From Dehalococcoidia bacterium (GTDB lineage: Bacteria; Chloroflexota; Dehalococcoidia; Bin125): a stretch of 64,000 bases of DNA. A program made the position numbers and the translations under genes. The number at the start of each line of letters is the position of its first letter. Within the stretch, counting starts at the first letter, position 1. Location of the stretch: NCBI GenBank assembly GCA_022828105.1, contig JAJEJC010000005.1:124001-188000 (forward strand), given 5' to 3'. The notes under the pieces are model-generated. The model searched no databases and had not been told where the DNA came from. It saw only the letters and a list, made by a program, of their open reading frames with translations. Of this stretch, positions 1-64,000 are shown piece after piece.

Positions 1-594
1 GCCGGCCAGCTCGCGCCGCGCCGGCGAGAAGTCGGAGGCGATGATCGTTCCCGCGCCCTCGTTGCGCAGGCTGGCGATGGTGGCCAGGCCGACCGGTCCG
101 CATCCGTAGACCACGGCCGGCTCGCCGCCGCTGAACTGTCCCGCGCGCACCGCGTGCAGACCGACCGCCATCGGCTCGGTCGTGGCCGCTTCCTCCGTCG
201 ACACATGGTCCGGCACCGGCAGGACCATGCCCGCGTCGAGCACCATGTACTCGCTGTACGCGCCGGGATAGACGTTGCTGTACGCGCCCCGGCTCGGCAC
301 CGACGTGACCCGCGAACCGACCGGCAGCCGCTCGGGCGTGTTCGGTCCGTAGCCCACGATCTCGCAGCAGAACTCGTGGCCCATCACGATGTCATGTCCA
401 AAGTCCGGTGCGAACTGCGCATTGCCCGACTGCGACGAGCCGCGCATCATCTCCTCGCCGTAGAGCATGAAGTGCAGGTCCGACCCGCAGATGCCGCAGG
501 CCAGGTTCTTGACCAGCACCTCGCCTTCGGCCGGTTCCGGCTGGGCGATCTCGACCATTCGAAGTGCTCCGCTGCGTGCCGCGACTGCTCGCAT
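1..594 (-). CDS. Zinc-binding alcohol dehydrogenase family protein (partial, C-terminus outside the window)
   Basis: Medium-chain dehydrogenase/reductase; only the first 198 residues are present because the gene runs off the left edge. Visible are the catalytic zinc ligand region CGICGSDLH (residues 33-41), the GHE motif, and the Rossmann nucleotide-binding turn VYGCGPVGLA near the break. The stretch after GHE contains no four-cysteine cluster, so the structural zinc site of classical alcohol dehydrogenases seems absent. The start at 594 is preceded by AGAGGA at good spacing; an in-frame ATG at 558 is the alternative. The family oxidises alcohols or polyols with NAD(P); substrate unknown. A 17-base inverted repeat lies just upstream, between this gene and the divergent gene at 689. 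Confidence 0.85.
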   Translation of the reverse strand, partial: MRAVAARSGALRMVEIAQPEPAEGEVLVKNLACGICGSDLHFMLYGEEMMRGSSQSGNAQFAPDFGHDIVMGHEFCCEIVGYGPNTPERLPVGSRVTSVPSRGAYSNVYPGAYSEYMVLDAGMVLPVPDHVSTEEAATTEPMAVGLHAVRAGQFSGGEPAVVYGCGPVGLATIASLRNEGAGTIIASDFSPARRELAG

Positions 595-636
595 TGCCGG
601 TTCCTCTCCAGGCTCTGTGATCTGTTACTCGCACAA

Positions 637-653
637 AGGTTAGCCGTTAACCT
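637..653. promoter_or_regulatory. Inverted repeat, possible operator
   Basis: Perfect 6-base arms AGGTTA and TAACCT separated by five bases, in the 94-base gap between the divergent dehydrogenase (starts 594) and the gene at 689. The placement suits a dimeric regulator site. No regulator gene is adjacent, so this is an inference from symmetry alone. Confidence 0.35.
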
Positions 654-688
654 GAGCACAGGCCGAGCAGAAGCGGGGGTATTCGGCA

Positions 689-1081
689 ATGGCGGACTTC
701 GACGCGCTGCAACGCGCCTACCGAGCCACGGACGGATGGCTGCACCTCACGATCACGACCGACGAGGAGTGGCGGCGTCTGCGCGACACGCTGGGCGAGG
801 CCGCGCTCGCCGACCACATGTGGGACCACCACGAGCGTCACCCGGCCGACGGCGAGGCCTACCTGCCCCAGTTCCAGCTCCAGGTCGAGGACGATCCCCG
901 CTTCGCCACGTCGGAGTCGCGGCTTGAGCACGCCGCCGAGCTATCGACGGTCATCACCGAGGCGTTGCGCAATCGCACGCAGCGGGAATGGGCCGACCTG
1001 TTCGCCGCCCGCGGCGTCCCGCATGAAGTGCGCAATCCGGCCCAGCCGTCCGCGCCGTCGGCCCGGGGAGGCGGCGCGTGA
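689..1081 (+). CDS. Stand-alone C-terminal lobe of a family III (CaiB/BaiF) CoA-transferase
   Basis: 130 residues that read like the last third of a CaiB/BaiF CoA-transferase. The pattern of an aromatic/charged strand, DGWLHLTITTDEEWRRL, then DDPRFAT, a helix ending EWADLFAARGVPHEVRN, is the normal order in the family's C-terminal part. The N-terminal Rossmann lobe carrying the CoA site and catalytic acid is missing, and no matching coding sequence is seen upstream, so catalysis as a normal transferase is not expected. The stop overlaps the GTG start of the Panacea gene by four bases, suggesting coupled translation. It could be a degraded remnant, or a small protein reused as partner of the Panacea protein. 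ATG at 689 is the only sensible start. Confidence 0.6.
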   Translation: MADFDALQRAYRATDGWLHLTITTDEEWRRLRDTLGEAALADHMWDHHERHPADGEAYLPQFQLQVEDDPRFATSESRLEHAAELSTVITEALRNRTQREWADLFAARGVPHEVRNPAQPSAPSARGGGA

Positions 1082-1569
1082 CCACCCTCACCAGGTACAC
1101 CTCCGGTCTGGCCGACGCCAAGCTGCGCGAACTGATCATCTACCTCTGCGAGCGGCGGATCACCGCCCGCTCCTTCGGCACGAGCCAGTTGAACACGCTG
1201 CTCTGCCTGAGCGACTTTCTCCATTACCGCCGCCACGGCGAGTCGATCACCGGCGCCGACTACGTCGTCGCCGAGCACGGCCCCTGGCTGGTCAAGTTCG
1301 AGCTGTACCTGGACCCGCTGATCGACGACGGCAGCATCGTGATCCAGCCCTCGGACCTGGGCGGCTACACGCAGTACCGTCCGATGGCGCTGGCCAGCGC
1401 CGACCTCTTCGGCTTCAACGGCGCGGAGATCGCCACCACCGAGCAGATCCTGCGCGCCACCGAGGGGCAGACCGCTTCTGAACTCGGCGACCTCGCCCAC
1501 TCGCTCACCCACTGGCGTAACGGAGACCTCGGCTCGCCGCTGGCCTATGCGCTGGCGATCGACGACTGA
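1078..1569 (+). CDS. Panacea (SocA-like/DUF4065) domain protein
   Basis: 163 residues matching the Panacea/SocA antitoxin-like domain. A helix LNTLLCLSDFLHYRRHGESI is followed by TGADYVVAEHGPW, corresponding to the family pattern of a Lys/Leu-rich helix, a short hydrophilic turn and a conserved ...HGP motif. Panacea domains act as the antitoxin part of varied toxin-antitoxin pairs and as proteolysis-promoting adaptors (SocA); here the domain stands alone. The GTG start overlaps the end of the upstream 130-residue gene by four bases, so the two are co-translated. If it is an antitoxin, that upstream protein is the only linked candidate partner, which would be atypical. Family assignment is fairly sure; function is not. 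Confidence 0.75.
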   Translation: MTTLTRYTSGLADAKLRELIIYLCERRITARSFGTSQLNTLLCLSDFLHYRRHGESITGADYVVAEHGPWLVKFELYLDPLIDDGSIVIQPSDLGGYTQYRPMALASADLFGFNGAEIATTEQILRATEGQTASELGDLAHSLTHWRNGDLGSPLAYALAIDD

Positions 1570-1672
1570 CCAGCCACACGCGTCCGCCGCAATCGGTTAG
1601 CTTCAGAAGAGGACGAGTAGTCCCGCTTCCATAGAACTTCAACCCCCACGCGACACCGGCAAGGAGCTGCAC

Positions 1673-1969
1673 GTGAAGACGCTAATCATGGAGATCGTCA
1701 CGCTGGTCGTGTTCTGGCCGCTGCGCATCGTCTCGCGGCTGTTCGGCCGCCGAGCCAATGCCCGCGTGCGCGAATGGCAGGACAACACCTGGACCTGGTG
1801 GCTGGGCGCCGCGGCGATTGGCTACATGGCCAGCGACCACTACACGGGCGACGCCGGGCAGAGCATCAGCGGTCTCGACCACGGTCACTTCGACGGCGGG
1901 CACGACGCCGGCAGCGGCTTTGACGGCGGCGGATTCGGCGGAGACATCGGCGGCATCGGCGGACTCTGA
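1673..1969 (+). CDS. Small membrane-associated protein with glycine-rich tail
   Basis: 98 residues, not recognised. A hydrophobic N-terminal segment (about residues 5-20) is followed by a basic stretch RLFGRRANARVREW, a second short hydrophobic segment around WTWWLGAAAIGYMA, and a Gly/Asp/His-rich tail of about 40 residues (GHFDGGHDAGSGFDGGGFGG). The GTG start has AAGGAG six bases upstream, a strong ribosome site that supports a real gene. The tail resembles low-complexity, possibly metal-binding or disordered regions; no enzyme motif is visible. Confidence 0.65.
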   Translation: MKTLIMEIVTLVVFWPLRIVSRLFGRRANARVREWQDNTWTWWLGAAAIGYMASDHYTGDAGQSISGLDHGHFDGGHDAGSGFDGGGFGGDIGGIGGL

Positions 1970-2031
1970 ACCGCGACTGGCTTCACGACGGCGCGACGTC
2001 CAGGTCGGCGACGCGTCGTTGGTCGTCAGAG

Positions 2032-4485
2032 CTACTTCAGCGCTCCTGCGATCGCGAATCGCTCAATCTCCGCGTCGCTGAATCCGAGCGTCTCGCTGAG
2101 CACCTCGTAAGTGTCTTCGCCGAGCAGACGCGCTCGTTCGAGCGTGCATGGCGCATCGGAGAGCCGGAACGAGGCCTGCGGCGCGCGGTATGAGCCGAGC
2201 GCCGGGTGATCGAGGCGCTGGTAGAAGTTGCGCTGCCGGAGCTGCGGGTCGCGCTCGAGGATGTCCTCACCGGTCTGGACGACTCCGGCCGGGACGCCGC
2301 TGCGCTGCAGGATGTGCATGATCTCGTAGGCGTCATGCCGCGAGGTCCAGTCTTCGACGAGGGTGTCAAGCTGATCTTCGTTCGCCTTGCGCTGCTCAAG
2401 CGTTGAGAAGCGGGGGTCGCTCGCCAGTTCCGAGTCTCCAATCGCATCGCAGAATGCGCGCCACTGGACCTGGCTGCGGACCGCGATTGCGATCCAGCGG
2501 TCGGTTTCCCTGTCCGACTTGCAGCGGTAGGCCCCGTGAGGGGCGGCGTCGGGTTGGCGGTTGGCGCCGCGATTGGGGATGCGATCGTTGATCGTGTACT
2601 CGAGGATCGACGGCGTCAGCCAATGAACGCCGGCCTCGTACTGCGAGACGTCGAAGTAGCGCCCCTCGCCGGTTCGGCGGCGGTGGTCGAGCGCGGCCAG
2701 CAGCAGCGGGATGTTGAAGCGGGGGGCGATGAAGTCGGTGTAGGCGCTGAGGTAACCCGGTTCGCCGTCTGGCCAGCCGGTCAGTTCGTTGAATCCCGCT
2801 AGCGCGGCGTAGTGTCCGCCGCCGCCTTTGCCGTGGGCATTCGGACCGTGCTGTCCCTGTCCGCTGCTGCTCAGCACGATCAGGCTGGGGTTCAACTCAC
2901 GCAGCGCCTCCTGCCCCAGTCCCATCCGTTTCATGGCGCCGGCCGAGAAGTTGTCGAACACGATGTCGGCCCACTCAACGAGTCTGCGGGCGACGGCCAT
3001 GCCTTCCTCGGTGCTGAGGTCGACATTGAGCGCCCGAGCTCCCGTGCGAACCTGGGCGAACTCGCCGCAGCGTTCGGGATCGGCCACGTCGTCCTGAAAC
3101 GGACCCACCAGCCGCAGCGCGTCGAGGCGGGCCGCGCTCTCGACCCGGATCACGTCTGCGCCGAAGTCGGAGAACGGCTTGATCGTCTGAGGTCCGACCA
3201 TGAACCAACCAAAGTCGGCCACCTTGACGCCCGCCAGCGGTGGTGCGCCGGACGGGTCGGAAGCAGCGCCGTTGGTCAGCGCGACCGTGTGATTGAGGTC
3301 GGCAAAGACCTCCTCGTTGTGTTGCCCCAGCGCCGGTGCGGGGCGTGTCTCGCCCGGTACGGCGCAATCGCCGCCGGCGAACGGGCCGGGCAAGCGGACG
3401 CTGCGCCCGAGCTGTGGGTGTGCGACGTCGCGCCAGAAATCGCGGGCCTGAAGTTGCTCGTTGGCGAGCGTGTCGGCGGCCGTCGCCGAGGGGAACAGCG
3501 CGAAGTCGTGCCGGACGGCGGCTGCGTAGAGTTCTCGCTTGGTTCGATTGATGAAGATTTCGGCGTAGAGCTGCTAGAGGCGTTGCCAGTCGGCTGCGGA
3601 GAACTGCTCCGGATCGAGGTGTTCCCAGTCGAGCGAGCGCAGCTCGTGTCCTTCGTCGATCTCGTCCAGCCAGTTGAGGAAGCCGCTGAGCCGCCGCGCG
3701 GCGCCCGCACCGACGGGCGACAGCCACATCACGTATCCGTCGCGGCAGCGCCAGTTCCAGGGCAACTTGCCGTCGCCGACCGAGGGGCGGCTCTCGCGGG
3801 GCAGATTGCGGCCCGTCATGTCCCAGCTACCGGTGACTTGATAGAGGCCCCGGGACGTCGCTTCCTGGATGGACAGATCGACGTGCTGACCTCGTCCGCT
3901 CCGGGCTCGTTGGGTCAGCGCGATCAACGCGCCGATGGCCGCGTCGCCGCCCGCATGCAGGTAAGACTGGCCATCGTCGCTGACGTGCGCGGGTGGTCCC
4001 GAAGACTCGCCCGTGATTGACATGTTGCCGCTCATCGCCCAGAGCACGATGTCGGTGGCCTGGTAGTCGCGATACGGTCCGGTCTGGCCAAAGGGCGAGA
4101 TGGAGACGAGGATCAGGCCGGGATTCGCTCGTGACAGCGCCTCGTATCCGAGGCCCAGGTCGTCGAGCTGTCCGGGGGCGAAGGACTCGAGCACGATGTC
4201 GGCTGTTTGGGCCAGCCGGCGCAATCGCTCCCGTCCGGCATCGTCGGAGAGATCGATGCAGACGCTGCGCTTGTTGGTGTTCCAGGCGAGCCAGCGGAGG
4301 CTGCGCTCGGGACCGGGGATGTCGTCGACAAAGGGCCCTCGGCGGCGCGCCGGGTCGCCCTCGGGGGGTTCGATCTTGATCACGTCTGCGCCCAGGTCGG
4401 CAAGCAGCTTGCCGGCGAAGTGGACGTGCTCGCTGGTCAGATCGAGCACTCGATACGGGGCAAGCATTTCCTGATGGTCGGTCAT
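2032..4485 (-). pseudogene. Tandem family III CoA-transferase (CaiB/BaiF) interrupted by an in-frame TAG
   Basis: Two consecutive CaiB/BaiF domains in a single reading frame of 817 codons, broken only by one amber codon at 3574-3576. The first part (4485-3577, 303 residues) starts MTDHQEMLAPYRVLDLT and ends ADWQRL. After TAG the same frame continues QLYAEIFINRTKRELYAAAV with no further stop to 2032. The second domain begins near PPLAGVKVADFGWFMVGPQ. There is no frameshift. An intact relative of the same design (885 residues) lies at 45615-48272. Where the catalytic Asp of formyl-CoA transferase is expected, both halves have Glu (SIQEATS and SQYEAGV), a common variant. The gene may be a fresh nonsense pseudogene, two separately translated polypeptides (a TTG at 3391-3393 could restart), a read-through gene or a base-call error. 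Intact, it would transfer CoA between carboxylic acids. Confidence 0.85.
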
Positions 4486-4750
4486 CGACTGCTGCTTCAG
4501 GTTGAAATTGCGGTGTCGCAGAGGCTAACTCCTGGCCGAGGAGATGTGTCGAGTGCGTGGGATGGAATCCCCCTCGCTGCGCGGAACAGTGCGGCACTGG
4601 GGCGGCATGGCCTGCTCTCTGACCCACGAGGCGCAGGCCTATCATGGCAGTGACCATCCAAGCGATGCCGAGGACACGGAGCTGATGCTACTCACGAGAG
4701 CCGAGCCCGAAGTGCAGGCGCGTTGGTTGCATCTGCTTGAGGAGATGCCA

Positions 4751-5110
4751 ATGGGCGAGGTCCGCGTGCCGGTCAGACTCACCAATCCATATGAACCGGC
4801 TCGATTCTGGGAGGGCACCTTCCTCGTCGACAGCGGAGCGACGAACTCGCACGTACCGATGACGACAATGGAGTCACTCGGTATTCGGCCGACAGGCACG
4901 CGCGACGTGTGGTTGGCCGACAATCGCCGAATCCGGCGTCTGGTCAGCTTTGCCGGATTCACTGTTCTTGATCAAACGGATTACGCAACGGTCTTCTTCG
5001 TCGAGGACGATGTCGAGCCGATCCTGGGCCTGACCGTGCTGGAGTCGCTGGGCCTCCTGATCGACCCGGCCCGCGAACGGCTGTTGCCGCCCAGCGTGGT
5101 CTCCGACTAG
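4751..5110 (+). CDS. Clan AA (retropepsin-like) aspartic protease
   Basis: 119 residues of the bacterial retroviral-type protease fold. FLVDSGATNSHVP contains the catalytic D-S-G-A motif, and the C-terminal ILGLTVLESLGLLIDP matches the flap-strand and ILG pair typical of the family. Homodimerisation would complete the active site. The ATG at 4751 is chosen because GGAG lies six bases upstream and the protein then begins MGEVRVPVRL, as in relatives; ATGs at 4745 and 4685 are alternatives. It is convergent with ilvC. Such small proteases occur widely as orphans; the substrate is unknown. Confidence 0.75.
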   Translation: MGEVRVPVRLTNPYEPARFWEGTFLVDSGATNSHVPMTTMESLGIRPTGTRDVWLADNRRIRRLVSFAGFTVLDQTDYATVFFVEDDVEPILGLTVLESLGLLIDPARERLLPPSVVSD

Positions 5111-5122
5111 AGCCGCGGCGGT

Positions 5123-6127
5123 CTAGTCAGCCTCTTCGTTCAGCCAGGACATCATGCCGCGCAGCTCGGCGCCGACCTCTTCGCTCTCGTGTCGCGCGGC
5201 GCGGGCGCGGAGCTTGTCGAAACCGGGCCGGCCGGTCTGGTTCTCCATAATCCACTCGCGCGCAAACGTGCCGTCCTGGATGTCTGAGAGGATCTGCTTC
5301 ATCCGCTGCTTGACCGAGTCGTCGATGATCTTCGGGCCGCGCGTCAGGTCGCCGTATTCCGCCGTGTCCGAGACCGAGTAGCGCATGTTGGCGAAGCCGC
5401 CCTCGTAGATCAGGTCGACGATCAGCTTGACCTCGTGGATCGTCTCGAAGTACGCCGACTCCGGCTGGTAGCCGGCCTCGACCAACGTCTCGAATCCCGC
5501 CTGCATTAGCGCGGTAATCCCGCCGCAGAGGACGGACTGCTCGCCGAACAGGTCGGTCTCGGTCTCCTCGAGGAAAGTCGTCTCCAGCACGCCGGCGCGG
5601 GTCCCGCCGATGCCCTTGGCGTAGGCCAGCGCGACCTCCTTGGCCGTCTCGGAGGCGTCCTGGTGAATCGCCAGCAACGCCGGCACGCCGCCGCCCTCTT
5701 CAAACACGCGGCGCACGAGATGGCCGGGACCCTTGGGCGCGATCATCGTCACGTCCACCTCGGGAGGCGGCATGACCTGGTTGAAGTGGATTGCGAAACC
5801 GTGCGCGAACATCAGCGTCTTGCCCTCGGTCATCGAGGGCGCGATGTGCTGGTCGTAGATCGACTTCTGCACGTGGTCGGGCGCGAGGACCATGACGATG
5901 TCGGCGGCAGCCGCTGCATCGGCGACGGTGTCAACCTGCAGTCCCGAGTCCTGCACCTTGTTCCAGCTCCGCGAGCCGGGATAGAGGCCGACGACCACGT
6001 CGCAGCCGGAGTCGCGCAAGTTCAGCGCATGCGCGTGACCCTGCGAGCCAAAGCCAATCACGGCGATCTTCTTGCCCGTGATCAGGTCAAGGTCGGCGTC
6101 GGCGTCGTAGTACATCTGGGCGGGCAT
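5123..6127 (-). CDS. ilvC: Ketol-acid reductoisomerase (class I)
   Basis: 334 residues, the usual class I length. It converts 2-acetolactate or 2-aceto-2-hydroxybutyrate into the 2,3-dihydroxy acid with NADPH and Mg2+, the second common step of valine, leucine and isoleucine synthesis. The N-terminal Rossmann motif [12 protein letters not shown] is followed by the cofactor loop LYPGSRSW with Arg and Ser contacts for NADPH phosphate, then by AHGFAIHF, the metal-binding [10 protein letters not shown] segment and the knotted all-helical C-terminal domain with [10 protein letters not shown] and [17 protein letters not shown]. Last gene of ilvB-ilvN-ilvC, 88 bases after ilvN, with AGGAG before the ATG. 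Confidence 0.98.
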
Positions 6128-6215
6128 ACGGGTCTCCTGCAGCTTGGGTTGGGGAAGTTGGGGTCTCGCCTGAGTGTACGCGCGCGATGCGTATCGGCCA
6201 GTCGCGGCGAGTGTC

Positions 6216-6803
6216 CTAGTCGCTGGCGAAGGGCAGCACGCCCTCGGGACGACGGCCGAGCATCGCGCGGATCGCCGCCGCCGCTTGCTGCGAGTCGGAA
6301 ATCGCCGGTGGCTTGGTCGTCTCGGTGCCTCGGCGCATCGCGACGCGGCCGGTCCGCACCATTTCGAGAATGCCGAACTGCTCGAACATCTTGACCGCGG
6401 CGTCGACCTTGCCTTCGTCGCCGAGCACCTGGATGATCAGCGCTTCCGCATGCACGTCAACGACGTCGGCGCGGAAGACCTCGACGACGTCGAGCACCTC
6501 GCGCCGATTGAAGTTGCTTGCCGAGACCTTGATCAGCGCCAGTTCGCGGTCAACCAGCGGCGTGTAGGTGATGTCCTGCACCGAGACGACATCGATCAGC
6601 TTGAACAGCTGGCGGCAGACCTGGTCGACCTGGTGGTCGTCTCCGTCGACGACGATCGTCATCCGGCTCAGGCCCGGCTCTTCACAGTGACCGACGGTCA
6701 GCGACTCGATGTTGAATCCTCGCCGGCGGAACAGCGAGGCGACGCGAGCCAGGACTCCCGGGCGGTCTTCGACGTGGGCAACGATGGTGTTTCTGGATGC
6801 CAT
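6216..6803 (-). CDS. ilvN: Acetolactate synthase regulatory (small) subunit
   Basis: 195 residues. The N-terminal ACT domain begins [20 protein letters not shown], the Val/effector-binding ACT pattern, followed by the typical C-terminal ALS_ss domain ([20 protein letters not shown]...). It binds the catalytic IlvB subunit, raises its activity and confers feedback inhibition by branched-chain amino acids. The start at 6803 (MASRNTI) is preferred over the longer frame because AGAGGAGT lies just before it and homologues begin here. It starts 22 bases after the ilvB stop and precedes ilvC, so the three form one operon. Confidence 0.96.
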
Positions 6804-6825
6804 CTGGGGATACTCCTCTGTGTCC

Positions 6826-8505
6826 CTACAAATCCTCAGCCGACTCGATCGTCTCGGAGAGCGCTGCGCCAGCGGGGACCATCGGCCAGACATTCTCTTC
6901 GCGTTCGAGCTGGAAGTCGATCACGACCGGGCCGTCGTAGCCCTCCAGGTCGCGGAAGACCTGCATCGCCTCGGCCCGGTTCGTGGCGCGTACCCCGCGC
7001 ACCCCGTACGCCTCGGCCAGCTTGACGAAGTCGGGCTGGCCCAGGTCGACCGAGTGGTAGTTGTGCTCGTAGAACAGTTCCTGCCACTGGCGGACCATGC
7101 CCAGGAAGCCGTTGTTGAAGATCGCGAAGCGGACCGGCAGGTTGTGATCGGCGACCGTCTGCAACTCCTGCGAGGTCATCTGGAAGCCGCCGTCGCCGCA
7201 GATCGACCAGATCGGTTCATTCTGCGCAAACTGCGCCCCCATCGCGGCCGGGACCTCGTAGCCCATCGTGCCGAGTCCACCGGAGGTGACCCACTGCCGC
7301 TGCTTCGTGTAGGGGTAGTACTGCGCCGCCCACATCTGGTGCTGTCCGACGCCGGTCACGATGGTCGAGTCGCCCTGCGTCGCCTCGGCCAGCGCCTGGA
7401 TCAGCCAGGGACCGCTCAGCGCAGTGCCTTCCTCGACATAGTCGGTTGGGTGCTGCGCCATGATCTGGTCGATCTCCGCCCGCCACTCCGGATGACGGTT
7501 CGGCTCGATCTCCGGCAGCAGCCGCGACAACGTCTCCTTGACGTCGCCGTTGACCGGCGCATGCGTGACGAAATTCTTGCCAATCTCGGCCGGGTCGATG
7601 TCGATATGCACGATCTTCGCGGTCGGATTGAAGTCGCTGAAGCGCCCCATGGCCCGGTCGTCGAAGCGCATCCCGATGCCGATCACGACATCCGCGCGAT
7701 CGGCGGCCATGTTGGCGTAGAAGTGACCGTGCATGCCCAGGAAGCCGTACGAGAGTTCGTGATCCTCGGGCATCCCCGAGATGCCAAGCAGCGTCGTCAG
7801 CACCGGCGTGTCCGACACCTCGGCGAACTTGACGAGCTCTTCCTGCGCCTCCGACTGCACCACGCCGTGTCCGGCGATGATGATCGGCTTCTTCGCGCCA
7901 TTGATGGTCTCCGCCGCCTTGGTCACTTCCTCTTCCCGCGGGACATCCATGATCGGGTATCCGCGCAGCGAAACGCCCTGGGGATAACCGTCCCACTCGG
8001 CCTCTTCGATGAAGACATCCTTGGGGATATCCACCAGCACCGGACCCTTGCGCCCGGTCGAGGCGATGTGGAACGCCTCCTTGACCGCCGGCGCGATCTC
8101 CGAAGCGCGCATCAACAGGTAGTTGTGCTTCGTGATCGGCAGGGTGATGCCGGTGATGTCCGCTTCCTGGAAGCCGTCGCGGCCGATCAGGTCGCGGGCG
8201 ACGTTGCCGGTCAGCACGACCATCGGCACCGAGTCCATGTAGGCGGTCGTGATGCCGGTCACCAGGTTGGTCGCGCCCGGACCCGAGGTGGCAAGACAGA
8301 CGCCGGTGCGCCCGGCAACGCGGGCGTAGCCGTCGGCGGCGTGGGCGGCGGCTTGCTCGTGGCGAACCAGGACGTGCTTGATGTCGGGATACTCGCCCAG
8401 CGTGTTGTAGAGCGGCAGGACGACCCCGCCGGGATAGCCGAAGAAGACCTCGACTCCTTCGGCACGCAAGCATTCCATCAAGATTCGGGCGCCGGTCAGA
8501 CGCAT
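6826..8505 (-). CDS. ilvB: Acetolactate synthase catalytic (large) subunit
   Basis: 559 residues, a ThDP-dependent enzyme that condenses two pyruvates, or pyruvate and 2-oxobutyrate. The catalytic glutamate is in VLVRHEQAAAH (Glu50). The central FAD/linker domain contains MPEDHELSYGFLGMHG. The ThDP-binding motif runs from CGDGGFQMTSQEL to NNGFLGMVRQWQ. First gene of the ilv operon; GAGGAG precedes the ATG at 8505. A 346-base leader upstream contains a strong small hairpin and may carry regulation, although no T-box motif is seen. Confidence 0.97.
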   Translation of the reverse strand: MRLTGARILMECLRAEGVEVFFGYPGGVVLPLYNTLGEYPDIKHVLVRHEQAAAHAADGYARVAGRTGVCLATSGPGATNLVTGITTAYMDSVPMVVLTGNVARDLIGRDGFQEADITGITLPITKHNYLLMRASEIAPAVKEAFHIASTGRKGPVLVDIPKDVFIEEAEWDGYPQGVSLRGYPIMDVPREEEVTKAAETINGAKKPIIIAGHGVVQSEAQEELVKFAEVSDTPVLTTLLGISGMPEDHELSYGFLGMHGHFYANMAADRADVVIGIGMRFDDRAMGRFSDFNPTAKIVHIDIDPAEIGKNFVTHAPVNGDVKETLSRLLPEIEPNRHPEWRAEIDQIMAQHPTDYVEEGTALSGPWLIQALAEATQGDSTIVTGVGQHQMWAAQYYPYTKQRQWVTSGGLGTMGYEVPAAMGAQFAQNEPIWSICGDGGFQMTSQELQTVADHNLPVRFAIFNNGFLGMVRQWQELFYEHNYHSVDLGQPDFVKLAEAYGVRGVRATNRAEAMQVFRDLEGYDGPVVIDFQLEREENVWPMVPAGAALSETIESAEDL

Positions 8506-8851
8506 GGCGATCTCCTCAACCGTGGCTTGGACCAGTCTTCGAGCGTTGTCTACTCACGGTGCTGACTGGGTCCGGTGTCTGTCTGCTCTGGGTGGTTCGG
8601 CGCTTGGCTGTCTGGCGATCTCGGCGGCGCTGGCTCCGGGCCCGTGCCCTGAGCGCCGGTCGCTCAGGCGCGGAACGCGCGGCCGCCTGCTACAACGACA
8701 GGTATCCGGCCGATGCCATTGCGACGCTCTAGTCTGCGAGCCGCAGTGAAGACGCGTGTTGCCATGTCGGTCGCCGTCTCGGTCATGGTTGAGAACGAGC
8801 CTACTATGTCGAGCCCTCGCAGTCTGTTACCGCAGTGATCACACTGGTCAA
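8506..8851 (-). promoter_or_regulatory. Leader/intergenic region upstream of ilvB with perfect hairpin and tiny ORF
   Basis: No gene is supported here. On the minus strand there is a perfect 8-base-pair hairpin (CCTGAGCG, five-base loop, CGCTCAGG) at 8648-8668, with no U-run after it. A nine-codon open frame at 8719-8690 (MASAGYLSL) ends 21 bases before it. This order resembles a leader-peptide attenuator, but the peptide is not strongly rich in Leu, Val or Ile. No T-box specifier or TGGNACCGCG-like motif was seen. Part of this region probably also holds the ilvB promoter. Confidence 0.35.
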
Positions 8852-9496
8852 TCAGACGCCCGCCTTGAGCGCTTCAATCACCTGCTGTTCGTACGCCTGC
8901 TCAAGTTCCGGGTAGTCGTAGTAGCGTTCGCGCAACAGCTTGTTGATCTCCCGCGAGGGAAAGAACCGCCGCGCCCACTCGGTGTCCTCGGCCAGATCCA
9001 TCGGCTCGCCCGCGACGGCGGTCACGATCATCTCGTAGCGCCGGGCGCCGGGCTCGACCTTGTCCTGCAACTCTTTGGCCGTCATCTGAATCCGCGTGTA
9101 CTGCGTCCACTCGGTTACGGGAACTTGCCAGGTATCCGCGACTACGGACTCGAGCGTCTGCGACAACGCCGCCCGTCGCGCTTCCTGGTCCAGCTCCGGA
9201 TCCAGCGGCTCGGGACGCGGTTCGATCTCGAACTCCAGGATCGGCAGCACCCAGGGCTCGCGCCGGTCGCCATGCCGCACGACCAGGCAGCGGTCGCCGC
9301 GCATCACGATCAGGAAGATGCGCTCGACCAGTTCGGGCTCCGGCAACTCGTCCGTCTGGTCGCGGTACTGGAGGTAGGCTTCGTCGACCAGCTTCTCTTG
9401 TCGCCAGATCTTGCGCCGCGGCTTGGGGATGCTCTTCATCGCCTCCGCGGCATCCATTGCCATCGGGTCGCCCATGGGGTTTTCGCCAAAGACCAT
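8852..9496 (-). CDS. Conserved hypothetical protein, possibly a degenerate Nudix-like fold
   Basis: 214 residues with no certain family. The middle part, ERIFLIVMRGDRCLVVRHG...PWVLPILEFEIE, followed by a helix ARRAALSQTLESVVADTW, is reminiscent of a Nudix beta strand, P-W-x-L-P loop and Nudix helix. The catalytic GX5EX7REUXEEXGU residues are not present, so hydrolase activity is unlikely. A conserved-looking C-terminus mentions REINKLLRERYYDYPELEQAYEQQ. It starts 24 bases after the MBL-fold gene stop and is probably co-transcribed with it. The fold suggestion is weak. Confidence 0.7.
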   Translation of the reverse strand: MVFGENPMGDPMAMDAAEAMKSIPKPRRKIWRQEKLVDEAYLQYRDQTDELPEPELVERIFLIVMRGDRCLVVRHGDRREPWVLPILEFEIEPRPEPLDPELDQEARRAALSQTLESVVADTWQVPVTEWTQYTRIQMTAKELQDKVEPGARRYEMIVTAVAGEPMDLAEDTEWARRFFPSREINKLLRERYYDYPELEQAYEQQVIEALKAGV

Positions 9497-9520
9497 GCTC
9501 TTGCTCTTTCAGCCTGCTGC

Positions 9521-10423
9521 TCAGTCCGCCGCGGCCGTCGCCTGCGTTGGCGCTTCAGCGTGCGGCGCTTCCGACGTCCACACGTTGCGGCCGCGCTCGC
9601 CGGCGCTCATCCGTCCCACACCGGGGAACGGGTTGTGCACCGCGACCAGCAGCGAACGGTTCTTGATCGCCTCGGCGATCACTCGCTTCTTTGTCTCAAG
9701 GTTGACCAGTGGCAACACGTCGAACGCCGACAGCCAGGCCACGCGCTCCAGTTGCACCTGGTGCTGAATCATGTCGCCCAGGTAGACCGCCGACTCGCCG
9801 CCGTTCGCAATCACGACCGACGCGTGCTCCGCGGTGTGACCCGGCGTCTCGATCACGGTGATGTCGGAGGTGACCTGCGTCTCGCCGTCGATGAACTCGA
9901 TCTGCCCCGCCGCCTCGACCGGCAAGAGGTTCTCCGGCAGGTACGTGGCGCGCGTGCGCTCGTTCGGGTCCATCGCCTCCTCCCACTCGCCCCGCTGGAT
10001 GTAGTAGCGGGCATTGGGAAAAGTGACGGCGAGATCGTCGCCCCGCTGGACGGTGTTCCAACCGGTGTGGTCGTTGTGCAGGTGCGTGTTGATCACGATG
10101 TCCACGTCCGCCGGCCGGACTCCGTTGCGGGCAAGGTCGTCGATCAGCTTGCCGTGATCCGGCTCCCAGCCGCGACGCCGCGTCTGCTCAAAGTCCTTGT
10201 TGCCCTGACCGGTCTCGATCAGCACCGTCTTGCCGTCCGACTCCAGTAGCAGACAGTTGAGCGCGAGGGGAATCTGGTTGATCTCGTTCGTCTCGCCGGT
10301 GACGCGCTGCCACATGATCTTCGGCACCAGCCCGAACACCGCCCCCGCATCGAGCCAGATCACGCCATCGGAAAGCACGCGGATCTCCCGCGATCCGACC
10401 CGATAGATTGGCGTAGCACCCAT
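9521..10423 (-). CDS. MBL-fold metallo-hydrolase
   Basis: 300 residues with the metallo-beta-lactamase signature THLHNDH (His114, His116, Asp118, His119) and later TPGHTAEH and YLGDMIQH supplying further metal ligands. The layout is that of the lactonase/quorum-quenching-like or general MBL hydrolases that bind two zinc ions; the substrate cannot be inferred. The last about 20 residues are an Ala/Thr-rich tail. It appears to be first in a two-gene unit with the hypothetical gene at 8852. The divergent thioesterase starts 67 bases away. Confidence 0.93.
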   Translation of the reverse strand: MGATPIYRVGSREIRVLSDGVIWLDAGAVFGLVPKIMWQRVTGETNEINQIPLALNCLLLESDGKTVLIETGQGNKDFEQTRRRGWEPDHGKLIDDLARNGVRPADVDIVINTHLHNDHTGWNTVQRGDDLAVTFPNARYYIQRGEWEEAMDPNERTRATYLPENLLPVEAAGQIEFIDGETQVTSDITVIETPGHTAEHASVVIANGGESAVYLGDMIQHQVQLERVAWLSAFDVLPLVNLETKKRVIAEAIKNRSLLVAVHNPFPGVGRMSAGERGRNVWTSEAPHAEAPTQATAAAD

Positions 10424-10490
10424 GGCGTGACGTTATCACGCGCTGCCAGCTTGATTCCGAGGAACCGCGTCCGATCAAGGGGGCCAGCGA

Positions 10491-10904
10491 ATGTCCGATG
10501 CACCTGCCCTCGATACTGAGCCATTTCGCCGGGGCTTTCACGGCCTGCTGCCCGAGCACATTGGCGTCCGGCTGGTGTCGGTGGAGCCCGAACTGGTGGT
10601 CGCCGAGATCGATGTGACACGCGAACTCTGTACCGCGCCGGGCCTGATGCACGGCGGCGCGATCATGGCCTTCGCCGACACGCTCGGCGCGGTCGGCACC
10701 AGCGCCAACCTGCCGCCGGGCGCGGGTACAACCACGATTGAATCGAAGACCAACTTCTTCCGCGGCGGTGTCGAGGGAACGACGCTGCGCGGAGAGTGCC
10801 GGCCGATGCATCGAGGCCGTCGCACCCAGGTCTGGCAGACCACCATCCTCAATCCTGAGGGCAAGCTGGTCGCCCAGGTCACGCAAACCCAGATGGTTCT
10901 CTAG
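10491..10904 (+). CDS. PaaI-type hotdog-fold thioesterase
   Basis: 137 residues with the hotdog core. LMHGGAIMAFADTLGAVGT provides the HGG turn and the catalytic acidic residue on the central helix; the strand pairs TIESKTNFFRGGVEGTTLRGE and QVWQTTILNPEGKLVAQVTQT complete the sheet. The family cleaves acyl-CoA thioesters, often aromatic or medium-chain ones. Length and motif order are normal. It stands alone between genes on the opposite strand. Confidence 0.9.
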   Translation: MSDAPALDTEPFRRGFHGLLPEHIGVRLVSVEPELVVAEIDVTRELCTAPGLMHGGAIMAFADTLGAVGTSANLPPGAGTTTIESKTNFFRGGVEGTTLRGECRPMHRGRRTQVWQTTILNPEGKLVAQVTQTQMVL

Positions 10905-10934
10905 CGCGCACACGTTCGGCGCTTGAGCGAACCG

Positions 10935-11555
10935 TCAGCGCGTCGCGTCCAACCCGATCATCGCCCTGCCGCTGCCCTTGACCAGGCGGCCGGCCCAGGT
11001 CGTAGGCGGGGCTCGGTCGGGGTCGAGCCAGTCGGTCTGCGTAATCCGGAAGCCGGCCGCGTTCAGCGGCGCCTCCAGCGATCCGCGCACCGATTCCGGC
11101 GTCGGCGGCTCGAAGCCCTCGGGCGGGGCCTCGGCGTTAAGGACCACGCTGAAGCGCGACCTCGGCCGGCAGAGAAAGCGCAGCAGCTCGCCGAGCCGAT
11201 CGTCGCCCGCAAGGATCATGCGCAGCAGTGCCGCCCAGGGGAAGTAGATGGTGACCCAGTCAGCCGACTCGCGCAGCTCGGCGGGCAGCGACTCGGCGCT
11301 CGCCGCGACGTAGAGCGCGTTGGGCGCGCCGCCACGCGCCGGCTTGCGCTCGGCCATCTTGGCCGCCTCGCGCAGCGCCGAGCGATCCGGATCGATGCCG
11401 ACGGCGAGGCAGTTGTCGAAGTCGCGGGCAAATCTGCGCGGCCAGGCGCCGTCGCCGGTGCCGAGGTCGATCAGCGTCGACGAGTAGCGCGCGCGCAGTT
11501 GGTCGAACTCGGCGGCTTCAAGCTGTCCCGGGCCGCCCCGCGTGACGATCTCCAT
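10935..11555 (-). CDS. SAM-dependent methyltransferase resembling 16S rRNA (A1408-N1) methyltransferases (KamB/NpmA-like)
   Basis: 206 residues. SAM motif I is DLGTGDGAWPRRFAR (30-44), followed by GIDPDRSALREAAKMA and the phrase ERKPARGGAPNALYVAASAE (69-88), very close to the actinomycete KamB family. FPWAALLRM (105-113) and TTWAGRL (185-191) contain tryptophans at W107 and W187, the places where NpmA/KamB use two tryptophans to clamp the flipped A1408. This enzyme class blocks kanamycin/apramycin-type aminoglycosides by methylating 16S rRNA. No antibiotic biosynthesis cluster is seen beside it. It could instead be a housekeeping relative with a different target. The upstream gap of 68 bases is shared with the divergent dehydrogenase. 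Confidence 0.72.
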   Translation of the reverse strand: MEIVTRGGPGQLEAAEFDQLRARYSSTLIDLGTGDGAWPRRFARDFDNCLAVGIDPDRSALREAAKMAERKPARGGAPNALYVAASAESLPAELRESADWVTIYFPWAALLRMILAGDDRLGELLRFLCRPRSRFSVVLNAEAPPEGFEPPTPESVRGSLEAPLNAAGFRITQTDWLDPDRAPPTTWAGRLVKGSGRAMIGLDATR

Positions 11556-11623
11556 GGGCTTCCCTCAGGGGCAGACTAGAATCCCCCTAGCACTCGATTC
11601 TGCGAAAGTAAGGAACCAATCAC

Positions 11624-12730
11624 ATGCCGACTCCCGCGCGCGTAGTCTTTCTGCCCGAAGCCGACGAACCGCTGGCCGTGGAACGCGTCGACCTGCCCGA
11701 CCCCAGCGACTTCCAGGTCGTCGTCCGCCAGTTCGCGTCCGGCATCTGCCACTCGCAGTTGCACCAGATGCACAACCCACGCAACGGCGACCAAATCCTC
11801 GGTCACGAGGCGACCGGCGAAGTGCTCAAGGTCGGCTCGCAGGTGACCAATGTGCAGGTCGGCGACATCGTCTTCGTCACCTGGGTCCCGCGTAGTCCCG
11901 ACACGGCAACCCGCGAAGTCGACGCCATCGTGGTCGAGCGGCCCAACGGCCGCACGGCGACGACGCGCAACGTCTTCACCTGGGCCGACACGACGATTGC
12001 CGACGAGAAGTACGTCGTCAAGGTCCCCCAGGACACGCGACGCGACGTGACCTCGATCATCGGCTGCGCCGTGCTGACAGGCTCGGGCGCCGTCTACAAC
12101 ACGGCGGCCGTGCGCGAGGGGCAGAGCGTGGTGATCTTTGGCGTCGGCGGCGTCGGCCTCTCGGCCGTGGTCGCGGCGTCGGTGGTCAACGCCGACCCGA
12201 TCATCGCCGTCGACCTCGACGACGAGAAGCTGGAGTTCGCCAAGCGCTTCGGCGCGACTCACGGCGTCAACGCCTCCGGCGGCGACGCGATCGAGCAGGT
12301 CCACGCGCTAACCCGGGGCGAGGGCTTGACCAGCTTCGGCGAGCCGGTCTCGGGCGCCGACTTCGCCTTCGACTGCATTGGCCGCGAGGTGACGATGGGT
12401 CAGATCCTGCGCGCCGTGCGTCCCGGCATCCTCGGCGCAGAAACCGGCGGTACGGCAGTCCTGGTCGGCGTGCCGCAATCGGGCGTGACCTTCAGCGAGG
12501 TCGACATGCGCGGCATGTTGATCAACGAGAAGAAGTACATCGGCTCGATCGGCGGCAGCTGCCATCCCGACCGCGACTTCCCTATGTTCCTCGCCTGGGC
12601 CGAAGACGGCGCGCTCGACCTCGACGCCATGGTCACCGAACGCTTCAAGATCGGCCAGATCAACGAAGCCACGGCCGCCCTCGAGCACGGCGAAATCTTC
12701 GGTCGAGCAATCATGGAGTTCGACGACTAA
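11624..12730 (+). CDS. Zinc-dependent alcohol dehydrogenase (MDR superfamily) without a structural zinc cluster
   Basis: 368 residues. Catalytic zinc ligands are visible: Cys in ASGICHSQLH, His in GHEATG, and Cys in IIGCAVLTGSGAV. The NAD site is VVIFGVGGVGLSAV. The overall pattern is closest to class III/S-(hydroxymethyl)glutathione-type and NDMA-dependent alcohol dehydrogenases. In the usual position of the CxxCxxCx7C structural-zinc lobe the protein has WVPRSPDTATREVDAIVVE with no cysteine, so that site is lost. A purine-rich AAGGAA precedes the ATG. Substrate unknown. Confidence 0.92.
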   Translation: MPTPARVVFLPEADEPLAVERVDLPDPSDFQVVVRQFASGICHSQLHQMHNPRNGDQILGHEATGEVLKVGSQVTNVQVGDIVFVTWVPRSPDTATREVDAIVVERPNGRTATTRNVFTWADTTIADEKYVVKVPQDTRRDVTSIIGCAVLTGSGAVYNTAAVREGQSVVIFGVGGVGLSAVVAASVVNADPIIAVDLDDEKLEFAKRFGATHGVNASGGDAIEQVHALTRGEGLTSFGEPVSGADFAFDCIGREVTMGQILRAVRPGILGAETGGTAVLVGVPQSGVTFSEVDMRGMLINEKKYIGSIGGSCHPDRDFPMFLAWAEDGALDLDAMVTERFKIGQINEATAALEHGEIFGRAIMEFDD

Positions 12731-12758
12731 TCGCGCAGCCGTCGGACTGCCCTGAGGC

Positions 12759-13967
12759 CTACGCCAGCAGCAGCGGGATCTCCATCTCCTCGGCGCGGAG
12801 CCCGGCATGGTAGCCGTTCAGCGCCGACACCCGATTGCCGGCTTCGCCGTAGACGATCACGTTCCTGGTCGCCGAGAGCGCGAGGTGACTGCCGATTCGC
12901 TCGGCGGCCAGCGGCGTCATCGGCTCGGGACCGAAGAGCTGCAACTCTTCCGCCTCGGCGCGAGTGATCAGCGCCCAATGGCGACCCCAGCGCTCGCGAA
13001 ACTCCCCCTCGAACGCGTCCTCTTGACCTCGCTGCACGCAGAACATCGGCACGCGGGGCTCGCCGTGCGGCGGCGTGTGCAAGTGATCGAGCATCGGATC
13101 GTCGGGGAGGAACAGCGACTTCTCCGTCGCCGTCACTTGCAACCCCCCGTGATCGGCGCTGATCGCAATGCGGGCCCGGCCGTCCAGTTGATCGGCGATC
13201 ACTTCCAGCGCCTGGTCAACCGCTTCAAGCGCGCGTAGCGTCGCCGATGCCTGCGGCCCGTCTCGATGCGATGCGGAATCGACCATCGGCAAGTACAGGT
13301 AGTGAATGCCGCGCTCGTCCTGCTCGACAATCCGCGAGACGACCGTAGCCGCCGCGTCGCGCAGGTGGTCGTATGGATCGGTAGGCGCGGAGCCGCGCTG
13401 GTAACTGGTGAACTCGCTATCCGAGATCGCTCGCGGATGGTAGGTGCGAAAGCGGCCCCCGATCGCCGCCATCCGCGATGGATAGGTAAACGCCTCGCTC
13501 GGTCGGATGCCAAACTCTTGCAGCTTGCGCTCGGAATCCCGCTCCACGAACGGCAGAATGGTCGCCGTCAGGTCATGGCGATGAAAGTGCGTGTACCAGG
13601 CGGGCACACCATGTTGCGACGGCCAGGCGCCCGTCGCCAGGGTCGTCAGCGCCGCCGCCGTCGTGGAGGGAAACACCGAGCGAAGCTGAATCCCCTCGGC
13701 CTCCGCGAGCAGGCCTCCGGGTTGCGCCAGTTCATCGAACACGCAGCCCAGGCCGTCGACGAGCACAAACAGCAATGGACGATCTCGCCCGATCCGCTCG
13801 GCGAGTTCATCGGCTCGTTCGTCGGAGTCCGAGAACGGCACGCCGCCGATTGACGCGATCGCACGCGAGAGATCGACCGTTGACGGCGGCGCATCGACCT
13901 CGCATGGATGCAACAAATCGCCGTCGCGGAACCAACGCTCGACTCGCTCAACATCAACGGAGGTCAC
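12759..13967 (-). CDS. Alkaline phosphatase superfamily phosphodiesterase/nucleotide pyrophosphatase
   Basis: 402 residues. FVLVDGLG gives the first metal Asp; FPSTTAAALTTLATG supplies the nucleophilic Thr; PMVDSASH and ISADHGG give the other metal ligands, the order of the type I phosphodiesterase/nucleotide pyrophosphatase family. No signal peptide is obvious, so a cytosolic location is likely. C-terminal half includes THFHRHDLTATILPF and HTPPHGEPRVPMF. The substrate is probably a phosphodiester or phosphomonoester, not further resolvable. It converges with the upstream alcohol dehydrogenase, with 28 bases between stops. Confidence 0.88.
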   Translation of the reverse strand: MTSVDVERVERWFRDGDLLHPCEVDAPPSTVDLSRAIASIGGVPFSDSDERADELAERIGRDRPLLFVLVDGLGCVFDELAQPGGLLAEAEGIQLRSVFPSTTAAALTTLATGAWPSQHGVPAWYTHFHRHDLTATILPFVERDSERKLQEFGIRPSEAFTYPSRMAAIGGRFRTYHPRAISDSEFTSYQRGSAPTDPYDHLRDAAATVVSRIVEQDERGIHYLYLPMVDSASHRDGPQASATLRALEAVDQALEVIADQLDGRARIAISADHGGLQVTATEKSLFLPDDPMLDHLHTPPHGEPRVPMFCVQRGQEDAFEGEFRERWGRHWALITRAEAEELQLFGPEPMTPLAAERIGSHLALSATRNVIVYGEAGNRVSALNGYHAGLRAEEMEIPLLLA

Positions 13968-13997
13968 GGGACTGCCTGACTAGCCCACTGCGACCGT

Positions 13998-14044
13998 CCC
14001 TCTCCCCCCGCTCTGCGGGGGGAGATGCCGAAGGCAGAGTGGGG
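13998..14044 (+). repeat. Dispersed palindromic repeat, copy 1
   Basis: First of five related copies, all in plus orientation (others at 24761, 25373, 27120 and 46972). Common parts are CCCTCTCCCCCC, a G-rich return arm, AGATGCCGAAGGCAGAG and a G run. The consensus can fold as an outer stem CCCCTCT/AGAGGGG enclosing a long G:C hairpin and a short TGCC-GAA-GGCA hairpin. It lies between two minus-strand genes. Confidence 0.8.
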
Positions 14045-14060
14045 CCGCCCGTCGCGGCGC

Positions 14061-14930
14061 TTAAATCTGAGAGTAGCCCGAACCCGGAGTCGTCACGCCG
14101 GTGCCGGCCGGCACCTTGTCGCCCATGTCCCAGCCGAACTCCTTGAGAATCTCCTGGGAGTAGGTGACCCGCCCGGTGACCTTGTCGAGCGGCTCGGTAG
14201 CGAGCAGCAGCGCCGCCTGCGCCATGATCTCCACGCCCTCGGCCTCGGTCGGGTCGCGACCCTCCATCAGCCGGTGATGGACCACGCCGGGCGTCGGCAC
14301 GATCTGCGACGGGCTGTAGCAGGTGACCGAGACGCCGTATTGGAACACCTCGGAGGCCAGCCCTTGCGTAAAGCGTTCCAGCGCCGCCTTCTCCGCGCCG
14401 TAGAGCGTGCCGCCGCCGCCGGCCGGCCCGTTGGTCTCGTCATACGGACCTCGGCCAGGGCCAATGGCGGCGGCCGAGGAGACGTTGACGATCGCTCCGG
14501 ACCCGCGTTCGATCATCCCGCCCTCATTGAGGCAGAGCTGGCTCATGTAGAAGGGTCCGTGGAAGTTCACCGCCGTCGAGCGCAGCCAGCGGCGGACGGG
14601 GAAGTCCTTGACCGGAATGAAGTAGGTCAGCGCGGCGTTGTTAACCAGCACGTCTGGCTGGCCGTAGGTATCGATCGTCTGCTGCACGATCCCGGCGCAT
14701 TCCTCGTACTCGGAGACGTTGCCCGCCACCGCCGTGGCTTCGCCGCCGGCGTCGCGGATGTTCTTGATCGTCATCTCCAACGAACCCGGCAGCGGATGTG
14801 TGCCTTCCTGCACCGTACGCGCCGTCGCGATCACCTTCGCGCCCTCGGCCGCGAAACACTCGGCGATCGCCGCGCCGATGCCGCGGCTCGCGCCGGTCAC
14901 GATGGCCACCTTGCCGTCCAACTTGCCCAT
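14061..14930 (-). CDS. SDR-family oxidoreductase
   Basis: 289 residues, classical short-chain dehydrogenase. Cofactor motif VTGASRGIGAAIAE, NNAALTY, catalytic Ser in VNVSSAAAIG, and YGAEKAALERF with the Tyr-x-x-x-Lys pair. An unusual loop GRGPYDETNGPAGGGGTL sits between the catalytic Ser and Tyr, longer than usual. The C-terminal region (KVTGRVTYSQEIL) resembles SDRs whose neighbours act on acyl-CoA or hydroxy compounds. NAD(P)-dependent oxidation/reduction; substrate unknown. The gene begins about 117 bases from the divergent FAD oxidoreductase. Confidence 0.92.
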   Translation of the reverse strand: MGKLDGKVAIVTGASRGIGAAIAECFAAEGAKVIATARTVQEGTHPLPGSLEMTIKNIRDAGGEATAVAGNVSEYEECAGIVQQTIDTYGQPDVLVNNAALTYFIPVKDFPVRRWLRSTAVNFHGPFYMSQLCLNEGGMIERGSGAIVNVSSAAAIGPGRGPYDETNGPAGGGGTLYGAEKAALERFTQGLASEVFQYGVSVTCYSPSQIVPTPGVVHHRLMEGRDPTEAEGVEIMAQAALLLATEPLDKVTGRVTYSQEILKEFGWDMGDKVPAGTGVTTPGSGYSQI

Positions 14931-15047
14931 TGCATGCTCCAGTCGTGTGGTTGACTCGTAGTTGAGTGTCGAATTCCGATATCGAATGCATCATAGCGAA
15001 GCACCTCGCAAATCAGACCAGATGAGATCCCGCGATACCCTCTGCCC

Positions 15048-16283
15048 ATGGAGCACGTCGTCATCGTTGGCGCATCGCTGGCCGGACTCAATGCCGCCGA
15101 GACTCTGCGAAGCGAGGGCTACACCGCTCGGATCACGCTGATCGGCGACGAACACGAAGACCCCTATGACCGCCCGCCGCTCTCCAAGCAGTTGCTGACC
15201 GGCGAGTGGGACGCCGACCGCCTCCCGCTGCGCACAACGGATGAACTCGCCGACCTCAACCTGGACCTGCGCACCGGCCGCCGCGCGACTGGAGTCGACT
15301 CGGCAAATCGCGTACTGCACCTCGACCAGGATGAATCGCTTGACTTCGACGGCCTGATCATCGCGACCGGCGCGCGTCCGATCTCGCTGCCGTTCGGCGC
15401 AGATCTGGACGGTGTGCACACGCTGCGTAGCCGCTCCGACGCGCTGCGAGTCCGCAGCGATCTGGAGGCGAGCCGCCGAGTCGCCGTGATCGGGGCCGGA
15501 TTCATCGGCGCCGAAGTGGCGTCGTCGGCACGAGCGCGCGGGCTCGACGTGACCATGATCGAGGCCCTCAGCGCGCCGATGCTCGCTCCGCTGGGCGAAG
15601 AACTGGCCAAGTGGGCCAAATCTCTGCACCAAGAGGCCGGAATCCACATGCGCTTCAACGCCAGGGTCGCCGACTTGCTTGGCGACCGCCGCGTCGAGGC
15701 CGTCGTGCTGGAGTACGGATCGCGGATCGAGGCCGACACCGTCGTCGTCGGCATCGGCGTGCGGCCCAACGTGGAGTGGCTCGCGGATTCGGGCCTGACC
15801 ATCGGCGACGGCGTCATCTGCGACCAGTACTGTCGGGCGGCGCCGATGATCTACGCCGCCGGCGACGTCGCCCGCTGGCCCAACGGCCTCTTCGCCCACT
15901 TTCGCTACGCGAGCCCGCAGCGAACGATGCGCATCGAGCACTGGACCAACGCCGTCGAACAGGGCATGGCCGCCGCCCGCAACCTGATCCTCGAGAGCCG
16001 CGGCAAGCCGCTCGAAGCCTTCGCGCCCGTGCCCTACTTCTGGTCTGACCAGCACGGACTCAGCATCATGGCCTCTGGCATCACCTCGCCGCGCGACGAG
16101 TTCCGCCTGGTCCACGGCTCCTTGGACGCGAACCGCTTCGCCGCCATCTATGGTCTGCGCGGCCACCTGACCGGCGTCGTCGCGGTCGGCTGGCCCAGGA
16201 TGCTCCGCCGCTACCAGGCCTTAATCCGTGATCAGGTCACCTGGGAGGAAGCGTTGGCTACGGCCGAGGAGATCGAACGCTGA
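15048..16283 (+). CDS. FAD-dependent pyridine nucleotide-disulfide-type oxidoreductase (ferredoxin/rubredoxin reductase-like)
   Basis: 411 residues. N-terminal FAD site VVIVGASLAGLNAAETLR, the PYDRPPLSKQLLTGE motif characteristic of ferredoxin/putidaredoxin reductases (BphA4-like), a second Rossmann motif VAVIGAGFIGAEVAS for NAD(P)H and the closing FAD motif IYAAGDVARWPN, then EHWTNAVEQG. These enzymes pass electrons from NAD(P)H to a small [2Fe-2S] protein or P450/oxygenase; no ferredoxin or oxygenase is adjacent, so the partner must be elsewhere. It converges with the reductase gene at 16286 with two bases between stops. Confidence 0.93.
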   Translation: MEHVVIVGASLAGLNAAETLRSEGYTARITLIGDEHEDPYDRPPLSKQLLTGEWDADRLPLRTTDELADLNLDLRTGRRATGVDSANRVLHLDQDESLDFDGLIIATGARPISLPFGADLDGVHTLRSRSDALRVRSDLEASRRVAVIGAGFIGAEVASSARARGLDVTMIEALSAPMLAPLGEELAKWAKSLHQEAGIHMRFNARVADLLGDRRVEAVVLEYGSRIEADTVVVGIGVRPNVEWLADSGLTIGDGVICDQYCRAAPMIYAAGDVARWPNGLFAHFRYASPQRTMRIEHWTNAVEQGMAAARNLILESRGKPLEAFAPVPYFWSDQHGLSIMASGITSPRDEFRLVHGSLDANRFAAIYGLRGHLTGVVAVGWPRMLRRYQALIRDQVTWEEALATAEEIER

Positions 16284-16285
16284 AC

Positions 16286-17467
16286 TCAGGAGCTGGTCTG
16301 CCAGGCTGCAGCACGCCCGGCACGACGCTCCGCGAACGACGCCGCCGCATCGACAACGACCCTTCCGGGACCGAGCCGGCCCTGGAGTTGGCTATACGTC
16401 GACTCCCCACGCACGATGCGGCAGAACGCAGTCCAGAACCGGTCCGAACGCCGCAGAAGCTGGACGTACGGCCACGGGCACTGATGGAAGAGCGCCTGGA
16501 GCTGGCGCGCCACGCGCAACTCCGGCTCGATCTCCTCCTCCACGCGGCCTCGATAGGCCAGCATGTCCGACGCCTCGCCCGACACCAGCTCGAGCGCAGT
16601 CTCGGCCGCCAACTGCCCGCTGCGGATCGCGTTGCCGATCCCCTCGCCCGACAGCGGGTCGATCAGCCCCGCCGCATCACCCACAAACGCAACCCGATCC
16701 CGGACCAGCGCGCTGTCCGGATCGCGAAGTGGCAAGTGGTGGCCGCGCAGTTCCGTCAGCGAGCCGCCGTCGAACGACTCGCCGCTCGCGTAGCGCGAGA
16801 GTTCGTCGCGCAGGGTCGGCGCAGCGGAGGGGAATCCGCCTAATCCGACGTTGCAGTGGTCGCCCTTGGGAAAGACCCAGCCGTATCCCCCGGGCATCGA
16901 GCCAAGCTCAAGACCCACGGCGTCGCTCCAGCGCGCGCCGGCCGGTTGCTCCGAGCGGGCCGCGTTGCCCTCCAGCGCCACCGCCCCGCGCAGCCTCGGC
17001 AACCCCAGCCCTCGCCTTACCACGCCGTTGGCGCCATCGGCCGCAACAATTGCCTGCCCCTCGTGCGCATCGCCGTTGGCCAGCCTGATCGTCGTGCCAT
17101 CAATGCTGCGCACAGCCGAGGCGTCCCGGAACTCAGCCCCTGCCTCGACGGCCCGCTCGACCATGTACGCATCGAGCCGCGAGCGCTGGGTCATGATCGC
17201 CAGCGGCTCGTGATAGTGGTGTTCGAATTCCCGACGCCGCTTGTAGCGGACCCGGAACGAGGTGATCGTCTGCTCGGTCACCGGATCGAGCGAGTACGGC
17301 AGCAGCCGCAGCGCCGATACGAGCACGCCGCCGCCGCACGGCTTGTCGCGGGGGAAGCGCGCCCGATCCAGCAGCAGCACATCAGCGCCCGCGGCGGCCA
17401 TATCGTAGGCCGCCGTCGACCCGCCCGGACCGGCGCCGACGACTATGGCGTCCCAGTGTTTTGCCAT
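16286..17467 (-). CDS. Geranylgeranyl reductase family flavoprotein
   Basis: 393 residues. FAD-binding VVGAGPGGSTAAYDMA followed by LLDRARFPRDKPCGGGV, the PxxKPCGG signature of geranylgeranyl reductases, and a later GDAAGLIDPLSGEGIGNAI motif typical of the family. It probably saturates isoprenoid double bonds, for example in the side chain of menaquinone or in a lipid; the nearby menaquinone genes and plsY make a quinone or lipid role plausible. The ATG at 17467 is preferred over 17476 because AAGGGA lies eight bases before it. It overlaps the end of plsY by 25 bases, so translation is likely coupled. Confidence 0.9.
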   Translation of the reverse strand: MAKHWDAIVVGAGPGGSTAAYDMAAAGADVLLLDRARFPRDKPCGGGVLVSALRLLPYSLDPVTEQTITSFRVRYKRRREFEHHYHEPLAIMTQRSRLDAYMVERAVEAGAEFRDASAVRSIDGTTIRLANGDAHEGQAIVAADGANGVVRRGLGLPRLRGAVALEGNAARSEQPAGARWSDAVGLELGSMPGGYGWVFPKGDHCNVGLGGFPSAAPTLRDELSRYASGESFDGGSLTELRGHHLPLRDPDSALVRDRVAFVGDAAGLIDPLSGEGIGNAIRSGQLAAETALELVSGEASDMLAYRGRVEEEIEPELRVARQLQALFHQCPWPYVQLLRRSDRFWTAFCRIVRGESTYSQLQGRLGPGRVVVDAAASFAERRAGRAAAWQTSS

Positions 17468-18024
17468 CGGTCCCATCCCTTGTCGAAGACGGTCTTCAGA
17501 CCCGCCGCGATCGGCGCCACGAAGCAGAAGATGATCGATTCAACTGGCTCGCCAAACGCGATCGCCAGGAACGGCAGCGGCGCAGCCACGAGCAGGATCC
17601 CGACCTCGGCGATCCGCGTGACCAGGTAGGTCACTCCGCCGACGACGAAGGTGATCCCAAAGTACAGGGGGATAAATGCCCCCGCCGCGCCCAGCCCGGT
17701 CGCCGCTGCCCGGCCGCCGTCGAAGCGCAGGAAGATCGGCCACATGTGCCCGACCATGACCAGCCCTCCGGCCGCCATCCACCAACCCAGATCGAGCCCC
17801 CACCAGCGCGCAATCGAGACCGCCAGCAGCCCCTTACCGATATCAACGACGATGATCACCGCGCCGAAGAAGTGACCCGCGCCCATCCGCGTCGCGTTGG
17901 CGGCGCCGACATTGCCGTCTCCGACCAGCCTCAGATCCTGGCCCGTGCGCCAGCGAAAGACCAGCCACGAGACCGGGATCGATCCCAGCAGGTAGGCGAT
18001 GACCAGCGTGATCGCCTCGGCCAT
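17443..18024 (-). CDS. plsY: Acyl-phosphate:glycerol-3-phosphate acyltransferase
   Basis: 193 residues, integral membrane enzyme that transfers an acyl group from acyl-phosphate to sn-glycerol 3-phosphate, the first step in phospholipid synthesis. PlsY motifs are visible: LLGSIPVSWLVF near the N-terminus, the glycine-rich VGDGNVGAANATRMG and the third conserved HMWPIFLRFDGGRAAATGLG loop. Five or so hydrophobic segments match the expected topology. It starts 14 bases after ilvE ends, and its 3' end overlaps the flavoprotein gene by 25 bases, so ilvE-plsY-reductase probably form one transcript. Confidence 0.93.
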   Translation of the reverse strand: MAEAITLVIAYLLGSIPVSWLVFRWRTGQDLRLVGDGNVGAANATRMGAGHFFGAVIIVVDIGKGLLAVSIARWWGLDLGWWMAAGGLVMVGHMWPIFLRFDGGRAAATGLGAAGAFIPLYFGITFVVGGVTYLVTRIAEVGILLVAAPLPFLAIAFGEPVESIIFCFVAPIAAGLKTVFDKGWDRWQNTGTP

Positions 18025-18038
18025 CGGCCGCTCCCGGC

Positions 18039-18968
18039 TCAGTCGTCCGTGTAGATCGGCGTCAACCAGTGGGCGTAGGCATCGCGGTTGCCTATGATCG
18101 CGTCGAAGTAGAGCCGCTCCAGCTGCGCCGTGATCGGACCCGTCTCGCCCCCGTTGATCTCACGCCGGTCGACCGAGGAGATCGGCGTCACGTGCGCCGC
18201 CGTGCCGGTCATGAACACCTCGTCCGCTAGCCACAGCTCCGAGCGGTCGAGCGTGCGCTCAACCGTCGGGATGCCCAGCTCCTGCTCGGCCAGCTCGACC
18301 ACTGTGTTGCGAGTAATCCCGACCAGGATGTTGTCCGAGCTGGGCGGCGTGTAGATCACGCCGTCATTGACGATGAAGATGTTCTCGCCCGAGCCCTCCG
18401 AGACGTGCCCGTCCTCGTTGAGCATGATCGCCTCGTCGAACCCGGCAGTCTCCGCCTCGGTCTTGGCCAGCGCCGAGTTGATGTATGCGCCGGTCACCTT
18501 GGCCCGAACCGGAATCGACTGGTCCTCGGTCCGTCGCCAGGACGAGGTCACCACGTGGACGCCGCCGGTCGTGTCGAGGTACGCGCCCCAGGGGATCAGG
18601 AAGCAGAGAAAGTCGTCGGCCACGCCGTGCAGCCGCACGCCCAGCGCCTCGGCCGACTTGTAGACCATCGGCCGGATGTACACGTCCTGCTTGAACCCGC
18701 TGCGCCGGACCAGGTCGATCGTGATCTCGCAGAGTTCGTCGTCCGAGAGCGGCAGGTCCATCATCAGCGCGTGCGCCGACTTGCGCAGGCGCTCATAGTG
18801 CTCTCGCATCCGGAACAGGTAGAGCTGCTCGTGTTCGGCGTTCCAGTTCGCGCGGATGCCCTCGAATACGGCCGTCCCATAGTGCAAGGCATGGGTCATG
18901 ATGCCGATCTTGGCATCGGACAGGGGCATGACCTGTCCCCGGAGGTAGGCCATCTCAGTGCCGGACAT
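18039..18968 (-). CDS. ilvE: Branched-chain amino acid aminotransferase
   Basis: 309 residues, PLP-dependent fold-type IV transaminase that makes valine, leucine and isoleucine from their 2-oxo acids with glutamate. Visible are the start MAYLRGQVMPLSDAKIG, HYGTAVFEGIRAN, the region IPVRAKVTGAYINSALAK with the Schiff-base lysine, the GHVSEGSGENIFIV phosphate/PLP turn and EVFMTGTAAHVTPI. The start at 18968 (MSGTEMAYLRG) has GGGAG at good spacing; the longer reading frame upstream has no family similarity. It supplies the last step of the pathway begun by ilvBNC, although it is 10 kb away. Confidence 0.96.
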   Translation of the reverse strand: MSGTEMAYLRGQVMPLSDAKIGIMTHALHYGTAVFEGIRANWNAEHEQLYLFRMREHYERLRKSAHALMMDLPLSDDELCEITIDLVRRSGFKQDVYIRPMVYKSAEALGVRLHGVADDFLCFLIPWGAYLDTTGGVHVVTSSWRRTEDQSIPVRAKVTGAYINSALAKTEAETAGFDEAIMLNEDGHVSEGSGENIFIVNDGVIYTPPSSDNILVGITRNTVVELAEQELGIPTVERTLDRSELWLADEVFMTGTAAHVTPISSVDRREINGGETGPITAQLERLYFDAIIGNRDAYAHWLTPIYTDD

Positions 18969-19195
18969 CGCGCGCTCCCAGATTGCTCGCTGCGGGGTCG
19001 TCCTCATGCATCGAACGCGAGGCGTACCTCGCCACGATACACGCGCCCCCCACGCCGACACAGCGCCCAACAACCCGCCGCCTCCGGCGTGTTGTCCGCG
19101 CCACTGCCGCCCCAATCATCGCGTCCGCCCGATCAAGGGCAGCACGGGTAGCATGATCTCCCTTGGGGCGTCTCCCTGAATCGAAGGGCTGACCG

Positions 19196-20257
19196 ATGGA
19201 CGAAGTCAACCTCTGGAAGATCGGCGCCGACAGGACCGTGACCTCGCTGGACGGACTTGCCCAACTGGAAACCGAATGGCAACTGGAGGAAGTGCTGGTC
19301 AAGAACCCGCAACTCCTGGAACCGGGCATCGAGATAGTCGGACGGCAAACTCCCGCCGCTGGCGGCTGGCTCGATTTGCTCGGCGTTGACGCAGATGGCC
19401 GTCTGGTCGTCTTCGAACTGAAACGCGGATCGCTCGGCCGAGACGCGGTGACTCAAGTACTCGACTACACGTCCTATCTGTCTGAAATGGAGCCGTCGGA
19501 GCTAGCAGTACACATCACCGAGCGGTCGGGGCAAGGCGGCATACCAACGATTCACGATTTCGCTGCCTGGTACACCGAGCGCTTTGCCGACCTACAGCGC
19601 CTGTATCCGATCCGAATGGTCCTGGTTGGTTTAGGTATCGATGAAACAGCACTGCGTGTGGCAAGATTTCTGTCAGAGGCGTCCCTGAACGTGGAGGTTG
19701 TTACGTTCCACGGCTTCCGCAACGAGGGCGATGTCTTGGTTGCCCGCCAACTGCCAGTGCAACGAGAGACAGTGGCACGGCGACAGTCGTCAACTCTGCC
19801 AATCGATGAGCGGCGTAGACTGCTCTCTCAGCGCTTGGATGACCTCGGCCTAACGGAGAGATTCGAGGAGGTTCGCGACTTCGTCAACGATCGGTTAGAG
19901 CATCGAGCTTTCGTGGACGCCAAGACGTTCGGTGTCAGTCTGCAACTGGATGTGCGGAGCGTGAGCGGCGTTCGCGGGCCCCGACCATTCTTCGGCGTGT
20001 ACGCCGCTTACATGACCGACAACGCGATTGAACTCAGTCTCAACACCATCACCGAGCGGCATAACCCGGAAGAGCACGCGAAGCTGACCGCTCTTGCTCC
20101 AGTGATCGACTGGCCGCACGGCGGCAAGGCGATCGTGATCGAGAATCGTGAAGCATGGGAGCGACTCAAACCCGCAATTCGCGATTTCGCCGACGCCGTG
20201 TATCGAGATTGGCAGCAATACCGCAGCAGGCCGATGGATCACACGATCGTCGATTGA
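19196..20257 (+). CDS. NucS/DUF91-like PD-(D/E)XK nuclease domain protein
   Basis: 353 residues. The N-terminal third has a helix WQLEEVLVKNPQLLEPG, then GWLDLLGVDADGRLVVFELKRG, giving the restriction-like nuclease signature E31/E32, D60 and E74-x-K76, followed by DAVTQVLDYTSYL, as in EndoMS/NucS C-terminal domains. The N-terminal DNA-binding half of true NucS is missing. About 200 further residues follow that I do not recognise. The role could be mismatch/branched DNA cleavage or defence. Codon use and base composition differ from neighbours (30 of 60 G/C in the line beginning 19621), suggesting transfer. Confidence 0.72.
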   Translation: MDEVNLWKIGADRTVTSLDGLAQLETEWQLEEVLVKNPQLLEPGIEIVGRQTPAAGGWLDLLGVDADGRLVVFELKRGSLGRDAVTQVLDYTSYLSEMEPSELAVHITERSGQGGIPTIHDFAAWYTERFADLQRLYPIRMVLVGLGIDETALRVARFLSEASLNVEVVTFHGFRNEGDVLVARQLPVQRETVARRQSSTLPIDERRRLLSQRLDDLGLTERFEEVRDFVNDRLEHRAFVDAKTFGVSLQLDVRSVSGVRGPRPFFGVYAAYMTDNAIELSLNTITERHNPEEHAKLTALAPVIDWPHGGKAIVIENREAWERLKPAIRDFADAVYRDWQQYRSRPMDHTIVD

Positions 20258-20275
20258 GCAGAATCTTCGGGGACC

Positions 20276-20476
20276 TCAGGTTGTTTCAACCTGGATAGCC
20301 GACAGCTTGAGCTCTGCCGACCGCTGCGAAAGCCGAAGCAGCTCGACCCCCACTTCCTCGCCGACGCTGTTGTAGTCCAACACGACGCCCGGCGACACCT
20401 CTTCCGACTCAACGATCTCCGAATCGTCCAGTCGCAGGTACAGGGCGTCGGCAGCCTCGTCCACGCTGAGCTTCAC
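20276..20476 (-). CDS. DUF2283 family protein
   Basis: 66 residues, of the small DUF2283 type: a YLRLDDS strand, then EEVSPGVVLDYNSVGEEVGVELLRLS, the core pattern of the family (D-A-L-Y-x-x-L ... G-x-x-x-D-x-d-x-x-G-x-x-v-G-i-E-i-L). It begins with GTG overlapping the stop of the upstream DUF4258 gene (GTGA overlap), so the two form a pair. DUF4258/DUF2283 pairs are often found together and are suspected toxin-antitoxin-like modules; that is inference. Confidence 0.75.
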   Translation of the reverse strand: MKLSVDEAADALYLRLDDSEIVESEEVSPGVVLDYNSVGEEVGVELLRLSQRSAELKLSAIQVETT

Positions 20477-20723
20477 AATCGCCCTCGCATTCGCCGATCG
20501 AAGAATACGCTCACCACTCGCCAGGGTGAGACGCTCGTGTTCACGATAACCCGCAAGACGCGGTCGTCCCGTTCGGAGACCAGGTAGAAGAATCGTTCAA
20601 CTTCTTCATCCAGCGGGTCCGGCGTGCGGGCGACCGGAGACTCGAGGGCCATCTCGACCACTCCCGTTTGATGCCCCTGGCCTCCATGACCTGAGCAGCG
20701 TGCCGAGTGAACCGAAGGTTCAT
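20473..20723 (-). pseudogene. DUF4258 family protein disrupted by a one-base frameshift
   Basis: The frame starting at 20723 gives [22 protein letters not shown], the N-terminus of DUF4258 proteins (R-x-T-x-H-a-x-x-r-m-x-x-R-g-i). The matching C-terminus (EMALESPVARTPDPLDEEV through PWRVVSVFFDRRMRGRL) lies in another frame, shifted by one base. The break is around 20655-20660: codons for Trp-Val-Glu would need TGGGTCGAG on the minus strand, but TGGTCGAG is present, so one G seems lost from a G run. Either a real loss of function or a sequencing error. The ATG overlaps the menG stop (ATGA), and the stop overlaps the DUF2283 start. Confidence 0.72.
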
Positions 20724-21427
20724 CGAGTCGGCTTCCGACCCACATGCAATGCCACCGCGCCCATCGACAGCCTCCGATACGACACCTCCACCAGCTTCGC
20801 CGACTCCAGCATCCGCGACAGCTCGTCCGCCGTGGGATAGCCGCTGAGCGAGTTCGGCAGGTAGCGGTACGCCGAGCGGTCGCCCGACAGCAGCCCCGCC
20901 ACGCGCGTCACACCCTCTTCAAAGCCGACGCGCAGCAGCTTGCCCCAGGCGGAGTCGGGTGGATGCGTGATGTCGAGGCCGACCAGCCGGCCGCCCGGTT
21001 TCAGCACGCGCGCCATCTCCGCCAACGAACCCGCCAGATCGGGCAGGTTGCGCAGCACGAACGCCGACGCGACCACGTCGAACGAGGCGTCGCCGAACGG
21101 CAGATGCAGCGCGTCGCCCTGCAACCAGTCGATGCCGTCGGCGCCGAACTTCTGCTCGGCCCGCGCCAGCATCGCCGCCGACACATCGAGCCCCGTGACC
21201 CGCGCCGCACCTTGCCGTCGGAACTCCGCGCTCAGATCGCCCGTCCCCGCCCCAAGGTCCAGCACCACCGCGCCGCGAGGCTGCGAGCTTGCAACCGCCA
21301 ACGCCCGCCAGCGGCCGTCGCGGCCGCCCGTCATCAATCGGTTCATGCGGTCGTAGTGAGGGACCAGACGACTGAACATCTCCCCGATCGAGCGCGTCCG
21401 CTCCTGTGCCGTGGACTGGTCAGACAT
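20720..21427 (-). CDS. menG: Demethylmenaquinone methyltransferase (UbiE/MenG family)
   Basis: 235 residues. [21 protein letters not shown] is the UbiE/MenG N-terminal signature, [17 protein letters not shown] the SAM motif, and [28 protein letters not shown] the characteristic helix and post-I motif. It methylates demethylmenaquinone to menaquinone in the last step of the pathway. The longer frame upstream is ignored because MSDQSTAQ at 21427 is where homologues start. It is divergent from a TetR regulator, and menB and menA follow that regulator, so the cluster encodes late menaquinone synthesis. Confidence 0.93.
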
Positions 21428-21445
21428 GCTGATACAGTACTGAAA

Positions 21446-21461
21446 CCGACCTTCAAGTCGG
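21446..21461. promoter_or_regulatory. Inverted repeat, likely TetR-type operator
   Basis: CCGAC, six bases, GTCGG: perfect 5-base arms in the 57-base gap between divergent menG and the TetR gene. A second 8-base palindrome, CAGTACTG, lies at 21435-21442. The placement fits autoregulation by the TetR protein and repression of both directions. Confidence 0.4.
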
Positions 21462-21484
21462 ATAATTCTTGCTCGGATCGGCCA

Positions 21485-22138
21485 GTGACGACCAGCGAAC
21501 CGAAGCAGGCCAGGGCCATCGAACGCCGCGAGCACTTGCTCGACGCCGCCGCACAGGTTTTCGCCAATCGAGGCTACGCCGACGCCCAGATGGACGAGAT
21601 CGCCGCCGCCGCCGACACCTCGAAGGGCGGACTCTACTTCCATTTCGCCAACAAGGAGACGCTGATCGCAGCCGTGATCGGCCGGGCCGGCGACATCCTG
21701 CGGAACCGCGTGACCAGCGCAATGTCCGCCGCCGGCGACGATCCCGTCGCCCGCGCAGACGCCGCCCTGGCCACCTTGATCGACACGCTCTCGGCCCATC
21801 GGTCGCTGGCTCGCGTGCTGACTACGGAGACGGTCGCCGGTTCCTCCGCCGCCCGTCGCCGCGTCGTCGAGATCGAGGACGAGTTCGTCCGGCTCATTGC
21901 CGCCGAGCTGCGCGTCGCGCTTGAGCGCGGCCGCCTGAGCAACCTGCACGAGCCGCTCGACCCGGATCTGACCGCGCGCGCCTGGGTCGGCATGGTGCAA
22001 TCCACGCTCACCGCCTGGGCCGCCGGACGGGTCGCGACGCCAATCCAGCGGATCTATCCCGAGCTCCGCCGGCTGCTCCTGCGCAGCGCCGGCGTCCCGC
22101 TTGAATCGAATCAACTCACCGAGCACCTGAAGGAGTGA
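21485..22138 (+). CDS. TetR family transcriptional regulator
   Basis: 217 residues. The N-terminal helix-turn-helix runs [20 protein letters not shown] followed by [20 protein letters not shown], the TetR signature, and EALIA-like dimer region follows. The C-terminal ligand-binding domain is all helical and not assignable to a ligand. GTG at 21485 is taken as start because the helix-turn-helix begins about 15 residues later. Stop TGA lies six bases before the menB ATG and its ribosome site, so regulator and menB-menA form an operon. The inverted repeat at 21446-21461 is its likely site. Confidence 0.9.
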
Positions 22139-22143
22139 ACGAT

Positions 22144-22995
22144 ATGTCCCGACCTACCGTCACCGTCGACCGCACCTGCCTGCCCGACTGGGAACGTTCG
22201 GGCGACTACGGCGACATCTACTACGACGTCGCTGAAGGCATCGCCAAGATCACGATCGCCCGACCCGAAGTCCGCAACGCCTTCCGGCCCAAGACGCTCT
22301 TCGAGCTCCTCGACGCCTTCAAGCGAGCGCACGAGGACATGTCCGTCGGCGTGATCATCCTCACCGGCGAAGGCAAGGAAGCCTTCTGCTCCGGCGGCGA
22401 CCAGCGCATCCGCGGCGACGGAGGCTACATCGGCGACGACGGCGTGCCCCGACTCAACGTGCTCGACCTGCACCGCTACATGCGCTCGATCCCCAAGCCG
22501 GTCATCGCCATGGTCGCCGGCTACGCGATCGGCGGCGGCAACGTGCTCGCCACCGTCTGCGACCTCACCTACGCCGCCGACAACGCCTGGTTCGGCCAGA
22601 CTGGACCCAAGGTCGGCTCATTCGACGCCGGCTACGGGACCATGCTGCTCGCCCGCCTGGTCGGCCACAAGAAGGCCGCCGAAATCTGGATGCAGTGCCG
22701 ACAGTACTCGGGCGAGGAAGCCGCCGCCATGGGCCTCGCCTGCGACGTGTTCCCCGTCGACGACCTCGAGCTCGAGGTCGTCAACCGCTGCCGCGAGATT
22801 CTCTGCATGTCCCCGACCGCGCTGCGCTTCATCAAGCGCGCCCTCGTCGCCGACACCGACGGCCTCTCCGGCATGCAAATGTTCGCCGGCGACTCGACCC
22901 TGCTCTACTACCTCTCCGAGGAAGCCAAGGAAGGCAAGAACGCCTTCCTCGAGAAGCGCAAGCCCGACTTCAGCAAGTACCCGCGCTTCCCCTGA
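22144..22995 (+). CDS. menB: 1,4-dihydroxy-2-naphthoyl-CoA synthase
   Basis: 283 residues, crotonase fold. It cyclises o-succinylbenzoyl-CoA. MenB-specific signatures are visible: [15 protein letters not shown] (81-95), [37 protein letters not shown] and the tail [16 protein letters not shown] at 22144 has AAGGAG eight bases before; a GTG at 22135 overlapping the regulator stop is the alternative. Its stop overlaps the menA start (TGATG), so translation is coupled. Confidence 0.97.
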
Positions 22996-23906
22996 TGTCG
23001 GCTGCATCGCCCCCGATTCCCGGCAAACGCCGAGCCTGGCTGCTCGCGATCCGCCCGCCGACCCTGCCCGCAGCCGTCGCGCCGGTGCTCGCCGGCACAG
23101 GCATCGCCGCCGTCGACGGCGACTTCGAGGCCGGCCGCTTCTTCCTCGCCATGATCGGCGCGATCTTCATTCAGATCGTCGTCAACTTCGCCAACGACCT
23201 CTCCGATTTCCGCCGCGGCGCCGACACGCCCGACCGCCTCGGTCCGCCCCGCGCCGTCGCTCAGGGCTGGCTCTCCCAACGCGAGATGACCATCGGCATC
23301 GCGCTCGCCACAGCCGCCGCGCTGATCGTCGGCATCGTCCTCACCCTGATCGTCGGCTGGCCCATCCTGCTGATCGGCGCCGCCTCCCTGGTCGCCGCCG
23401 TCACCTACACCGGCGGACCGCTGCCCTACGGCTACCGAGGCCTCGGCGACGCGATCTGCTTCCTCTTCTTTGGCTTCGTCGCCGTCATGGGCGCCGGTTA
23501 TGTCCAGATCGAGACGCTGACCTGGGAACTCGCCGCAGCCTCGGTCCCCGTCGGTTGCCTCGTCACCGCAATCCTCGTCGTAAACAACCTGCGCGACATC
23601 CACACCGACACCGCCACCAACAAGCGCACCCTCGCCGTCTTGATCGGCGAACACGCGACGCGCATCCAGTACGCGCTGCTCATGATTGCCGCCTTTGGCA
23701 GCATCTCCGCCTTCATCTCGGTCGGACTGCTGCCCAGCTACTGCTACCTCGCCTGGATCGGCCTGCCGCCGGGCCTCTGGATGCTCCGCGACATCATCAA
23801 CGGACGCTCAGGTGTGGACCTGAATGCCATGCTCAAGCGCACCGCCCAACTCCACCTCCTGGTCGGCGCAATGATCGGATTGGGAGGAGTTCTGGGTACG
23901 CTCTAA
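22995..23906 (+). CDS. menA: 1,4-dihydroxy-2-naphthoate polyprenyltransferase
   Basis: 303 residues, UbiA-superfamily membrane prenyltransferase that attaches the polyprenyl tail to dihydroxynaphthoate. The first Asp-rich motif is NFANDLSDFRRGADTPDRLG and the second NNLRDIHTDTATNKRTLAV, both diagnostic; about eight hydrophobic segments follow in normal order. Starts at the TGATG overlap with menB. The last four bases overlap the convergent coiled-coil gene. Confidence 0.96.
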   Translation: MSAASPPIPGKRRAWLLAIRPPTLPAAVAPVLAGTGIAAVDGDFEAGRFFLAMIGAIFIQIVVNFANDLSDFRRGADTPDRLGPPRAVAQGWLSQREMTIGIALATAAALIVGIVLTLIVGWPILLIGAASLVAAVTYTGGPLPYGYRGLGDAICFLFFGFVAVMGAGYVQIETLTWELAAASVPVGCLVTAILVVNNLRDIHTDTATNKRTLAVLIGEHATRIQYALLMIAAFGSISAFISVGLLPSYCYLAWIGLPPGLWMLRDIINGRSGVDLNAMLKRTAQLHLLVGAMIGLGGVLGTL

Positions 23907-24193
23907 TTGAGCGCGACGATCACTCCGGCCGCAATGCCTATCGCGGTCAGTTGGAGTGCGGTCGCGATGGCAACCACGCGCCACATGCGAGTCTCGATCT
24001 GATCAACGAGGCCCGAGATCATGAGCTGGATCTCGTCCTTGGTCATCAGTGGAGCCATCTCGTCCTGGAGCGCATCGGTGAAGTCCCTCGACACCTGATC
24101 ACCCAGACGCTCGCGCAACGTGTCCACGAATCGCAGCCGATTGATGATCGCCACACCACTCTCCTCACGTTCTCCGTAATCTTGAATCAGCAT
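23903..24193 (-). CDS. Small coiled-coil membrane protein (CCDC90/DUF1640-like)
   Basis: 96 residues. A helical, charged body (LRFVDTLRERLGDQVSRDFT, then MTKDEIQLMISGLVDQIETR) is followed by one hydrophobic C-terminal segment (VVAIATALQLTAIGIAAGVI). This arrangement recalls the CCDC90/DUF1640 group of membrane-anchored coiled coils, whose bacterial role is unknown. It is convergent with menA, overlapping by four bases. Confidence 0.65.
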   Translation of the reverse strand: MLIQDYGEREESGVAIINRLRFVDTLRERLGDQVSRDFTDALQDEMAPLMTKDEIQLMISGLVDQIETRMWRVVAIATALQLTAIGIAAGVIVALN

Positions 24194-24210
24194 ATCGATT
24201 GGAATGTAGG

Positions 24211-24714
24211 GTGCCGATCTACCGACTCGAAGCCGCCCAGACCCTGGCCACCGGCATCGAAACCGCCTGGACCTTCTTTTCCGATCCGCACAACCTGGCC
24301 CTGATCACCCCGCCCGAGATGCGCTTCCAGATCACCGGCGACCCGCCCACCGCCGTGCATCCCGGCCTGATCATCACCTACCGGCTCACCCCGCTACCCA
24401 TCCTCCCGCTGCGCGTCTCCTGGGCCACCGAGATCACCCAGGTCGACGCGCCCCACTTCTTCGCCGACGACCAGATCGCGGGACCCTACGCGCTCTGGCG
24501 TCACGAGCACCACTTTCAGGAAGTCGACGGCGGCGTCCTCGCCACCGACCAGGTGCACTGGTCGCTGCCCCTCGATCCACTCTCCGCGCCGCTCGCCCAA
24601 CTCGCCGTCATCCCCCAGCTCCTCCGCACTTTCCGCTTCCGCGCCGCCCAGCTCCAGGTGCAATTCGGATCACCGACCACCATCCCACCCACCCTCAGCA
24701 TCCGCCCCCTCTGA
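24211..24714 (+). CDS. SRPBCC (START/Bet v1-like) ligand-binding protein
   Basis: 167 residues. The START/SRPBCC pattern is seen in ETAWTFFSDPHNLALITPPE near the N-terminus, followed by the beta-sheet stretch RFQITGDPPTAVHPGLIITY, and the later YALWRHEHHFQEVDGGVLATD and long C-terminal helix. The family binds hydrophobic ligands or acts in polyketide cyclisation, and some members occur with photolyase or cyclase genes; the ligand is not predictable. GTG at 24211 is chosen as start since homologues begin with the PIYRLEA strand; a TTG at 24199 is possible. Confidence 0.82.
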   Translation: MPIYRLEAAQTLATGIETAWTFFSDPHNLALITPPEMRFQITGDPPTAVHPGLIITYRLTPLPILPLRVSWATEITQVDAPHFFADDQIAGPYALWRHEHHFQEVDGGVLATDQVHWSLPLDPLSAPLAQLAVIPQLLRTFRFRAAQLQVQFGSPTTIPPTLSIRPL

Positions 24715-24760
24715 CTCCCCTACCTCCAGTCCAGGCCCCTGCGCCGGGACCCGCTCCGTT

Positions 24761-24815
24761 CCCCTCTCCCCCCACCTCCGGCGGGGGGAGATACCGAAGG
24801 CAGGGGGGGCTCCCC
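24761..24815 (+). repeat. Dispersed palindromic repeat, copy 2
   Basis: Copy with CCCCTCTCCCCCCACCTCC, G-rich return, AGATACCGAAGGCAGGGG and a closing CTCCCC. It differs from copy 3 by a few bases (for example ATACCG for ATGCCG) in the 197-base gap between the SRPBCC gene and the gene at 24912. Confidence 0.8.
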
Positions 24816-24911
24816 AATACCCAAAGTCAACCTCACAACACGCCAACACCACATACCGAACGCCCGTTCGCATAACATAGAACGCCTGACACCACAGCCA
24901 GGAGTTCTCTT

Positions 24912-25310
24912 ATGTCACACGCCGCCAACCCACCCCTCCCCTTCACCAACGACGCCATCATCGACCGCCTCCGACACCAGGCCACCAATGGCCCCGCCTA
25001 CGTCCAGCACAGCGCCACCAAGGCCCTCGCCCACATCAAGGGTCTCTACGCCCAGGCCCAATACGATGCCAGGCTCGCCTACGACACCGCCCGCCTCGCC
25101 CTGCGCGACTCGGTACAGGACGCTCCCACCAACGACAGCGACCACGCCGACGACGGCAAGATGTGCCTCGCCAAGCGCATGGAGGGCCTCAACAACGGCA
25201 CCCTCCAGCCCACACCCGAAGAACTCGCCCACTTCGAGCCGGACAACCCCGCTCAGGCCGAAGATGACGACGAAGACCACCCACAGGAGCAGGAAGATGA
25301 ACCTCCCTAA
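24912..25310 (+). CDS. Hypothetical acidic protein
   Basis: 132 residues, not recognised. The first about 80 residues are predicted helical (RLRHQATNGPAYVQHSATKA, then HIKGLYAQAQYDARLAYDTA). After residue 100 comes a strongly acidic, Pro/Gln-rich disordered tail (AEDDDEDHPQEQEDEPP). AGGAG lies eight bases before the ATG. Flanked by repeat copies 2 and 3, so it may have moved with them. No function is proposed. Confidence 0.65.
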   Translation: MSHAANPPLPFTNDAIIDRLRHQATNGPAYVQHSATKALAHIKGLYAQAQYDARLAYDTARLALRDSVQDAPTNDSDHADDGKMCLAKRMEGLNNGTLQPTPEELAHFEPDNPAQAEDDDEDHPQEQEDEPP

Positions 25311-25808
25311 TCCCCGCCACGATCCCGCGCCGCTCGCCCTCGCGGTTACTCCACTCCGACCGCCGTGTTTTTCCCCTCTCCCCCCGCCTTCGGCGGGGGG
25401 AGATGCCGAAGGCAGAGGGGACTCCCCCACGCCGGCCTGGGCCGGGCGTCTTCCAGCCCCTGTGACCACAGGGACCTGCTCCCTCTCCTCCCTCCAGGGT
25501 GCAGATGTCACGTAGGGCCTGCCCCTGCGAACGCTGGGGACAGAGGGGGGCTCCTAACGCTCGCCGATATTGTGTGAGCGACCCGCCCTCCTCCGCGATT
25601 GCGAGCCCCAATGACCGACTCCACGTTCATCAACTTGCGCTACTACTTTGTCCACCCGCCGTTCGGCCGCCCCGCCCTCATCACCGACCGATGATCTGGA
25701 ACGTGAACCATGACCGATCAGATTGACACCGACGCCGCGCGTTCAATACCTTGCCACAGAGACCGCCCGCGCAACGGGCCGTAATGCCGTACACGAACGG
25801 AGTTGATC
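25311..25808. other. Non-coding interval with repeat copy 3; no gene supported
   Basis: 498 bases with no convincing open reading frame on either strand. It holds repeat copy 3 (25373-25428), then C/T- and G-rich low-complexity sequence to about 25560. The ribosome site GGAG of the downstream LLM gene lies just before 25809. No tRNA or other RNA gene was recognised. Confidence 0.6.
25373..25428 (+). repeat. Dispersed palindromic repeat, copy 3 (most regular)
   Basis: The cleanest copy. CCCCTCT pairs with AGAGGGG as an outer stem; inside lie a nine-base-pair hairpin (CCCCCCGCC, TTC loop, GGCGGGGGG) and a short TGCC-GAA-GGCA hairpin, then ACTCCCCC. The fold is a three-way junction on paper. 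Confidence 0.85.
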
Positions 25809-27101
25809 GTGAAGTTTGAGTTCTTCCACCTGATGCCTTATCGGGACCTGCCGGCGGACTTCGCCGAGACCAACAATTCGGTCTGGGTCGATGTCGATTC
25901 GAAACTGTTCGACCCGGCCAAGGCGCACCAGATGTACAACGACGGCCTGGACGAGCTCGAGGCCGCCGCCGCCGCCGGCTACGACGGCATCTGCATCAAC
26001 GAGCACCACCAGAACGCCTACGGCCTGATGCCGTCGCCCAACCTGATGGCCGCCAACCTCTGCCGGCGGACCAAGGACGTCGCCATCGTCGTGCTCGGCA
26101 ACTCGATTGCCCTCTACAACCCGCCGACCCGCGTCGCCGAAGAGTTCGCCATGCTCGACTGCATCTCCGGCGGCCGCCTCGTGGCCGGATTCCCCGTCGG
26201 CACGCCGATGGACGACTGCTTCTGCTACGGCGCAAACCCCTCGCACCTGCGCGACAAGTACTACGAGGCCGCCGACGTCATCACCCAGGCCTGGACTCGG
26301 CCCGAGGTCTTCTCCTACAACGGCCGCTACAACCAGCTCCGCTACATCAACATCTGGCCGCGACCGATCCAGCAGCCGCACCCGCCGGTCTGGATCCCCG
26401 GCGGCGGCTCGATCGAGACCTGGGAATGGTGCGCCGACCACAACTACGTCTACTGCTACCTCTCCTACGGCGGCTACAAGGCCGGGCAGAAGAACGTCGA
26501 CGGATTCTGGCGCACGATGCAGCAGCGCGAGAAGCCGCTCAACCCCTACCACGCCGGCTTCCTCCAGCTCGTCGCCGTCGGCGAAACCGAGCAGGAAGTC
26601 GCGGACAAGTTCGGGCCGCACGCGGAGTACTTCTACAACAAGATGCTGCACATCGACCCGCGCTACGCCGACCCGCCCGGCTACCGCACCGTCCGCACCA
26701 TCGAACAGGGCTTCACCCGCAGCCAGGGCCTCAAGCCGGTCTTCGAAGAGTCCAAGAAGTTCGAGGGTGAGAAGACCGCCGAGAAGATGGTCGAATCCAA
26801 GGCCAACTCGGAGATCACCTGGGCCGACCTGATCCGCGAAGGCAACATCGTCGCCGGCACGCCCAGCCAGGTCACCGAGCAGCTCGAGGAAGTGATCCGC
26901 ACGCTCCACGTCGGTCACCTGATGATCCTCAACCAGTTCGGCTCGATTCCCAAGGAACTGGCCATCCCCAACATCGAGATGACCGCCCAGCAGGTGCTGC
27001 CCAACCTCAAGCACATCTGGGACGACGAAGGCTGGGAAGACCACTGGTGGCCGCAGGGCATGGAGAACGGCCAGGCCGAGCCGGCCGCGCTCTCCTTCTA
27101 A
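25809..27101 (+). CDS. LLM-class (luciferase-like) flavin-dependent oxidoreductase
   Basis: 430 residues, luciferase-like TIM barrel that binds reduced FMN or F420. Visible barrel strands include the start MKFEFFHLMPYRDL, GYDGICINEHHQNAYGLM, VLGNSIALYNPPTRVAEEFA, LDCISGGRLVAGFPVGTP and WPRPIQQPHPPVWIPGGG, in the order of the bacterial luciferase alpha-like monooxygenases. Oxygenases of this type attack alkanesulfonates, nitrilotriacetate or other organics; substrate unknown. GTG at 25809 is taken as start because GGAG lies six bases before it. It may share an electron donor such as the flavin reductase at 33301. Confidence 0.9.
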   Translation: MKFEFFHLMPYRDLPADFAETNNSVWVDVDSKLFDPAKAHQMYNDGLDELEAAAAAGYDGICINEHHQNAYGLMPSPNLMAANLCRRTKDVAIVVLGNSIALYNPPTRVAEEFAMLDCISGGRLVAGFPVGTPMDDCFCYGANPSHLRDKYYEAADVITQAWTRPEVFSYNGRYNQLRYINIWPRPIQQPHPPVWIPGGGSIETWEWCADHNYVYCYLSYGGYKAGQKNVDGFWRTMQQREKPLNPYHAGFLQLVAVGETEQEVADKFGPHAEYFYNKMLHIDPRYADPPGYRTVRTIEQGFTRSQGLKPVFEESKKFEGEKTAEKMVESKANSEITWADLIREGNIVAGTPSQVTEQLEEVIRTLHVGHLMILNQFGSIPKELAIPNIEMTAQQVLPNLKHIWDDEGWEDHWWPQGMENGQAEPAALSF

Positions 27102-27119
27102 TCGCCGCTCCTCCGTGCT

Positions 27120-27166
27120 CCCCTCCTCGCGGGGGGTAATGCCGGAGGCAGAAGCAACAACCCCAC
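27120..27166 (+). repeat. Dispersed palindromic repeat, degenerate copy 4
   Basis: Shortened copy with CCCCTCCTCGC, GGGGGG, TAATGCCGGAGGCAGAAG and a closing CCCC. The middle hairpin is reduced, but the TGCC-GGA-GGCA part remains. It lies just after the LLM gene and next to the strong hairpin at 27168. Confidence 0.65.
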
Positions 27167-27167
27167 A

Positions 27168-27199
27168 CCGAAGGGCGGCGCGCATGCGCCGCCCTTCGG
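27168..27199. terminator. Perfect 14-base-pair hairpin between genes
   Basis: CCGAAGGGCGGCGC, loop GCAT, GCGCCGCCCTTCGG: a perfect stem after the LLM gene and 16 bases before the next gene. No T-run follows, so it may be an intrinsic terminator of a GC-rich kind, an mRNA stability element or a leader structure. Confidence 0.5.
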
Positions 27200-27214
27200 C
27201 GTATCATTGGCGCC

Positions 27215-28285
27215 ATGATTCGGACAATCCTGGCCCTCGCTCTCGGCGTCAGCGCAGTACTCGCTGTGCTCGCAGTGCTCACGCTGGCGCCGTTCAGCGG
27301 CGGCTCGTCTGCCACGTCTGCCGCCGCGCAGGACGCAACGTCTGTCCAGGTTCGCGCCAGGCTGGTTGCCAGCGGTTCGATCGAGTTCGGCCTGCGCGCA
27401 GGCGGACAGGACCTGACCCCGAGGGCGCGATTCTTCCCGGCGGGCGATCGGGTCACGAGTTGGCTGGTCAGCAGCCCGTTGGACCTGGCCAACGGCGCAG
27501 AGGTGCAGATCATCGCCCGGCGTCGCGCGAGTGGATCCGTTGAATTCGGCGTTCGCACGGTCGAATCGGGGCGGAGGTTCCTGCCCCGAGGTCGATTCTT
27601 CCCCGGCAACGCCACGGTGGGACGTTGGCTGATCAGCACCCCCGTGAGCATTCCCGCGCCCGATCCTCCGGTCGAACCGGAAGAGCAGGCCTCTGGGTCC
27701 CAGCCATCCGCTCCCGAGCAGTCCGACGAGTCAACCGAAAGCGTCGAGCGCATCTCCGGCGGACCTCGCGACGGGCTGATTGTTGAGGGCAACATCGTCG
27801 GCGACCCCGACGCGCCGGTGCTGATCGTCGAATACGGCGATCCGTTTTGACCAGAATGCCGCCGTATCGCGACTCAGGTTGAGCCGCGACTGATTGACGA
27901 GTACGTCCGCACCGGTATCGCCCGGTTCCAGTTCGTCAACATCGCCTACCTCGGCGCAGCGTCCGAGCGCGTCGGATACGCCATGGTCTGCGCCACGCAA
28001 CAAAGCGGCGCAGCCTTCTGGCAGTTCCATGATCGCTTCCTTGTAGACGGCATCCGAGCCACTTCTCGCGCACAGCTGATCGACTACGCAGGCGACATCG
28101 GCCTCGATACCGACAGCTTCACCAAGTGCTACGACGACCCTGCGACCCGCCAGAAGCACAATGACAACGTCAATGCAGCGCGGAGTATTGGCATCTCATA
28201 CGGCCCTCGGATTCATGTCAACGGAGTCAACTCCGGGAGAAGTTTCGAGAGCATTCGGCGACAGGTCGAAGCCGCGACTCGCTGA
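27215..28285 (+). CDS. Secreted DsbA-like thioredoxin-fold protein, probable selenoprotein (in-frame TGA at the active site)
   Basis: 356 residues if TGA at 27848-27850 is read as selenocysteine (residue 212). Without read-through only a 211-residue stub results. Residues 1-30 form a signal peptide or membrane anchor. Two imperfect repeats follow (about 45-92 and 97-146), each with an SGSIEFGLR/SGSVEFGVR-type strand and a RFFP turn, family unknown. After a Pro/Glu/Ser-rich linker the DsbA/Thioredoxin_4 domain begins DPDAPVLIVEYGDPF, then U-P-E-C, then RRIATQVEPRLIDEYV. TGA thus replaces the first Cys of CxxC, while the second Cys remains. Downstream of it the frame continues through the helical insertion (FWQFHDRFLVDGIRATS) to the cis-proline loop YGPRIHVNG. 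The role would be disulfide or selenenylsulfide exchange outside the cytoplasm. Start ATG at 27215. A nonsense mutation or base-call error cannot be excluded. Confidence 0.8.
27851..27888 (+). promoter_or_regulatory. Candidate bacterial SECIS element
   Basis: Just after the in-frame TGA, bases 27868-27888 can form CGCG-A-CTCA, loop GGT, TGAG-C-CGCG: two 4-base-pair stems with an A:C mismatch between them. The apical loop begins GG and lies 26 bases after the TGA. Bacterial SECIS models require a hairpin shortly downstream of UGA with a G among the first two loop bases; this one agrees. The hairpin sits inside the coding sequence, as bacterial SECIS elements do. Confidence 0.55.
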
Positions 28286-28305
28286 TCCGGCGCTACGCTG
28301 ACCGC

Positions 28306-28716
28306 ATGAAGCCGAAGATCAGCATCATCACCCTGGGCGTGAGCGATCTGGCCGAGTCCGTCCGCTTCTACCGCGACGGCCTGGGTCTGCCTGCTCCGAA
28401 CTACAACGACGGCGACAACATTTGCTTCCTCGAACTCGAAGGCACGTGGCTCTCGCTCTACCGCCGCGACAAGTTTCCGGACGAAGCCGACATCGCCTTC
28501 GCCGATCCGGCAGCGGGAACCCCGACCGTCACGCTGGCCCACAACCTGCCTTCGGCCGAAGCCGTCGACGCCGCCATGCAGGAGGCCGTCAACGCCGGCG
28601 CAACCGTGGTCAAGCAGCCCGAAGAGGTCTTCTGGGGCGGCTACAGCGGATACTTCAGCGATCCCGACGGCTACCTCTGGGAACTCGCCTACAACCCCTT
28701 CACGGACCTCACCTGA
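28306..28716 (+). CDS. VOC-family (glyoxalase/bleomycin-resistance/dioxygenase) protein
   Basis: 136 residues with the paired beta-alpha-beta-beta-beta modules of the vicinal oxygen chelate fold: ITLGVSDLAESVRFYRDGLG at the start and FSDPDGYLWELAYNPF at the end, where Glu could be a metal ligand. Small VOC proteins of this type act in methylglyoxal detoxification, resistance or ring cleavage; the substrate is unknown. It begins 20 bases after the selenoprotein candidate stops and ends one base before the next VOC gene. Confidence 0.87.
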   Translation: MKPKISIITLGVSDLAESVRFYRDGLGLPAPNYNDGDNICFLELEGTWLSLYRRDKFPDEADIAFADPAAGTPTVTLAHNLPSAEAVDAAMQEAVNAGATVVKQPEEVFWGGYSGYFSDPDGYLWELAYNPFTDLT

Positions 28717-28717
28717 G

Positions 28718-29089
28718 ATGGCGCGGGTCACGGCGCTGAGCGCCGTCACGCTCGCCACCGCCGACATGGCAGCGGCAACCGGGTTCTACGAGGCGCTCGG
28801 ATTCGTGAAGCTCTACGGCGGACCGCAAGCCGGCTTTACCTCATACCTGGCCGGCGAGAGCTACCTCAATCTGATTGCAGCCGAACCGGCTACGGGATTC
28901 TGGGGCCGCCCGATTTTCTACGTCGACGACGTCGACGCGTTCCACGCCAACGCCGTCGCCGCCGGCCTCACGCCTGAGTTCGAGCCGCGCGACGCCCCCT
29001 GGCGAGAGCGCTACTTCCACATCGTGGATCCCGACGGCCACGAACTCTCGTTCGCGAAGCCGCTAGAGCGCTCCGATTCTAACGGCTGA
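28718..29089 (+). CDS. VOC-family protein
   Basis: 123 residues, a second VOC protein: AVTLATADMAAATGFYEALGF at the start (shown in part) and RYFHIVDPDGHELSFAKPL at the end with His/Glu near metal-ligand positions. Its ATG is one base after the preceding VOC stop, so the pair is probably co-translated. The two share fold but not close sequence. The last 11 bases overlap the convergent SDR gene. Confidence 0.85.
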   Translation: MARVTALSAVTLATADMAAATGFYEALGFVKLYGGPQAGFTSYLAGESYLNLIAAEPATGFWGRPIFYVDDVDAFHANAVAAGLTPEFEPRDAPWRERYFHIVDPDGHELSFAKPLERSDSNG

Positions 29090-29843
29090 GATTGCTGGCC
29101 GCGGTCAGGCCGCCGTCGATGATGAACTCGGATCCCGTGCTGTAGGTCGCGTCGGCGGCGATGAAGAGCATCATCTTGGCGACCTCATCGGCTCGGCCCA
29201 TCCGGCTGATCGGAATCCGCATCGGGCGGTCGCCATGCTCGTCGCGCTTCGCGTCGGGGTTGGCCAGCATCTCCGTGTCGACCGGGCCGGGATGGACCGA
29301 GTTGACGCGGATGTTGTCGCCGCCCAGCTCCACCGCGGCGACCTTGGTCAGTCCGCGCACGCCGAACTTGCTCGACACGTATGCGCCCAGACCGGGGTAG
29401 CCCTGGATACCGGCAGTCGACGAGGTGTTGATGATGCAGCCGCCGCCCGCCTCGCGCATCGCCGGAATCACCGCGCGCATGCCGAGGAACACGCCAACCA
29501 GGTTCACATCGATGACCTGGCGGAAGTGTTCGAGCGTGGCCTGCTCGATCGGTGCCACCGGCAGGATCCCGGCGTTATTGAGCAGAAGGTCCACGCGGCC
29601 GTATTCGGCCACCGTCTTGTCGACGATCTCGCTCCAGTCGCTCTCGCTGGTCACATCGAGATGCGCGTAGAGGGCCTCGCCTCCCGTGTCGACGATGCTG
29701 TTGGCGACGCGCCGGCCGTCCTCGTCGAGGATGTCGCCGAGCACCACCGTTGCCCCCTCGCGGGCGAACAGCCGGGCCTCTTCCTCACCCTGCCCGCGTG
29801 CGCCGCCCGAGATGATGGCGACCTTGCCGTCGAGCTGTCCCAT
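29079..29843 (-). CDS. SDR-family oxidoreductase
   Basis: 254 residues, classical SDR closely related to the next gene. Cofactor motif is present in modified form, AIISGGARGQGEEEARLFA; NNAGILP, catalytic SSTAGIQGYPGLGAYVSSKF with Tyr-x-x-x-Lys, and VHPGPVDTEM. The Gly-Ala-Arg-Gly-Gln-Gly variant of the TGxxxGxG loop occurs in both this and the neighbour, as in 3-alpha-hydroxysteroid or cyclohexanol dehydrogenase-type SDRs. Substrate unknown. Confidence 0.93.
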   Translation of the reverse strand: MGQLDGKVAIISGGARGQGEEEARLFAREGATVVLGDILDEDGRRVANSIVDTGGEALYAHLDVTSESDWSEIVDKTVAEYGRVDLLLNNAGILPVAPIEQATLEHFRQVIDVNLVGVFLGMRAVIPAMREAGGGCIINTSSTAGIQGYPGLGAYVSSKFGVRGLTKVAAVELGGDNIRVNSVHPGPVDTEMLANPDAKRDEHGDRPMRIPISRMGRADEVAKMMLFIAADATYSTGSEFIIDGGLTAASNLSR

Positions 29844-29887
29844 GTGGTTCTCCGTGTCTATTCCGTGAGCTGCGAGTGGCCGCAGGA

Positions 29888-30670
29888 CTATTCAATCAGT
29901 TGTCCGATGTTGCCGCCGATGGTCAGCCCGCCGTCGATCACGAACTCCGCGCCCGTGCTGTACGAGGCGTCGGAAGCGATGAACAGCATCATCTTCGCCA
30001 CCTCGTCGGCGGTGCCGATGCGCGGAATCGGACCGGCAAAGCTGAAATCATCATCCGCGCGCTGCGAACGCTGAGTGAGCTCCGGGTCGCGGATCATTGG
30101 CGTGTCGATCGGGCCGGGATGCACCGAGTTGACGCGGATGTTGTACGGGCCGAACTCTACGGCGGCCGACTTGGTCATGCCGCGCACGGCGAACTTGGAG
30201 GAGACGTAGGCGCTGAGCCCGGCGTAGCCCTCGAGCCCCGCGGTCGAGGACGTGTTGATGATGCAGCCGCCGCCGGCTTCCTTCATCGGCTTCACTGCCG
30301 CGCGCATGCCCAGCCAGACGCCGACCTGGTTGATCCGAATGACCTCCAGATACTCCTGCAACGAGGAGTCTTCGATCATCTTGACCCGCGCGATGCCGGC
30401 GTTGTTGATCAAGATGTCCAGGCGGCCGTACTGCTCGACCGTCCGGTCGATTACCTCGGCCCAGTTGGACTGCTCAGAGACGTCGAGCTTGGCAAACGTC
30501 GCCTGCCCACCGGTGTCGATGATGCTCTCGGCGACGCGCCTGCCTTCCTCCTCAAGGACGTCACCGAGGACGACCGCAGCGCCCTCGCGGGCGAACAGCC
30601 GCGCCTCCGCCTCGCCCTGTCCGCGCGCGCCGCCGGAGATCAGCGCGACCATTCCGTCCAGCTTGCCCAT
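29888..30670 (-). CDS. SDR-family oxidoreductase
   Basis: 260 residues, a tandem relative of the gene at 29079 (shared GGARGQGEAEARLFA, NNAGIAR, SSTAGLEGYAGLSAYVSSKF and VHPGPIDTPM). The catalytic Ser, Tyr and Lys are in place. The start at 30670 is taken because GAGGAGCAGC precedes the ATG and homologues begin MGKLDGMVALISGG. The two genes are 44 bases apart and arose most likely by tandem duplication, then diverged. Confidence 0.94.
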   Translation of the reverse strand: MGKLDGMVALISGGARGQGEAEARLFAREGAAVVLGDVLEEEGRRVAESIIDTGGQATFAKLDVSEQSNWAEVIDRTVEQYGRLDILINNAGIARVKMIEDSSLQEYLEVIRINQVGVWLGMRAAVKPMKEAGGGCIINTSSTAGLEGYAGLSAYVSSKFAVRGMTKSAAVEFGPYNIRVNSVHPGPIDTPMIRDPELTQRSQRADDDFSFAGPIPRIGTADEVAKMMLFIASDASYSTGAEFVIDGGLTIGGNIGQLIE

Positions 30671-30708
30671 AATGCTGCTCCTCGGTCTCTCGTGCTTCAG
30701 AAGGGAGA

Positions 30709-31284
30709 CTACTTGCCGCTCAGGTCGCGGCGGGTGCGCATGGCGAATGGTTCGACACGCCCGCTCTCCAAGTCGAAGCGGTACCGCCACTGCCGCAGCA
30801 GATCGAGGCCGTAGACATGAATCGCCAGCGTCTTGCCCTCGTTGATCTCGACGGCGTGGATGTCCGCCGGCGGCTCAGAGATCACCGTGGTGGAGCCGGT
30901 CGGCACGCGGGTCGGCTCCAGCTCTTCGAGCTCGGCGAACCAGGGCGTCATGCCGTCGTCGACGCGCTGGTAGTTGCGGTTGAACTCGACCCCGGAGATC
31001 ACGCCCTCCATTGCCCAGCCGTTGTGGTTGTGAACCGGCGCGCCCGCATCCGGCTGCCAGACGACGGCCATCACCGTCAGGTTGTCTGCGCGGTGGATCA
31101 CAAACCCCTTGTCCGGGTCCGGATCGTCATTCTCAGGCAGGTCGAGCAGCACGTCGCGGCGCTGAATGATCCGCTCCAGCGGATCGGAGATCTGCGCGAT
31201 CTGGCGCTCAGCCGAGTCGCCCCGGTCGGCAATCCGCTGCGCGTCCTTGACAAAGTCCATCAGTGTGTACGTCGAGGTCGTCAT
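30709..31284 (-). CDS. Cysteine dioxygenase-like cupin protein
   Basis: 191 residues, type I cysteine dioxygenase (CDO_I) fold. APVHNHNGWAMEGVISG provides two His ligands (H-x-H) for non-heme iron, and ADIHAVEIN the third. Cysteine or thiol-acid dioxygenation to the sulfinate is the family reaction, but bacterial members also oxidise 3-mercaptopropionate or other thiols, so the substrate is open. Cytosolic, no signal. It precedes the two SDR genes on the same strand by 38 bases and may share their transcript. Confidence 0.88.
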   Translation of the reverse strand: MTTSTYTLMDFVKDAQRIADRGDSAERQIAQISDPLERIIQRRDVLLDLPENDDPDPDKGFVIHRADNLTVMAVVWQPDAGAPVHNHNGWAMEGVISGVEFNRNYQRVDDGMTPWFAELEELEPTRVPTGSTTVISEPPADIHAVEINEGKTLAIHVYGLDLLRQWRYRFDLESGRVEPFAMRTRRDLSGK

Positions 31285-31401
31285 CGTTCGACCCTTTCAT
31301 CGTGCTGGCGCACTGGAGTCGATTATAGGTCCGCCGTGCCGGCATTCGGGATGGTCGGCTAGCCTGCTCAGACGAGCAAGCGCGACCTGTGGAGAGCGTC
31401 A

Positions 31402-32475
31402 ATGGCGTCGCAACGAGCGGAGTTCGGCCTCTTCTATCAGCTGCCGCAGGCCGACGGTCAAGACGTGCCGCAGCGATACCGCGACACGATCGCCCAGGTC
31501 GTGCATGGCGATCAGATCGGCTGGGACGCCGCCTGGCTCGCCGAAATGCATTTCGTTCGCGAGTTCTCGGTCCTGCCCTCGCCAATGCTGACCATGGCCG
31601 CCATCGCCGCACAAACGGAACGCATCCGCCTTGGCACCGGCGTCGCGCTATTGCCGCTGGTCGATCCGATCCGCACCGCCGAGGATGCCGCGACGCTCGA
31701 TATCATCTCAAACGGCCGGCTCGAGTTCGGCGTCGGACGCGGCAGCATCGGCGAGCACTTCGCCGGCTTCAACGTCAACATCGCCGATCGGGCCAGCCGC
31801 TTCGAAGAGGCGCTGACCGTGATCCGTCAGGCCTGGCTGGACGGTCCGGTCAACTTTGAGGGCGACCACTTCCGCTACCGCAACGTCCCGGTCGTGCCCA
31901 AGCCGATCCAGCGCCCGCGCCCGCCCATCCGCATCGCCGCCAACAGCGACGAGTCATTCGTCCGCGCCTCGACCGACGACTGGCGCGTCTTCGCCAGCCC
32001 GATCACCGCCTTCGCCGAGGACCTCGACCGCCGCTTCGCGATGTACCACCAGGCGAGGCCCGATGCGCCCGCCACGGACGCCGGCATCTTGCTGCCCGTT
32101 CACGTTCACGAGTCCTCGGAGACGGCCAGGGAAGAGGCTCGCGCCAGCCTGCAGAGCTACCTCAAGGTCGTCAGCGACACCGGGATCAGGAGCTGGACCC
32201 GGCGCGGCGGCGACCCCGACGACCTCCCGCCCCTGCTCAACCGAAATCGCAACTCCAGCTACGAGGAAGTACTGGATCAGATGTGCGCGATCGGCAACCC
32301 CGACGAAGTGATCGCCAAGCTCTACGCCGTCGGCGAGCGCTACGGCGTCGGCCACTTCATCACCTGGTGCAACGCCGGCGGGATGATCCCGCACGAGCAA
32401 GTCACGCGCTCGATGAGCCTGTTCATGGAACAGTGCGCGCCCAACATTACGATTCCGCAGGGTCCGGCGAGCTGA
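31402..32475 (+). CDS. LLM-class flavin-dependent oxidoreductase
   Basis: 357 residues, a second luciferase-like TIM-barrel enzyme, shorter than the one at 25809. Seen are FGLFYQLPQADGQDVPQRY, WDAAWLAEMHFVREFSVLPS, TERIRLGTGVALLPLVDPIR, DIISNGRLEFGVGRGSIGEH and RPPIRIAANSDESFVRA, all typical of the family. FMN or F420 dependence cannot be decided. A GGAGAG ribosome site precedes the ATG. Its last 29 bases overlap the convergent methyltransferase gene. Confidence 0.92.
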   Translation: MASQRAEFGLFYQLPQADGQDVPQRYRDTIAQVVHGDQIGWDAAWLAEMHFVREFSVLPSPMLTMAAIAAQTERIRLGTGVALLPLVDPIRTAEDAATLDIISNGRLEFGVGRGSIGEHFAGFNVNIADRASRFEEALTVIRQAWLDGPVNFEGDHFRYRNVPVVPKPIQRPRPPIRIAANSDESFVRASTDDWRVFASPITAFAEDLDRRFAMYHQARPDAPATDAGILLPVHVHESSETAREEARASLQSYLKVVSDTGIRSWTRRGGDPDDLPPLLNRNRNSSYEEVLDQMCAIGNPDEVIAKLYAVGERYGVGHFITWCNAGGMIPHEQVTRSMSLFMEQCAPNITIPQGPAS

Positions 32476-33304
32476 CGATCTCAGCAGCCGGCAGCCGTTG
32501 CCGCATCACGTCGATCGCCTCCTGATTGTCGTCGATCAGCAGATACCTGCGGCCCAGCGTCTGCGCCGCTGCGCCGACCGTGCCGCTGCCCGCGAACGGA
32601 TCCAGGACCAGCTCGCCCTCGTCGCTCGACGCCCGCAGGATGCGCTCGGCCAGCGCGACCGGTTTCTGCGTCGGATACCCGGTGCGCTCTCTCGCGTTGG
32701 TGCCAACAATCGTCTGCCACCAGACATCGGTCGGCAGTTTGCCGCGCTCCGCCTTCTCCTTCCCGACCAGGCCGGGTGCGAGGTAGGGAACACGGTCAAT
32801 CGCGTCGCGGTTGAAGACGTAGCGTTCACGATCCTTGACGTATACGAGAATGTTGTCATGCTTGGCCGGCCAGCGGCGCTTCGGCCTTCCGCCGTAGTCG
32901 TACGCCCAGATGATCTCGTTGAGAAAACAGTCGCGGCCGAAGATGTTGTCCAGCGCCACTTTGACGTAGTGCACCTCGCGCGCATCCAGGTGCAGATACA
33001 AGCTGCCGTCGTGCCGCAGGACCCTCCAGAGTTCCATCAATCGAGGCGCGAGGAAGTCGAGGTACTGCTCGAACGCATCGCGGTACGCATGCTCGGAGAC
33101 CTGCCTGGAGCGATATCTGCGCCCGCCGAAGCCGACTCGTTCTCCTTCTCGGTCCTGCGTTGTTTGCAATCGCTGATACGTCCGCGACCGGCCGGTGTTG
33201 AATGGCGGATCGGTATAGACGAGTTGTACGCTCTCGGTTTGCAACGAACGCAGCACAGCGAGGTTGTCGCCTGCAACGATCCGGCCTGGAGACTCCGAAC
33301 TCAC
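32447..33304 (-). CDS. Orphan site-specific DNA methyltransferase (beta class, N6-adenine/N4-cytosine type)
   Basis: 285 residues. Catalytic motif IV DPPF (residues 32-35) comes before the SAM motif I FAGSGT (237-242), the order of beta-class amino-methyltransferases. The middle holds a conserved patch EIIWAYDYGGRPKRRWPAKH that I associate with a widespread orphan family. No restriction endonuclease gene is adjacent. A role in epigenetic marking or protection is inferred; the recognition site is unknown. It overlaps the flavin reductase by four bases (upstream) and the LLM gene by 29 bases (convergent). Confidence 0.9.
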   Translation of the reverse strand: MSSESPGRIVAGDNLAVLRSLQTESVQLVYTDPPFNTGRSRTYQRLQTTQDREGERVGFGGRRYRSRQVSEHAYRDAFEQYLDFLAPRLMELWRVLRHDGSLYLHLDAREVHYVKVALDNIFGRDCFLNEIIWAYDYGGRPKRRWPAKHDNILVYVKDRERYVFNRDAIDRVPYLAPGLVGKEKAERGKLPTDVWWQTIVGTNARERTGYPTQKPVALAERILRASSDEGELVLDPFAGSGTVGAAAQTLGRRYLLIDDNQEAIDVMRQRLPAAEIVSSPDPAES

Positions 33305-34038
33305 GCTTCCGGCAACTCACGCGGCAGGCTCGAAGTCGTCGGTTCGACTTCGCCTCGCCGTTCCTCTTCCTCGCGGCGTTCCGCCTCTTCCTCACGCTTG
33401 ATCCGCCGCTCGGCCTCAGCCTCTTCCAACTCGCGGCCGATGCCTTCCTCGATCATCTGCTCGACCGGACGCTGCTCCACCGTGGCGTCGAACCCGTCGT
33501 CAAGCACGCTGTAACTGCGCCCGCCCATGTACATCAAGGGCTTAAACTCGTCATCGTCCAGGGACCACATGCCGGTATTGAAGTCAAACCCGTCCGTGTC
33601 GGCCTGGGCGGAGACGACCTTGCCGATGAACAACGTGTGATCGCCCATCGTGTAGAAGTCGTGCAGCGTACATTCGATCCAGCCGATGCAGCCTTCGAGC
33701 AATGGCGAGTCAATCTCCTTACCCTTGAATGTCGGCACCCCCGACGCTTCCAGCTTGTCGCCGATCGTGTTCGAGACCATCCCAAGCCATTGCGTGTGGT
33801 TGAGCAGCACCTTGGAGGGAATGTTGATCGCGAACTCCTCGCCGAACTTGATCATGTCGTGCGTGCGGCGCGAGGGATGCACCGCAATCGCGACCAGCGG
33901 CGGATTGACCGACACGGGCATCGACCAGGCGATCGGCGCCGCGTTGCCTACGCCGCGCCAGTTGGTGCTCACGATCGCCACCGGCGATCCGCCCAACAGC
34001 CGCCGTGCGTCATCTTCAAGCATGCGTTTGCGAACCAT
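33301..34038 (-). CDS. Flavin reductase-like protein with charged coiled-coil tail
   Basis: 245 residues. The first about 165 residues form the flavin-binding split-barrel of flavin reductases: AAPIAWSMPVSVNPPLVAIA, SRRTHDMIKFGEEFAINIPS and GDHTLFIGKVVSAQADTDGF. It supplies reduced flavin for oxygenases or acts as a flavoprotein itself; the LLM genes nearby are plausible acceptors. An extended, strongly charged helix (EELEEAEAERRIKREEEAER and following) forms the tail, not typical of the family. It overlaps the methyltransferase start region by four bases. Confidence 0.88.
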   Translation of the reverse strand: MVRKRMLEDDARRLLGGSPVAIVSTNWRGVGNAAPIAWSMPVSVNPPLVAIAVHPSRRTHDMIKFGEEFAINIPSKVLLNHTQWLGMVSNTIGDKLEASGVPTFKGKEIDSPLLEGCIGWIECTLHDFYTMGDHTLFIGKVVSAQADTDGFDFNTGMWSLDDDEFKPLMYMGGRSYSVLDDGFDATVEQRPVEQMIEEGIGRELEEAEAERRIKREEEAERREEEERRGEVEPTTSSLPRELPEA

Positions 34039-34100
34039 GCCGAAAGTCTATCCCGCAGGTGGAGTACGCTGCGATCCAATGATCCGGATGGAGACGCACG

Positions 34101-35285
34101 ATGGTTGACTTCCACGACAACAGCGAAGAAGCTGCCTTCCGCACCGAGGTGAAATCGTTCATCCAGAACGAATTCCGACCGCGCCGAGAGCGGATGCGCG
34201 AAGAAGCACGGTCGGCGCAGCCGTTCGACCGCCCGCCCACCCAGCGCGAGTGGGAGAAGGAACTGGCCAATCGCGGCTGGGTCGCTCCAGCCTGGCCCCA
34301 GCAGTACGGCGGGGCCGGACTCTCGGTGATGCAGCAGTTCATCTTCAACGAGGAGATGGCCGAAGCCCGCGCCCCCCGGCCCGGGGGCATCGCGATCGGC
34401 ATGGCCGGCCCGACGATCATCACGATCGGCACTGACGAGCAGCAGCAGGAGCATCTGCCGCCAATCCTTAGCGGCGACGCGATCTGGTGCCAGGGCTACT
34501 CCGAACCCGGCTCCGGCTCCGACCTTGCCTCGCTCCAGACGCGCGCCGTCAAGGACGGCGACGACTTCGTGGTCAACGGCCAGAAGATCTGGACCTCGGG
34601 CGCGCACCGCTCCGACTGGATGATCTTGCTCGCCCGCACCGATCCCGACGCGCCCAAGCACAAGGGGATCACCTACTTCGTGCTCGACATGCACTCGCCG
34701 GGCGTCTCGACTCGGCCGTTGGTCAACATGGCCGGCACGCACGAGTTCAACGAGGTCTTCTTCGAGGATGTCCGCATTCCCCAGCGCAACGTGCTGGGCG
34801 AGGTCAACCGAGGCTGGTACGGCGCCGTGACCACGCTCGACTTCGAGCGCTCCAGCATCGGCTCCGCCGTCGGCATGCAGCAGTCGGTTGAGGACGTGAT
34901 CCGCTACGCCAAGGAGAACCGCGGCAGCGGACTCTCCTCGGTCGACCGGCGCGAGACCAAGATCGCCCTGACCGATCGCTACATCGAGACCCAGACCGCA
35001 CGGATGATTTCCTACCGCATCGTGTCGATGCAGAACCAGGGTCTGATTCCCAACCACGAGGCGTCAATGGCCAAGCTGTTCGCCATGGAACTCAACCAGC
35101 GCATCACGGCCACTGCAGTCAAGGTGCTCGGTCTGCACGGCCAGCTCCAGGGCAAGAACGCGCCGCGCCGGGGCCGACACGCCTACGGCTTCATCCGCTC
35201 GATTGCCAACACGATCGAGGGCGGCACCTCCGAGATCCAGCGGAACATCATCGCCACTCGGGGTCTCGGCCTGCCTCGCGGCTAG
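34101..35285 (+). CDS. Acyl-CoA dehydrogenase family protein
   Basis: 394 residues, FAD-dependent. The N-terminal helices DFHDNSEEAAFRTEVKSFIQ are followed by GYSEPGSGSDLASLQTRAVK (the FAD/substrate region), ILLARTDPDAPKHKGITYFV and HPLVNMAGTHEFNEVFFEDV-like beta domain, then the helical C-terminal domain with IEGGTSEIQRNIIATRGLGL. Such enzymes introduce a 2,3-double bond into acyl-CoA. A paralogue lies at 48351. Its substrate may be an unusual acyl or aryl-CoA, consistent with the many CoA-transferases. Convergent overlap of four bases with the next gene. Confidence 0.93.
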   Translation: MVDFHDNSEEAAFRTEVKSFIQNEFRPRRERMREEARSAQPFDRPPTQREWEKELANRGWVAPAWPQQYGGAGLSVMQQFIFNEEMAEARAPRPGGIAIGMAGPTIITIGTDEQQQEHLPPILSGDAIWCQGYSEPGSGSDLASLQTRAVKDGDDFVVNGQKIWTSGAHRSDWMILLARTDPDAPKHKGITYFVLDMHSPGVSTRPLVNMAGTHEFNEVFFEDVRIPQRNVLGEVNRGWYGAVTTLDFERSSIGSAVGMQQSVEDVIRYAKENRGSGLSSVDRRETKIALTDRYIETQTARMISYRIVSMQNQGLIPNHEASMAKLFAMELNQRITATAVKVLGLHGQLQGKNAPRRGRHAYGFIRSIANTIEGGTSEIQRNIIATRGLGLPRG

Positions 35286-35746
35286 CTTCCCAGGATCAGG
35301 TCCGCGTTCAGATCCTCCGGCTCCAGTTGAGCCGGAGGATTGAACCACGCGCACAGACCGAACAACACCCGTCGCGGTTCACCGCAGGCGATCCGAACAC
35401 TCGCCGACTGCCAGGCGTGATTCAGGTAGATCCCGCCTCGCCGCTGACCGGGAATTCGGCGTTGAAACGTCAGGCCGTCCGGCTCTCGCGCGTCGTGGAT
35501 GATCAACCGCGACCCATCGATCAGTTCCGAGATTGCAGCCGCGGTCGACGCCGCTGACGTGTCGTCGCCTCGCGTCGCGACGATCCACACTCGCTGACTG
35601 CGTGGAATCGCCGATTCACCCAGCCGTGCCGTGATCATTCGTGCCAGCGTCGCTGCCTGATCCGCATCGAGGCGATCCGACACCGCAATCGCCACGTCGT
35701 CACGGTGATCGACAGACAGGTCTCGCAGAGCGTCGGGCATCATCAT
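35282..35746 (-). CDS. LarA/DUF2088 N-terminal-domain-like protein (short)
   Basis: 154 residues. The body resembles the N-terminal domain of nickel-dependent lactate racemase LarA: an AIAVSDRLDADQAATLARMI helix, RVWIVATRGDD where LarA has a VATGxHRP-type loop, LIIHDAREPDGLTFQRRIPG, and GIYLNHAWQSASVRIACGEP. LarA itself is about 420 residues; the C-terminal domain and the usual His motif are absent, so it is not expected to be a racemase. ATG at 35746 overlaps the stop of the preceding gene (ATGA). It is last of the three-gene esterase operon. The resemblance is moderate. Confidence 0.55.
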   Translation of the reverse strand: MMMPDALRDLSVDHRDDVAIAVSDRLDADQAATLARMITARLGESAIPRSQRVWIVATRGDDTSAASTAAAISELIDGSRLIIHDAREPDGLTFQRRIPGQRRGGIYLNHAWQSASVRIACGEPRRVLFGLCAWFNPPAQLEPEDLNADLILGS

Positions 35747-36330
35747 TGCCGCTCCAACATCCAGGTCACGATACGACCGGACAAGTCTTCGCCATCGTCG
35801 ATCCGGAGTACGGGCGCGCCTCCGCAATCGACCGGGGTCGGCGCGTCGACGGATTGCACGACGACCACGCCCGACCAGTCGCCGCGCAGGCCGTCTCCTG
35901 CGCAGAGCGCGTCCATGGCGCTGCCGGCGAAGCCCGCCAGGAACAAGCCATCGACCGGAGCGAACATGTCCGCCAGCGCCGCCAGTTTGCGCAGCTCGGC
36001 CGGCGTGGGTGCGACCGTGGCGGGCACCAGGCCCAGCCCGGCGGCTTCAACATGATCGAGCAGTCCCAGCTCCCGCAGCGCCGACCAGACATGGCGCTCG
36101 TCATCCGCTAACACCACGACTAGGATCAGCGAACCCGGCGGCTCGTCGGGGACAATCAGCGCCGCCGCCGGTTGTTCGCGGATCAGCACGACGGTGTGTT
36201 CCTGCGCCAGATCGCGCGTGGCCGCATCAAACGTCGGTTCCGACGTGCCGAACAGGTAGAGATAGATCAACACCGCAATGAACGCGACCAACGGCACGGC
36301 CAGACCAAGCATCGCGAGCTTGCGGCGCAT
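35743..36330 (-). CDS. Membrane-anchored protein, possible degenerate esterase-fold relative of the upstream lipoprotein
   Basis: 195 residues. One N-terminal hydrophobic anchor (LAMLGLAVPLVAFIAVLIYL) precedes a soluble domain. In the second half, VDGLFLAGFAGSAMDALCAG through GAPVLRIDDGEDL parallels the alpha/beta-hydrolase segment of the upstream protein (VGYSNGGFMAYRLACDG ... PVSVLQIHGTAD), but the nucleophile elbow G-x-S-x-G is replaced by GFAGS, so it would be catalytically inactive. I regard this as a possible pseudoenzyme; it might also be unrelated. It starts six bases after the lipoprotein gene and overlaps the next start. Confidence 0.6.
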   Translation of the reverse strand: MRRKLAMLGLAVPLVAFIAVLIYLYLFGTSEPTFDAATRDLAQEHTVVLIREQPAAALIVPDEPPGSLILVVVLADDERHVWSALRELGLLDHVEAAGLGLVPATVAPTPAELRKLAALADMFAPVDGLFLAGFAGSAMDALCAGDGLRGDWSGVVVVQSVDAPTPVDCGGAPVLRIDDGEDLSGRIVTWMLERQ

Positions 36331-36336
36331 CGTGCC

Positions 36337-38271
36337 TCAGTCCGTCCGCGACTCGACAAGGAGCCAGTGCAGGAGGTGATCGGGCCAGTCATCGTTGAAG
36401 AAGGGATAGTGGTCGGCTCCCGTGACTGTCCAGAGCTCAACTGTGATCGCTCCCGCGCAGCCGTCGCGGTACCGCCGCACATCGGTCTCAGCGCCGTCCA
36501 GAACATCTTCAAGGTCGATTGCAGGCAGAAGCGACGGGTGCGCGAGATCGCAGCCGGCTCGATCCGCCCAGCGCTCAATCAGTTCCACCGCGCCCGGATA
36601 GCCGCCCGAGAACTCTCCGGTGCCTGCATAGGGGATGTCGAGGTCGGCAGTGCCGTGTATCTGCAACACCGAGACCGGCGCCGCGTCCTCGCAGCGCTCG
36701 GGATCGCCAAAGGACGACCCAGCCTGGCTGACGATTGAGACGAGACCATCCAGCCCGTCGCAGGCCAGTCGATAGGCCATGAATCCACCGTTCGAGTAGC
36801 CGACCACGTGTACGCCCGATATGTCCACGACTTCCCGTGTCTCAGCGACCAGCCCGCTAAGCCAGCCGTAGTCGTCGACGGCGTTCTCATCGAAGTTGCA
36901 GCATGCGTCGGTCGCGTTCCAGAACGCGTTTCCGCGCGAGTCGGTCGTTCCCTGCGGCGTGATCAGTGCGAAGCGATACTCCTGTACGCGCTCCGACAGT
37001 CCGAAGTACCAGTCGTGCGCTTCGGCCTCGCCCGAGTAACCGTGCAACGACAGCACCAGCGGAATCGACTCGCCCTCGGCTCCCGGCGGGAACTGCAGGC
37101 GAGCGGTCCGCTCCCCGCCGATCAGGCGCTCCTGGACTTCCGACGCCGACTGCGTCGCCGCTTCGTACCGCTCTGCTATCCAGTCGAGGATGCGAGGCGT
37201 GAAGTCCGTCTGCCAGACCAGCGGTACGTGGCCGCCGCCCTCGATGGTCCACAGCTCCATCACGGTCCGGTTTACGCAACCCTGCTCGAACCGCTTGATC
37301 GTGGTTTCGTCGCCCTCGACCGCCATGTCAGTGTCAATCTGATCACGCTCGACAATCCCCGAGGGATCGCAACCGGCCCGCTCTGCCCAGCGCGTCACCG
37401 ACGCCCATGCTCCCGGCACCGGCTGCCGATCCGGATCGGGATGGGTCGGCAATCGACCGCCTTCGTAGAGGACGAGCTCATCTTCCGTCCCGTGGATTTG
37501 CAACACCGAGAGCGGCTTCGGCGCGCGGCAGCTCGCCGCATCCGAGTGCGCGCCCCCGGCCAGACTGACGATCGCGGTCAGACCGGGTACGTCCTCGCAG
37601 GCCAGGCGGTACGACATGAATCCGCCGTTCGAGTGGCCCACGGCAACGACCTGGTCGAATGCGGCAATCTCACGCGCCTCGGCGATCAACGACGTGAGGT
37701 AGCCGACATCGTCGACTTCGGCGTCGAAGATGTCGCAGCATTCGTCGGTGCCGTTCCAGTGCCGCGCGCCGAACTGGTCGAGCGTTCCTTCCGGATACAG
37801 CACGCCGAACCCGCGCTCGTCGATCCAGCGCGAGAGCTGGAAGTACTCGTCCACCTGTCTCGCGTAGCTGCCGTATCCGTGCAGCAGCAGGATCAGCGGG
37901 CGCGGCGTCGTCAGATCGGCCCCGACCGGCACGACCAGCGAGGCTGGGCGATTGCCGCCGAGCACAAACTTGTTCTGAGCCGCTGCTTCCTGCTCGGGCT
38001 GCTCCTCCGGCTCGGCAGCCGATGCCTGCTGGGACGATTGCTGTTGAGCCTGGTCAGCCTGGCTCTGCGAATCCTGTTGTTGAGCCGGCGTCTCTTGCCG
38101 CTCCGATTCCTCTGGCGCGGCCTGCGCAGCTTGATCCTGGTCCGGTTCAGCGTCAGCCGTTTCTTCCGTCTTCTGCGTCTCGGGCAGCGTCTGCTCAGAC
38201 TCGCCGCTGCAGGCGATCGCACACACGCCCAGCAGCAACACCACGACAGCGAACACCAGGAGTCGACGCAT
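36337..38271 (-). CDS. Lipoprotein with two tandem PHB depolymerase/feruloyl-esterase-like (LpqC) domains
   Basis: 644 residues. Signal and lipobox (LLLGVCAIAC, Cys21), then a 75-residue Gln/Glu/Ala-rich linker, then two homologous alpha/beta-hydrolase domains (about 100-370 and 380-640). Nucleophile elbows are GHSNGG (Ser214) and GYSNGG (Ser493). Oxyanion-side HG dipeptides stand at 131-132 and 410-411, and each domain carries a paired-cysteine motif (DECCD, DACCNF), as in LpqC/PHB depolymerases. The likely role is cleavage of polyester, acetyl-xylan or feruloyl esters at the cell surface. First gene of a three-gene unit. Confidence 0.9.
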   Translation of the reverse strand: MRRLLVFAVVVLLLGVCAIACSGESEQTLPETQKTEETADAEPDQDQAAQAAPEESERQETPAQQQDSQSQADQAQQQSSQQASAAEPEEQPEQEAAAQNKFVLGGNRPASLVVPVGADLTTPRPLILLLHGYGSYARQVDEYFQLSRWIDERGFGVLYPEGTLDQFGARHWNGTDECCDIFDAEVDDVGYLTSLIAEAREIAAFDQVVAVGHSNGGFMSYRLACEDVPGLTAIVSLAGGAHSDAASCRAPKPLSVLQIHGTEDELVLYEGGRLPTHPDPDRQPVPGAWASVTRWAERAGCDPSGIVERDQIDTDMAVEGDETTIKRFEQGCVNRTVMELWTIEGGGHVPLVWQTDFTPRILDWIAERYEAATQSASEVQERLIGGERTARLQFPPGAEGESIPLVLSLHGYSGEAEAHDWYFGLSERVQEYRFALITPQGTTDSRGNAFWNATDACCNFDENAVDDYGWLSGLVAETREVVDISGVHVVGYSNGGFMAYRLACDGLDGLVSIVSQAGSSFGDPERCEDAAPVSVLQIHGTADLDIPYAGTGEFSGGYPGAVELIERWADRAGCDLAHPSLLPAIDLEDVLDGAETDVRRYRDGCAGAITVELWTVTGADHYPFFNDDWPDHLLHWLLVESRTD

Positions 38272-38368
38272 GGCTGCCAGCCTATCGCGGGAGCGGATCG
38301 CCGCGTGTCCCGACTGCTAGCCTTCCAGCGCACCGACTCGCGATGCGAGAGCCGATTGGAGCCGACCA

Positions 38369-39409
38369 ATGCGACGCGCCGCCTGGAATGCCGACCGCAC
38401 CCTGAGCGTCCATGACGATCCCAATCGAGCGCCCGCCGAGGGTGAAGTGCGCGTGCAGGTCGTCAACGCGGGCATCTGCGGATCCGACTTGCACTGGTAT
38501 CGCGGCGACTTCATACCGCAGGCGATGCGCACGCCCGGACACGAGATCGGCGGCATCGTCGCCGCGGTCGGCACCGGCGTCGATCACGTGCAGGAAGGCG
38601 ATATCGTCGGCGTCGAGCCGCTGCTGCGCTGCGGCGAGTGCGGCTACTGCATCTCCGGCCACTACAACCAGTGCCAGGTCGCCGGTGGACTGATCGGCAT
38701 CGCCGTTGACGGCGGCATGGCGCAGGATGTCTTCGCGCCCGGCGTGGCTGTGTTCAAGGCCCCGCCCGGCGTCGACGGCGAGGTCGCCGCGATGGCTGAG
38801 CCGCTCGCCTGCGGCGTTCACGGTTACAACATGGCGACCCTCGGCCAGGGCGAGACCGTCCTCGTCATCGGCGCCGGGACTATCGGACTCACCGCCCAGC
38901 TCGCGGCACAGGCCGCCGGAGCCAACGTCATCGTGCTCGCCAGACACCCGCATCAGCAGGAAGCGGCCCGCCGCCTCGGAGCGGCCGAGGTCATCGGCGA
39001 GGACGAAGCCGGACAACGTCGCCTCAAGGAACTCACCAATGACGACGCAATCGACGTCGTCGCAGAATGCGTCGGCGGCCACGCCGACACGATCCGCCAG
39101 TCGGTCGATGTCGTCCGACGCCTGGGGCGCGTGATCGTGCTTGGCGTCTTCGCCATCGACAGTGCCGGCCTCAATCCGCTCACCCTGCTGGGCAAGGAGA
39201 TCACGATCGTCGGCGCAGTCACGTACGGCAAACTCGGAGGCCGCGCCGCCGACTACCAACAGGCCCTTGACGTGCTCACCGGATGCAGCGAGGAAGCCCG
39301 CTCGCTGATCACGCACCGCTACAACCTCGCCGCTGTCAACGAAGCCTTCGAGACCGCCCTGGACAAGTCGTCCAAATCAATCAAGGTGCACATCACGCCC
39401 AACGCGTGA
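38369..39409 (+). CDS. Zinc-binding polyol/threonine-dehydrogenase-like alcohol dehydrogenase
   Basis: 346 residues, MDR superfamily. Catalytic region NAGICGSDLHWYRGDF, GHEIGG, and here the structural zinc lobe is complete (CGECGYCISGHYNQC, four cysteines), unlike the dehydrogenases at 1 and 11624. The NAD motif is VLVIGAGTIGLTAQLAA. The set of signatures is near sorbitol/L-idonate/threonine dehydrogenases. Divergent from the esterase operon, about 97 bases away. Substrate not resolvable. Confidence 0.93.
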   Translation: MRRAAWNADRTLSVHDDPNRAPAEGEVRVQVVNAGICGSDLHWYRGDFIPQAMRTPGHEIGGIVAAVGTGVDHVQEGDIVGVEPLLRCGECGYCISGHYNQCQVAGGLIGIAVDGGMAQDVFAPGVAVFKAPPGVDGEVAAMAEPLACGVHGYNMATLGQGETVLVIGAGTIGLTAQLAAQAAGANVIVLARHPHQQEAARRLGAAEVIGEDEAGQRRLKELTNDDAIDVVAECVGGHADTIRQSVDVVRRLGRVIVLGVFAIDSAGLNPLTLLGKEITIVGAVTYGKLGGRAADYQQALDVLTGCSEEARSLITHRYNLAAVNEAFETALDKSSKSIKVHITPNA

Positions 39410-39416
39410 ACGACGC

Positions 39417-40367
39417 CTAGAAGATCGCCAACGGATTCGCAGGACTTCCCGTCCCGCCGATGATCCGCAGTGGGCTGAGCACGAACTGAAACTCGTGCCG
39501 TCCGTATCGGTCCGCCGCCGCGGCGACATCCTCGAGTTGCATGTTGTCCATCAGCCAGAGACCCATGTGCACGATGCCGACCGCGTGGATCGGAATCCGC
39601 AGCGTCTCGTAGCCGGAGGGATTCACATCCGTCGCCGTGTCCGCGCCGATCACCGCGACTCCGCGCTCGTGCAGCCAGGGCAGACACGCGACATGCCAGC
39701 CCGGGAATCCCGTCTCTAGCAGCGGCTCGCGACCCACCTCGCGCTTGCGCCTGCCGTAGCCGGTGCGCAGCAGCACGGCGTCGCCCTCACGCACCGTGAC
39801 GCCCTGACGCGCCTCCGCCGCCTCCAGGTCCTCAGGGAAGACGCCCTCGCCCGGCTCCATCCACTCGACGCCCTTGACCGCCGCCACGTCGAGCAACACC
39901 CCGCGCGTCACGATCCCGTCGCGCAACTCGGTGATCGGCAGATGTGTCGCGCCGCCCGTTGAGTTGACCAGCCGCGCCTCTTTGCCGTTGTACATCTTGC
40001 CGTCCCAGAAGATGTGGCACAGACCGTCCAGGTGCGTAATCGCGTAGCCGTGATAGACCAATCCGAAGAACTCCATCGCCCCGCCCATGCGCGACACGCC
40101 CGCCTCGGCGATCGCCGCCGCCGACTCGCCCGTCGCCACCATGAATCGCTGCGGCGTGCCCATCGCATGGTCGGGCTGGTGCACGTTCTCGATGTCCCAC
40201 GCGCACGAGACCGACACGCCCTCCGAGACCAATGCCGCCGCCGCCTTGCGCACCTCGGGCGTTACGTAGTTCAGCGTCCCAAGCTGGTCATCGTCGCCCC
40301 AGCGTCCCCAATTGGACAACGAATCCATCATCGCCATCACTTCGGGTTCGGTCGGAATGTTTGGCAT
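39417..40367 (-). CDS. Cyclase family protein (kynurenine formamidase-like metal-dependent hydrolase)
   Basis: 316 residues. The metal-binding HxGxxxD-type motif appears as YAITHLDGLCHIFWDGKMY (in part), and the protein begins with the SNWGRWGDDDQLGTLNYVTP segment of long bacterial cyclase-family members. The family hydrolyses amide or ester rings, for example N-formylkynurenine or related isatin-type substrates. The ATG at 40367 has AAAGGA before it; the much longer frame upstream is an antisense artefact over the beta-lactamase-like gene. It converges with the dehydrogenase, seven bases between stops. Confidence 0.9.
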   Translation of the reverse strand: MPNIPTEPEVMAMMDSLSNWGRWGDDDQLGTLNYVTPEVRKAAAALVSEGVSVSCAWDIENVHQPDHAMGTPQRFMVATGESAAAIAEAGVSRMGGAMEFFGLVYHGYAITHLDGLCHIFWDGKMYNGKEARLVNSTGGATHLPITELRDGIVTRGVLLDVAAVKGVEWMEPGEGVFPEDLEAAEARQGVTVREGDAVLLRTGYGRRKREVGREPLLETGFPGWHVACLPWLHERGVAVIGADTATDVNPSGYETLRIPIHAVGIVHMGLWLMDNMQLEDVAAAADRYGRHEFQFVLSPLRIIGGTGSPANPLAIF

Positions 40368-40475
40368 CGGTTGGTCCTTTCCAGGTCCCGTAGACGCCGA
40401 CAGACTACTCGTTGTGTGACCCGCCGACCTGCTAGCGTTGCCTGCGAACCAACGCACTGATAAGGAACCACCCAA

Positions 40476-41639
40476 ATGTCCGACACCCCGATCCACGGCT
40501 GGACCGACCCCAGGTTCGACGCCGTCCGCGACGCATTCGCGGCCAACTTCGCCGAACACGGCGAGGTCGGCGCGGCCATCTCGATCTACCACCACGGCGA
40601 GCCGGTCGTCGACCTCTGGGGCGGCTGGTACACGCCCGAACGCGATCGCGAGTGGGACCGCAACACGCTGGTCAACGTCTTCTCCACCACCAAGGGATTG
40701 ACTGCCTTCTGCGCCCACCGACTGGCAGAGGAAGGCCGGCTCGACTTCGACGCGCCCGTGGCCGAGTACTGGCCCGAGTTCGCCGCCGCCGGCAAGCAGG
40801 ACATCCCGGTCCGCTACCTGCTCTCGCACCGCGCCGGCATGGCCGCCGTCCGGCGCGACATCACGCTCGACGAGATGTTCGACTGGGACACGATCACCTC
40901 GGCCCTGGCCGAGCAAGAGCCCTGGTGGTCACCCGGCGAACAGCACGGCTATCACGCGCTGACCTACGGTTGGCTCGTCGGCGAGGTCGTGCACCGCATC
41001 GACGGACGCGGCATCGGCCGTTACTGGTGGGACGAGTTTGCCGCCCCGCTCGGACTCGATGCGCACATTGGTACCGGACCCGAGTTCGACGGACGCATCT
41101 CCACCCTGATCAATGCGCCCGTCGATCCCGACGCGCCGACCCTGCTCGACCTGCTTGGCGACGAGAACTCGGTCGGCGCCCGCGCGTTCACCAACCCTGG
41201 CACCGTCGCGCCGGACGGCGACAACATCACCAGCATGCGCGGCTGGCGCGCTGCCGAGATACCGGCCGCCAACGGTCATTGCACCGCTCGCTCGCTGGCC
41301 CGCATCTACGGCGGCGCCGTCGACGGAGGCGAGATCGACGGCATCCACATCATCGATCCCGACACGCTCGAGACCGCACTCATCGAGCAGTCCAATGGTC
41401 CGGACACCTGCCTGATGATCCCGACCCGCTTCGGGCTCGGCTTCATGCTCACCGGCGAGTTCCTCCCGCTCGGACCGAACCCGCGCTCCTTCGGTCACCC
41501 CGGCGCTGGCGGCTCGCTCGGCTACGGCGACCTCGACGCCAACATCGGCTTCGGCTACACGATGAACCAGATGCAGAACAACCTCAGCGGCGACCCCAGG
41601 GTTCAGGGCCTGCTCAACGCCGTCTACGCCTCGCTGTAA
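40476..41639 (+). CDS. Serine hydrolase, class C beta-lactamase fold (tandem copy 1)
   Basis: 387 residues, beta-lactamase (PF00144) fold. Nucleophile motif S-x-x-K in FSTTKGL; YHALTYGWLVGEVVHR corresponds to the second conserved Tyr motif; SFGHPGAGGSLGYG to the third (H-x-G). No signal peptide, so a cytosolic esterase like EstB-type enzymes is more likely than a periplasmic beta-lactamase. First of three close tandem paralogues separated by nine bases each; AAGGA precedes the ATG. Confidence 0.92.
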   Translation: MSDTPIHGWTDPRFDAVRDAFAANFAEHGEVGAAISIYHHGEPVVDLWGGWYTPERDREWDRNTLVNVFSTTKGLTAFCAHRLAEEGRLDFDAPVAEYWPEFAAAGKQDIPVRYLLSHRAGMAAVRRDITLDEMFDWDTITSALAEQEPWWSPGEQHGYHALTYGWLVGEVVHRIDGRGIGRYWWDEFAAPLGLDAHIGTGPEFDGRISTLINAPVDPDAPTLLDLLGDENSVGARAFTNPGTVAPDGDNITSMRGWRAAEIPAANGHCTARSLARIYGGAVDGGEIDGIHIIDPDTLETALIEQSNGPDTCLMIPTRFGLGFMLTGEFLPLGPNPRSFGHPGAGGSLGYGDLDANIGFGYTMNQMQNNLSGDPRVQGLLNAVYASL

Positions 41640-41648
41640 GACGACACC

Positions 41649-42806
41649 ATGACCGCCCCCATCCACGGCTGGAACGACCCTCGCTTCGACGCCGTCCGTA
41701 CCGCCTTCGAAGAGAACTTCGCATCCGCCGACGAGGTCGGGGCGGCCGTCGCCGTCTACGTCAACGGCGAGCCCGTCGTCGACCTGTGGGGCGGCTGGTA
41801 CGCGCCCGACCGCGAGCGCGAGTGGGATCGCAACACGCTGGTCAACGTGTTCTCCTCGACCAAGGGCCTGGTCGCTTTCTGCGCCAACCGGCTGGTCGAG
41901 CAGGGCCGGCTCGACCTCGACGCCCCCGTCGCCCGCTACTGGCCTGAGTTCGCGCAGGCGGGTAAGGCCGACATCCCCGTGCGCATGCTGCTCAATCACC
42001 AGGCCGGCATGGCCGCCGTCCGACGACCGCTGGTCCTGGAGGACTACTTCAACTGGGAGACGGTCACCACGGCGCTGGCCGAGCAGGAACCCTGGTGGAC
42101 TCCGGGTGAGCAGCACGGCTATCACGCCATGACGTTCGGCTGGCTCGTCGGCGAGGTGATTCGCCGCGTCGACGGCCGTAGCGTCGGGCAATACTTCCGC
42201 GAGGAGTTCGCCGCACCGCTGGACCTGGATGCTCACATCGGCACCGGACCCGAGTACGACGCCCGCATTTCCTCGGTGATCGAGCCGCAGGCTGACTTCG
42301 CCACCGGACCCAGCGACGCCTTCGGCGAGCGTGGCAGCGTCGGCTTCAACGCGATCTACAACCCGCCGATCTTCAATCCCGGCGGACCCGCCGTCGCCTC
42401 GCGCCGCGACTGGAAGGCGGCGGAGATCCCGGCCGCCAACGGCCACGCCACCGCCCGCGCCCTCGCCCGCATCTACGGCGGCGCCGTCAATGGCGGCGAG
42501 ATCGACGGTGTCCACGTGATCGATCCCGACACGCTCGCGCGCGGTGTCGGCGTGGAATCGAGCGGCCAGGACGCCATTCTCCCGGTTCCCACGAAGTTTG
42601 GCCTCGGCTGGGGACTAATGGGCGAGGCGACGCCACTCGGGGCCGATCGCCGAGCCTTCGGTCACGGTGGAGCCGGGGGATCGCTCGGCTTCGGCGACCT
42701 CGACGGGGGCATCGGCTTCGGCTATGTCATGAACCGCATGGGCGCCGACGCCGTCGGCGATCTGAGAGCCTTCACCCTGCTCGCCGCCGTCTACGAATCC
42801 CTGTAG
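41649..42806 (+). CDS. Serine hydrolase, class C beta-lactamase fold (tandem copy 2)
   Basis: 385 residues. FSSTKGL gives the S-x-x-K nucleophile, YHAMTFGWLVGEVIRR the Tyr motif, FGHGGAGGSLGFG the third motif (Gly where copies 1 and 3 have Pro). The same GWNDPRFDAVR start and WGGWYAPDREREWDRNTLV segment as the other copies show recent duplication. A middle segment (SSVIEPQADFATGPSDAFGE) differs from copy 1, suggesting altered substrate access. Nine bases follow copy 1. Confidence 0.92.
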   Translation: MTAPIHGWNDPRFDAVRTAFEENFASADEVGAAVAVYVNGEPVVDLWGGWYAPDREREWDRNTLVNVFSSTKGLVAFCANRLVEQGRLDLDAPVARYWPEFAQAGKADIPVRMLLNHQAGMAAVRRPLVLEDYFNWETVTTALAEQEPWWTPGEQHGYHAMTFGWLVGEVIRRVDGRSVGQYFREEFAAPLDLDAHIGTGPEYDARISSVIEPQADFATGPSDAFGERGSVGFNAIYNPPIFNPGGPAVASRRDWKAAEIPAANGHATARALARIYGGAVNGGEIDGVHVIDPDTLARGVGVESSGQDAILPVPTKFGLGWGLMGEATPLGADRRAFGHGGAGGSLGFGDLDGGIGFGYVMNRMGADAVGDLRAFTLLAAVYESL

Positions 42807-42815
42807 GAGAAGACC

Positions 42816-43976
42816 ATGACGACCCCAATCCACGGCTGGAACGACCCTCGCTTCGGCGCCGTCCGCGACGCCTTCGAGCGCAACTTCGCCGATCGCGGCG
42901 ACGTCGGCGCAGCGGTCAGCATCTACCTGAACGGCGAGCCGGTCGTCGATCTGTGGGGCGGCTGGTACGCGCCGGATCGGGAGCGCGAGTGGGATCGCAA
43001 CACGCTCGTCAATGTCTACTCCTCGACCAAGGGGCTCGTCGCGTTCTGCGCGCATCGACTCGTTGAGGAGGGCAAGCTCGACCTCGACGCGCCGGTGGCC
43101 GAGTATTGGCCCGAGTTTGCCGCCGGCGGCAAACAGGACATTCCCGTCCGCTGGCTGCTCTGCCACAAGGCCGGCATGGCCGCCGTCAAGCGCGAGCTCG
43201 TCACCGAGGACATGTTCAACTGGGAGACGATGACTTCGGCGCTGGCTGAGCAGGAACCCTGGTGGACTCCGGGCGAGAAACACGGCTACCACGCGATGAC
43301 GTTCGGCTGGCTCGTCGGCGAGGTCATCCGTCGGATCGACGGCCGCTCGGTCGGCACGTACTTCCACGAGGAGTTTGCCGCCCCGCTCGGTCTCGACGCC
43401 CACATCGGCACCGGACCAGAATTCGACGCCCGCATCTCGACCGTGATCGAACCCCAGATCGCCGCCGAGTTTCCGCCCACCAGCGACCTCTTCGGCGACC
43501 CTGACAGCGTCGGCATCGTCGCCGTCATCAATCCACCGGTCTTCAATCCCGGCGGACCCGCCATGGCCTCGCGCCGCGACTGGCGAGCGGCCGAGATCCC
43601 CGCCGCCAACGGTCACGCCACCGCCCACGCGCTCGCGCGGATCTACGGCGCCGCCGCCAACGGCGGCCATATCGACGGCATCCACGTGCTCAATCCTGAA
43701 ACGATCCAGCAGGGCATCGAGGAACAGACCAACGGCCCCGACGTCTGCATCGGGATCAACACCCGCTTCGGTCTCGGTTGGGCACTCACTGGCGAATCCA
43801 CCCCCTACGGTCCCAACCCACGAGCCTTCGGCCACCCCGGGGCTGGAGGCTCCCTCGGCTACGCCGACCTCGACGCCAACATCGGCTTCGGCTACGTCAT
43901 GAATCAAATGGGAACCGAAGTCGCCCACGACCCCCGCTGCACCGTCCTGATCGACGCGCTCTACGCCTCCCTTTAG
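42816..43976 (+). CDS. Serine hydrolase, class C beta-lactamase fold (tandem copy 3)
   Basis: 386 residues. YSSTKGL, YHAMTFGWLVGEVIRR and FGHPGAGGSLGYAD are the three catalytic motifs. More like copy 2 than copy 1 in the central part (VINPPVFNPGGPAMASRRDW matches PIFNPGGPAVASRRDW of copy 2). A GTAGGAG-like ribosome site lies in the nine-base spacer after copy 2. The three genes are presumably one transcript that ends before the lower-G+C pair at 44048. Confidence 0.92.
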   Translation: MTTPIHGWNDPRFGAVRDAFERNFADRGDVGAAVSIYLNGEPVVDLWGGWYAPDREREWDRNTLVNVYSSTKGLVAFCAHRLVEEGKLDLDAPVAEYWPEFAAGGKQDIPVRWLLCHKAGMAAVKRELVTEDMFNWETMTSALAEQEPWWTPGEKHGYHAMTFGWLVGEVIRRIDGRSVGTYFHEEFAAPLGLDAHIGTGPEFDARISTVIEPQIAAEFPPTSDLFGDPDSVGIVAVINPPVFNPGGPAMASRRDWRAAEIPAANGHATAHALARIYGAAANGGHIDGIHVLNPETIQQGIEEQTNGPDVCIGINTRFGLGWALTGESTPYGPNPRAFGHPGAGGSLGYADLDANIGFGYVMNQMGTEVAHDPRCTVLIDALYASL

Positions 43977-44047
43977 GGGGCAAGGCATTGTCGAACGCCA
44001 GATATCATGCACATGTGTGCTATCCTTTCACAGGAGGAGAAGCACCG

Positions 44048-44917
44048 ATGCCGACTTGTGGCCGCGTCACGCACTTCAACGAGACTTCCAGAAATCTGTA
44101 CTGGAGGTATACGGCCAAAGTGAGACCCCCGAGTCTTCGGGATCTCCTCTTGATGGCATTGAAGCGCTCACTGCTGCCGGGAGTCCAGGTAACGCGCGGC
44201 TATGCCTGGAATGAAATCGTTCTTGCGACACGCAGCCCCGACGCGCGAAGCCAGATCAGGTCACTCCTTGAGCTCTTGTCCCGATCCGTGACAATCGAAG
44301 ATGACGCCGACTGCTCGCACGCGCTCGGAGTCCATACACTCTTCAACCCCGACGTTGAGGACACCAGCGGCGCCAAAACATACATTGGGGAGGTGGCCAG
44401 CGACGCGAAGTACGCGGGAGATGTATGGTCAGCGGGGCACCTCGCAGACTTAATGGCCGACTTCGTGGATTCCCATCCCCTCTATAGTCAGGCTTCTCGC
44501 ATCACCTGCCCTCCGAGCAGCAACGATGGCTTCAACACGTCCGGGTTGGCCTACCGATTGGCGCAGCGCGTCGCGAATCTTCTCGGACTGCCCTTTGTCA
44601 GTATGAGTGGCAGCCAGCGCGAGGCTCGCAAGAACAAACGCCGCACCAACGATTGCTCTGATGTCATGGGCACACTCGAAGTGACCGACCACCTAGCGGG
44701 GGACACCGTTTTGGTCGTCGACGACCTGTACGGCCACGGCTGCACAATCAACGAAGCCACCAGAGCCCTGCGAGTCTCCCGATGTAAGCGCGTCTTGGCT
44801 CTATCGGGCAGCAAAGACGCATCGGGCTGCCAAGGCTTGCCTCCGCATATCGACAAGTGGCCAAACTGGGTTCCGGCCGAGTCTCGGAAACCCGCTGGCG
44901 ATCTACCCTTCGAGTAA
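44048..44917 (+). CDS. Phosphoribosyltransferase (ComF-like) domain protein
   Basis: 289 residues. The PRPP-binding loop VVDDLYGHGCT (223-233) followed by INEATRALR is the type I PRTase signature. It lacks the zinc-finger start of ComF, having MPTCGRVTHF instead, and about 180 residues precede the PRTase core whose fold I do not recognise. AGGAGGAG before the ATG is a strong ribosome site. Base composition is visibly lower than neighbours (33 of 60 G/C in the line beginning 44101 against 45 of 60 in the line beginning 43801), implying transfer. Eleven bases later follows a DprA/SLOG-like gene; the pair looks like a functional module. Reaction uncertain. Confidence 0.8.
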   Translation: MPTCGRVTHFNETSRNLYWRYTAKVRPPSLRDLLLMALKRSLLPGVQVTRGYAWNEIVLATRSPDARSQIRSLLELLSRSVTIEDDADCSHALGVHTLFNPDVEDTSGAKTYIGEVASDAKYAGDVWSAGHLADLMADFVDSHPLYSQASRITCPPSSNDGFNTSGLAYRLAQRVANLLGLPFVSMSGSQREARKNKRRTNDCSDVMGTLEVTDHLAGDTVLVVDDLYGHGCTINEATRALRVSRCKRVLALSGSKDASGCQGLPPHIDKWPNWVPAESRKPAGDLPFE

Positions 44918-44927
44918 GGAGGCCTAC

Positions 44928-45611
44928 ATGGCGACCAAGGACATTTGGCGTCGCCACGCCAGAGATTCCATCCCTGATTTGACCGGCCTAGGACCTGAGA
45001 AACCGCTTGCCGAACCTGGCCTCTCCCTTTGCGGCTCACGCAATGCCGGCGACACGGGGATTCAGTGGGCTAGAGAAGTGGGCCGCTTCGCCGTTGATCA
45101 GGGCTTCAATCTGGTCAGCGGGTACGCAAAGGGCGTCGACATGGCCGGTCATGTCGCCTGCGTCGAGGCAGGCGGACACACCATCGCCGTGTTGGCCGAA
45201 GGACTGGGGCGTTTCCGACTGCGACGCGAACTCCAAGCGGCGATCGAACCGTGGGACGAACTTGAGCAGCACCTGACTGCCGTCTCCCAGTTTGAGTCCA
45301 ATGCCGGCTGGACTGTCTGGAGGGCGATGCAGCGAAACGACCTCATTTGCGCGCTCGGTACGGTCCTCGTCGCCATCGACCCGGGCGACAGCGGCGGTAC
45401 CCACGACGCTGTCAAGAAAGCGATCAAGCGCGAGATCCCCGTCGTGATCGGCTGGCCCGACCCCGAGCGTGATCGTGCTCACATCGATCCGTGGCTCTCG
45501 AAGCCGCGCGTGAGGTTGGCGTCGTCTGAAGAAGAGCTAATCGCAGCGATCAACGATGCGCTGACGAGCGAAGCGCCGACGCCGGAGATTAGCCAACCGA
45601 CGTTGTTGTAG
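44928..45611 (+). CDS. DprA/SLOG-superfamily Rossmann-fold protein
   Basis: 227 residues. CGSRNAGDTGIQWA (35-48) followed by VSGYAKGVDMAGHVA (63-77) and AGGHTIAVLAEGL is the DprA/Smf arrangement of the SLOG fold, whose members bind nucleotides or nucleotide derivatives. The second half contains RNDLICALGTVLVAIDPGDS and SGGTHDAVKKAIKREIPVV, again as in DprA. The natural-transformation role of DprA needs additional domains; here the single domain and its PRTase neighbour point to a nucleotide-based signalling or processing function. AAGGAGG precedes the ATG. Convergent with the CoA-transferase at 45615. Confidence 0.85.
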   Translation: MATKDIWRRHARDSIPDLTGLGPEKPLAEPGLSLCGSRNAGDTGIQWAREVGRFAVDQGFNLVSGYAKGVDMAGHVACVEAGGHTIAVLAEGLGRFRLRRELQAAIEPWDELEQHLTAVSQFESNAGWTVWRAMQRNDLICALGTVLVAIDPGDSGGTHDAVKKAIKREIPVVIGWPDPERDRAHIDPWLSKPRVRLASSEEELIAAINDALTSEAPTPEISQPTLL

Positions 45612-45614
45612 CTC

Positions 45615-48272
45615 TCACACTGACGTCATATCCTCGGCGATTACACCGTCGTCGGCCAGCCGAGTGACCTCCGATGTGCTCATCCCCAGCAGTTCGCCGA
45701 GGACGTAGTGGTTGTCCTCGCCGTAGCACGGGGCCCCGCGGTCGATCGGGCCGCCCATGAACGGCGGGGTTTCGCTCCACTTGACCGGTACCTCTTTCGT
45801 CGGCCAGGCGCCCATCTCGGAGTGTTCGACCTCGGTCAGCCAGTTCAGGTGCGCGAGCTGCGGGTCGGCCTCGACGCGGTCCTGGGCGTCCTGGCAGACG
45901 CCGGCCGCAATGCCCGACTCCTGCAGCCGCTGCATGACATCCCAGCGGTCGTGCTGGCGCGTCCATTCCGTGATACGCGTGTCCAGCTCGTCCTGGTGGG
46001 CCAGCCGTTCGGCCAACGTGACGAAGCGGTCCGATGCCGCCCACTCCGGGTCGCCCATCACTCGCCGCAGGGACTGCCAGTCCGACTCGTCGAAGCAGCC
46101 GAACGCAACCCAGCGGTCGTTGGACTCGACATCGTCGCGGCATCGGTACGCGCCGTGCGGCGCGGCCGGCTTGTACGGCGAGCGGTTGCCGTAGCGCTGC
46201 CAGACCGTCCCGTTGGCCGACCACTCCAGCACCGACGTGCCGTTCAGATAGATGCCGGCGTCCACCTGGGAGGAGTCGATCCACTGACCCTTGCCCGTGC
46301 GGTCGCGGTAGTACAGGGCCGCCATCATTGCGTTGGCCAGGTTGTAGGCGCCGAACCAGTCCAGGTAGCTATAGCCCCAGCCCGCCGGCGCATACGGCTC
46401 CGGCAAGCCCGACAGTTCCGAGACGCCGGCGAATGACGCGGCAATCGGCCCCACGGTCCGGTAGCGACCGTAGACGCCGACCTGACCCATGCCCGACTGC
46501 GAGAGGTAGATGATGTCGGGCTTGATCTCCTTCATCACCTCGTAGCCCAGGCCCCAGCGCTCCATCACGCCGGGCGAGAAGCCCTCCGCCACGATGTCCG
46601 AGACCGCAACCAGTTGCTTGGCAATCTCCAGTCCGCGCGGATCGCGCAGATTGAGCGAGAGCCCGCGATGTCCTGCATGGAAGTCGTTGAACTGACCCGA
46701 GCGGTTGATCGTCGAGTTGTCCGGCGGCAGCGGCGCATCGCCGACTCCGAGAGCCTGCCGCGCTGCCTTGCCTCCTTGCGGGAACTGCGCCATGCCGACC
46801 CGCAGGTCCATGTTCTGGTGCCACTCGACCTTGATGTCTTCCGCCCCAAGCGCCGAGAGAAACCGCGGCGCCCCGCCCGAGGCCAGCCACCAGGTGAAGT
46901 CGAGGATGCGCACACCCTCCAGCGGAAACGCCGTGCCCCAACGCGAACGCGCGCTCGCATTCCGAATGCCATCTCCCCTCGCTTCGCGGGGGGAGATGCC
47001 GAAGGCAGAGGGGGCCTTTCGACCGGAGTCCGGCGGCGCTGAATCGGCATCCAACTCGGCAAGAATCTCGTCCGTGTGCTCGCCCAGCAGCGGCGCCCGA
47101 GGCCCGACTTTCCACGACGTCTCCGACGACACCCACTTGCTCGATGTGTAGACGAACTCCGCTGGCTTCCCGTCGATCTCATGCTCGGGATGCGCCACTC
47201 TGGCGAAACTGCCCCGCTCCCACCAGTGCGGATCGAGCGCGTTCTCGTGCGGTTTGCGCAGCGGCGCCCAGAGGTGTCCCAAATCCTGCGCATCGCGCCA
47301 AGGCACGTCCTCGAAGCGGAACTTGCGAATCAGCCGCTGCGACACCTCCTGCAAGTGCGCCGCGGTCTCGCCCCGAGACCGAGTGCCCGCGCCGCCCGAC
47401 TCCGGCGGGGTTTCCTTGAGATCGGCCGACATGTCGTAGCGGTCAAGGAAGTCGATCAACGACTGCGAGCGTCCGCGCGGCAGCGCCATCACCCAGCGGC
47501 CGTCCTTGGTCGGCCCGATCATCGGCAGCGGCGAGACCTGCTCCGAAGCGTGCCGGCAGGTCTGGCGGAAGAAACGCGCCCGCCGGTAGACCCAGCTCAT
47601 CAGGTCGAGCTCGGTGTTCTTGGCCACCGCGTCGTGGACGGCGGTGTGCAGCGTCTGCGCCCGACCCGAACGTCCCCGATCGATCAGCGCGCCGATCGCG
47701 TTCATCACCGTCAGCTCACCGGCGATGTGGTAGGCCTGCCACATCTGCGGCGCAATCGGCGGCGTGTCGTAGGTCCCGTCGGGCTGCGGGTCGTAGCCGC
47801 AGTTCATCATCGGTCCGCCCAGCGCCAGGTGCACCAGGTCGGAGCCGCGATAGCCCGCCCATGGTCCGGTGTCGCCAAACGGCGTCATCCGCGCGATCAC
47901 GATGTTCGGATTGGCCTCGCGGACGGCATCCTCGTCGGGACCATGCTCGTCGATATCAGGCTTCGGACGCGCGTCGAGGAACAGGTCGGCCGTGGCGAGC
48001 AGGTTCAGCAGCGTCGATCGGTCATCGGCAGAGGTCGGATCCAGCGTCAGCGAGCGCTTGCCGATGCCGTAGTGCCACCAGTACAACGACCGCTCAGACC
48101 CCGGCTCATCTTCGTAGAACGGGCCAATCTGCCGAGTCGAGCAACCTTCCGGCGGCTCGACCTTGACTACATCCGCCCCCAGTCCGGCCAGCAACTTCCC
48201 CGCATACGCCGAGACCTCGTCGCCAATCTCAATCACGCGCAGCCCGTCAAGGAGGTGTTCGTCGTTGGTCAT
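45615..48272 (-). CDS. Tandem family III CoA-transferase (CaiB/BaiF), two fused domains
   Basis: 885 residues containing two CaiB/BaiF domains (about 1-400 and 440-885). First half: GLRVIEIGDEVSAYAGKLLA, ADVVKVEPPEG, and VHDAVAKN with the Asp where formyl-CoA transferase has its catalytic Asp. Second half: VRILDFTWWLASGGAPRFLS, and SQVDAGIYLNGT with the same Asp. The link between halves includes repeat copy 5 (residues about 418-434), translated as KAPSAFGISPREARGDG. The enzyme would move CoA between carboxylates, probably as a pseudo-dimer in one chain. The interrupted gene at 2032-4485 is of the same kind. It lies beside an acyl-CoA dehydrogenase, so both may act in one catabolic route. Confidence 0.93.
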   Translation of the reverse strand: MTNDEHLLDGLRVIEIGDEVSAYAGKLLAGLGADVVKVEPPEGCSTRQIGPFYEDEPGSERSLYWWHYGIGKRSLTLDPTSADDRSTLLNLLATADLFLDARPKPDIDEHGPDEDAVREANPNIVIARMTPFGDTGPWAGYRGSDLVHLALGGPMMNCGYDPQPDGTYDTPPIAPQMWQAYHIAGELTVMNAIGALIDRGRSGRAQTLHTAVHDAVAKNTELDLMSWVYRRARFFRQTCRHASEQVSPLPMIGPTKDGRWVMALPRGRSQSLIDFLDRYDMSADLKETPPESGGAGTRSRGETAAHLQEVSQRLIRKFRFEDVPWRDAQDLGHLWAPLRKPHENALDPHWWERGSFARVAHPEHEIDGKPAEFVYTSSKWVSSETSWKVGPRAPLLGEHTDEILAELDADSAPPDSGRKAPSAFGISPREARGDGIRNASARSRWGTAFPLEGVRILDFTWWLASGGAPRFLSALGAEDIKVEWHQNMDLRVGMAQFPQGGKAARQALGVGDAPLPPDNSTINRSGQFNDFHAGHRGLSLNLRDPRGLEIAKQLVAVSDIVAEGFSPGVMERWGLGYEVMKEIKPDIIYLSQSGMGQVGVYGRYRTVGPIAASFAGVSELSGLPEPYAPAGWGYSYLDWFGAYNLANAMMAALYYRDRTGKGQWIDSSQVDAGIYLNGTSVLEWSANGTVWQRYGNRSPYKPAAPHGAYRCRDDVESNDRWVAFGCFDESDWQSLRRVMGDPEWAASDRFVTLAERLAHQDELDTRITEWTRQHDRWDVMQRLQESGIAAGVCQDAQDRVEADPQLAHLNWLTEVEHSEMGAWPTKEVPVKWSETPPFMGGPIDRGAPCYGEDNHYVLGELLGMSTSEVTRLADDGVIAEDMTSV
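46972..47015 (+). repeat. Dispersed palindromic repeat, copy 5, inside a coding region
   Basis: CCCCTCGCTTCGCGGGGGG, then AGATGCCGAAGGCAGAGGGG, the same order and orientation as the intergenic copies, but within the tandem CoA-transferase gene on the opposite strand. Its length and frame leave the protein open, adding a short linker peptide between the two halves. Confidence 0.8.
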
Positions 48273-48350
48273 GGGGAATTCCGGGTTCGTCGCATCTCAA
48301 GGGATGCTATCTGCAGCCGCAAGCACTCCTGCCGGCGTCGACTGGCCGGG

Positions 48351-49559
48351 CTACGCCCGAGGCAGGCCGAGGCCTCTAGTGGCGATCACGTTGCGCTGGA
48401 CTTCGGAGGTGCCGCCTCTGATGGTGGCGGGGACCATGCCGACGTAGTTGCGCGTGAAGGTGCTCGCCGGTGGCGCGTCGCTCCAGTGTTGGGCATGGAG
48501 GCCGAAAACCTTGGTCGCAGTCAGCGCCAGCCGCTGACTCAACTCCGAAGCGAACAGCTTGGCCGTTGAGGCTTCGTAGTTCGGCACCAACCCGGCCGAC
48601 TGCATCGAGATGATGCGGAAACTGAACTGGTACAGCGTCTCGGTCTCGACGTAGCGGTCGACTATCTCCTGGCGCAGCTCCGGTGTGACCCGCTCCCGCG
48701 CGCCCTGGTCGTTGTGCTGGATGTGCGTGATCAGTTGCCGCAACTGGCGCCGCGCCGCAACTGCGCCGCCGATGTTCGAGCGCTCGAAGTCGAGCAGCGT
48801 CATGCCCACATACCAGCCGCGGTTCAGCTCGCCGACGAGGTTGCTGGCCGGAATCCGGACATCCTCGAAGAAGACCTCGTTGAAGTAGTGGTCGCCGTTG
48901 ATGTTGATCAGCGGTCGCACCGTGATCCCCGGCGTCTTGATGTCGTCGATCATCACGAACGAAATGCCGCGGTGCTTGGGTGCGTCAGGGTCGGTGCGAA
49001 CCAGCGCGAACATCGCGTCAGCCGTGTGCGCGGCCGAGGTCCAGATTTTCTGGCCGTTGATGATGAAGTCGTCGCCGTCGCGGACGGCGCGCGTCGTCAA
49101 CGATGCCAGGTCGGATCCGGAGCCGGGCTCGCTGTAGCCCTGCGCCCAGGTCACCTCTGCGCCGAGGATCGGCGGCAGGTACTTTTCCTTTTGCTCATCC
49201 GAGCCGTGGACGATCAGCGTCGGTCCAAGCATGTTGACGCCCGAGCCGCCGACGTTCGGCGCGCCGGCTTCGGCTAGCTCCTGGTTGAAGATGAACTGCT
49301 CCATCGAGGAAAGGCCGCCGCCGCCGTACTCGGTCGGCCAGTGGGGCGCAACCCAGTGCCGTTCGGCGAGCGCGCCGTGCCAATCGATCGCTGCCTGCAA
49401 TGCGACCGGATTGTCCGACTTGCGGTCGTTCTCCCAGGCTCGCTCGGGCATTGCGCCGCGAGCCGCGAAGTCGCGATAGCGCTGGGGCAGGCGCTGCTCA
49501 ATCAGCGTCGAGACTTCGTTGCGGAAGGCAGCCTGCTCCGGTGAGTCGCGCCAGTCCAT
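48351..49559 (-). CDS. Acyl-CoA dehydrogenase family protein
   Basis: 402 residues, paralogue of the gene at 34101. N-terminal MDWRDSPEQAAFRNEVSTLI, middle GYSEPGSGSDLASLTTRAVR and FALVRTDPDAPKHRGISFVM, C-terminal TIRGGTSEVQRNVIATRGLG. FAD-dependent 2,3-dehydrogenation of an acyl-CoA. It lies directly upstream of the tandem CoA-transferase on the same strand, 78 bases away, so a shared transcript and pathway is plausible. A 19-base inverted repeat lies 40 bases upstream. Confidence 0.93.
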   Translation of the reverse strand: MDWRDSPEQAAFRNEVSTLIEQRLPQRYRDFAARGAMPERAWENDRKSDNPVALQAAIDWHGALAERHWVAPHWPTEYGGGGLSSMEQFIFNQELAEAGAPNVGGSGVNMLGPTLIVHGSDEQKEKYLPPILGAEVTWAQGYSEPGSGSDLASLTTRAVRDGDDFIINGQKIWTSAAHTADAMFALVRTDPDAPKHRGISFVMIDDIKTPGITVRPLININGDHYFNEVFFEDVRIPASNLVGELNRGWYVGMTLLDFERSNIGGAVAARRQLRQLITHIQHNDQGARERVTPELRQEIVDRYVETETLYQFSFRIISMQSAGLVPNYEASTAKLFASELSQRLALTATKVFGLHAQHWSDAPPASTFTRNYVGMVPATIRGGTSEVQRNVIATRGLGLPRA

Positions 49560-49598
49560 CGTCGCCTCCGGTCAGTGCACGTGCGGTCTTGCCGAGCA

Positions 49599-49617
49599 TC
49601 ACCCATTCTATGGGTGA
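49599..49617. promoter_or_regulatory. Inverted repeat upstream of the acyl-CoA dehydrogenase, possible operator
   Basis: TCACCCA, five bases, TGGGTGA: perfect 7-base arms. It is in the gap between the dehydrogenase start (49559) and the GPP34 gene end (49690). A regulator such as a TetR or GntR type could bind, but none is adjacent. Confidence 0.4.
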
Positions 49618-49689
49618 CGCCTCTGGGCGGAACGACACGCGGCTCCCGTGCTAGGGGAGAAGCTCAAGGTGGTGGAGGGAGGCTGCCGG

Positions 49690-50340
49690 CTACAATCCCG
49701 GGACGGCCAGCGCCACGGCGGCCTGGATCTCGTCGAGCGTGCGGTTGACGCTCATGCCGATCAGGTCCATGCGAGCCAACTGTTCGACGCGCGACTCGAC
49801 GCGGTCGAGGTACTCACGCGGCAGCAGCAGCTCCAACAGCCTGCTGGCCCGCGCCAGACCGATCAGGGCGACCGTCTCGGGATCGGGAATCTCATCCGAG
49901 AGCAGGGTGTCGATCAGCTTGCGCTGCACATCGCGAACCACTTGCGGATCGGTGGGCGGGAACTTCTCCGACTTGAGCACGATCAGCCGCCGGCCGGCCT
50001 CGCGGTGAATGATGTTGCGCTCGGTCAAGTCTTCGATCACCTGCTGCCGCAGCACGAGCGCGTAGCGCGCAATCTCCGAAATCCAGTACGAGATCGGTTG
50101 GTTCGGCGGCCCGGAGTTGATCTGGTGCAGCACGCTGTCAAGCAGCGGATTGCCGGTCGCGTCGGCACTAATGATGAAGAGGCGGTTGGGATCGGTGTCG
50201 ATCCGATTCAGGAACGAAAGGTCCAGCAGCGACGCTCCCGCGATCGCGTAGTCCAGGCGCCCGTCGTAGGGACGCTCGAGCACGCCGTCTTCGCCGAGGC
50301 CGAGTAGCACAATCTGGTCGCTGATTGAGAGTTCAGTCAC
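49690..50340 (-). CDS. GPP34 (GOLPH3/VPS74-like) domain protein
   Basis: 216 residues. LLGLGEDGVLERPYDGRLDYAIAGASLLDL (in two pieces, LGEDG and DYAIAGASLLDLSFLNRI) is the beginning of the GPP34 domain; the following helices, with RYALVLRQQVIEDLTERNII and LIGLARASRLLELLLPREYL, match the family. In eukaryotes the domain binds phosphatidylinositol-4-phosphate; bacterial members are of unknown function and are mainly known from actinomycetes. No membrane segment. It seems monocistronic. Confidence 0.78.
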   Translation of the reverse strand: MTELSISDQIVLLGLGEDGVLERPYDGRLDYAIAGASLLDLSFLNRIDTDPNRLFIISADATGNPLLDSVLHQINSGPPNQPISYWISEIARYALVLRQQVIEDLTERNIIHREAGRRLIVLKSEKFPPTDPQVVRDVQRKLIDTLLSDEIPDPETVALIGLARASRLLELLLPREYLDRVESRVEQLARMDLIGMSVNRTLDEIQAAVALAVPGL

Positions 50341-50531
50341 GATTCTGACCTTTCCGGCTCAGACCTGCCGTCATTGCAACAATTGGTCGACACTCGCCGT
50401 GTCTAGGACAATCCTACTTGACCGCCCCCGCGTCCCAACGCTCGTCTGAAGAGCACGCCTCAGAGCCAGGGTTCAATCGTCACGTTGACGGCGTCCTGCG
50501 AGGATTCGGTCGCGTCGCCCACCCGGATCGC

Positions 50532-51407
50532 CTAACGCTGATCGATCAGCGGTTGCAGCCGCGCCGTGCGTTCAAGGCCGGCCTGCATGTGACGCGCCCG
50601 TTCCTGGCCAATATCGGACTCGGGATCTTCGATCAACCTTCCACCAGCGGCGTTGCGGATACCGCCGTCCATCAACAGGTAGCTGCCGGTCATGAAGTCG
50701 GCGTCGGGACCGACCAGGAAGGAGATCAGTCCAGCGATGTCGGACGGCCGCCCTTCTCGTCCCAGCGGGGTCGAGGCTTCAAGCGCCGTGCGGATCGGGC
50801 CGTCGTCGTCGCCGGCGAGGGCGTGCGCCAGCGGCGTGTCGATCACGCCGGGGCCGATGGCGTTGATGTTGATCCCGTGCGGTCCGAGGTCGGCGGCCCA
50901 GCCGCGGACCATCATCGCCACGCCGGCCTTGGTCGCCGAGTAGCTCCACATCAGCGCATTGGTGTTGAGCGCAGCCAGCGACGAGATGCAGACGATCCGG
51001 CCGCCGTTGCCGGCACCTACCATCCGCTGCGCCGCGGCCTGCACGGTCAGGAACACGCCGGTCAGGTTGATGTCGACCTGGTCCTGCCAGTCTTTGAGTT
51101 CCATCTCCAGCACCGAACCGCCGCGCCCGATGCCGGCGTTGGCCACGGCGATGTCCAGCCCGCCGAGCTCGTCGACGCAGGCGTCGGCGGCGCTCTGCAC
51201 CTGCTCCTTCGAGGCGACGTTGCAGCGAACGATGTGCGCCGAGCGGCCGAATTCGCGCACCATCGAGGCGGTCTCTTCCGCGCCGTCCAGGTCAATCTCG
51301 GCGATACAGATGTCCGCGCCGTCGCGCGCCAGCCGTAGCGCAGTGCCCTGTCCGATGCCGCTGCCCGAACCGGTAATGAATGCAACCTTGCCTGATAGAT
51401 CTGCCAT
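50532..51407 (-). CDS. SDR-family oxidoreductase with C-terminal extension
   Basis: 291 residues. Cofactor TGSGSGIGQGTALRLA, ANAGIGRGG, catalytic SSLAALNTNALMWSYSATKA with Tyr-x-x-x-Lys, and AIGPGVIDTPL. The domain ends at MDGGIRNAA; a further about 35 residues (GGRLIEDPESDIGQERARHM, then QAGLERTARLQPLIDQR) are an unusual extra helix. The ATG at 51407 has GGAGGG before it; the longer frame start is not supported. Substrate unknown. Confidence 0.92.
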   Translation of the reverse strand: MADLSGKVAFITGSGSGIGQGTALRLARDGADICIAEIDLDGAEETASMVREFGRSAHIVRCNVASKEQVQSAADACVDELGGLDIAVANAGIGRGGSVLEMELKDWQDQVDINLTGVFLTVQAAAQRMVGAGNGGRIVCISSLAALNTNALMWSYSATKAGVAMMVRGWAADLGPHGININAIGPGVIDTPLAHALAGDDDGPIRTALEASTPLGREGRPSDIAGLISFLVGPDADFMTGSYLLMDGGIRNAAGGRLIEDPESDIGQERARHMQAGLERTARLQPLIDQR

Positions 51408-51549
51408 CAAGCCCTCCAATGCTGCGCTGCTGCGTGTCGGAGTAGAAGGTAGCGAAACAAGACGGCGTCCGATGCTCAAACCAGGTCAAGATTGTCCGAT
51501 CGTTCCACCTCGCCGTCTGGAGGCTCTGGCGCGTCGATCGGAGACTTGT

Positions 51550-52674
51550 TCACTCGTTCGATCCCATGGGAGTCAGCAGGTTGCGCAACCCGCTGCCGAA
51601 GGCATACGTGGCCAGGAGCAGGGAGGTCAGCGCCAGACCGCTGATCAGCGTCATCCAGGGGGCGGAGATGATCCATCCTCGGCCTACGGCGATCAGGAAG
51701 CCCCAACCGCCGGGCGACTGCCCAAATCCGAGGAAGCTCAGTGTCGCCTCGAACAGCAGGGCGAGGATCATGACGTCGCGGAAGACCCGGATCAGCGGCG
51801 GCGCCAGGGTGCGCAGACTCCACAGCCGTGAGCGATTCGGCGCGGCGCTCGAATCCTCCTCGACCAGCTCTCGCCAGACCAGCGGCAATGCGATTGCGGC
51901 CAGCGGCAGTGCCAGCGTCCAGGTGCTTGCTTCGTGACCCAGCAGCACCAACAGCAGCAGGAGCAGCGGCGGCAAGGCGGCCAGCCCGTCCAGCAGGCTC
52001 TTGATCACGGGACGCGCAGCGGGGCCGGCTCGCGTCGATGCCGTGAACATCCCGACCGATGCAACGACCAGACCGCCGGCGACTCCGATCAGTGCGGCCA
52101 GGAACCCGATCAACCAGCCTTGCCAGGCCGAGTCGGCGACCGCCGCGTAGATGTCGTGCCCCGCACGATCGGTGCCAAACCAGTGTCTCCAGGACGGGGG
52201 TTCGAGCGCAGCGGGCGTCAAGGGCCGGTTGTTGTCGCGGATCAATCCCGTCTCGGCCTCGCGGAAGATCCCGTCCACAACCTCGATCCACGGTCGCCGG
52301 CCCGCAGTGAGGTGCGGAATCAACGCCTCATCACTGATCAGCGGCTGGATGAAGTCCTGGATCAGATCTTGAGCGTCTGCGGCATCGGCGAGTCTGCCGT
52401 ACACCTCGGGATCGCCGAGCAGCTCGCCCAGCTCTCGCCTGGGCAAATCAGACCGCTCGCCGTCAAGCGCCAGCGAGACGCGGTAGTAGACAAAGTCCGG
52501 ATTCAGTTCCTGGAACACGGTCGAGCGATCGTAGCGAGCGACGCCCAACCAACCGCCAGCCGAGCCGATTGCGCCGATCGCGATCACCGACCAGAAGAGC
52601 AGCACCATTAGGCCCAGCGAACCGATCGGTTCGCGGCGCGCAAGTATCCAGGCGCTGCGCACGCGGGCGTTCAT
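51550..52674 (-). CDS. DppC/OppC-like ABC permease, third pair, lacking the EAA coupling motif
   Basis: 374 residues. The N-terminal transmembrane segment (LGLMVLLFWSVIAIGAIGS) and GWLGVARYDRSTVFQELNPD start are shared with the two other DppC-like permeases; SWRHWFGTDRAGHDIYAAVA is conserved. Where the others have the EAA coupling helix (EMPYVEAARTIGATSTRV in the gene at 54117), this protein has RELVEEDSSAAPNRSRLWSL, so the contact with an ABC ATPase is probably lost. The enlarged external loop is retained. It overlaps the stop of the partner gene by four bases (ATGA). Possibly a non-transporting partner or a decaying paralogue. Confidence 0.85.
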   Translation of the reverse strand: MNARVRSAWILARREPIGSLGLMVLLFWSVIAIGAIGSAGGWLGVARYDRSTVFQELNPDFVYYRVSLALDGERSDLPRRELGELLGDPEVYGRLADAADAQDLIQDFIQPLISDEALIPHLTAGRRPWIEVVDGIFREAETGLIRDNNRPLTPAALEPPSWRHWFGTDRAGHDIYAAVADSAWQGWLIGFLAALIGVAGGLVVASVGMFTASTRAGPAARPVIKSLLDGLAALPPLLLLLLVLLGHEASTWTLALPLAAIALPLVWRELVEEDSSAAPNRSRLWSLRTLAPPLIRVFRDVMILALLFEATLSFLGFGQSPGGWGFLIAVGRGWIISAPWMTLISGLALTSLLLATYAFGSGLRNLLTPMGSNE

Positions 52675-54107
52675 GTCGTCTGCTCCCGTCGGGCGAGCAT
52701 GGCGCGAGCGCCGTCGAGCATGAGGAACGACCAGACCAGGAACAGCGCCGTCACGGAGGCGATTGCGATGACGACCGGCTGGTCGGCCTGGATGATTCGC
52801 TGAAGCAGAAGCAGACCCAGGCCCTCCAGGTTGAAGAGCAACTCCAGCAGCAGGTTCATGCCGACGAAGGCGGGCAGATACTGGCGCAGCGAGTCGATCA
52901 GGGCCCGAATCGTCAGGAGTCGACTTCCGCCGCCGCCCTCGAACTGCCGGCGAACCGCTAGCGCAATCACTCCCGACAGGAGCAACCCGCCCGATACAGC
53001 AGGGATGCTGTAGAGCTTGAAGAACTGCGAGGGCGAGTCGGTGATGTTGCGCGCGTCGGGATCGGTGAGTGGAATGCTCCAGAGGCCGCCCTCGAACAGG
53101 CCCTCGGGGGTCACCACGATGATCAACAGCAAGGCCAGCCAGAACGAAGGCGCGACGAGCGCCAGCGTCGACAACAGTCGTCCGACCTGGGCGGCCCGAA
53201 AACCGCGCACGCCCGAAGCCAGCAGCCCGAGCGGTACCCCGATTGCGAGCGCCACGATCAGCGCAAAGAGATTGAGCTGCACCGTGCCGGCAATCCGACC
53301 TGCGACGATGCCGAGCGCGCTCTCTTGCGACTGGAACGACGTGTCGAAGTCGAATCGGACTGCGCCCCAGAGGAATGCGGCGTACTGCCGGCCGACCGAG
53401 CGATCGAGCCCCAGGCGATGGCGGATCGCGGCCTCCGTCATCCGGGTGAGTGGCAGGACAATCCCGTCTCCGTGTTGCAGGAGCGAATCGGCGTGCAAGC
53501 GGCCGTCGGGATTGCCGGCGGTCCCGCGAGGATTGACCTCCAGGATGTCCCCGACCGTGATCCGCCTGACCCGCGCGAACTCGGCGACGCTGATCCCCCG
53601 GTGCAGCGTCAGCGTCGCGCCGGCCGGCGCGTATTCGTGCCCTCGGAACGAGGGAAAGACAATCTCGGGATTGCGCAACTTCAGCAGCTCGACACCCTCG
53701 GCGGCGTCTTCGGGTAATACCAGTCGATTCCAGACCACCAGATCGCGAAGCCACTCTCCGTCGAGCAGCACAATCACCGTGCTTTGCGAGAGCGGCCGCC
53801 TCGGGTCGATGTGTGGATTAAGCGAGGACACATGCGTGAGGCTCAGGCCCTCACGTTCGGCAATCTTGGGCAGCGTCGTTGCGGCCGGATAGGACTTCGT
53901 CGTTGCTCCGACTTCGATCTCGCCCACCACCTCGACAAGGCGCTGCCCGGCACCCTGGTTTTCCAGGTTCGACAGCCTGGAGACCAGGATGTCCCCCGGC
54001 GCGCCGATGAACAGCAGAAAGATGATGGAGAGCGCCACCCAGAGCGAAACCAGCGCCAGGCCGACGCGAGCAAGGAGCCTGCGCCGGTCGCCGGGAGAGA
54101 GTGACAC
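52671..54107 (-). CDS. DppB/OppB-like ABC permease with LysM-like external insert, third pair, coupling helix degenerate
   Basis: 478 residues. One N-terminal transmembrane segment, then an about 200-residue external insert with LysM-like modules (LPKIAEREGLSLTHVSSLNP; GISVAEFARVRRITVGDILE followed by VNPRG), then the five-helix permease core. In the two related genes the core has the EAA coupling motif (QDYVRTAWSKGLRERTVIRR in 60324); here that segment reads ALAVRRQFEGGGGSRLLTIR, and the motif is gone. GTG at 54107 is the only start available. Last but one gene of the ABC block; 9 bases follow the end of the DppC gene at 54117. Confidence 0.83.
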   Translation of the reverse strand: MSLSPGDRRRLLARVGLALVSLWVALSIIFLLFIGAPGDILVSRLSNLENQGAGQRLVEVVGEIEVGATTKSYPAATTLPKIAEREGLSLTHVSSLNPHIDPRRPLSQSTVIVLLDGEWLRDLVVWNRLVLPEDAAEGVELLKLRNPEIVFPSFRGHEYAPAGATLTLHRGISVAEFARVRRITVGDILEVNPRGTAGNPDGRLHADSLLQHGDGIVLPLTRMTEAAIRHRLGLDRSVGRQYAAFLWGAVRFDFDTSFQSQESALGIVAGRIAGTVQLNLFALIVALAIGVPLGLLASGVRGFRAAQVGRLLSTLALVAPSFWLALLLIIVVTPEGLFEGGLWSIPLTDPDARNITDSPSQFFKLYSIPAVSGGLLLSGVIALAVRRQFEGGGGSRLLTIRALIDSLRQYLPAFVGMNLLLELLFNLEGLGLLLLQRIIQADQPVVIAIASVTALFLVWSFLMLDGARAMLARREQTT

Positions 54108-54116
54108 GCGTGCAAC

Positions 54117-55349
54117 CTAGCGGCTGCCGCGCAAACGCGGATCGAGCACGTCGCGCAGGGCGTCGCCGAGCACGTTGAAGCCGAACACGAGCGAGGTCAA
54201 GGCCAGTCCGGCCCACAGGGATGTCCAGGGCGAGTAGACGATGAACTGCCGTCCGTCGGCGATCATCTTGCCCCATGAGACGTCGAGTGTGCCCAGACCA
54301 AGGAAGCTGAGCGCCGCCTCGGCGAGGATGAACGCGCCGATGGTGATTGAGAAGATCACGATCAACGGCGCGAAGATGTTGGGCAGGATGTGGAAGCCCA
54401 TCACCCGAGTCGAGGTCGCGCCAATCGTGCGGGCCGCCTCGACATACGGCATCTCGCGAATCTGGATCACGCTGCCGCGCACAATCCGGTTGGTGGGCGC
54501 GACTCCAAGCACCGAGAGCGCGATGGTCACCCAGAGCGCGGACGGATCAGTCGCTGCGGCCATCAGCAGGAGGAACACGATCGGCGGATAGGACTGAATC
54601 GCGTCCATGACGCGGTTGACGGCCAGGTCCACGGTGCCGCCCAGCGATCCCGCGATCAGACCGATCAGAGTACCCACGCCGACGCCGATCAGCGTGGCGA
54701 AGAAGCCGATGTAGAGCGAGAGGCGAGCGCCCTCGAAGACCCGAGCAAAGAGGTCGTGGCCGGCACGGTCGGTCCCGAACCAGTGTTGGCCCGACGGACC
54801 CAGCAACGACGAGGTAATCAGGGGATTGTCCGTGCCGGCGGCGAGCAGACTGTCCACGTCGGTGATCACGCCGTCGTTGACTTCGATCTGTTCGGCCTCC
54901 AGCAAGGTGTCGAGCAGCGTGCCGGCTTCAATTTCCGCCAGCGCGTACTCGACCATCTCGCCTTCGACGCCGGCGACGACCGCTGCATCACCGTAGACCT
55001 CGGGAATCGCGATCAGGCTGCGCAGCTCGGAAGCGGGAAGATCGGCTGGTTGGCCGTCGAGCACATTGGCGATCTTGTCGTCGGCGTATTTGACCGATGC
55101 GATCTCGAACACGGTGCGAGAGTCGTATCGCCCGACGCCGAGCCAGCCGCCGCCGTCGCCGACGGTGCCGATCGCGATGAAGCTCCAGAAGAAGACGATG
55201 ATCACGCCGGCCGCGCCCAGCCGCTTGTGCACCATGAAGTCCCAAAAGCCCGACAACAGACGGCGCGCACCTGTCGCCCGGTCGAGTTGCAGGCCCTCAA
55301 CGGCCGCGAACTCGCCGGCTTCTCCGCTTGCGCTTGCCTGTTCGCTCAT
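54117..55349 (-). CDS. DppC/OppC-like ABC transporter permease with enlarged external loop, second pair
   Basis: 410 residues. A cytoplasmic N-terminal extension, TM1 (LGAAGVIIVFFWSFIAIGTV), then about 130 residues of external loop (GRYDSRTVFEIASVKYADDK and onward) before the conserved GQHWFGTDRAGHDLFARVFE that begins the permease domain. EAA coupling motif EMPYVEAARTIGATSTRV is intact, as are IGAFILAEAALSFLGLGTLD and DALRDVLDPRLRGSR. It passes peptides or nickel-like substrates together with the DppB-type gene at 55369. ATG at 55349 is used; the TTG at 55367 is upstream in frame. Confidence 0.9.
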   Translation of the reverse strand: MSEQASASGEAGEFAAVEGLQLDRATGARRLLSGFWDFMVHKRLGAAGVIIVFFWSFIAIGTVGDGGGWLGVGRYDSRTVFEIASVKYADDKIANVLDGQPADLPASELRSLIAIPEVYGDAAVVAGVEGEMVEYALAEIEAGTLLDTLLEAEQIEVNDGVITDVDSLLAAGTDNPLITSSLLGPSGQHWFGTDRAGHDLFARVFEGARLSLYIGFFATLIGVGVGTLIGLIAGSLGGTVDLAVNRVMDAIQSYPPIVFLLLMAAATDPSALWVTIALSVLGVAPTNRIVRGSVIQIREMPYVEAARTIGATSTRVMGFHILPNIFAPLIVIFSITIGAFILAEAALSFLGLGTLDVSWGKMIADGRQFIVYSPWTSLWAGLALTSLVFGFNVLGDALRDVLDPRLRGSR

Positions 55350-55368
55350 CGCTGTTCCAGTATCCAAA

Positions 55369-56850
55369 TCAGCTGTAGCGGATGCGCGGATCGATCAGCG
55401 CGTAGCTGATGTCGATGAGGATGTTGATCACGATCACGAACAGCGCCAGGAAGAACACCATCGTCTGGATGACCGGGTTGTCGGCCTGGTAGATCCGCTG
55501 CAACAGCGCCAGTCCGATGCCGGGAATGTTGAACAGCACCTCGAGGATGATGTTGCCGCCGACCAGAGCGGCGAGCTGGAGGCCAAACACGCTCAGGACC
55601 GGCACCATCGCGTTGCGCAACGCATGGCGACGAATGACGGCCCGCTCGCGCAGGCCCTTCGACCAGGCGGTGCGGACGTAGTCCTGGCGCAGCACCTCGA
55701 GCAGTTCGGAGCGCGTAATGCGCATCAGTCCGGCGCCCGCCGCGATACCGCCTGCGAATGCGGGGATCGTATAGAGCGCGAAGAATCCGTCGACCGAGGT
55801 GAAGATGCTGCGCGCTTCTTCTTCCGCAAGCGGAATCGACCAGAGCCCTCCTTCAAACAGTGAGCCGGGCGAGACCACGAAGATCAGCATCGTCGCGATC
55901 CAGAACGGCGGCGCGGCGAGGGCAAAGATTGCGAATCCGCGCAGCAGGTAGTCCGGCGCCTGATCCTGGCGCATCGCCGAGAAGATGCCCACGGGAAGCG
56001 CCACGACAATTGCCACGATCAACGCATAGATGTTGAGATGCAGGGTTCGCGGCAACGTGCGCAGGAAGATGTCCATCGACGGCTCGTTCGTCTGGAACGA
56101 GGGGCGGAACTGGAAGCGGATGGTGTCCCAGAGGAACTCCCCGTACTGAACGCCGAGCGACTTGTCGATACCGAGCCGGTTCTTGATGCTGGCTTCGGTG
56201 ATTTCGCGCGTCGGCGAGATGAAGGTTTCTCCGGGGAACAGCGGCGTATCGGGCGTGAGCGAACCATCCTCGTTGGCCGGTGTGCCCTGGAGGTTGACGT
56301 TCATGTAGTCGTCTGGGGTGACCCGGTTCACCGCCGCAAGTTCGCGCAACGTGACGCTCTCACGCAGGGTGAGCGTGATCCCCGACGGCGCGTACAGCTC
56401 GCCTGCATACGTGCCAAACTCAACGTCGGGATTGCGTTCCTGCAGCAGCGCGATTCCGTCGTCCGTGTTCTCCGGCAACGCCAGCCTCGCCGTGCGTGAG
56501 ATGCTGGACAGGAGCTGGCCATCGATCACGATGATGGTCGAGCCGGGCCGGAGTTCCGAGTCGGCGTTGAGATTCGGATTGACCGCGAGCAACTCGTCGA
56601 CGGTACCGCCGTACTGCATCGCAACCGACTCCAGAGAGTCGTCGCCGACGACTCGATGCAGCGTCTTCTCTACTTCATGACTGCCAACGACGTCGGCCTC
56701 GATCTTGGTCGCGCCCGATGCTTCGAGGTTGGCCAGTTTGATCGTGACGTAGTCGCCCGGCAGCAGGTTGAGTCCGATGAACAGAAGAGAAATCACCAGC
56801 CACAGCGTGGGGATGACCAGCAGCACGCGGCGAATGATGTACTTCTGCAT
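55369..56850 (-). CDS. DppB/OppB-like ABC transporter permease with LysM-like external insert, second pair
   Basis: 493 residues, against about 310-340 for usual DppB/OppB. TM1 (LVIPTLWLVISLLFIGLNLL) is followed by LysM-like module 1 (HRVVGDDSLESVAMQYGGTV, DELLAVNPNLNAD, LRPGSTIIVI) and module 2 (LRESVTLRELAAVNRVTPDD, YMNVNLQGTP). The permease core then begins near ASIKNRLGIDKSLGVQYGEF. The EAA motif is intact (QDYVRTAWSKGLRERAVIRR), so it should couple to an ATPase. LysM binds N-acetylglucosamine-rich polymers; here it would sit outside the membrane. The gene lies 35 bases after the intergenic hairpin at 56885. Confidence 0.9.
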   Translation of the reverse strand: MQKYIIRRVLLVIPTLWLVISLLFIGLNLLPGDYVTIKLANLEASGATKIEADVVGSHEVEKTLHRVVGDDSLESVAMQYGGTVDELLAVNPNLNADSELRPGSTIIVIDGQLLSSISRTARLALPENTDDGIALLQERNPDVEFGTYAGELYAPSGITLTLRESVTLRELAAVNRVTPDDYMNVNLQGTPANEDGSLTPDTPLFPGETFISPTREITEASIKNRLGIDKSLGVQYGEFLWDTIRFQFRPSFQTNEPSMDIFLRTLPRTLHLNIYALIVAIVVALPVGIFSAMRQDQAPDYLLRGFAIFALAAPPFWIATMLIFVVSPGSLFEGGLWSIPLAEEEARSIFTSVDGFFALYTIPAFAGGIAAGAGLMRITRSELLEVLRQDYVRTAWSKGLRERAVIRRHALRNAMVPVLSVFGLQLAALVGGNIILEVLFNIPGIGLALLQRIYQADNPVIQTMVFFLALFVIVINILIDISYALIDPRIRYS

Positions 56851-56884
56851 GAACGGCGCTTACGCGATCAGGATCTAGCGGGAT

Positions 56885-56917
56885 GAGGGGGCATCTGCAG
56901 ATCGCAGATGCCCCCTC
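56885..56917 (-). terminator. Intergenic hairpin downstream of the second peptide-binding lipoprotein gene
   Basis: Perfect 14-base-pair stem (GAGGGGGCATCTGC, five-base loop, GCAGATGCCCCCTC) 36 bases after the binding-protein stop (read on the minus strand) and 34 before the permease start. It may protect or partly terminate the transcript so that the binding protein is made in excess. Confidence 0.6.
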
Positions 56918-56953
56918 TCCGCTCTGGTTGAATTGCCCCAGGAGCGGCGGCGG

Positions 56954-58951
56954 TTAGGCCGAGTACTCCGGGTGGCTGGTGTCGACCCAGGCCTTGTCGA
57001 AGTTGTGCGAGTCGTGCGCGAACTGCCAGGTGTGGTCCGGGCGGTTCACGTACGGCCACCAGATCGTCGGCGCAATGCCGTTCATCACGCCGAACCAACC
57101 GAAGATGCCGTCGAGTCCATGCTCTTCGTCGACACCCAGGCCGATGCGCTGCACCTTGAGTCCCATGTCGCGGCGCTGCTCGGTGTCGAGCGTGACCGCC
57201 ATCTCATCCACGATCTCCTCGGTCGGAGCGTAGTTGTACTGGGTCAGGTTGGATGCGCCGCCCACCTTCAGCGACAGTGTGAACTGCGCCGTCGGGTCGA
57301 GGTCGGCCGGCGGGTTGGTCCAGGTCGGCGCGCGGCCGGGGAAGGTCTGGTTGTCGTAGCGGTCCTGCATCACCGTGTACGGCTGGATGTCCAGCTCGAC
57401 GTTGATGCCGGTCGCTTCGGCGTACATGTTGCGAGTGGTCTCGGTGATACCGGGGTAGGTTTGCTCCCAGAGGTCGGGGATGTAGATCGTGACCGTGCGG
57501 TCGGTGTCGAAGCCGGAGGCGGCGATCAACTCGCGGCACAGCGCGATGTCCTCGTCTCGGTTCAGGCGGAAGCCCGGAATCGTCCGCAGCTCCTCGGGCG
57601 GGATCGTCCAGTAGGTCGAGAACCAGGGGCAGAAGTGCGTCGCTGAGGGCTTGGCCGCTCCCAGGTAGACCGCGTCGATCAGCAGGTCGCGGTCGACCGC
57701 GACGTTCATCGCGTACGCGAAGCGTCTATCGAGATACGGGTTGCCGAGACCGTCCGAGCCTTCCCAGCCGGGCTGGTACGTGCCCATCACGGTGACGACG
57801 GTGAATCCGAACGCGCCTTCACGGACCTCATGGTCGGGGAAGTCGCCGGTCAGTTCTTCGACCTGCACGGCGGAGAGCGGGAAGCCGCCAATGTCGATGC
57901 CTTTGCCGCGATAGGCGGCGTCGACGGCGGTCGCGTCGGTCAGGTTGACGAACTCGACGGCATCCATGAACGGCAACTGGCTGCCGTCGTCGGCGCTCTT
58001 CCAGTAGTTGGCGTTGCGCTCCAGGTAGATGCCGATGTCGGGGTCGTACGACTGTGGGATGTACGGACCGGTTCCGGACGACAGCGAGACGTTGGCGGTC
58101 TCGTCGCGCCAGCGGGTACCGAACTCCTGGATGCCCTCGGGGGAGGTGATCCAGGAGAAGGGCCGCAGGATGGTGCCGCCGAGGTACGTCGCGTCGGGAC
58201 CAGCCGTCTTGGCGACAAACGTCGCCTCGTCAACCGCTTCGTGAGAGGCGGTCTTCTTGAAGGCGTCCTGGCCGCGAAAACGCGCGTCGGGGTTGCCTTC
58301 GGCGTCGAGCGCAGCGATCTGACGGTCGAAGTTGATCACGATGTCGCTGGCGTTAACCTCGCGCCCGCCTTCGGTTGGGTACTGGTCCCAGAAGCGGGCG
58401 CCCTGATCGACGCTGAAGATGTAGGTCTCAGCGTCGGGCAGCTCGGGCAAGGAGGTGATGTCCTCCTCCATGATGCCGCCTTCCTTCGAGGCCCAGCGGA
58501 TCATGTAGTTCATGTAGAACCCCATCCAGTACTGGGTGGGGCCGAACACGCCGCGGTGCGGGTCAAAGAAGTCGTGCGTGGCCGCAGGGGTCGAGAAGCG
58601 CAGGGTGCCGCCGTAGCGATCGACGCCAGCCTGTACCTGCTGCGCCGCCTGTTGCTGCTGCTGGTCTTCTTGCTGAGCAGCGGCAACGGCCTGTTGCTCG
58701 GCCTGCTGCTCTTGCTGCTGCATCGTCTGCTGCTGCGCGGCCTGCTGCTGCTGCTGTTGCTGCATCGCCTGCTGCTGCGGCTGGTCTTGCTGTTGTACCT
58801 GCGCTGCCGTCTGACCGTCGTCGTCATCGTCGCCGCATCCGACCAAGGCCAGAGCGGCGGCGCCGACGCCGGCGCGTCCCGAAGCTCGCAGCAGTGCGCG
58901 CCGGCTCATCCGGTTGCGCTTCATCCGCTGCCAATAGTTGCGCTCACTCAT
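56954..58951 (-). CDS. Tat-exported peptide-binding lipoprotein (SBP_bac_5), second
   Basis: 665 residues. N-terminal Tat motif SRRALLRASGRAG, hydrophobic core and lipobox with Cys39, then a Gln-rich linker (about 48-113), then the family 5 solute-binding domain, starting GGTLRFSTPAATHDFFDPHR and containing RWASKEGGIMEEDITSLPEL and SDIVINFDRQIAALDAEGNP. It would deliver peptides, nickel or other oligomers to the permeases. It is close to the first binding protein (61995), so the two arose by duplication. Confidence 0.93.
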   Translation of the reverse strand: MSERNYWQRMKRNRMSRRALLRASGRAGVGAAALALVGCGDDDDDGQTAAQVQQQDQPQQQAMQQQQQQQAAQQQTMQQQEQQAEQQAVAAAQQEDQQQQQAAQQVQAGVDRYGGTLRFSTPAATHDFFDPHRGVFGPTQYWMGFYMNYMIRWASKEGGIMEEDITSLPELPDAETYIFSVDQGARFWDQYPTEGGREVNASDIVINFDRQIAALDAEGNPDARFRGQDAFKKTASHEAVDEATFVAKTAGPDATYLGGTILRPFSWITSPEGIQEFGTRWRDETANVSLSSGTGPYIPQSYDPDIGIYLERNANYWKSADDGSQLPFMDAVEFVNLTDATAVDAAYRGKGIDIGGFPLSAVQVEELTGDFPDHEVREGAFGFTVVTVMGTYQPGWEGSDGLGNPYLDRRFAYAMNVAVDRDLLIDAVYLGAAKPSATHFCPWFSTYWTIPPEELRTIPGFRLNRDEDIALCRELIAASGFDTDRTVTIYIPDLWEQTYPGITETTRNMYAEATGINVELDIQPYTVMQDRYDNQTFPGRAPTWTNPPADLDPTAQFTLSLKVGGASNLTQYNYAPTEEIVDEMAVTLDTEQRRDMGLKVQRIGLGVDEEHGLDGIFGWFGVMNGIAPTIWWPYVNRPDHTWQFAHDSHNFDKAWVDTSHPEYSA

Positions 58952-59057
58952 GTGCTGCTTGCTCCTTCTTCCGGCGCGGGTATGCGCGCCCGGTGCAAAC
59001 GCAGTCTAGCGCACAAAGCAACGGCGGTGGTCAGGTATCGGCGGGCGTTGATCGCCG

Positions 59058-60299
59058 CTAGCGGCTGCCGCGCAAGCGCGGGTCGAAGACGTCCCGCAAG
59101 GCGTCGCCGAGCACATTGAAGCCGAACACGAGGCTGGTCAGGGCGAGACCAGCGAACAGCGAGGTCCAGGGCGACTGCACAATGAACTGCCGGCCGTCGG
59201 CGATCATCTTGCCCCAGGAAACATCGAGCGTGCCCAGTCCGAGGAAGCTGAGCGCCGCCTCGGCGAGGATAAATGCGCCGATCGTGATCGAGAAGATCAC
59301 GATCAGCGGCGCAACGATGTTGGGCAGGATGTGCAGCAGCATGATCCGCGCATTGGTCGCGCCGAGCGTCCGGGCCGCCTCGACGAATGGCATCTCGCGT
59401 AGGGCGATCACCGCTCCTCGTACAATCCGTTGGACCGGGGCGATCGCGAGCACCGACAGCGCCAGCGTCACCCAGATCGCTGAAGGTTCCGTGACCGAGC
59501 GCAGGAGCAACAGCAGCACGATCGGCGGGAATGAGAGCAAGGCATCGATCAAGCGGCTGATGGCCAAGTCGATGTTGCCGCCGAGTCCGCCGGCAATCAG
59601 CCCGAGCGCCGTTCCTGCGACGACGCCAATCAGTGTGGCGAAGAAGCCGATGTACAACGACAGCCGCGCGCCCTCGGTGACGCGTGAGAACAGGTCATGG
59701 CCGGCTCGGTCGGTGCCGAACCAGTGCCTGCCCGAGGGCCCCTGGAGCGATGAGGTCGTCAACGGGGTATTCGTGCCCGTCGCCAGCAAGTCGTCGACAT
59801 CGACAATCGTGCCGGCGCGAATCTCAATCTGGGCGGGATCCAACGTCTCCAGGTGCGTCAGCACCGTGCCGCTGGCAATCAACTCCTCGACGTACTCAAG
59901 CATCTGGGGGAGCACGCCCGACTCCGCCGCCAGGTCGCCGTAGACCTCGGGGGCCAGCAGCAGCGTGCGCAGATCCTCCGTGGAGATGTCGGCCGATTCG
60001 CCGTCCAGCACGTTGGCCATCTTGTCATCGACGAAGTTCGGATTTGCGATTTTGAACACTTCCTGCGAGTCGTACCGGCCCAGGCCCAGCCAGCCGCCTC
60101 CGGAGCCGACGGTGCCTACGGCAATCACCGACCAGACGACGACCAGGACCAGGCCGAAGGCGCCCAGCGGCTTGGTGCGAAAGAAGCTAACCAGCGCCTT
60201 GCCCAGCAGCGCGGCCGTCGTGCGCTCTTCGATTCGCAGACCCTGCGCCTGCGCGAATTGTTCCAGTTCCTGGGAGGTCGTTTGACGAGCGTCGCTCAC
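59058..60299 (-). CDS. DppC/OppC-like ABC transporter permease with enlarged external loop, first pair
   Basis: 413 residues, same design as 54117: TM1 (LGAFGLVLVVVWSVIAVGTV), an external stretch of about 130 residues (GRYDSQEVFKIANPNFVDDK onward), then GRHWFGTDRAGHDLFSRVTE, EAA motif EMPFVEAARTLGATNARI, and the tail DALRDVFDPRLRGSR. Both motifs needed for coupling and the cytoplasmic loop are intact. It follows 24 bases after the DppB-type gene at 60324. Confidence 0.92.
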   Translation of the reverse strand: MSDARQTTSQELEQFAQAQGLRIEERTTAALLGKALVSFFRTKPLGAFGLVLVVVWSVIAVGTVGSGGGWLGLGRYDSQEVFKIANPNFVDDKMANVLDGESADISTEDLRTLLLAPEVYGDLAAESGVLPQMLEYVEELIASGTVLTHLETLDPAQIEIRAGTIVDVDDLLATGTNTPLTTSSLQGPSGRHWFGTDRAGHDLFSRVTEGARLSLYIGFFATLIGVVAGTALGLIAGGLGGNIDLAISRLIDALLSFPPIVLLLLLRSVTEPSAIWVTLALSVLAIAPVQRIVRGAVIALREMPFVEAARTLGATNARIMLLHILPNIVAPLIVIFSITIGAFILAEAALSFLGLGTLDVSWGKMIADGRQFIVQSPWTSLFAGLALTSLVFGFNVLGDALRDVFDPRLRGSR

Positions 60300-60323
60300 A
60301 GTGCGTCTCCTCAGTCAACCTGG

Positions 60324-61949
60324 CTAGGTGTATCGAATACGCGGGTCGATTACCGCGTAGGCAATGTCGATCATGATGTTGACGATGATGATGAAGAGAG
60401 CGAAGAAGAACACCATCGTCTGGACGACCGGCAAGTCCGCCTGGTTGATCCGCTGGATCAGCAACAGCCCGATGCCGGGGATGTTGAACAACAACTCGAG
60501 AATGATGTTGCCGCCCAAAAGGGCCGCGATCTGCAGGCCGAGCACGCTCATCACATTGACCAGCGCGTTGCGCATCGCGTGGCGGCGGATCACGGTTCGC
60601 TCGCGCAGACCCTTCGACCAGGCGGTGCGCACGTAGTCCTGGCGCAGCACCTCAAGCAGCTCCGAGCGAGTGATCCGCATCAACCCGGCGCCCGCCGCGA
60701 TGCCTCCGGCGATCGCCGGAATCGAATACAGCGCGAGCGCGCCGGAGAACGACGTGAATACTGAGCGGGCCTCCTCCGATGTCAAGGGGATCGACCAGAT
60801 CCCTGCCTCGGAAATGCCGCCCGGTGTGACAACGAAGATCATCATCGTCGCGATCCAGAACGATGGCGCCGCGAGGGCCAGGATGGCGAAGCCGCGCAGC
60901 GCGTAGTCCAGCGGACGGTCCTGGCGCATCGCCGAGAGGATGCCGACCGGGATCGCGATCACCAACGCCACGACTAGTGCATAGACATTCAGGTGAAGCG
61001 TGCGCGGCAGCGCGCGCAAAAAGATATCGAGCGAACCCTCCTGCGTCTGGAACGAGGGACGGAACTTGAGCCGTACCGTCTCCCAGAGGAAGTCGATGTA
61101 TTGCTGACCCAGCGGCTTGTCGATCCCCAGCCGGTTGCGGATGTTGGCCTCGGTGATTTTCGTTGTGGGGGTGACGATCTTGTCCGAGGGGATGTGGATC
61201 TGCGTGCCGGCTTCCAGCGCCGCTGCCGGATCGATGCCGCGGTTGGCCGACGTCATTACGTCGATGTCGCGATTGAACGCCGCGGCAAATCCTTCCAGCG
61301 TGTCGCCTTCCTCGGCGAACACCAGCACCGTGGGTAAGAGCTGCGTCTGCGCCGTCAGCTCTCCGTCCGGATTGCTCGCGCTGCCAGTCGGGTTGACCGC
61401 CAGGATGTCGCTCGCCTCGATTCGGTTGACATGCGCCAACTCATCAAGCGTCTGGCTGGTGCGAATCGTGAGGATCGATCCGGTCTCCGCATACGGCTTG
61501 CCCTGGTAGAGCGGGAAGTGGGTATCGGGGTTTCGGTCGATCAGGAGCTGAACGCCCACATCCGCTTCTTCAGGCAGCGACACTTTCTGACTGACCGCCA
61601 CTTGTTCAAGCAGCGTCCCCGGGATGACGATGATCCTGGTGCCGGGACGTAAATCGTCGGACGTATCCAGATCGGGGTTCTGAGCGAGCAACTCGGACAC
61701 CGACGTCTCGTTCGAGAGCGCGATCGATTCAAGCGTGTCGCCGGTGATCACGCGGTGCGTGGTGTCCTCGACCTCGATGTAGCCGATGATCTCGGACTCA
61801 CGCTGCTCGGCGCCCTGGTTCTCCAGGTTCGAGAGCTTGCGCGTGACGAAGTCGCCGGGCAGCGCGCGCAGCGCCAGGAACAGCAGCGATACCACCAGCC
61901 AGATCGTCGGGATCACAAGGATCAGGCGTTGGATGAGGTATCGCTGCAT
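60324..61949 (-). CDS. DppB/OppB-like ABC transporter permease with three LysM-like modules, first pair
   Basis: 541 residues. TM1 at about 8-28, then an external insert to about 262 containing LysM-like modules at 64-110 (HRVITGDTLESIALSNETSV, SELLAQNPDLD, LRPGTRIIVIP), 158-206 (LTIRTSQTLDELAHVNRIEA, DILAVNPTG) and 208-254 (VFAEEGDTLEGFAAAFNRDI, GTQIHIPSD). The permease core resumes near ANIRNRLGIDKPLGQQYIDF, with EAA motif QDYVRTAWSKGLRERTVIRR. LysM modules bind chitin or peptidoglycan sugars. This is the largest insert of the three. It begins 45 bases after the binding-protein stop. Confidence 0.9.
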   Translation of the reverse strand: MQRYLIQRLILVIPTIWLVVSLLFLALRALPGDFVTRKLSNLENQGAEQRESEIIGYIEVEDTTHRVITGDTLESIALSNETSVSELLAQNPDLDTSDDLRPGTRIIVIPGTLLEQVAVSQKVSLPEEADVGVQLLIDRNPDTHFPLYQGKPYAETGSILTIRTSQTLDELAHVNRIEASDILAVNPTGSASNPDGELTAQTQLLPTVLVFAEEGDTLEGFAAAFNRDIDVMTSANRGIDPAAALEAGTQIHIPSDKIVTPTTKITEANIRNRLGIDKPLGQQYIDFLWETVRLKFRPSFQTQEGSLDIFLRALPRTLHLNVYALVVALVIAIPVGILSAMRQDRPLDYALRGFAILALAAPSFWIATMMIFVVTPGGISEAGIWSIPLTSEEARSVFTSFSGALALYSIPAIAGGIAAGAGLMRITRSELLEVLRQDYVRTAWSKGLRERTVIRRHAMRNALVNVMSVLGLQIAALLGGNIILELLFNIPGIGLLLIQRINQADLPVVQTMVFFFALFIIIVNIMIDIAYAVIDPRIRYT

Positions 61950-61994
61950 CGCTGCTCCTGGTCAGTTGCGCGCGACTCAAGATCGGCGACCGGC

Positions 61995-63989
61995 TCAGGC
62001 CGGGTACTCGGGGTGGTCGGTGTCGATCCAGGTCTCGTCGTAGCGATGCGACGCGTGAGCGAACTGCAACGTGTCTTCGCCATGGTGGATGTACGGCCAC
62101 CACAACACCGGTGAGATTCCGTTCATCACGGCCGGGCTGTTGGCGATGCCTTCAAGACCGTGATCGGGATGCGTCCCGAGCAGGATCCGCTGCGCCTCGT
62201 GCGCCATCTGCTGCCGCTGTTCGATGTCGAGGGTGACCTGCATCGTTTGGGCGATCTCGGTCATGCGCGGGTAGTCGTAGTTCAGGTTGTTGGTGCTGCC
62301 GCCCGGCACGTAGTTGTTGTTGTACGACGTCGTCGGGTCGAGGTCCGACGGCGGGTTGGTCCACTGCGGACCCTGACCGGGATAGGTACCTTCGATCCAG
62401 CGCTGCAGGATGACCGTGTAGGGCTGGACATCGAAGCTGACTTCGAGGTCGAGCGCCTCGCGGTACATGCCGACCTCGGTCTCGAGGATGCCCGGGTACG
62501 TGCCTTCCCAGATATCGGGGGCGATCAGCGAGAGGCCGCGCGAGCGGTCGTAGCCGGACGCCTCGAACAGCGCGCGCGCTTCGGCAATATCGGCGTCGCG
62601 ATCAGGGCGGAAGCCCGGCGTTGACAGCAACTCCTCCTCCGGAATCGCCCAGAATCCGTTGTACCACGGCGTCTCGCCCATGCCCGAGGGCTTGCCTGAG
62701 CTGAGGTAGACCGCGTCGATCATCAGGTAGCGATCGACCGCCACGTGCATGGCTTGGGTGAAGCGCCGGTCGATCCACGGATTGCCGAGCCCATCCTCAC
62801 CCTGGTAGTCAGGGTTGAAGTTCGCGCCGCCGGTGATGATCGTGAAGCCGAACGCCACCTCGCCATGGTTGTGGTCGGGGAAGTCGTTCAGAATCGCGTC
62901 GGCCTGCACCGTCGACAACGGGAAGCGGCCGTTGCCGATGTCCCGCGTGCGATACGCCGCCTCGACCGCCGTCGCGTCCGTCAGGTTCGACAACGTCACG
63001 GTGTCGTAGTAGGGCAGCGGCTGCCCGTCGACGCCCATTTTCCAGTAGTTGTCGTTGCGAATCATGTCGATCCCGATGTCGGGATCAAACGACTGAGGGA
63101 TGAACATCCCCGTGCCCGAAGACAACTCGACGTTGCCCGCTTCGTCGCGCCAGCGGTCGCCATACTCGAGGATCGCTTCCGGACTGGTGATCCAGCTAAA
63201 CGGTCGCAGCGGCACGCCCATCCAGGTCGCGTCGGGGCCGGCGGTCCTGGCGACGAACGTCGTCTCATCGGGCACGTCCATGGAGGCCGTCTTGCGGAAC
63301 GACGACGCGCCCAGGAATGTGCCGTCTTCGGCGCCGTTGGCGTCCACGGCGTCGATCTGACGCTGGAAGTTGACGCGGACATCCTCAGCGGTGACCTCGC
63401 GGCCGCCCTCGGTCGGGTACTGATCCCAGTAGCGGGCGCCCTGGTCGATGCGGAAGACGTAGGTCTCTTCATCGGGAATCTCGGGCAACGAGGCGACATC
63501 CGCCTCCATCACTCCCTGCTCCTTGTTACGCCAGCGGATCAGGTAGTTCATGTAGAACCCCATCCAGAACTGGGTGGGGCCGAACACCGCGCGATGCGGG
63601 TCGAAGTAGTCGTGAGTGGCGGCGGGAGTGGAGAAGCGCAGGTCGCCGCCGCGCTTGACCTGCTGGACGGCGGTCTGCTCGGCCGGCGCGTCGTCTTCGT
63701 CTTCCTGCTGAGCGGCCTGCTGCGCGGTCTGCTCGGCGTCCGACTGCTGGTCGGCGGCCTGCTGTTGCTGCATGGCCTGCTGCTGACTCTGCTGTTGGGC
63801 CTGTTGCTGCATCGCCTGTTGTTGCTGCTGAGTTTGGGCTACCGCCTGCTGACCGTCGTCGTCATCGTCTCCACAGCCGACCAAAGCCAATCCCGCCGCG
63901 CCGACGCCTGCGCGTCCCGACGCGCGCAGCAGCGCTCGCCGACTCATCTGCTTCCGCCTCATGCGTTGCCAGTAGTTGCGTTCGCTCAT
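61995..63989 (-). CDS. Tat-exported peptide-binding lipoprotein (SBP_bac_5), first
   Basis: 664 residues. Tat motif SRRALLRASGRAG, lipobox with Cys39, then a Gln/Glu/Asp-rich linker (about 45-112) and the family 5 binding domain starting GGDLRFSTPAATHDYFDPHR. Conserved parts include RWRNKEQGVMEADVASLPEI, EDVRVNFQRQIDAVDANGAE and PEAILEYGDRWRDEAGNVEL. It is the first gene in the block on this strand in the window; whatever lies upstream (ATPases, for example) is beyond 64000. It presumably feeds the permease pair 60324/59058. Confidence 0.93.
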   Translation of the reverse strand: MSERNYWQRMRRKQMSRRALLRASGRAGVGAAGLALVGCGDDDDDGQQAVAQTQQQQQAMQQQAQQQSQQQAMQQQQAADQQSDAEQTAQQAAQQEDEDDAPAEQTAVQQVKRGGDLRFSTPAATHDYFDPHRAVFGPTQFWMGFYMNYLIRWRNKEQGVMEADVASLPEIPDEETYVFRIDQGARYWDQYPTEGGREVTAEDVRVNFQRQIDAVDANGAEDGTFLGASSFRKTASMDVPDETTFVARTAGPDATWMGVPLRPFSWITSPEAILEYGDRWRDEAGNVELSSGTGMFIPQSFDPDIGIDMIRNDNYWKMGVDGQPLPYYDTVTLSNLTDATAVEAAYRTRDIGNGRFPLSTVQADAILNDFPDHNHGEVAFGFTIITGGANFNPDYQGEDGLGNPWIDRRFTQAMHVAVDRYLMIDAVYLSSGKPSGMGETPWYNGFWAIPEEELLSTPGFRPDRDADIAEARALFEASGYDRSRGLSLIAPDIWEGTYPGILETEVGMYREALDLEVSFDVQPYTVILQRWIEGTYPGQGPQWTNPPSDLDPTTSYNNNYVPGGSTNNLNYDYPRMTEIAQTMQVTLDIEQRQQMAHEAQRILLGTHPDHGLEGIANSPAVMNGISPVLWWPYIHHGEDTLQFAHASHRYDETWIDTDHPEYPA

Positions 63990-64000
63990 CCGGAATCTCC

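Follow-up and report, generated by a model that had tools for sequence, protein, structure and literature searches.

In the 64,000-nucleotide stretch of DNA analyzed here (the window), the gene at positions 27215-28285 almost certainly encodes, as judged from its sequence, a secreted DsbA/DsbG-like thioredoxin-fold thiol-disulfide oxidoreductase in which the UGA at codon 212 would be read as selenocysteine (Sec). This reading is based on the conserved UGA at the column of the catalytic Cys, the coding sequence that follows it, a covarying hairpin, and the full Sec machinery of the genome.

Reading frame and domain organization

A TGA at 27848-27850 (codon 212) is the only stop inside the frame, which ends at its own terminator, TGA at 28283-28285. 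The translation reads MIRTILALALG...EYGDPF-stop-PECRRIATQVEP...YGPRIHVNG...EAATR-stop. As the first-pass annotation had claimed, a DsbA/Thioredoxin_4 frame beginning at 27215 is divided by this TGA; the translation bears this out, and the Pfam Thioredoxin_4 match (residues 193-352) runs across codon 212. Both Pfam scores of the protein were above gathering (PF13462, 67.4 bits with a gathering score of 23.2; PF01323, 29.8 bits with a gathering score of 25.6). The expectation that gene callers would report two fragments also held, with table 11 gene calling producing 27215-27850 and 27983-28285. From the N terminus, the protein starts with a predicted signal peptide, which is followed by two beta repeats of ~48 residues each, an acidic linker, and the DsbA-like domain, with the following features:

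27215..28285, + strand: whole predicted selenoprotein gene; 356 codons plus stop, with UGA as putative Sec at codon 212
27215..27334, + strand: putative signal peptide region with a SAAAQ-DA type cleavage site and no lipobox, read from the sequence
27344..27487, + strand: N-terminal beta repeat 1, from repeat alignment; recurs elsewhere in the genome; modeled with pLDDT ~77-91
27503..27652, + strand: N-terminal beta repeat 2, from repeat alignment, recurrence elsewhere in the genome, and the model
27791..28270, + strand: Thioredoxin_4/DsbA-like domain, residues 193-352 (PF13462, 2.2e-18; PF01323, 6.2e-07)
27848..27850, + strand: UGA predicted to be read as Sec, at the start of the U-P-E-C active site; TGA in every ortholog and paralog of the order, Cys in distant homologs
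27857..27859, + strand: putative resolving Cys215 of the UxxC site, invariant in the alignment
27868..27888, + strand: candidate SECIS hairpin (stem, 27868-27875 with 27881-27888; loop AGGUU, 27876-27880), from conservation, covariation, and fit to the bSECIS model
27989..27991, + strand: additional Cys259, invariant across 20 forms with Sec or Cys
28127..28129, + strand: additional Cys305, invariant in the alignment
28205..28207, + strand: predicted cis-Pro331 of the YGP loop; Pro invariant in the alignment, cis state assumed from the fold family

The hydrophobic N-terminus is kept in the orthologs of the gene. Cys259 and Cys305 may possibly pair as a structural disulfide. The neighborhood is also conserved, with one gene upstream and two genes downstream; by our reading of their sequences, these are probably an LLM-type flavin oxidoreductase and two VOC-type genes, respectively.

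Conservation of the TGA codon and of the downstream sequence

An ortholog with exactly one TGA was found in 13 genomes of the genus, including the host genome itself, and was not detected in two further members. Across the order, exactly one TGA was present in all 65 of the 65 family matches. In 14 Cys homologs of the class, the TGA codon column is occupied by TGC or TGT and coincides with the first Cys of CxxC, which is where the first-pass annotation had placed it. The part after the TGA was 144-145 codons long in each of the 11 orthologs measured, with TGA, TAG, or TAA as the terminator, and the median dN/dS over 55 pairs was 0.195 after the TGA compared with 0.30 before it. These rates indicate that purifying selection acts on the part beyond the UGA.

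An open frame beyond the stop was considered as stand-alone evidence and rejected. Such a frame is weak evidence alone because the window is GC-rich and similar frames are common: 15 of the 70 TGA-ended frames of at least 200 codons in the window, about 1 in 5, have at least 140 open codons after the stop. The frame described here stands above chance because all orthologs have TGA at this codon and the downstream length is conserved. Cys in relatives, other copies with an in-frame TGA, and a conserved downstream frame, each of which the first-pass annotation had pointed to as bearing on its proposal of a probable selenoprotein, were all found. The proposal is supported, with none of its own refuting conditions borne out in the genomes compared. 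Since the assemblies of related species all have TGA, a sequencing error is very unlikely.

In a tree of 81 domains, 63 Sec rows lie around the window gene, with no Cys rows among them. The Sec and Cys labels cluster on this tree, with four label changes overall. More than one gain or loss of Sec seems to have occurred in the DsbA-like domain. The closest named records were the Chloroflexota MAGs RHO1_bin_20, bin125, and SB0664_bin_15, which, from their names, we take to be of marine-sponge origin. No relative was found on viral contigs, and plasmids contained only homologs with <60% identity.

Tandem paralogs

Elsewhere in this genome (C4:375559-377814) lie three tandem DsbA-like lipoprotein paralogs with one TGA each. 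The extent of this array is also given as L060:1934-4351, corresponding to C4:375433-377850. Across the genus, three or four copies of the tandem paralogs are present per genome, all with UGA. A lipobox is present in all three paralogs of the host genome, and beta repeats are absent before the UGA. The window gene is part of a Sec-only branch, and in the genus this branch has grown to four or five paralogs per genome. Separately, dense intergenic repeats were observed at L060:4350-5800, and similar ones at 24990-25610 of the window. Several of their frames read as PPPxGGGRCRRQRGG or LSPRASGGRC-like peptides, and they look like a dispersed intergenic repeat.

A candidate SECIS hairpin downstream of the UGA codon

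The conserved sequence after the UGA, GCGnCUC AGGUU GAGCCGC, can be folded into a hairpin (27868-27888) that begins 17 nt after the UGA, with its loop 25 nt after it. Of the eight stem pairs, six are intact in 62-67 of the 68 UGA copies compared with 2-9 of 14 Cys copies, and four pairs change on both sides. The covariation score, 0.179, was higher than that of all 500 shuffles (mean, 0.089) and of every slid version. By this comparison, the predicted hairpin is kept in the UGA copies and lost in the Cys copies.

The published bSECIS model, as given in PMC13188914, has an apical loop of 3-9 nt with G within the first two positions and a spacing of 16-37 nt. Its stem is 4-16 bp long, with at least 4 bp in the upper stem, and its energy is ≤ -7.5. 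The window hairpin agrees with these rules, with the loop AGGUU (or GGU closed by A-U), a spacing of 25 nt, and an MFE of -10.9 kcal/mol. The stem of the window hairpin has one A.C mismatch (1x1), owing to which a strict uninterrupted-stem scan misses it. Taken alone, the hairpin folds no better than shuffles (z, -0.36), and a simple bSECIS scan is passed by ~10% of all TGAs in the window. The single-sequence hairpin was rejected as stand-alone evidence for these reasons, and only the cross-copy comparison carries weight.

When the genome was searched with a covariance model, four strong sites were detected at 55-63 bits, identical to the four Sec genes, and the next site scored 19 bits; because the model was trained on those four genes or close relatives, this result means only that further strong sites of this type are absent. 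An Rfam scan of the window gave nothing at the gathering score. UGA forms of the same DsbA-like domain were also observed in more distant lineages, at three loci from other families of the class (L076, L077, and L078), and in two of these the hairpin is placed differently (GCCCU-CGGGYC-AGGGC).

Sec-decoding machinery and alternative readings of the UGA codon

The host genome is 2.74 Mb in size and 97% complete, and the window lies on contig C5. All of selA, selB, selC, and selD, which the first-pass annotation had suggested searching for in the same genome, were present: tRNA-Sec (selC) with the anticodon UCA at C7:157195 (70 bits), selB at C9:431161 (324 bits), selA at C4:26935 (526 bits), and selD at C4:303510 (354 bits). 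The selD gene has its own in-frame TGA in the CGGUGSK loop, which is where SelD selenoproteins carry Sec. Among genomes with UGA forms, selA was above the cut-off in 19 of 19, which are related to one another and thus not independent, compared with 94 of 148 genomes overall. Some genomes with Cys forms have no selA.

A pseudogene with a nonsense mutation, or an assembly error that turned TGC/TGT into TGA, so that the cell would make just the N-terminal part or no protein, can hardly be credited. Gene callers do yield two fragments, and long frames after stops are common in the window, but the same TGA recurs in the ortholog of 13 genomes and in every one of the 65 family copies in the order, and purifying selection continues after it. 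We also regard it as very improbable that the UGA is read as another amino acid (Trp, Cys) by a reassigned code or by plain read-through. Organisms that read UGA as Trp exist, and a near-cognate tRNA could in principle read UGA at the Cys column. However, genes of this genome, the window gene included, terminate in TGA; tRNA-Sec(UCA), SelA, SelB, and a UGA-containing SelD are present; and the UGA is followed by a SECIS-type hairpin that is lost in Cys forms.

Functional termination at the UGA has a small but appreciable probability. The main product would then be a 211-residue repeat protein, and Sec read-through would act as a selenium-dependent switch giving a minor full-length form. Bacterial Sec insertion competes with release, and the N-terminal repeats occur in other proteins that have no Trx domain, both of which speak for this possibility. 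By contrast, the three tandem paralogs share the UGA without having repeats before it, so that truncation would leave no domain, and of the two parts of the gene, the one beyond the UGA is under the stronger selection.

In the preferred reading, in which the UGA specifies Sec, the hairpin would recruit SelB with Sec-tRNA(UCA). In the U-P-E-C active site, Sec would then make the attack and Cys215 would resolve the selenenylsulfide. This reading restores a gene that would be broken in two by standard annotation in at least 13 related genomes, and it reveals a Sec-only paralog family (65/65 matches in the order) below the cut-off of the nearest curated model. That all copies of this presumably exported disulfide enzyme have kept Sec, with Cys in its relatives, raises the testable question of what selenium adds.

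N-terminal beta repeats and structure models

The beta repeats of ~48 residues (27344-27652) are without a Pfam name and may anchor or target the protein at the cell surface. Their pattern, DGsiEFGLR...lPrgRffP...WLiSsPv, recurs about a dozen times across the genome (including loci L002-L008), in proteins that are otherwise unrelated to one another, and one of the carriers is an RCC1-like protein directly upstream of selB. AlphaFold models of both the full-length protein and the domain were poor in the catalytic part, with pLDDT mostly <50 around the active site, because only four sequences were usable. Fold searches with the poor catalytic-domain model returned DsbA chains first, weakly. The AlphaFold-based fold matches were set aside as proof, given the poor active-site model and the weakness of the matches.

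Redox partners and direction of electron flow

We infer export, redox chemistry, and a direction of electron flow for the window protein. Neither DsbB nor VKOR was found in the 97% complete genome, in which PF02600 and PF07884 gave no match at 1e-3 with positive controls included. A CcdA-like membrane protein is present with its two Cys-containing segments. Because this protein is present and DsbB/VKOR is not detectable, a reducing or isomerizing role seems somewhat favored over DsbA-type oxidation. That the selenoprotein is instead a DsbA-type oxidase, re-oxidized by an unrecognized partner or by small oxidants, is a serious contender, if the less probable one. The nearest solved sequence, BdbD, is an oxidase, and the fold-search matches are mostly DsbA chains, although weak. 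The failure to find DsbB/VKOR and the presence of the CcdA-like reductant channel argue against it.

A broader interpretation is possible but rather doubtful: a Chloroflexota clade related to the presumed marine-sponge MAGs might have built its extracytoplasmic thiol-redox system on four or five obligate-Sec DsbA-like paralogs that never revert to Cys, without DsbB/VKOR, and with one paralog joined to a new surface beta-repeat module.

Comparison with known systems

The SECIS hairpin, the tandem Sec paralogs, the N-terminal repeats, and the prior description of UxxC selenoproteins were absent from the first-pass annotation. UxxC selenoproteins of pfam13462 (DsbG-like) and pfam01323 (DsbA-like) are already listed in passages of reviews and surveys (PMC9312934, PMC2398784, and PMC13188914), and the families described there share the Pfam domains and the UxxC site of the window gene. 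These passages do not place the families in Chloroflexota. In contrast to the families as listed there, four or five Sec paralogs per genome occur here, one of which is fused to a repeat region. Selenoproteins of sponge Chloroflexota were not described in the literature searched, although such reports may exist elsewhere.

The strongest curated match was NCBIfam NF041057, the Rcas_1661 family thioredoxin-like (seleno)lipoprotein, in which Sec is optional. Its alignment covers the catalytic domain in the window gene and in all three tandem paralogs, but the equivalog cut-off of 190 bits was missed by both the window gene (118.1 bits) and the paralogs (122-158 bits). The name of the founder, Rcas_1661, suggests Roseiflexus, a member of Chloroflexota. 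Unlike the NF041057 lipoproteins, the window protein has no lipobox, as read from its sequence, and has two N-terminal beta repeats. Compared with BdbD and DsbA, the thioredoxin-fold domain with a helical insert, the CxxC position, and the cis-Pro are alike by sequence, whereas the first Cys would be replaced by Sec in the window protein and a DsbB or VKOR partner was not detected in its genome. These comparisons indicate that this kind of selenoprotein is already known and that what is new is a branch that scores under the NF041057 cut-off, the expansion of this branch with Sec alone, and, in the window copy, the fusion to two unnamed beta repeats.

Follow-up and report, generated by a model that had tools for sequence, protein, structure and literature searches.

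The selenoprotein gene and its product

The window, that is, the whole stretch of 64,000 nucleotides of Dehalococcoidia DNA analysed here, carries on its forward strand a gene at 27215-28285 that is predicted to encode a selenoprotein of 356 amino acids with selenocysteine (Sec) at residue 212. This assignment was deduced from the translation with TGA read as U, from Pfam matches, from the lengths of homologues and from an AlphaFold model. The in-frame TGA is located at 27848-27850 of the same strand, within the motif DPF-U-P-E-C; where homologues have Cys, the aligned residue is the leading one of their CxxC motif. When the TGA is read as Sec, 211 codons are continued by another 144 and the product has 356 residues, the gene being terminated by another TGA at 28283-28285 on the forward strand. 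The homologues have the same length after U as the window protein. Standard ORF calling splits the gene into two frames, 27215-27850 (211 aa) and 27983-28285 (100 aa), with the loss of the active-site region.

The protein consists of a hydrophobic N-terminus, a duplicated beta domain (residues about 40-150), a linker and a DsbA-like thioredoxin domain (about 190-355). The C-terminal half matched the Pfam families Thioredoxin_4 (PF13462; E 2.2e-18, 67.4 bits against a gathering threshold of 23.2) and DSBA (PF01323; E 6.2e-7, 29.8 bits against 25.6). The AlphaFold model (mean pLDDT 88) showed a DsbA fold in which Sec opens the UxxC element (U-P-E-C) and is placed directly before the first long helix of the DsbA-like domain (213-231), and a Foldseek search with this model gave BdbD, S. 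aureus DsbA and alpha-DsbA1 as the best solved relatives. No lipobox was recognised by eye in the first 40 residues of the window protein, and a search for a phage origin of the domain gave no match in the phage collection.

The N-terminal domain (27335-27664) is composed of two beta repeats of about 55 amino acids with the pattern asGsiEFg.r...PrgRfFP...vgrWLiS, modelled with a pLDDT of 93. The repeats gave no Pfam match and no significant fold match in the PDB. The domain is also present in dozens of TGA-free proteins from the genus, one of which, encoded shortly upstream of selB (L001 1-1485), combines it with RCC1-like repeats. It is an unrecognised domain, of modest novelty.

The hairpin downstream of the in-frame TGA

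The hairpin first described as a bacterial SECIS element (bSECIS) occupies positions 27868-27888 of the forward strand and was characterised by direct reading, alignment, covariation and ViennaRNA folding. Its 5' arm consists of CGCG (27868-27871), A (27872) and CTCA (27873-27876), its apical loop is GGT (27877-27879, forward strand), and its 3' arm consists of TGAG (27880-27883), C (27884) and CGCG (27885-27888). The stem thus comprises eight pairs in two blocks with a single A.C mismatch (A27872.C27884), and the apical loop lies 26 nt after the TGA. The bases, the loop and the spacing were found to be exactly those given in the preliminary description. The same hairpin was the minimum-energy structure calculated by ViennaRNA (-10.9 kcal/mol), with an extra U-A pair between 27867 and 27889, which makes nine pairs.

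The published bSECIS constraints are an apical loop of 3-9 nt with G as its first or second base, separated from the UGA by 16-37 nt, and a minimum free energy of -7.5 kcal/mol or lower (PMC13188914, Fig. 2 legend); an upper stem of 4-16 bp was applied here in addition. The window hairpin agrees with this consensus in position, loop size, G at the start of the loop, stem length and energy, so that the earlier statement on its fit to the bSECIS rules holds against these constraints. It differs from the consensus in the A.C mismatch of the window copy and in its core, which returns with nearly unchanged sequence in almost every Sec paralogue within the genus. A search of the whole window with Rfam at the gathering threshold gave no match, and hence the Rfam models miss the hairpin.

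Taken alone, the hairpin is weak evidence, because 523 of the 1662 TGA triplets counted over the two strands of the GC-rich 64-kb window (about 31%) passed a loose bSECIS rule and the single-sequence fold was no more stable than dinucleotide shuffles (z -0.27). For the same reasons single-sequence folding was rejected as a proof of a bSECIS. The preliminary description had held that the hairpin independently supports decoding of the TGA; both the bSECIS and Sec decoding are supported by the comparison of homologues, but the claim was overstated for the hairpin by itself. The high background and the z-score near 0 also agree with a rival explanation, in which a Cys gene in decay has acquired the TGA from TGC by nonsense mutation, or shows it through a sequencing error, and the hairpin has arisen by chance in GC-rich coding DNA.

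Conservation and covariation among TGA homologues

When 20 genomes belonging to the order were searched, TGA homologues turned up in the genus itself and in another two genera of the same family. The comparison set comprised 65 distinct homologous genes from 16 related genomes in an ungapped alignment, the relatives being Dehalococcoidia/Chloroflexota MAGs. All 65 genes have TGA at the aligned codon, and all keep the reading frame, a few extending beyond the fetched stretch. A TGA common to the genus and to two further genera, with the frame intact on both sides and conserved downstream, refutes the explanation by mutation or sequencing error, to which the stem covariation and the third-position constraint described below are likewise opposed; we regard its probability as negligible.

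In 64 of the 65 homologues the hairpin keeps its register, and the sole exception has a candidate hairpin at 21 nt. Every homologue has G as the first base of the loop, which reads GGU, GUU, GGC or GUC. Standard pairs were found in 93.1% of the stem cells, as against 27-38% when the 3' arm was slid by 1-3 columns. Compensatory changes on both sides occurred in four of the eight pairs and in 17 cells versus 1.4 in shuffles, a statistic whose significance is overstated by the shared ancestry of the homologues, the slid-arm comparison and those with the Cys homologues and SelD (see below) being the safer tests. RNAalifold recovered the same helix unprompted. The stem variants include CTCA-GGT-TGAG, CTCG-GTT-CGAG, CGCA-GTC-TGCG and CCCA-GGT-TGGG. 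The conserved core is formed by 27869-27876 paired with 27880-27887. The outermost pair, 27868-27888, is poorly conserved (paired in 37/65), and the position of the A.C mismatch in the window gene, 27872.27884, is unpaired in 20/65 homologues.

The covariance analysis of homologous genes that had been proposed for the hairpin therefore gave compensation in half of the pairs. TGA homologues with a stem neither conserved nor compensated, which had been named as the observation that would count against it, were looked for, and the hairpin was found to be kept in register, with compensation, in all but the one gene mentioned. It is this comparison of homologues that shows the hairpin to be more than a product of chance.

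Cysteine homologues and synonymous positions

In the Cys-coding homologues (n=73, several phyla) a mean of 3.0 of the 8 stem positions were paired, versus 7.5 of 8 in the Sec genes (n=52), and the mean folding energy over 42 nt was -6.9 versus -16.7. The hairpin is kept or compensated in TGA homologues and absent from Cys homologues, as expected of a bSECIS. Among 13 genes orthologous to the window gene, the six stem codons had a third-position entropy of 0.17 bits, as compared with 0.99 bits for the remaining codons at which the amino acid is conserved, and the stem was the six-codon window of lowest third-position entropy among those examined.

These data bear on the possibility that the hairpin is conserved through a protein constraint on the A-A/T-Q-V-E-P helix and not as an RNA structure. 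The peptide itself is conserved in the clade, as this would require, but the synonymous positions are quietest precisely in the stem codons, replacements such as QVE to RSE coincide with changes in pairing, and the Cys homologues encode other residues and have no stem. An origin of the conservation in the protein was already disfavoured by the covariation, and we consider it highly improbable.

Selenocysteine machinery and the decoding of the TGA

The genome encodes SelA, SelD, a SelB with winged-helix domains and a tRNA-Sec that scores over the family cut-off and has the anticodon TCA; it is therefore the genome of a Sec-decoding organism. This complete pathway is one argument against the alternative that TGA is read as Trp or Cys through a genome-wide change of code or a suppressor tRNA, the hairpin having another role. 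Cys is indeed the residue found at the Sec position in most of the distant homologues, which speaks for such a reading; on the other hand, TGA also serves as a stop, the hairpin is not kept in the Cys homologues, and an alternative code was rejected because TGA terminates the selenoprotein gene itself. The probability of this alternative is very small, although it is slightly greater than that of the other two.

The in-frame TGA is thus almost certainly decoded as Sec, a conclusion drawn from comparative sequence analysis. We are very confident that 27868-27888 is a bSECIS within the coding sequence of a DsbA-like redox protein, predicted to be exported, and that Sec would be inserted at the UGA via SelB. 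By analogy with SelB and SECIS of E. coli, bases 27868-27888 of the mRNA would fold into the bSECIS hairpin within the coding sequence, the C-terminal winged-helix domains of SelB would bind the G-containing apical loop, and SelB would deliver Sec-tRNA-Sec to the UGA 26 nt upstream of the loop. The ribosome would then insert Sec rather than stop, giving the 356-residue protein with its U-P-E-C active site.

Exported DsbA-like proteins exchange disulfides. The selenoprotein, with its predicted export and putative catalytic role, most likely carries out thiol/selenol-disulfide exchange outside the cytoplasmic membrane. Neither DsbB nor VKOR was found in the genome, and one CcdA/DsbD-type transmembrane protein was found; together these observations lean towards a reducing or isomerising role in preference to oxidation.

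Other Sec genes and the position of the hairpin

The SelD gene of the same genomes (L066 1531 onward; G000 C4:303510-304451) also contains an internal in-frame TGA, followed 32 nt later by the hairpin TGGCTCA-CGTGC-TGAGCCA, in which a T-A to G-C double change occurs in 3 of 10 aligned sequences. The arms of this hairpin match GGCTCA/TGAGCC of the DsbA-like genes, a sequence similarity which hints that SelB of this lineage may prefer a particular stem.

A covariance model built from the family found four strong sites in the genome, namely the window site and three sites in a tandem cluster of DsbA-like selenoprotein genes (G000 C4:375559-377814; L047, L155), each with a near-identical SECIS core. 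The cluster paralogues have lipobox-like N-termini, e.g., LAVACG, LIAACG and LLAACG. A fifth site of the model (L151, 23.7 bits) was discarded, being situated within an ordinary penicillin-binding-protein-like frame that has no Sec context. Most related genomes contain three or four DsbA-like selenoprotein genes in tandem, and for the majority of those searched the number of Sec copies is about four per genome.

In more distant TGA homologues from other Chloroflexota (L096, L098, L104, L113, L116, L124 and L138; L100 and L108) the UxxC element is kept and a candidate SECIS-like hairpin is found at another spacing, either about 29 nt after the UGA (CTGACGC-GGG-GCGTCAG, CTGGCGC-GTT-GCGCCAG) or about 17 nt after it (TCCCA-CGTGT-TGGGA, TCGCA-CGTGT-TGCGA), with paired differences between members. 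One could speculate, tentatively and with considerable doubt, that SelB favours GGCTCA/TGAGCC or covarying forms of it, which recur not only among the Sec-DsbA paralogues but also in SelD, an unrelated gene, and that within one family the hairpin has apparently moved among distances of about 17, 21, 26 and 29 nt. If this were true, the family would constitute a natural series for the study of SECIS relocation and of the reach of the SelB stem preference.

Relationship to known selenoproteins and significance

The best family match over the DsbA-like domain was NCBIfam NF041057 (Rcas_1661 family thioredoxin-like (seleno)lipoprotein; 118 bits, E 4.5e-34), and all 24 aligned homologues matched it. 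The equivalog cut-off of 190 bits was not reached by the window protein (118 bits; 113 bits for the domain alone), which, on sequence grounds, is related to this known selenoprotein family and lies below its cut-off. The family has been described as 'DsbG-like', with UxxC (PMC13188914). The window protein shares UxxC with it and differs in its additional duplicated beta domain at the N-terminus and in showing no evident lipobox (by eye). DsbA-like UxxC selenoproteins were also reported in the Sargasso Sea selenoproteome, where they were filed under COG2761 (PMC1088965). They resemble the window protein in the DsbA-like domain, the UxxC element and the downstream bSECIS, whereas its best Pfam family is Thioredoxin_4 and its closest fold BdbD. 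BdbD from Bacillus subtilis (PDB 3eu3) is the closest solved fold (TM 0.80 on target) and the closest by sequence, but contains CxxC in place of UxxC and is devoid of the N-terminal domain.

UxxC selenoproteins of the DsbA-like and DsbG-like types are thus already known (PMC1088965; PMC13188914; PMC1794560), and literature searches on selenoproteins in SAR202 and on the selenoproteome in Dehalococcoidia retrieved no paper. The novelties are modest and consist of the multiple Sec copies per genome (about four), the apparent movement of the hairpin between lineages and the N-terminal beta domain. The finding leaves the understanding of selenocysteine decoding unchanged. It corrects gene calls that would cut the family at its active site and offers a compact set of natural sequences in which SECIS covariation and relocation can be followed. 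To a Chloroflexota lineage it adds a group of redox selenoproteins that is represented by about four Sec copies in the majority of the related genomes searched.
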